From Chloroflexota bacterium (GTDB taxonomy: Bacteria > Chloroflexota > UBA5177 > JANWHV01), in NCBI GenBank assembly GCA_025450375.1, contig JANWHO010000077.1, positions 1 through 7,333 of the forward strand: 7,333 bases of DNA, written 5' to 3'. Of this stretch, positions 1 through 7,333 are shown in pieces. The notes beneath the pieces are model-generated. The model saw only the letters and a program-made list of their open reading frames with translations. It did no database searches and was not told the DNA's origin. The position numbers and the translations under genes were made by a program. Position 1 is the first letter of the stretch, and each line of letters begins with the position of its first letter.

Positions 1-1029
1 AAGCATAAGGGCTACGAATACTCGCGGAGCGGAAATCCCACCCGCGCCGCCCTGGAAGAATGCCTTGCCTCCCTGGAAGGCGGCCGCCATGGCCTCGCTT
101 TCGCCTCCGGCCTCGGCGCGGAAACCACCATCCTGCATACCCTCCGGAGCGGTGATCATGTCGTGGCCATGGACGATCTCTATGGCGGCACCTTCCGCCT
201 GTTTGAGCGCGTCTTCCGCCCCATTGGCCTGTCTTTTAGTTATGTCGATGCAAGAGATTCGGCGGCACTTCAGGGCGCCCTCACGCCCGCGACCAAGCTG
301 GTGTGGCTCGAATCACCGACCAACCCCTTGCTCAAGGTGGTGGATATCCAGGCCGTGGCCGCGCGCGCTCACCAAGCGGGGGCGAAAGTGGTGGTGGACA
401 ACACGTTCCTCAGCCCCTACCTCCAACAACCTCTGGCCCTGGGAGCCGATGTGGTCGTGCATAGCGCGACCAAGTACCTGGGTGGCCACAGCGACGTGGT
501 TGGCGGGGCGATCATCCTGCAAGACGACGAGTTGGCGGCCCAACTCCGCTTTCTCCAGAACGCCACGGGGCCGGTGCCAGGGCCCATGGATTGCTTCCTG
601 GTTCTCCGCGGCATCAAGACATTGGCAGTGCGCATGGAAGCGCATGAACGGAACGCGGGCCGGGTGGCCAGAATGCTGGCCGAGCATCCAGCCGTGGAAC
701 GGATCTATTACCCTGGACTGCCCACCCATCCCGATCACGAGGTGGCAAGCCGCCAGCAGCGCGGCTTTGGCGGCATGGTCACCTTCGTGGTAAGCGGCGG
801 CCTCGAACGAGCCACCGCCGTCCTCCGCCGACTCCAGCTGTTCACCCTGGCCGAGAGCCTGGGTGGCGTTGAATCGCTGGCCGAGCATCCGGCATCCATG
901 ACCCATGCCTCGATTCCGCCCGAACGCCGAGCCGAGTTGGGAGTGAGCGAGGGCCTGATCCGCCTTTCGGTGGGAATCGAGGACGGCGATGATCTCCTTG
1001 CCGATCTCCGGCAGGCGCTCGAAGGCTAG
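1..1029 (+). CDS. PLP-dependent Cys/Met metabolism enzyme (cystathionine gamma-synthase/lyase family), 5' partial
   Basis: The reading frame is open from the first base, so the start lies upstream; 342 C-terminal residues are present. Members of this family are usually about 380-400 residues, so roughly 40-50 are missing. The sequence shows the family hallmarks: GYEYSRSGNPTR near the visible N-terminus, the VVDNTF segment with the PLP-contacting Asp, and HSATKYLGGHSD, in which Lys158 of the visible part (codon 472-474) should form the Schiff base with PLP. A C-terminal SLGGVESLAEHPASMTH block also fits. These enzymes act in the cytoplasm on cystathionine, O-acylhomoserine or related thiol substrates in Met/Cys interconversion. 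Sequence alone does not separate synthase (MetB-like) from gamma-lyase or methionine gamma-lyase. Ten bases separate it from the next gene, so the two may be co-transcribed, but nothing links this enzyme functionally to the respiratory genes downstream. Confidence 0.95.
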   Translation, partial: KHKGYEYSRSGNPTRAALEECLASLEGGRHGLAFASGLGAETTILHTLRSGDHVVAMDDLYGGTFRLFERVFRPIGLSFSYVDARDSAALQGALTPATKLVWLESPTNPLLKVVDIQAVAARAHQAGAKVVVDNTFLSPYLQQPLALGADVVVHSATKYLGGHSDVVGGAIILQDDELAAQLRFLQNATGPVPGPMDCFLVLRGIKTLAVRMEAHERNAGRVARMLAEHPAVERIYYPGLPTHPDHEVASRQQRGFGGMVTFVVSGGLERATAVLRRLQLFTLAESLGGVESLAEHPASMTHASIPPERRAELGVSEGLIRLSVGIEDGDDLLADLRQALEG

Positions 1030-1039
1030 GATCCATACT

Positions 1040-1411
1040 ATGACCCGATTCCAGTTCGGTACGTACCTGCGAGGAGAGCTTGGCCGCGGTTACAGCGTGG
1101 CGGATGACGATGGGGGCGCCGATGGCGATCTGCGTCTGGTGGTACTCCGCCGAGGAAAGGAGGCTCACCTTATGGTGGAAACAAACCTGGGTTGGGTTGG
1201 CGGGTTGGGAAGTCCCCCCTCCATGGAGGATAGGATGTTGGTCAAACACCTTGCCGTATTCGTTAAACGTTTCTTTGCCCATCCAGATTTGCTCCCCGGC
1301 GAGACATTGTGCTGGCCGGGCACGGCGGATAGCCGGAGCCAGGTTCGCCTGGCGCTCGATCCGCGAAAGTGGCGCCGCCTTGCTCCGCGCGCCGAGGAGG
1401 TACAGCCATGA
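1040..1411 (+). CDS. hypothetical protein, 123 aa
   Basis: I do not recognise a family. The ATG at 1040 is chosen because it follows the upstream stop by 10 bases and has a modest AGGA at 1028-1031; an in-frame ATG at 989 would overlap the upstream enzyme by 41 bases. The product is a small, probably soluble protein with no signal peptide or membrane segment. It has a charged acidic stretch (DDDGGADGD around residues 22-30), a single cysteine (Cys91), and a basic, Trp-containing C-terminus near PRKWRRLAPR. The mix of short beta-like segments (LRLVVLRRG, HLMVETNLGW) followed by a helical LVKHLAVFVKRFF stretch suggests one compact alpha/beta domain. Its stop codon overlaps the start of the next gene as ATGA, which suggests translational coupling with that membrane protein. 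Confidence 0.75.
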   Translation: MTRFQFGTYLRGELGRGYSVADDDGGADGDLRLVVLRRGKEAHLMVETNLGWVGGLGSPPSMEDRMLVKHLAVFVKRFFAHPDLLPGETLCWPGTADSRSQVRLALDPRKWRRLAPRAEEVQP

Positions 1412-2238
1412 TCCGCGACGCGGGAAGAGAACCAGCCTACCAACGGCCAGCTGGAGTTTCGATCTGGGATGACCTGCGGGATTCCCCGCTTCTGGAGCCG
1501 ACCACGGTAATCACCATTCAACGCGGCTATTTTCGCACCCTATTTTCCACGTTCTATGACCGGATGGGGAGCTTCATCCTGGTCAACCTGGCCGTCGCGG
1601 CCCAATTGGTGGTCGGCGCGGGCCTGGGCCTCCTGGTCGGCGGCTCATTCTCGGTCAAGACCGCGCTCCCCATCGTGATCATTTCCGTGGTTACGGGGTT
1701 GGTCGGCGCCCCCGCTTTCGCCGGACTCTTCGCCTACACGCGAGCCACCTGCGATCCTGACCAGGCGCCCACCTTCGGGGACTATGTGAGAGGAATGCGG
1801 CGGTACGCTCGGCGAAGTTGGGGCTTACTGGCCATCCAGGCCGCGACCGGCGGCATCCTTGTTCTCAACTTTCGTTTCTATGCCAGCATGCATGGGGTGG
1901 CGGGCGCGGCGATCACCGTGTTGATCCTCTTTCTGGGCCTTCTCTGGGCCATGGCCGGGGTCTATGTCTGGCCGCTTTTGGTTCGCGACCTGAGTTGGAA
2001 ACTGCTATTTCGCAACACGTTTTTCCTGGCCATGGCGGCCCCGCTCAGCGCGGTCGCCCTGCTGGCCGGCCTCACGGTGGTCAGCGCCCTGCTCATTCTC
2101 ACGCGGATCGGTGTGTTCATCGCCTTCTTCGTCATCTGGGCCCTGGCCGAGAATCTGGCCTTGCAGCGATTGGTGCGGATTTTTCACGCGAAACAAGAGC
2201 GACTCGCGGCGGCCTCACCTGATCAGATTCGGGAATAA
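1408..2238 (+). CDS. six-helix integral membrane protein, DUF624/YesL-like
   Basis: A 276-residue protein. The ATG at 1408 is preferred over an in-frame ATG at 1369 because a strong GAGGAGG ribosome site (1394-1400) lies 7 bases upstream and the start overlaps the preceding stop as ATGA. After a hydrophilic N-terminus of about 50 residues there are six predicted membrane helices, at roughly 56-79, 86-112, 138-157, 167-192, 205-228 and 229-250. The order FYDRMGSFILVNL, then a helix pair, then the basic GDYVRGMRRYARRSW loop, then VYVWPLLVRDLSWKLLFRN resembles the DUF624 (YesL) family of membrane proteins from memory. Family members are often found near sugar-transport genes in Firmicutes but have no settled biochemical role. 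There are no catalytic-looking polar motifs in the helices. The function is unknown, and the coupling to the 123-residue protein is the best contextual clue. Confidence 0.85.
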   Translation: MIRDAGREPAYQRPAGVSIWDDLRDSPLLEPTTVITIQRGYFRTLFSTFYDRMGSFILVNLAVAAQLVVGAGLGLLVGGSFSVKTALPIVIISVVTGLVGAPAFAGLFAYTRATCDPDQAPTFGDYVRGMRRYARRSWGLLAIQAATGGILVLNFRFYASMHGVAGAAITVLILFLGLLWAMAGVYVWPLLVRDLSWKLLFRNTFFLAMAAPLSAVALLAGLTVVSALLILTRIGVFIAFFVIWALAENLALQRLVRIFHAKQERLAAASPDQIRE

Positions 2239-2416
2239 CTCCCTTCCGATCTCCCGCCGTTCGCTTTTACCGAAGTTTCAGGTGACGACCGCTGCCCCGG
2301 CTTGCTCCTGCTTTGGCGTTGCGACCAAGACGGTAGCCTAGTCCAGTTTTTGGTCCAGCACCATCCATTGGCCGATGCGGGGCGCGGGCGGCTACGGCAG
2401 AATCGGAGATGTGGCG

Positions 2417-2445
2417 CCGTGCGGGAGGGCACTCTCGCAATACGG
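2417..2445 (+). promoter_or_regulatory. stem-loop in the 5' leader of the SCO fusion gene
   Basis: In RNA, UGCGGGAG (2420-2427) pairs with CUCUCGCA (2432-2439) as 8 bp including one G-U wobble, around a GGCA loop. An outer CCG (2417-2419) can pair with CGG (2443-2445) across a 3-base bulge. There is no U-tract, so it does not look like an intrinsic terminator. It may be an mRNA leader structure. In such GC-rich DNA a chance hairpin is also possible. Confidence 0.35.
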
Positions 2446-2447
2446 AA

Positions 2448-2470
2448 ACGGTGGGCAGGACCGTCACGGT
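2448..2470 (+). repeat. alternating ACGGT/ACCGT inverted repeats
   Basis: ACGGT (2448-2452), ACCGT (2460-2464) and ACGGT (2466-2470) occur within 23 bases. The middle copy can pair with either neighbour: with the first as a 5-bp hairpin with a 7-base loop, or with the third as the 11-base palindrome ACCGTCACGGT (2460-2470). The palindrome is also the shape of a small operator. It lies about 58 bases before the start codon of the SCO fusion gene. Confidence 0.35.
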
Positions 2471-2517
2471 GCGGAGAGCCCGCGCGGCGCCGACGGCCGC
2501 AACCAGACGTGGACTTC

Positions 2518-2523
2518 GGGAGG
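2518..2523 (+). promoter_or_regulatory. ribosome binding site that sets the start of the SCO fusion gene
   Basis: GGGAGG ends 4 bases before the ATG at 2528. This favours that start over an in-frame ATG at 2375, which would add 51 residues of low-complexity Gly/Arg-rich sequence in front of the membrane anchor. Confidence 0.6.
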
Positions 2524-2527
2524 CGGT

Positions 2528-3637
2528 ATGGGAAGATGGGCCGCGAGGTTGGCGCGCGCCGGATGGGCCAGGCTTCTGGCTCTCGTGGTGGGGCTGCTAG
2601 CCCTGCTGGTGCTGGCCCTGTTCCCGCGATCCATGCCAACCACCCAGGGCAGTACGCTGGCGCCGGACTTTACTCTGCCCACCGCCAGTGGCACCCCAAG
2701 CATCCTGACCCTGGACGCCCTGCGCGGGCATCCGGTCTTGCTCAACTTCTTCAACAGCGAATGCGTTCCCTGCATCCAGGAAATGCCCCTCTTGCGCCGA
2801 GCGGCTCAGGGCTATAAGGCGCGAGGGCTGGTCGTCCTTGGGGTCGCCACCGGCGGCGACTCGCGATTCGGAGCGCGGCGCTTCGCCCTGGAACAGCATC
2901 TCGGATTCCCCATAGTCGCGGACGAGCATCAGGATATTGCCTGGCGCTACCAGGTGGCCGGCTGGCCGACCAGCTTCTTCCTCGACGCACGGGGCCGTCT
3001 CCGCGGCCAGGTTGCCGGGCCACTCGACGAGGCCAGCCTGCGCGATGGACTGGCGCTGGCTGGAGCCCTCCCCTGCAACAACTGTCATGCGCTTACGCCG
3101 CCCGGGCCGGCAGCCACGGTCGGCGGCCTTAGCGCCGACACCATCTTCACGTCCGGCACCGCCGCCAAATCCTTTGTTCTGCGCGACCAACGGGGCCAGA
3201 TGGTCAGTTTACGGTCGCTCCGCGGCAAGGTGGTGGCCCTGACCTTTGTCAGCGCCATCTGCACCGCGGAGTGCCCCTTGATCGGGCGAGCCCTGGGCCA
3301 GGTGTCGCGCGACCTCGGAGTGGATGCGAAACGCATGGATATCGTCGCGATCAGCGTGGCGCCCGAGGCGGATTCGCCAGCGGCAATTCGCCATTTCGCC
3401 GCGCTGTCAGGTTGGAAGAACAGTGAATACCAGTATCTTTCGGGATCTCGGAAGGCGCTCGCGGCGGTGTGGTCCGCCTATGGCATCTGGGTTGGGCCAT
3501 ATGTTCCCGGCCAGGATCCGGCGCACACCCCGGCGGTCTATCTGATCGACCCGCGAGGGCGGCTGCGCGCCTACTATGATGTCCCATTTCTGGCCCCGAG
3601 GGTCGCCTCCTCCATTCGGGCCCTGCTTGCCCCTTGA
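2528..3637 (+). CDS. membrane-anchored TlpA-like thioredoxin / CxxCH / SCO1-SenC fusion protein
   Basis: A 369-residue protein with an N-terminal membrane anchor (about residues 13-33, after a basic MGRWAARLARAG start), so both domains should face outside the cytoplasm. Domain one (about 48-178) is a TlpA/redoxin-type thioredoxin fold with the active-site pair CVPC at 79-82 and the expected cis-Pro at 147 (GWPTSFFLDARG). A linker carries CNNCH at 183-187, the form of a c-type haem site. Domain two (about 210-369) is SCO1/SenC-like: the copper-binding CxxxC is CTAEC at 245-249, and the distal copper His is His333 in HTPAVYLIDPRG. SCO proteins deliver or reduce copper for the CuA site of cytochrome oxidase subunit II, and TlpA-type proteins reduce such thiols, so a fusion of reductase and chaperone is coherent. 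It converges on the bc-complex operon. Whether haem is attached at CNNCH is uncertain. Confidence 0.9.
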   Translation: MGRWAARLARAGWARLLALVVGLLALLVLALFPRSMPTTQGSTLAPDFTLPTASGTPSILTLDALRGHPVLLNFFNSECVPCIQEMPLLRRAAQGYKARGLVVLGVATGGDSRFGARRFALEQHLGFPIVADEHQDIAWRYQVAGWPTSFFLDARGRLRGQVAGPLDEASLRDGLALAGALPCNNCHALTPPGPAATVGGLSADTIFTSGTAAKSFVLRDQRGQMVSLRSLRGKVVALTFVSAICTAECPLIGRALGQVSRDLGVDAKRMDIVAISVAPEADSPAAIRHFAALSGWKNSEYQYLSGSRKALAAVWSAYGIWVGPYVPGQDPAHTPAVYLIDPRGRLRAYYDVPFLAPRVASSIRALLAP

Positions 3638-3692
3638 GCAGGGAGTCTTTCAGATCGTCTGTTTGTCGGACGGGTCGGCGTGAGTCCGCCCC

Positions 3693-3729
3693 TTCCTGAA
3701 ACACAGAGGCTCCATCTGTGTTTCAGGAA
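3693..3729. terminator. perfect 15-bp inverted repeat, probable bidirectional terminator
   Basis: TTCCTGAAACACAGA (3693-3707) is followed by a 7-base loop (GGCTCCA) and its exact reverse complement TCTGTGTTTCAGGAA (3715-3729). It sits between the two convergent stop codons (3637 on plus, 3753 on minus), where a shared terminator would be expected. Neither side is followed by a clear T-run, so an intrinsic terminator is not proven; it could also work as a stabilising 3' hairpin or be one copy of a dispersed repeat. Confidence 0.7.
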
Positions 3730-3752
3730 AGAGCGAGCCAGCCGTACATCCA

Positions 3753-4034
3753 CTAATACAGGCCGCTGAGCCGCAAGACCACGAGGATCACCAGGATATG
3801 GAGGACGCCAAGAACACCCAGGAGCAGAGGGATGCCGATGAGCAGGAAGCGGGGCACCGGCTCCCTGTTCCCGCCATTCGGCCACTCACGCCAGTGTGGA
3901 TCGCCCGGAGGCGGCTCACCGGCATCGCGATAAAACGCGGGCGGGATGTCCGCCACCGTATCGCGAGGTTCCCGAACCTCGGATGCGAACTGGCGATCAT
4001 CCGTCCGTCGAATGGGGGTTTCCAGTTGGGGCAT
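3753..4034 (-). CDS. small tail-anchored membrane protein, 93 aa, unknown function
   Basis: The ATG at 4034 has a GAGGAAGAG ribosome site 4 bases upstream on the minus strand; an in-frame ATG at 4127 would only add an Arg-rich stretch unlike the rest. Residues 1-62 are hydrophilic and rich in Pro, Arg, Asp and Glu (PPAFYRDAGEPPPGDPHWRE). Residues 63-88 form one strongly hydrophobic helix with the repeated LLLGVLGVLHILVILVVL character, leaving only a few residues after it. It has no cysteines, and one His lies in the helix (His79). This is the layout of an accessory single-helix subunit. It follows the cytochrome b fusion gene on the same strand after 145 bases, so it may be an extra subunit of the bc complex or oxidase. 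I cannot assign it to a family. Confidence 0.7.
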   Translation of the reverse strand: MPQLETPIRRTDDRQFASEVREPRDTVADIPPAFYRDAGEPPPGDPHWREWPNGGNREPVPRFLLIGIPLLLGVLGVLHILVILVVLRLSGLY

Positions 4035-4179
4035 CGGACTCTTCCTCGCGCATATCGAATGCTTTCTATCCGCTCTCCATGACCGCCATTCACGTCGGGA
4101 ATGCCTCACGTGTGGTCGAGTACGCAAGTTTGGGGTCCGCGGACCGCCAAGCTGGTCGGTACTACCACAAATCTTACTC
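4035..4179 (-). other. 145-base gap with inverted repeats between the fusion gene and the small membrane protein
   Basis: This is the only long gap within the minus-strand block; the other junctions visible in it are 2 to 24 bases. It contains the perfect 12-base palindrome GGTCCGCGGACC (4134-4145). An overlapping imperfect palindrome (4143-4160, 7 of 9 pairs match) starts ACCG and ends CGGT. No long reading frame of its own is convincing. It may hold a processing site, a partial terminator or a promoter for the small gene. Confidence 0.4.
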
Positions 4180-6075
4180 CTACTTGGGCGGCACCACGGA
4201 TGGCTGACCTCCCGCTGTCACCTTAAATACCTCCCACATGCCGGCCGCCGCGTGCCCGGGCACGCCGCACACCAGCGCATAGGTGCCTGCCTTGTTCGCG
4301 ACAAAGGAGAAGTTCGAGGTCTGTCCTTTGACGATGCCGCTGGCCGGGTTGATCGAGGCGGCGCCGGAGAAGGCAAGCGGGAAATTGCTTGGCAGGTTCT
4401 TGTCGGCGCTCGGCGTGACCTCGGCGCTGTGTGGGAGCAACCCCTGGTTACTAAAGTCAACCGTAACATGGTAGCCCACCGGCACGCTGATCACCATCTG
4501 TCCGTTCCCGTAGCCATTGAAGTTGAAGCCGGAAACGGCGTTGGAGTAGCCGGCAATCAGGGTGAGAGTCGCGGTGTGCTTCGCGGTATCCCAGGCGATC
4601 CACTTCTGGGCGCCTTTCCCTCCCGGGGGCGGCGCCGCCGTCCGTGCCTGGCCGCCAAGACCGAACTTGTTGTAGACCGTCCGCGTTTGCAAGAAGTTGA
4701 CCAGGTCGTTCAGTTCCGACGCGGAGAGAATGCGCGCGAAGGACGGCATGTTCTCGCCCCCGTTCATGATCCGGATGATCATATCGGATGTGGTCAGGCG
4801 GCCGCCTACGTTCGTCAAATCCGGCCCCCGAAGCCCTCCATAGCCCCCGACCGAATGGCAATCCTCGCAGCCGGCTGTATGGAAGAGCATAGCGCCCCGG
4901 TACACCGGCCCGGAGGTCGCTCCGACCACCTTGGCAGGGAGCGGCGCCGCGTTGAAGTTGGGCGACCATGGGGCGAGGGCTCCGGTGAGGGTTAACGAGA
5001 AGATCATCAGTCCGGTGCACAGCACGACGATCATCGCCCACGGTCGGCGGGCGGGGCTGCGTTCGCCCCTGTTGGCCCAGATAGGCAGGAACAGCATGCC
5101 CACGATGAGCCCCAGCGGAGCGAGAATCATCATCACGTTCTCCATGGAAGGGGGGGTGAGCGCCAGCGCCGCGAAATACCAGAGGAAATACCAATCCGGC
5201 CGCGGCACGACGTTGATATCCGCTGGGTTGGGTGGCCCCGCCAGGGGCGGCGCCCCCACGGTGATCCCCAGGATGGTGATCAGCAGAAGCACCCCGATCC
5301 CAAAGGAGACGTCGCGCCAGGCGGCGTCGGGCCAGAATGGTACGCCATCGCGCTTGAGCATCTCGTGATACCAGGCTCGGTAGCGCTTTGGGTCGACGGG
5401 ACGGCCGCTCTTAGGCGGCTCGGAGATACCGGCATGCAGCACCATATAGAGATGGAAGCCGATAATGGCGAAGAGTAGACCGGGTAGGATGAAGACGTGT
5501 AGGGCATAGAACCGGCTGACCGTGACGCCGGTGACCGTATTGCCGCCAAGCAAGAGATCACCAACCCAGTTCCCGATGAACGGGGTGCGCACGCCTTGGA
5601 ACACGGTAATCATCACGGTGTAGACGCCCACCTGGTCCCAGCGCAGGATCTGGCCGGTAAAGACAATCCCCGCCGTCAGGAACAAGAGGATCACCCCCAG
5701 GATCCAATTCACCTCCCGCGGGTACTTATACGACCCCATCAGGAAGACGCGGAACATATGGATGCCGATCATAATCATCATCAGGTTCGCGCTGAAATAG
5801 TGGATACCGCGTATCTGGTAGCCAAAGATCGCACGTGTATTGATCCACAGTATGCTTTGATAGGCCTGCCCCGTGGAAGGGATGTATTGCGCGGCCAGCG
5901 GGATGCCCGTGACCACCGCCACGATGAAAGACACCAGGGTGGCGCTGCCGAAGACGTACGCCCAACTGATCGCTCCCGCGGTGGGAGGCACCGGGTGCTT
6001 GAGGATCGGCAGAAAGATCGCCGACACGCCAACACGATCGTCAAAGGCGGCCCACGCTCGCCGTAACCCATCCAT
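4180..6075 (-). CDS. cytochrome b (b6 + subunit IV) fused to cytochrome c and a sulfocyanin-like cupredoxin
   Basis: A 631-residue fusion. Residues 1-370 are a complete cytochrome b: a b6-like four-helix part with haem ligands His92/His106 (helix B) and His193/His208 (helix D), then a subunit IV-like three-helix part with the quinol-site PDWY at 293-296. The HX14H spacing on helix D is the b6 type. By alignment from memory, Val41 replaces the Cys that binds the extra haem of b6. Residues about 390-470 form a monohaem cytochrome c with CEDCH at 403-407 and a likely Met443 ligand in ENMPSF. A Pro/Gly linker (471-495) leads to a cupredoxin with ligands His549, Cys603, His608 and Met613; the CGVPGHAAAGMW signature is sulfocyanin-like. 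Seven helices put the c and copper domains on the outer side. The start at 6075 has GGAGG (6084-6088) 8 bases upstream. It would oxidise menaquinol with the adjacent Rieske protein and pass electrons to the c domain and then copper. Confidence 0.95.
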   Translation of the reverse strand: MDGLRRAWAAFDDRVGVSAIFLPILKHPVPPTAGAISWAYVFGSATLVSFIVAVVTGIPLAAQYIPSTGQAYQSILWINTRAIFGYQIRGIHYFSANLMMIMIGIHMFRVFLMGSYKYPREVNWILGVILLFLTAGIVFTGQILRWDQVGVYTVMITVFQGVRTPFIGNWVGDLLLGGNTVTGVTVSRFYALHVFILPGLLFAIIGFHLYMVLHAGISEPPKSGRPVDPKRYRAWYHEMLKRDGVPFWPDAAWRDVSFGIGVLLLITILGITVGAPPLAGPPNPADINVVPRPDWYFLWYFAALALTPPSMENVMMILAPLGLIVGMLFLPIWANRGERSPARRPWAMIVVLCTGLMIFSLTLTGALAPWSPNFNAAPLPAKVVGATSGPVYRGAMLFHTAGCEDCHSVGGYGGLRGPDLTNVGGRLTTSDMIIRIMNGGENMPSFARILSASELNDLVNFLQTRTVYNKFGLGGQARTAAPPPGGKGAQKWIAWDTAKHTATLTLIAGYSNAVSGFNFNGYGNGQMVISVPVGYHVTVDFSNQGLLPHSAEVTPSADKNLPSNFPLAFSGAASINPASGIVKGQTSNFSFVANKAGTYALVCGVPGHAAAGMWEVFKVTAGGQPSVVPPK

Positions 6076-6099
6076 TCCGTCTTCCTCCCCGTCTCCCGC

Positions 6100-6609
6100 T
6101 CAATAGGTGTATGGGACGCCGGTCGCCAGCACCTCGACCTGGCCTTTATGCACGCGAACTGGATACTTCTGTAACCCTCGTGGCGGCGGTCCGCCGGCCA
6201 CGTCGCCATTGGCATAATAGATGCCGCCGTGACAGGGACAGAGGAATATCTGCGCCTGCTGTTCCCAGCGGACGGGGCAGCCAAGGTGCTGGCAGTAAAT
6301 GGAAAAGGCCGTGAAACTGGCCGCGTCGTCGCGCCGCAGCCAGGCGCCGGTCTTGGCCGACACGCCCGTCCAGGCGAGCGGGTCGGCATTAAGGAAGGTC
6401 ACCTCGACGGTAGTGCCGATCGTGAAGGCATCGGGCTTCCCTACCGCGCGCCAGGCCGTGGGATTGCCATGGAGGATCGGCTCCAGCCACGAGCCGATGA
6501 ACGGCACGCCGACAATCACGCCGCCCAGCGCGCTCAGGGCCAGACTGAGCCGATTGAGGAAGCGCCGGCGTTCTTCAGTGTACGGGGCAGGCGTCTTGTA
6601 TTCCTGCAT
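6100..6609 (-). CDS. Rieske 2Fe-2S protein of the cytochrome bc complex
   Basis: A 169-residue protein with an N-terminal membrane anchor (about 21-41) preceded by RRRFLNRL, which fits a Tat signal; Rieske proteins are typically exported folded by Tat. The cluster motifs are CQHLGC (Cys106, His108, Cys111) and CPCHGG (Cys124, Cys126, His127). Cys106, His108, Cys124 and His127 should hold the 2Fe-2S cluster, and Cys111-Cys126 should form the disulfide of high-potential Rieske proteins. A PPPRGLQKYPV segment near the C-terminus is the usual Pro loop. It takes the first electron from quinol at the cytochrome b site and passes it to cytochrome c. The start at 6609 has a GGAGGG site (6616-6621) and lies 2 bases after the stop of the upstream gene; 24 bases separate its stop from the cytochrome b fusion gene. 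Length and motifs are complete. Confidence 0.96.
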   Translation of the reverse strand: MQEYKTPAPYTEERRRFLNRLSLALSALGGVIVGVPFIGSWLEPILHGNPTAWRAVGKPDAFTIGTTVEVTFLNADPLAWTGVSAKTGAWLRRDDAASFTAFSIYCQHLGCPVRWEQQAQIFLCPCHGGIYYANGDVAGGPPPRGLQKYPVRVHKGQVEVLATGVPYTY

Positions 6610-6611
6610 CG

Positions 6612-7013
6612 CTATCCCTCCGGTCCTCCGAACTCAGCAACCAAATCCAGGATCCACCCAACCAGGCCAACAATCAGCAAGAAGAGACCCAAACCCAGGA
6701 CGAAGAGGTTACTGATCAGGCCCCACATGAAAAAGGCGATGCCCAGGCCAAACACCATCGGCCAATAGGTCGGACGCGCCACCACCTCGGGGTCCGGCCT
6801 ACCCCAGCCCGGCCGCATCGGCTCGCCATGCTGGGGGAGGGAGAGATCGTACGGATCCGCGGTCCTCTGTTCCCGATTTCCAGCGATGGCCGGTTTTTGC
6901 CTCGGCTCCGATCCGCCGGCTGCCTGGCTGGCGGCGCGCGTGAAGAAGGCCAGGCTGAAGAGGCCGGCGATCGCGCCCAGCACCTTCGAGAGCACTGAAC
7001 CAAGAAACTTCAT
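6612..7013 (-). CDS. small oxidase subunit IV-like membrane protein, 133 aa
   Basis: A short N-terminal hydrophobic segment (about residues 8-25) leads into a polar linker rich in Gln, Arg and Pro (26-80). Two closely packed helices follow (about 83-101 and 103-124), beginning PTYWPMVFGLGIAF. The TYWP entry followed by two back-to-back helices resembles the small subunit IV (CtaF-like) or fused C-terminal tails of bacterial cytochrome c oxidases, recalled from the family rather than measured. No haem or metal motif is present. The ATG at 7013 follows a very strong ribosome site that overlaps the upstream stop. The position between a CtaG-like gene and the Rieske gene supports a role in the oxidase or in a bc-oxidase supercomplex. 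The N-terminal hydrophobic part could be a signal peptide or a third helix. Confidence 0.7.
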   Translation of the reverse strand: MKFLGSVLSKVLGAIAGLFSLAFFTRAASQAAGGSEPRQKPAIAGNREQRTADPYDLSLPQHGEPMRPGWGRPDPEVVARPTYWPMVFGLGIAFFMWGLISNLFVLGLGLFLLIVGLVGWILDLVAEFGGPEG

Positions 7014-7017
7014 TCAA

Positions 7018-7025
7018 CCCTCCTT
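7018..7025 (-). promoter_or_regulatory. strong ribosome binding site overlapping the ctaG stop
   Basis: Read on the minus strand, TAAGGAGGGTTGAATG joins the stop codon of the CtaG-like gene to an AAGGAGGG site and then to the ATG of the subunit IV-like gene. The overlap indicates translation within one transcript. Confidence 0.75.
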
Positions 7026-7333
7026 ACCGAATAGATGACAGGTCAGAGGCCGCCGGAAACGGACCTGGCTCGGCGGCCTCCTGATACCAACGGGCGAGCG
7101 CCCAAAGACAGGTCAACAAATAGATCGGTCCGCCCGTTGCCCACATCAGCATGCCGCCGAGTTGCTGATCCAGGGCATACGAGATGCCCCACTGCACTCG
7201 GATCAGCGGCAGGATGCGCAGAGTATCCGTTGGATACTGGTAGGCGGGATAGAGGCCGGGTGCGGCAAAGGTGATGATCACGCCCAGAATGCTGCTCGCG
7301 AAGGCGGCGGTGATCAGATAGGCCATGGCGGGC
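7024..7333 (-). CDS. ctaG: CtaG-like cytochrome c oxidase assembly factor, 5' partial
   Basis: Only the C-terminal part (about 103 residues) is in the window; the frame stays open to the right edge. The visible part has a membrane helix (SSILGVIITFA), a PGLYPAYQY loop, then LDQQLGGMLMWATGGPIYLL leading into a final helix and a polar tail. The DQQLGG-MW-GG motif before the last helix is characteristic of the caa3-type CtaG family, which assists assembly of the CuB/haem-copper site of cytochrome oxidase. The ATG at 7326 is probably internal: no ribosome site is seen in the few bases available and the full family is much longer. The oxidase structural genes are likely to lie upstream, past the window edge. 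Confidence 0.85.
   Translation of the reverse strand, partial: PAMAYLITAAFASSILGVIITFAAPGLYPAYQYPTDTLRILPLIRVQWGISYALDQQLGGMLMWATGGPIYLLTCLWALARWYQEAAEPGPFPAASDLSSIR

Follow-up and report, generated by a model that had tools for sequence, protein, structure and literature searches.

The window, that is, the whole stretch of 7,333 nucleotides analysed here, raises the question whether a cytochrome b, a cytochrome c and a blue-copper domain are really joined in one polypeptide and, if so, what the copper domain is for. A sequence-only reading had proposed this fusion and had called the sulfocyanin-like tail on a b6 plus subunit IV core unusual. We find that the b-c-copper chain is real and, within the literature searched, undescribed. 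Its core is ordinary; its tail is rare and conserved.

Domain structure of the fusion protein

The fusion gene and its parts are the following.

4180–6075, minus strand: b6-IV-c-sulfocyanin fusion gene, ATG start, 631 aa
5416–6075, minus strand: cytochrome b6-like part, residues 1–220, with His92, His106, His193 and His208; four helices
4966–5415, minus strand: subunit IV-like part, residues 221–370, with PDWY at 293–296; three helices
4678–4923, minus strand: cytochrome c domain, residues 385–466, with CEDCH at 403–407 and Met443
4609–4677, minus strand: Gly/Ala/Pro-rich linker, residues 467–489, pLDDT about 30
4192–4608, minus strand: sulfocyanin-like type-1 copper domain, residues 490–628, with His549, Cys603, His608 and Met613

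The three-part composition is borne out by Pfam domains: Cytochrome_B matches residues 32–213 (1.4e-35), Cytochrom_B_C residues 292–372 (4.1e-6), Cytochrome_CBB3 residues 393–462 (1.7e-6) and the sulfocyanin family SoxE residues 493–619 (2.8e-19; 69.5 bits versus a gathering cut-off of 21). With the NCBIfam sulfocyanin equivalog TIGR03094 the copper domain reaches 73.5 bits, below the cut-off of 168.4, and by this cut-off we class it as sulfocyanin-like, outside sulfocyanin proper. The nearest sequence match of the c domain in the PDB is actinobacterial QcrC (E 1.8e-6).

The cofactor ligands that had been listed for the chain are all found on translation (His92, His106, His193 and His208; PDWY at 293–296; Cys403, Cys406 and His407; Met443; His549, Cys603, His608 and Met613). 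Across the seven full-length fusions described below these ligand and motif residues are invariant, bar Tyr296 (six Tyr, one Phe). A 55-row alignment of the b-c family has the four haem-b histidines in 54 of the 54 rows that cover the region, CxxCH and Met443 in all 55, and the Pro and Trp of the PDWY motif in the E-F loop again in 55 of 55. The fusion thus carries four haem-b histidines on two helices, as Rieske/cytochrome b complexes do, CxxCH with a distal Met, as in a mono-haem cytochrome c, and a His-Cys-His-Met set within a cupredoxin fold, as in type-1 copper proteins. Met443 would be the axial ligand of haem c.

The b6f type of cytochrome b is recognized by 14 residues between the histidine pair of helix D and by seven helices (b6 plus IV). 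His193 and His208 are spaced by exactly 14 residues, and seven hydrophobic segments are present. In cytochrome b6f a Cys on helix A holds the covalent haem c_n, and b6 and IV are separate chains. Here the position that aligns with this Cys of 2zt9_A is Ser49, only one of the 55 rows has Cys there, and the window has one chain. The serine and the single chain set the fusion apart from true b6f complexes.

The hydropathy scan gave nine peaks, two pairs of which overlap, so that seven segments remain; the last ends at residue 369, and past residue 380 no value rises above about 1.0. The AF2 model of the full chain (mean pLDDT 77) shows seven helices of at least 23 residues; the helices in the c domain are short, confidence is low at 468–490, and beta strands follow from 493 on. 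The copper domain is fairly modelled in the full chain and well modelled alone (pLDDT 94.6). That both extra domains lie on the outer face, as had been claimed, holds as a prediction from the seven segments and the seven modelled helices. In-frame start-type codons (ATG443, TTG462) precede the copper domain, and the codons alone may permit its separate translation.

The fusion is not an assembly artefact

The protein search covered 5.8 billion sequences and gave 2211 matches among 7998 candidates scored, the best 120 of which were listed. Among the matches listed, seven full-length clusters, the window's own included, share the b-IV-c-copper architecture; they are 67–100% identical, and the copper ligands are invariant in all seven. 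The partial fusion cluster P0008 is 96% identical and is named by NCBI as from a Chloroflexota MAG. By pattern count P0001–P0008, that is, 8 of the 120 listed matches, hold the copper site. A search with the copper domain only added the fragments P0134 and P0135; both start within the c domain, past its CxxCH, and run into the copper domain. The junction between c and copper domains is spanned by at least ten clusters (P0001–P0008, P0134 and P0135; seven full length, three partial), drawn from several sources (jgi, lgn, ncbi). A frameshift or assembly error at residues 470–495 had been considered for this chain. It is refuted: ten clusters from these sources run through the stretch, the seven full-length ones with 67–100% identity, and nothing was found that speaks for a frameshift, a mis-assembly or a chimera as the cause of the joining, so that we can practically dismiss it.

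Above 60% identity, every listed relative has the copper domain except P0009 (74% identical, 445 aa), which stops inside the c domain and is therefore uninformative on the absence of the copper domain. The other listed relatives are 52–59% identical and have no copper site. One of them, P0010 (57–60%), is rearranged: much of the b6 part occurs twice in this 542-aa cytochrome b, the extra copy as an insert, and either a genuine duplication or faulty assembly could account for it.

A widespread core with a rare tail

Fusions of subunit IV to cytochrome c had been mentioned as known. This is correct and understates the case, as the whole b6-IV-c chain is common (by pattern count CxxCH occurs in 119 of the 120 listed matches) and a b-c chain is in print (passages of PMC12954380). 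We scanned GTDB representative contigs with two peptide patterns, confirmed 440 relatives and examined the best 80. These 80 loci come from many named phyla and are 47–58% identical, and their matched query ranges end at residue 454–502. The copper domain gave no tblastn match at E 1e-5 in any of them, and the claim that such a tail on a b6 plus IV core is unusual stands.

The neighbours of the fusion gene that matter for the comparison are listed here.

6100–6609, minus strand: Rieske iron-sulfur protein, 169 aa, directly upstream of the fusion (Pfam Rieske 1.2e-9; CQHLGC and CPCHG motifs)
6612–7013, minus strand: small membrane protein that matches oxidase subunit IV weakly, at 19.5 bits (Pfam cut-off 26.9)
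7024–7326, minus strand: CtaG, caa3 oxidase assembly factor (Pfam), C-terminal piece cut by the contig end
2375–3637, plus strand: thioredoxin (TlpA/ResA-like, CVPC), CNNCH and SCO1 (CxxxC) in one chain (Pfam and motifs)

In the best 80 of the 440 loci a Rieske match is adjacent to and upstream of the b gene without exception (80/80). A relative of the small protein at 6612–7013 stands upstream of Rieske in 54, CtaG is found in 53 (some contigs are short) and COX2 lies upstream in 50; the other 30 have no COX2 match, some because the contig is short. As all 51 COX2 matches in these loci carry CxxCH after residue 150, the oxidase is of the caa3 kind. In the window the gene order from Rieske to CtaG is the same as in the relatives, and then the contig ends.

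Thus, the single b-IV-c chain is a common and widespread family and not new. Since the best 80 relatives, in the same operon type, end after the c domain with no copper match, the copper tail is a rare addition to a widespread oxidase/complex III operon. In the retrieved passages of the open-licence literature we found no description of the b-c-copper single chain, nor of any complex III in which one chain unites the catalytic subunit with a c haem and a blue-copper carrier. To the question raised with the fusion, whether the architecture is common or already described, the answer is therefore yes for the b-IV-c part; the copper-tailed chain is rare.

TlpA/ResA-like thioredoxins and SCO1 are types of assembly factor for oxidase copper sites, and the protein at 2375–3637 may be a one-chain factor for copper insertion. 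Translation probably starts inside the frame as listed, near 2528; the gene lies on the opposite strand and outside the operon of the fusion gene. Just downstream of the fusion, the open reading frame at 3753–4127 (minus strand) is small with one C-terminal hydrophobic segment. We rejected it as a conserved small subunit (best tblastn E 0.81 in the best 80 of the 440 loci). The 280-aa, hydrophobic-looking protein at 1396–2238 (plus strand) has no match in Pfam (E 0.1) or NCBIfam (E 0.01).

Search for the fusion in genomes

We queried overlapping sets of 12, 400, 61, 7 and 43 genomes with the 251-aa c-copper end, in which the c domain occupies about residues 5–86. The set of 400 is an even sample of the Chloroflexota, the phylum of genome G010, and up to six candidates per genome were scored. 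In these five sets the c-copper fusion was not found: matches beginning in the c-domain body stop by query residue 126, and no copper match starts before query residue 85. With the full protein as query, no match starting in the b part passes residue 500 in 81 and 61 genomes, which are largely the same. The b-c-copper fusion was found neither in the 400-genome Chloroflexota sample nor in the class of the two closest MAGs; separate sulfocyanin-type domains there are up to 52% identical.

Two kinds of candidate were rejected. COX2-like matches beside sulfocyanin in relatives of G001 (L094, L128) are weak, and by eye the proteins resemble a solitary cupredoxin and a membrane protein of the ferredoxin type. 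As to the eight long sulfocyanin frames L083–L090, the three that were viewed look by eye like sulfocyanin behind a lipoprotein-type signal, with an extra unrelated frame upstream.

Other sulfocyanin fusions and copper-domain trees

Among long proteins, the copper domain as query matched 21 of 443 candidates. P0123 (metagenome, 510 aa) is an oxidase subunit II in which the CuA motif CVEFCGAGHAWM is followed by a cytochrome c and a sulfocyanin domain. Its copper domain is 61% identical to that of the window and its linker is longer. Sulfocyanin stands behind DUF4399 in P0121 and P0122 (67% and 64%), P0124–P0127 have more than one sulfocyanin stretch, and P0133 is a PQQ dehydrogenase with a sulfocyanin domain. 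The Chloroflexota-phylum genome G065 has 12 sulfocyanin-type matches. Four long frames (700–731 aa) and two partial ones, the latter in L126 and L127, combine the Pfam PQQ propeller with SoxE, and one such frame shares its contig with a PqqD gene. The long frames, all PQQ dehydrogenases with C-terminal sulfocyanin, are these.

L114 17399–19573, minus strand
L116 1417–3609, plus strand
L117 3878–6043, minus strand
L118 4224–6323, plus strand

By their domains they are a donor-side fusion of the same carrier.

The first copper-domain tree has 114 rows. In it nine of the ten fusion domains group together, along with the long-branch row P0185 (83/97), and P0005 falls outside. The second tree has 50 of the 114 rows, picked after the first had been viewed, with P0185 and the most distant groups omitted; all ten bc copper domains here form one clade (97/90). 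P0159, P0176, P0180, duplicates, matches under 100 residues and P0200–P0253 were omitted from both trees. The bc copper tails are consistent with one gain, the single clade being seen in one of the two trees. In the 50-row tree P0123 stands next to the bc copper domains, with P0153, and the p-AU for P0123 and the ten bc copper domains as one clade is 0.078. Judged from these sequences, which are known from separate contigs, both complex III and complex IV are found with c-sulfocyanin tails, and this suggests that one carrier domain was added to two different complexes.

Proposed mechanism

We suggest that the fusion is the catalytic subunit of a Rieske/cytochrome b complex of the b6 plus IV kind which has its own two-step exit relay. 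Quinol would be oxidized at the Qo site (PDWY). One electron would cross the b haems and the other would go via the Rieske protein to the haem c domain after helix G. From haem c it could pass to the copper domain, which on its flexible linker of about 23 residues would act as a tethered arm on the outer side of the membrane. The last step would lead from the arm to CuA or haem c of the caa3-type oxidase that the same operon encodes. We give this relay from quinol over Rieske, haem c and copper to the oxidase, with the copper domain as exit arm, a probability of roughly 0.6. Its observed base is the domain order, the ligands, the predicted topology, the operon type in relatives and the single copper-tail clade in one of two trees; the redox order, the electron route past Rieske, the motion of the arm and the identity of the acceptor are what we infer. 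The caa3-type partner is proposed from relatives at 47–58% identity, as the contig ends at 7333. The b-c relatives of about 460 residues manage without a copper domain, and the arm is thus unneeded for the basic path.

The main rival turns the direction around. The copper domain would be an entry port for electrons from outside donors (PQQ dehydrogenases with sulfocyanin, Fe(II) or other carriers); haem c would receive them next, and they would end up at the oxidase or, uphill, at quinone. Fusions of PQQ dehydrogenase and sulfocyanin do exist (P0133 and the frames of G065), sulfocyanins are tied to Fe(II) oxidation (passages of PMC10654088 and PMC3750248), and the sulfocyanin-type matches of G065 are numerous. 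However, the PQQ-linked sulfocyanin domains are far from the fused bc ones in the 114-row tree, none of the nine window proteins scanned with Pfam belongs to an iron-oxidation or PQQ family, and the operon of the complex is of a type that encodes an oxidase. We consider an entry port unlikely.

Alternatively the copper domain could serve mainly for docking, holding a supercomplex together by pairing with the homologous tail of oxidase subunit II while electrons pass from haem c to haem c. Such a tail is present on COX2 in P0123, and QcrC is the nearest PDB match of the c domain, but docking alone does not need the copper ligands that are invariant in all seven fusions, and P0123 and the window are known from separate contigs. 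This seems to us less likely still. That the domain stores copper for the CuA and CuB sites or acts as their chaperone is improbable: CtaG (7024–7326) and the thioredoxin-SCO1 protein (2375–3637) are copper-assembly type genes nearby, but a cupredoxin fold with all of His-Cys-His-Met in place characterizes electron-transfer sites, and the domain is fused behind haem c.

The role that had been proposed for the copper domain, a mobile carrier that might make a soluble cytochrome c unnecessary, is plausible. The 12 sulfocyanin-type matches in G065 caution against assuming that tethering replaces separate carriers. The c-sulfocyanin tail on COX2 points to copper arms serving at either end. Tentatively, one may picture a fully tethered chain in a Chloroflexota lineage in which haem c and a homologous sulfocyanin domain form the end both of the b subunit of complex III and of subunit II of complex IV; two copper arms, each on its leash, would then exchange electrons with no diffusing carrier, and PQQ dehydrogenases with a sulfocyanin domain of their own might be a further source. 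Whether respiration can do without diffusion when the carrier is leashed could be tested on this natural fusion, and so could the order of redox potentials along a tethered arm.

Comparison with known systems

The Bacillus-type bc complex (QcrA/QcrB/QcrC) also has a b6 plus IV core with cytochrome c fused to subunit IV. There b6 is a separate chain, unlike the one chain of the window, and the complex is not known to have a copper domain. In the actinobacterial QcrB/QcrC-aa3 supercomplex bound cytochrome c replaces the soluble carrier: QcrC, a separate di-haem subunit, links complexes III and IV and passes electrons straight to the oxidase; this supercomplex, too, is not known to have a copper domain. 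The sulfocyanin of the SoxM supercomplex of Sulfolobus acidocaldarius is a separate protein, unlike the fused domain of the window, and that supercomplex is not known to contain a cytochrome c. According to passages of PMC3750248, sulfocyanin works there with Rieske and cytochrome b in a role much like that of the cytochrome c of complex III.

Of 30 complex III loci examined in Ca. Angelarchaeales, 23 have a blue-copper gene of one domain upstream of Rieske; this gene is separate and there is no cytochrome c, unlike in the window (passages of PMC9038741). Chloroflexi are noted for other redox fusions, for example C1-C2-NirS (passages of PMC8756737). A single b-c chain is described for the anammox proteins Kuste3096-3097 and called frequent in Gram-positives (passages of PMC12954380); the Kuste chain is di-haem according to the same passages, whereas the c domain of the window is mono-haem.

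The b-c family of 460–500 aa has, like Kuste3096-3097, b and c in one chain; it shares the operon neighbours of the window, is 52–59% identical where aligned and ends after haem c. Oxidase subunit II of the P0123 type has the same order of c and sulfocyanin in its tail as the window and carries it on COX2, that is, on complex IV.
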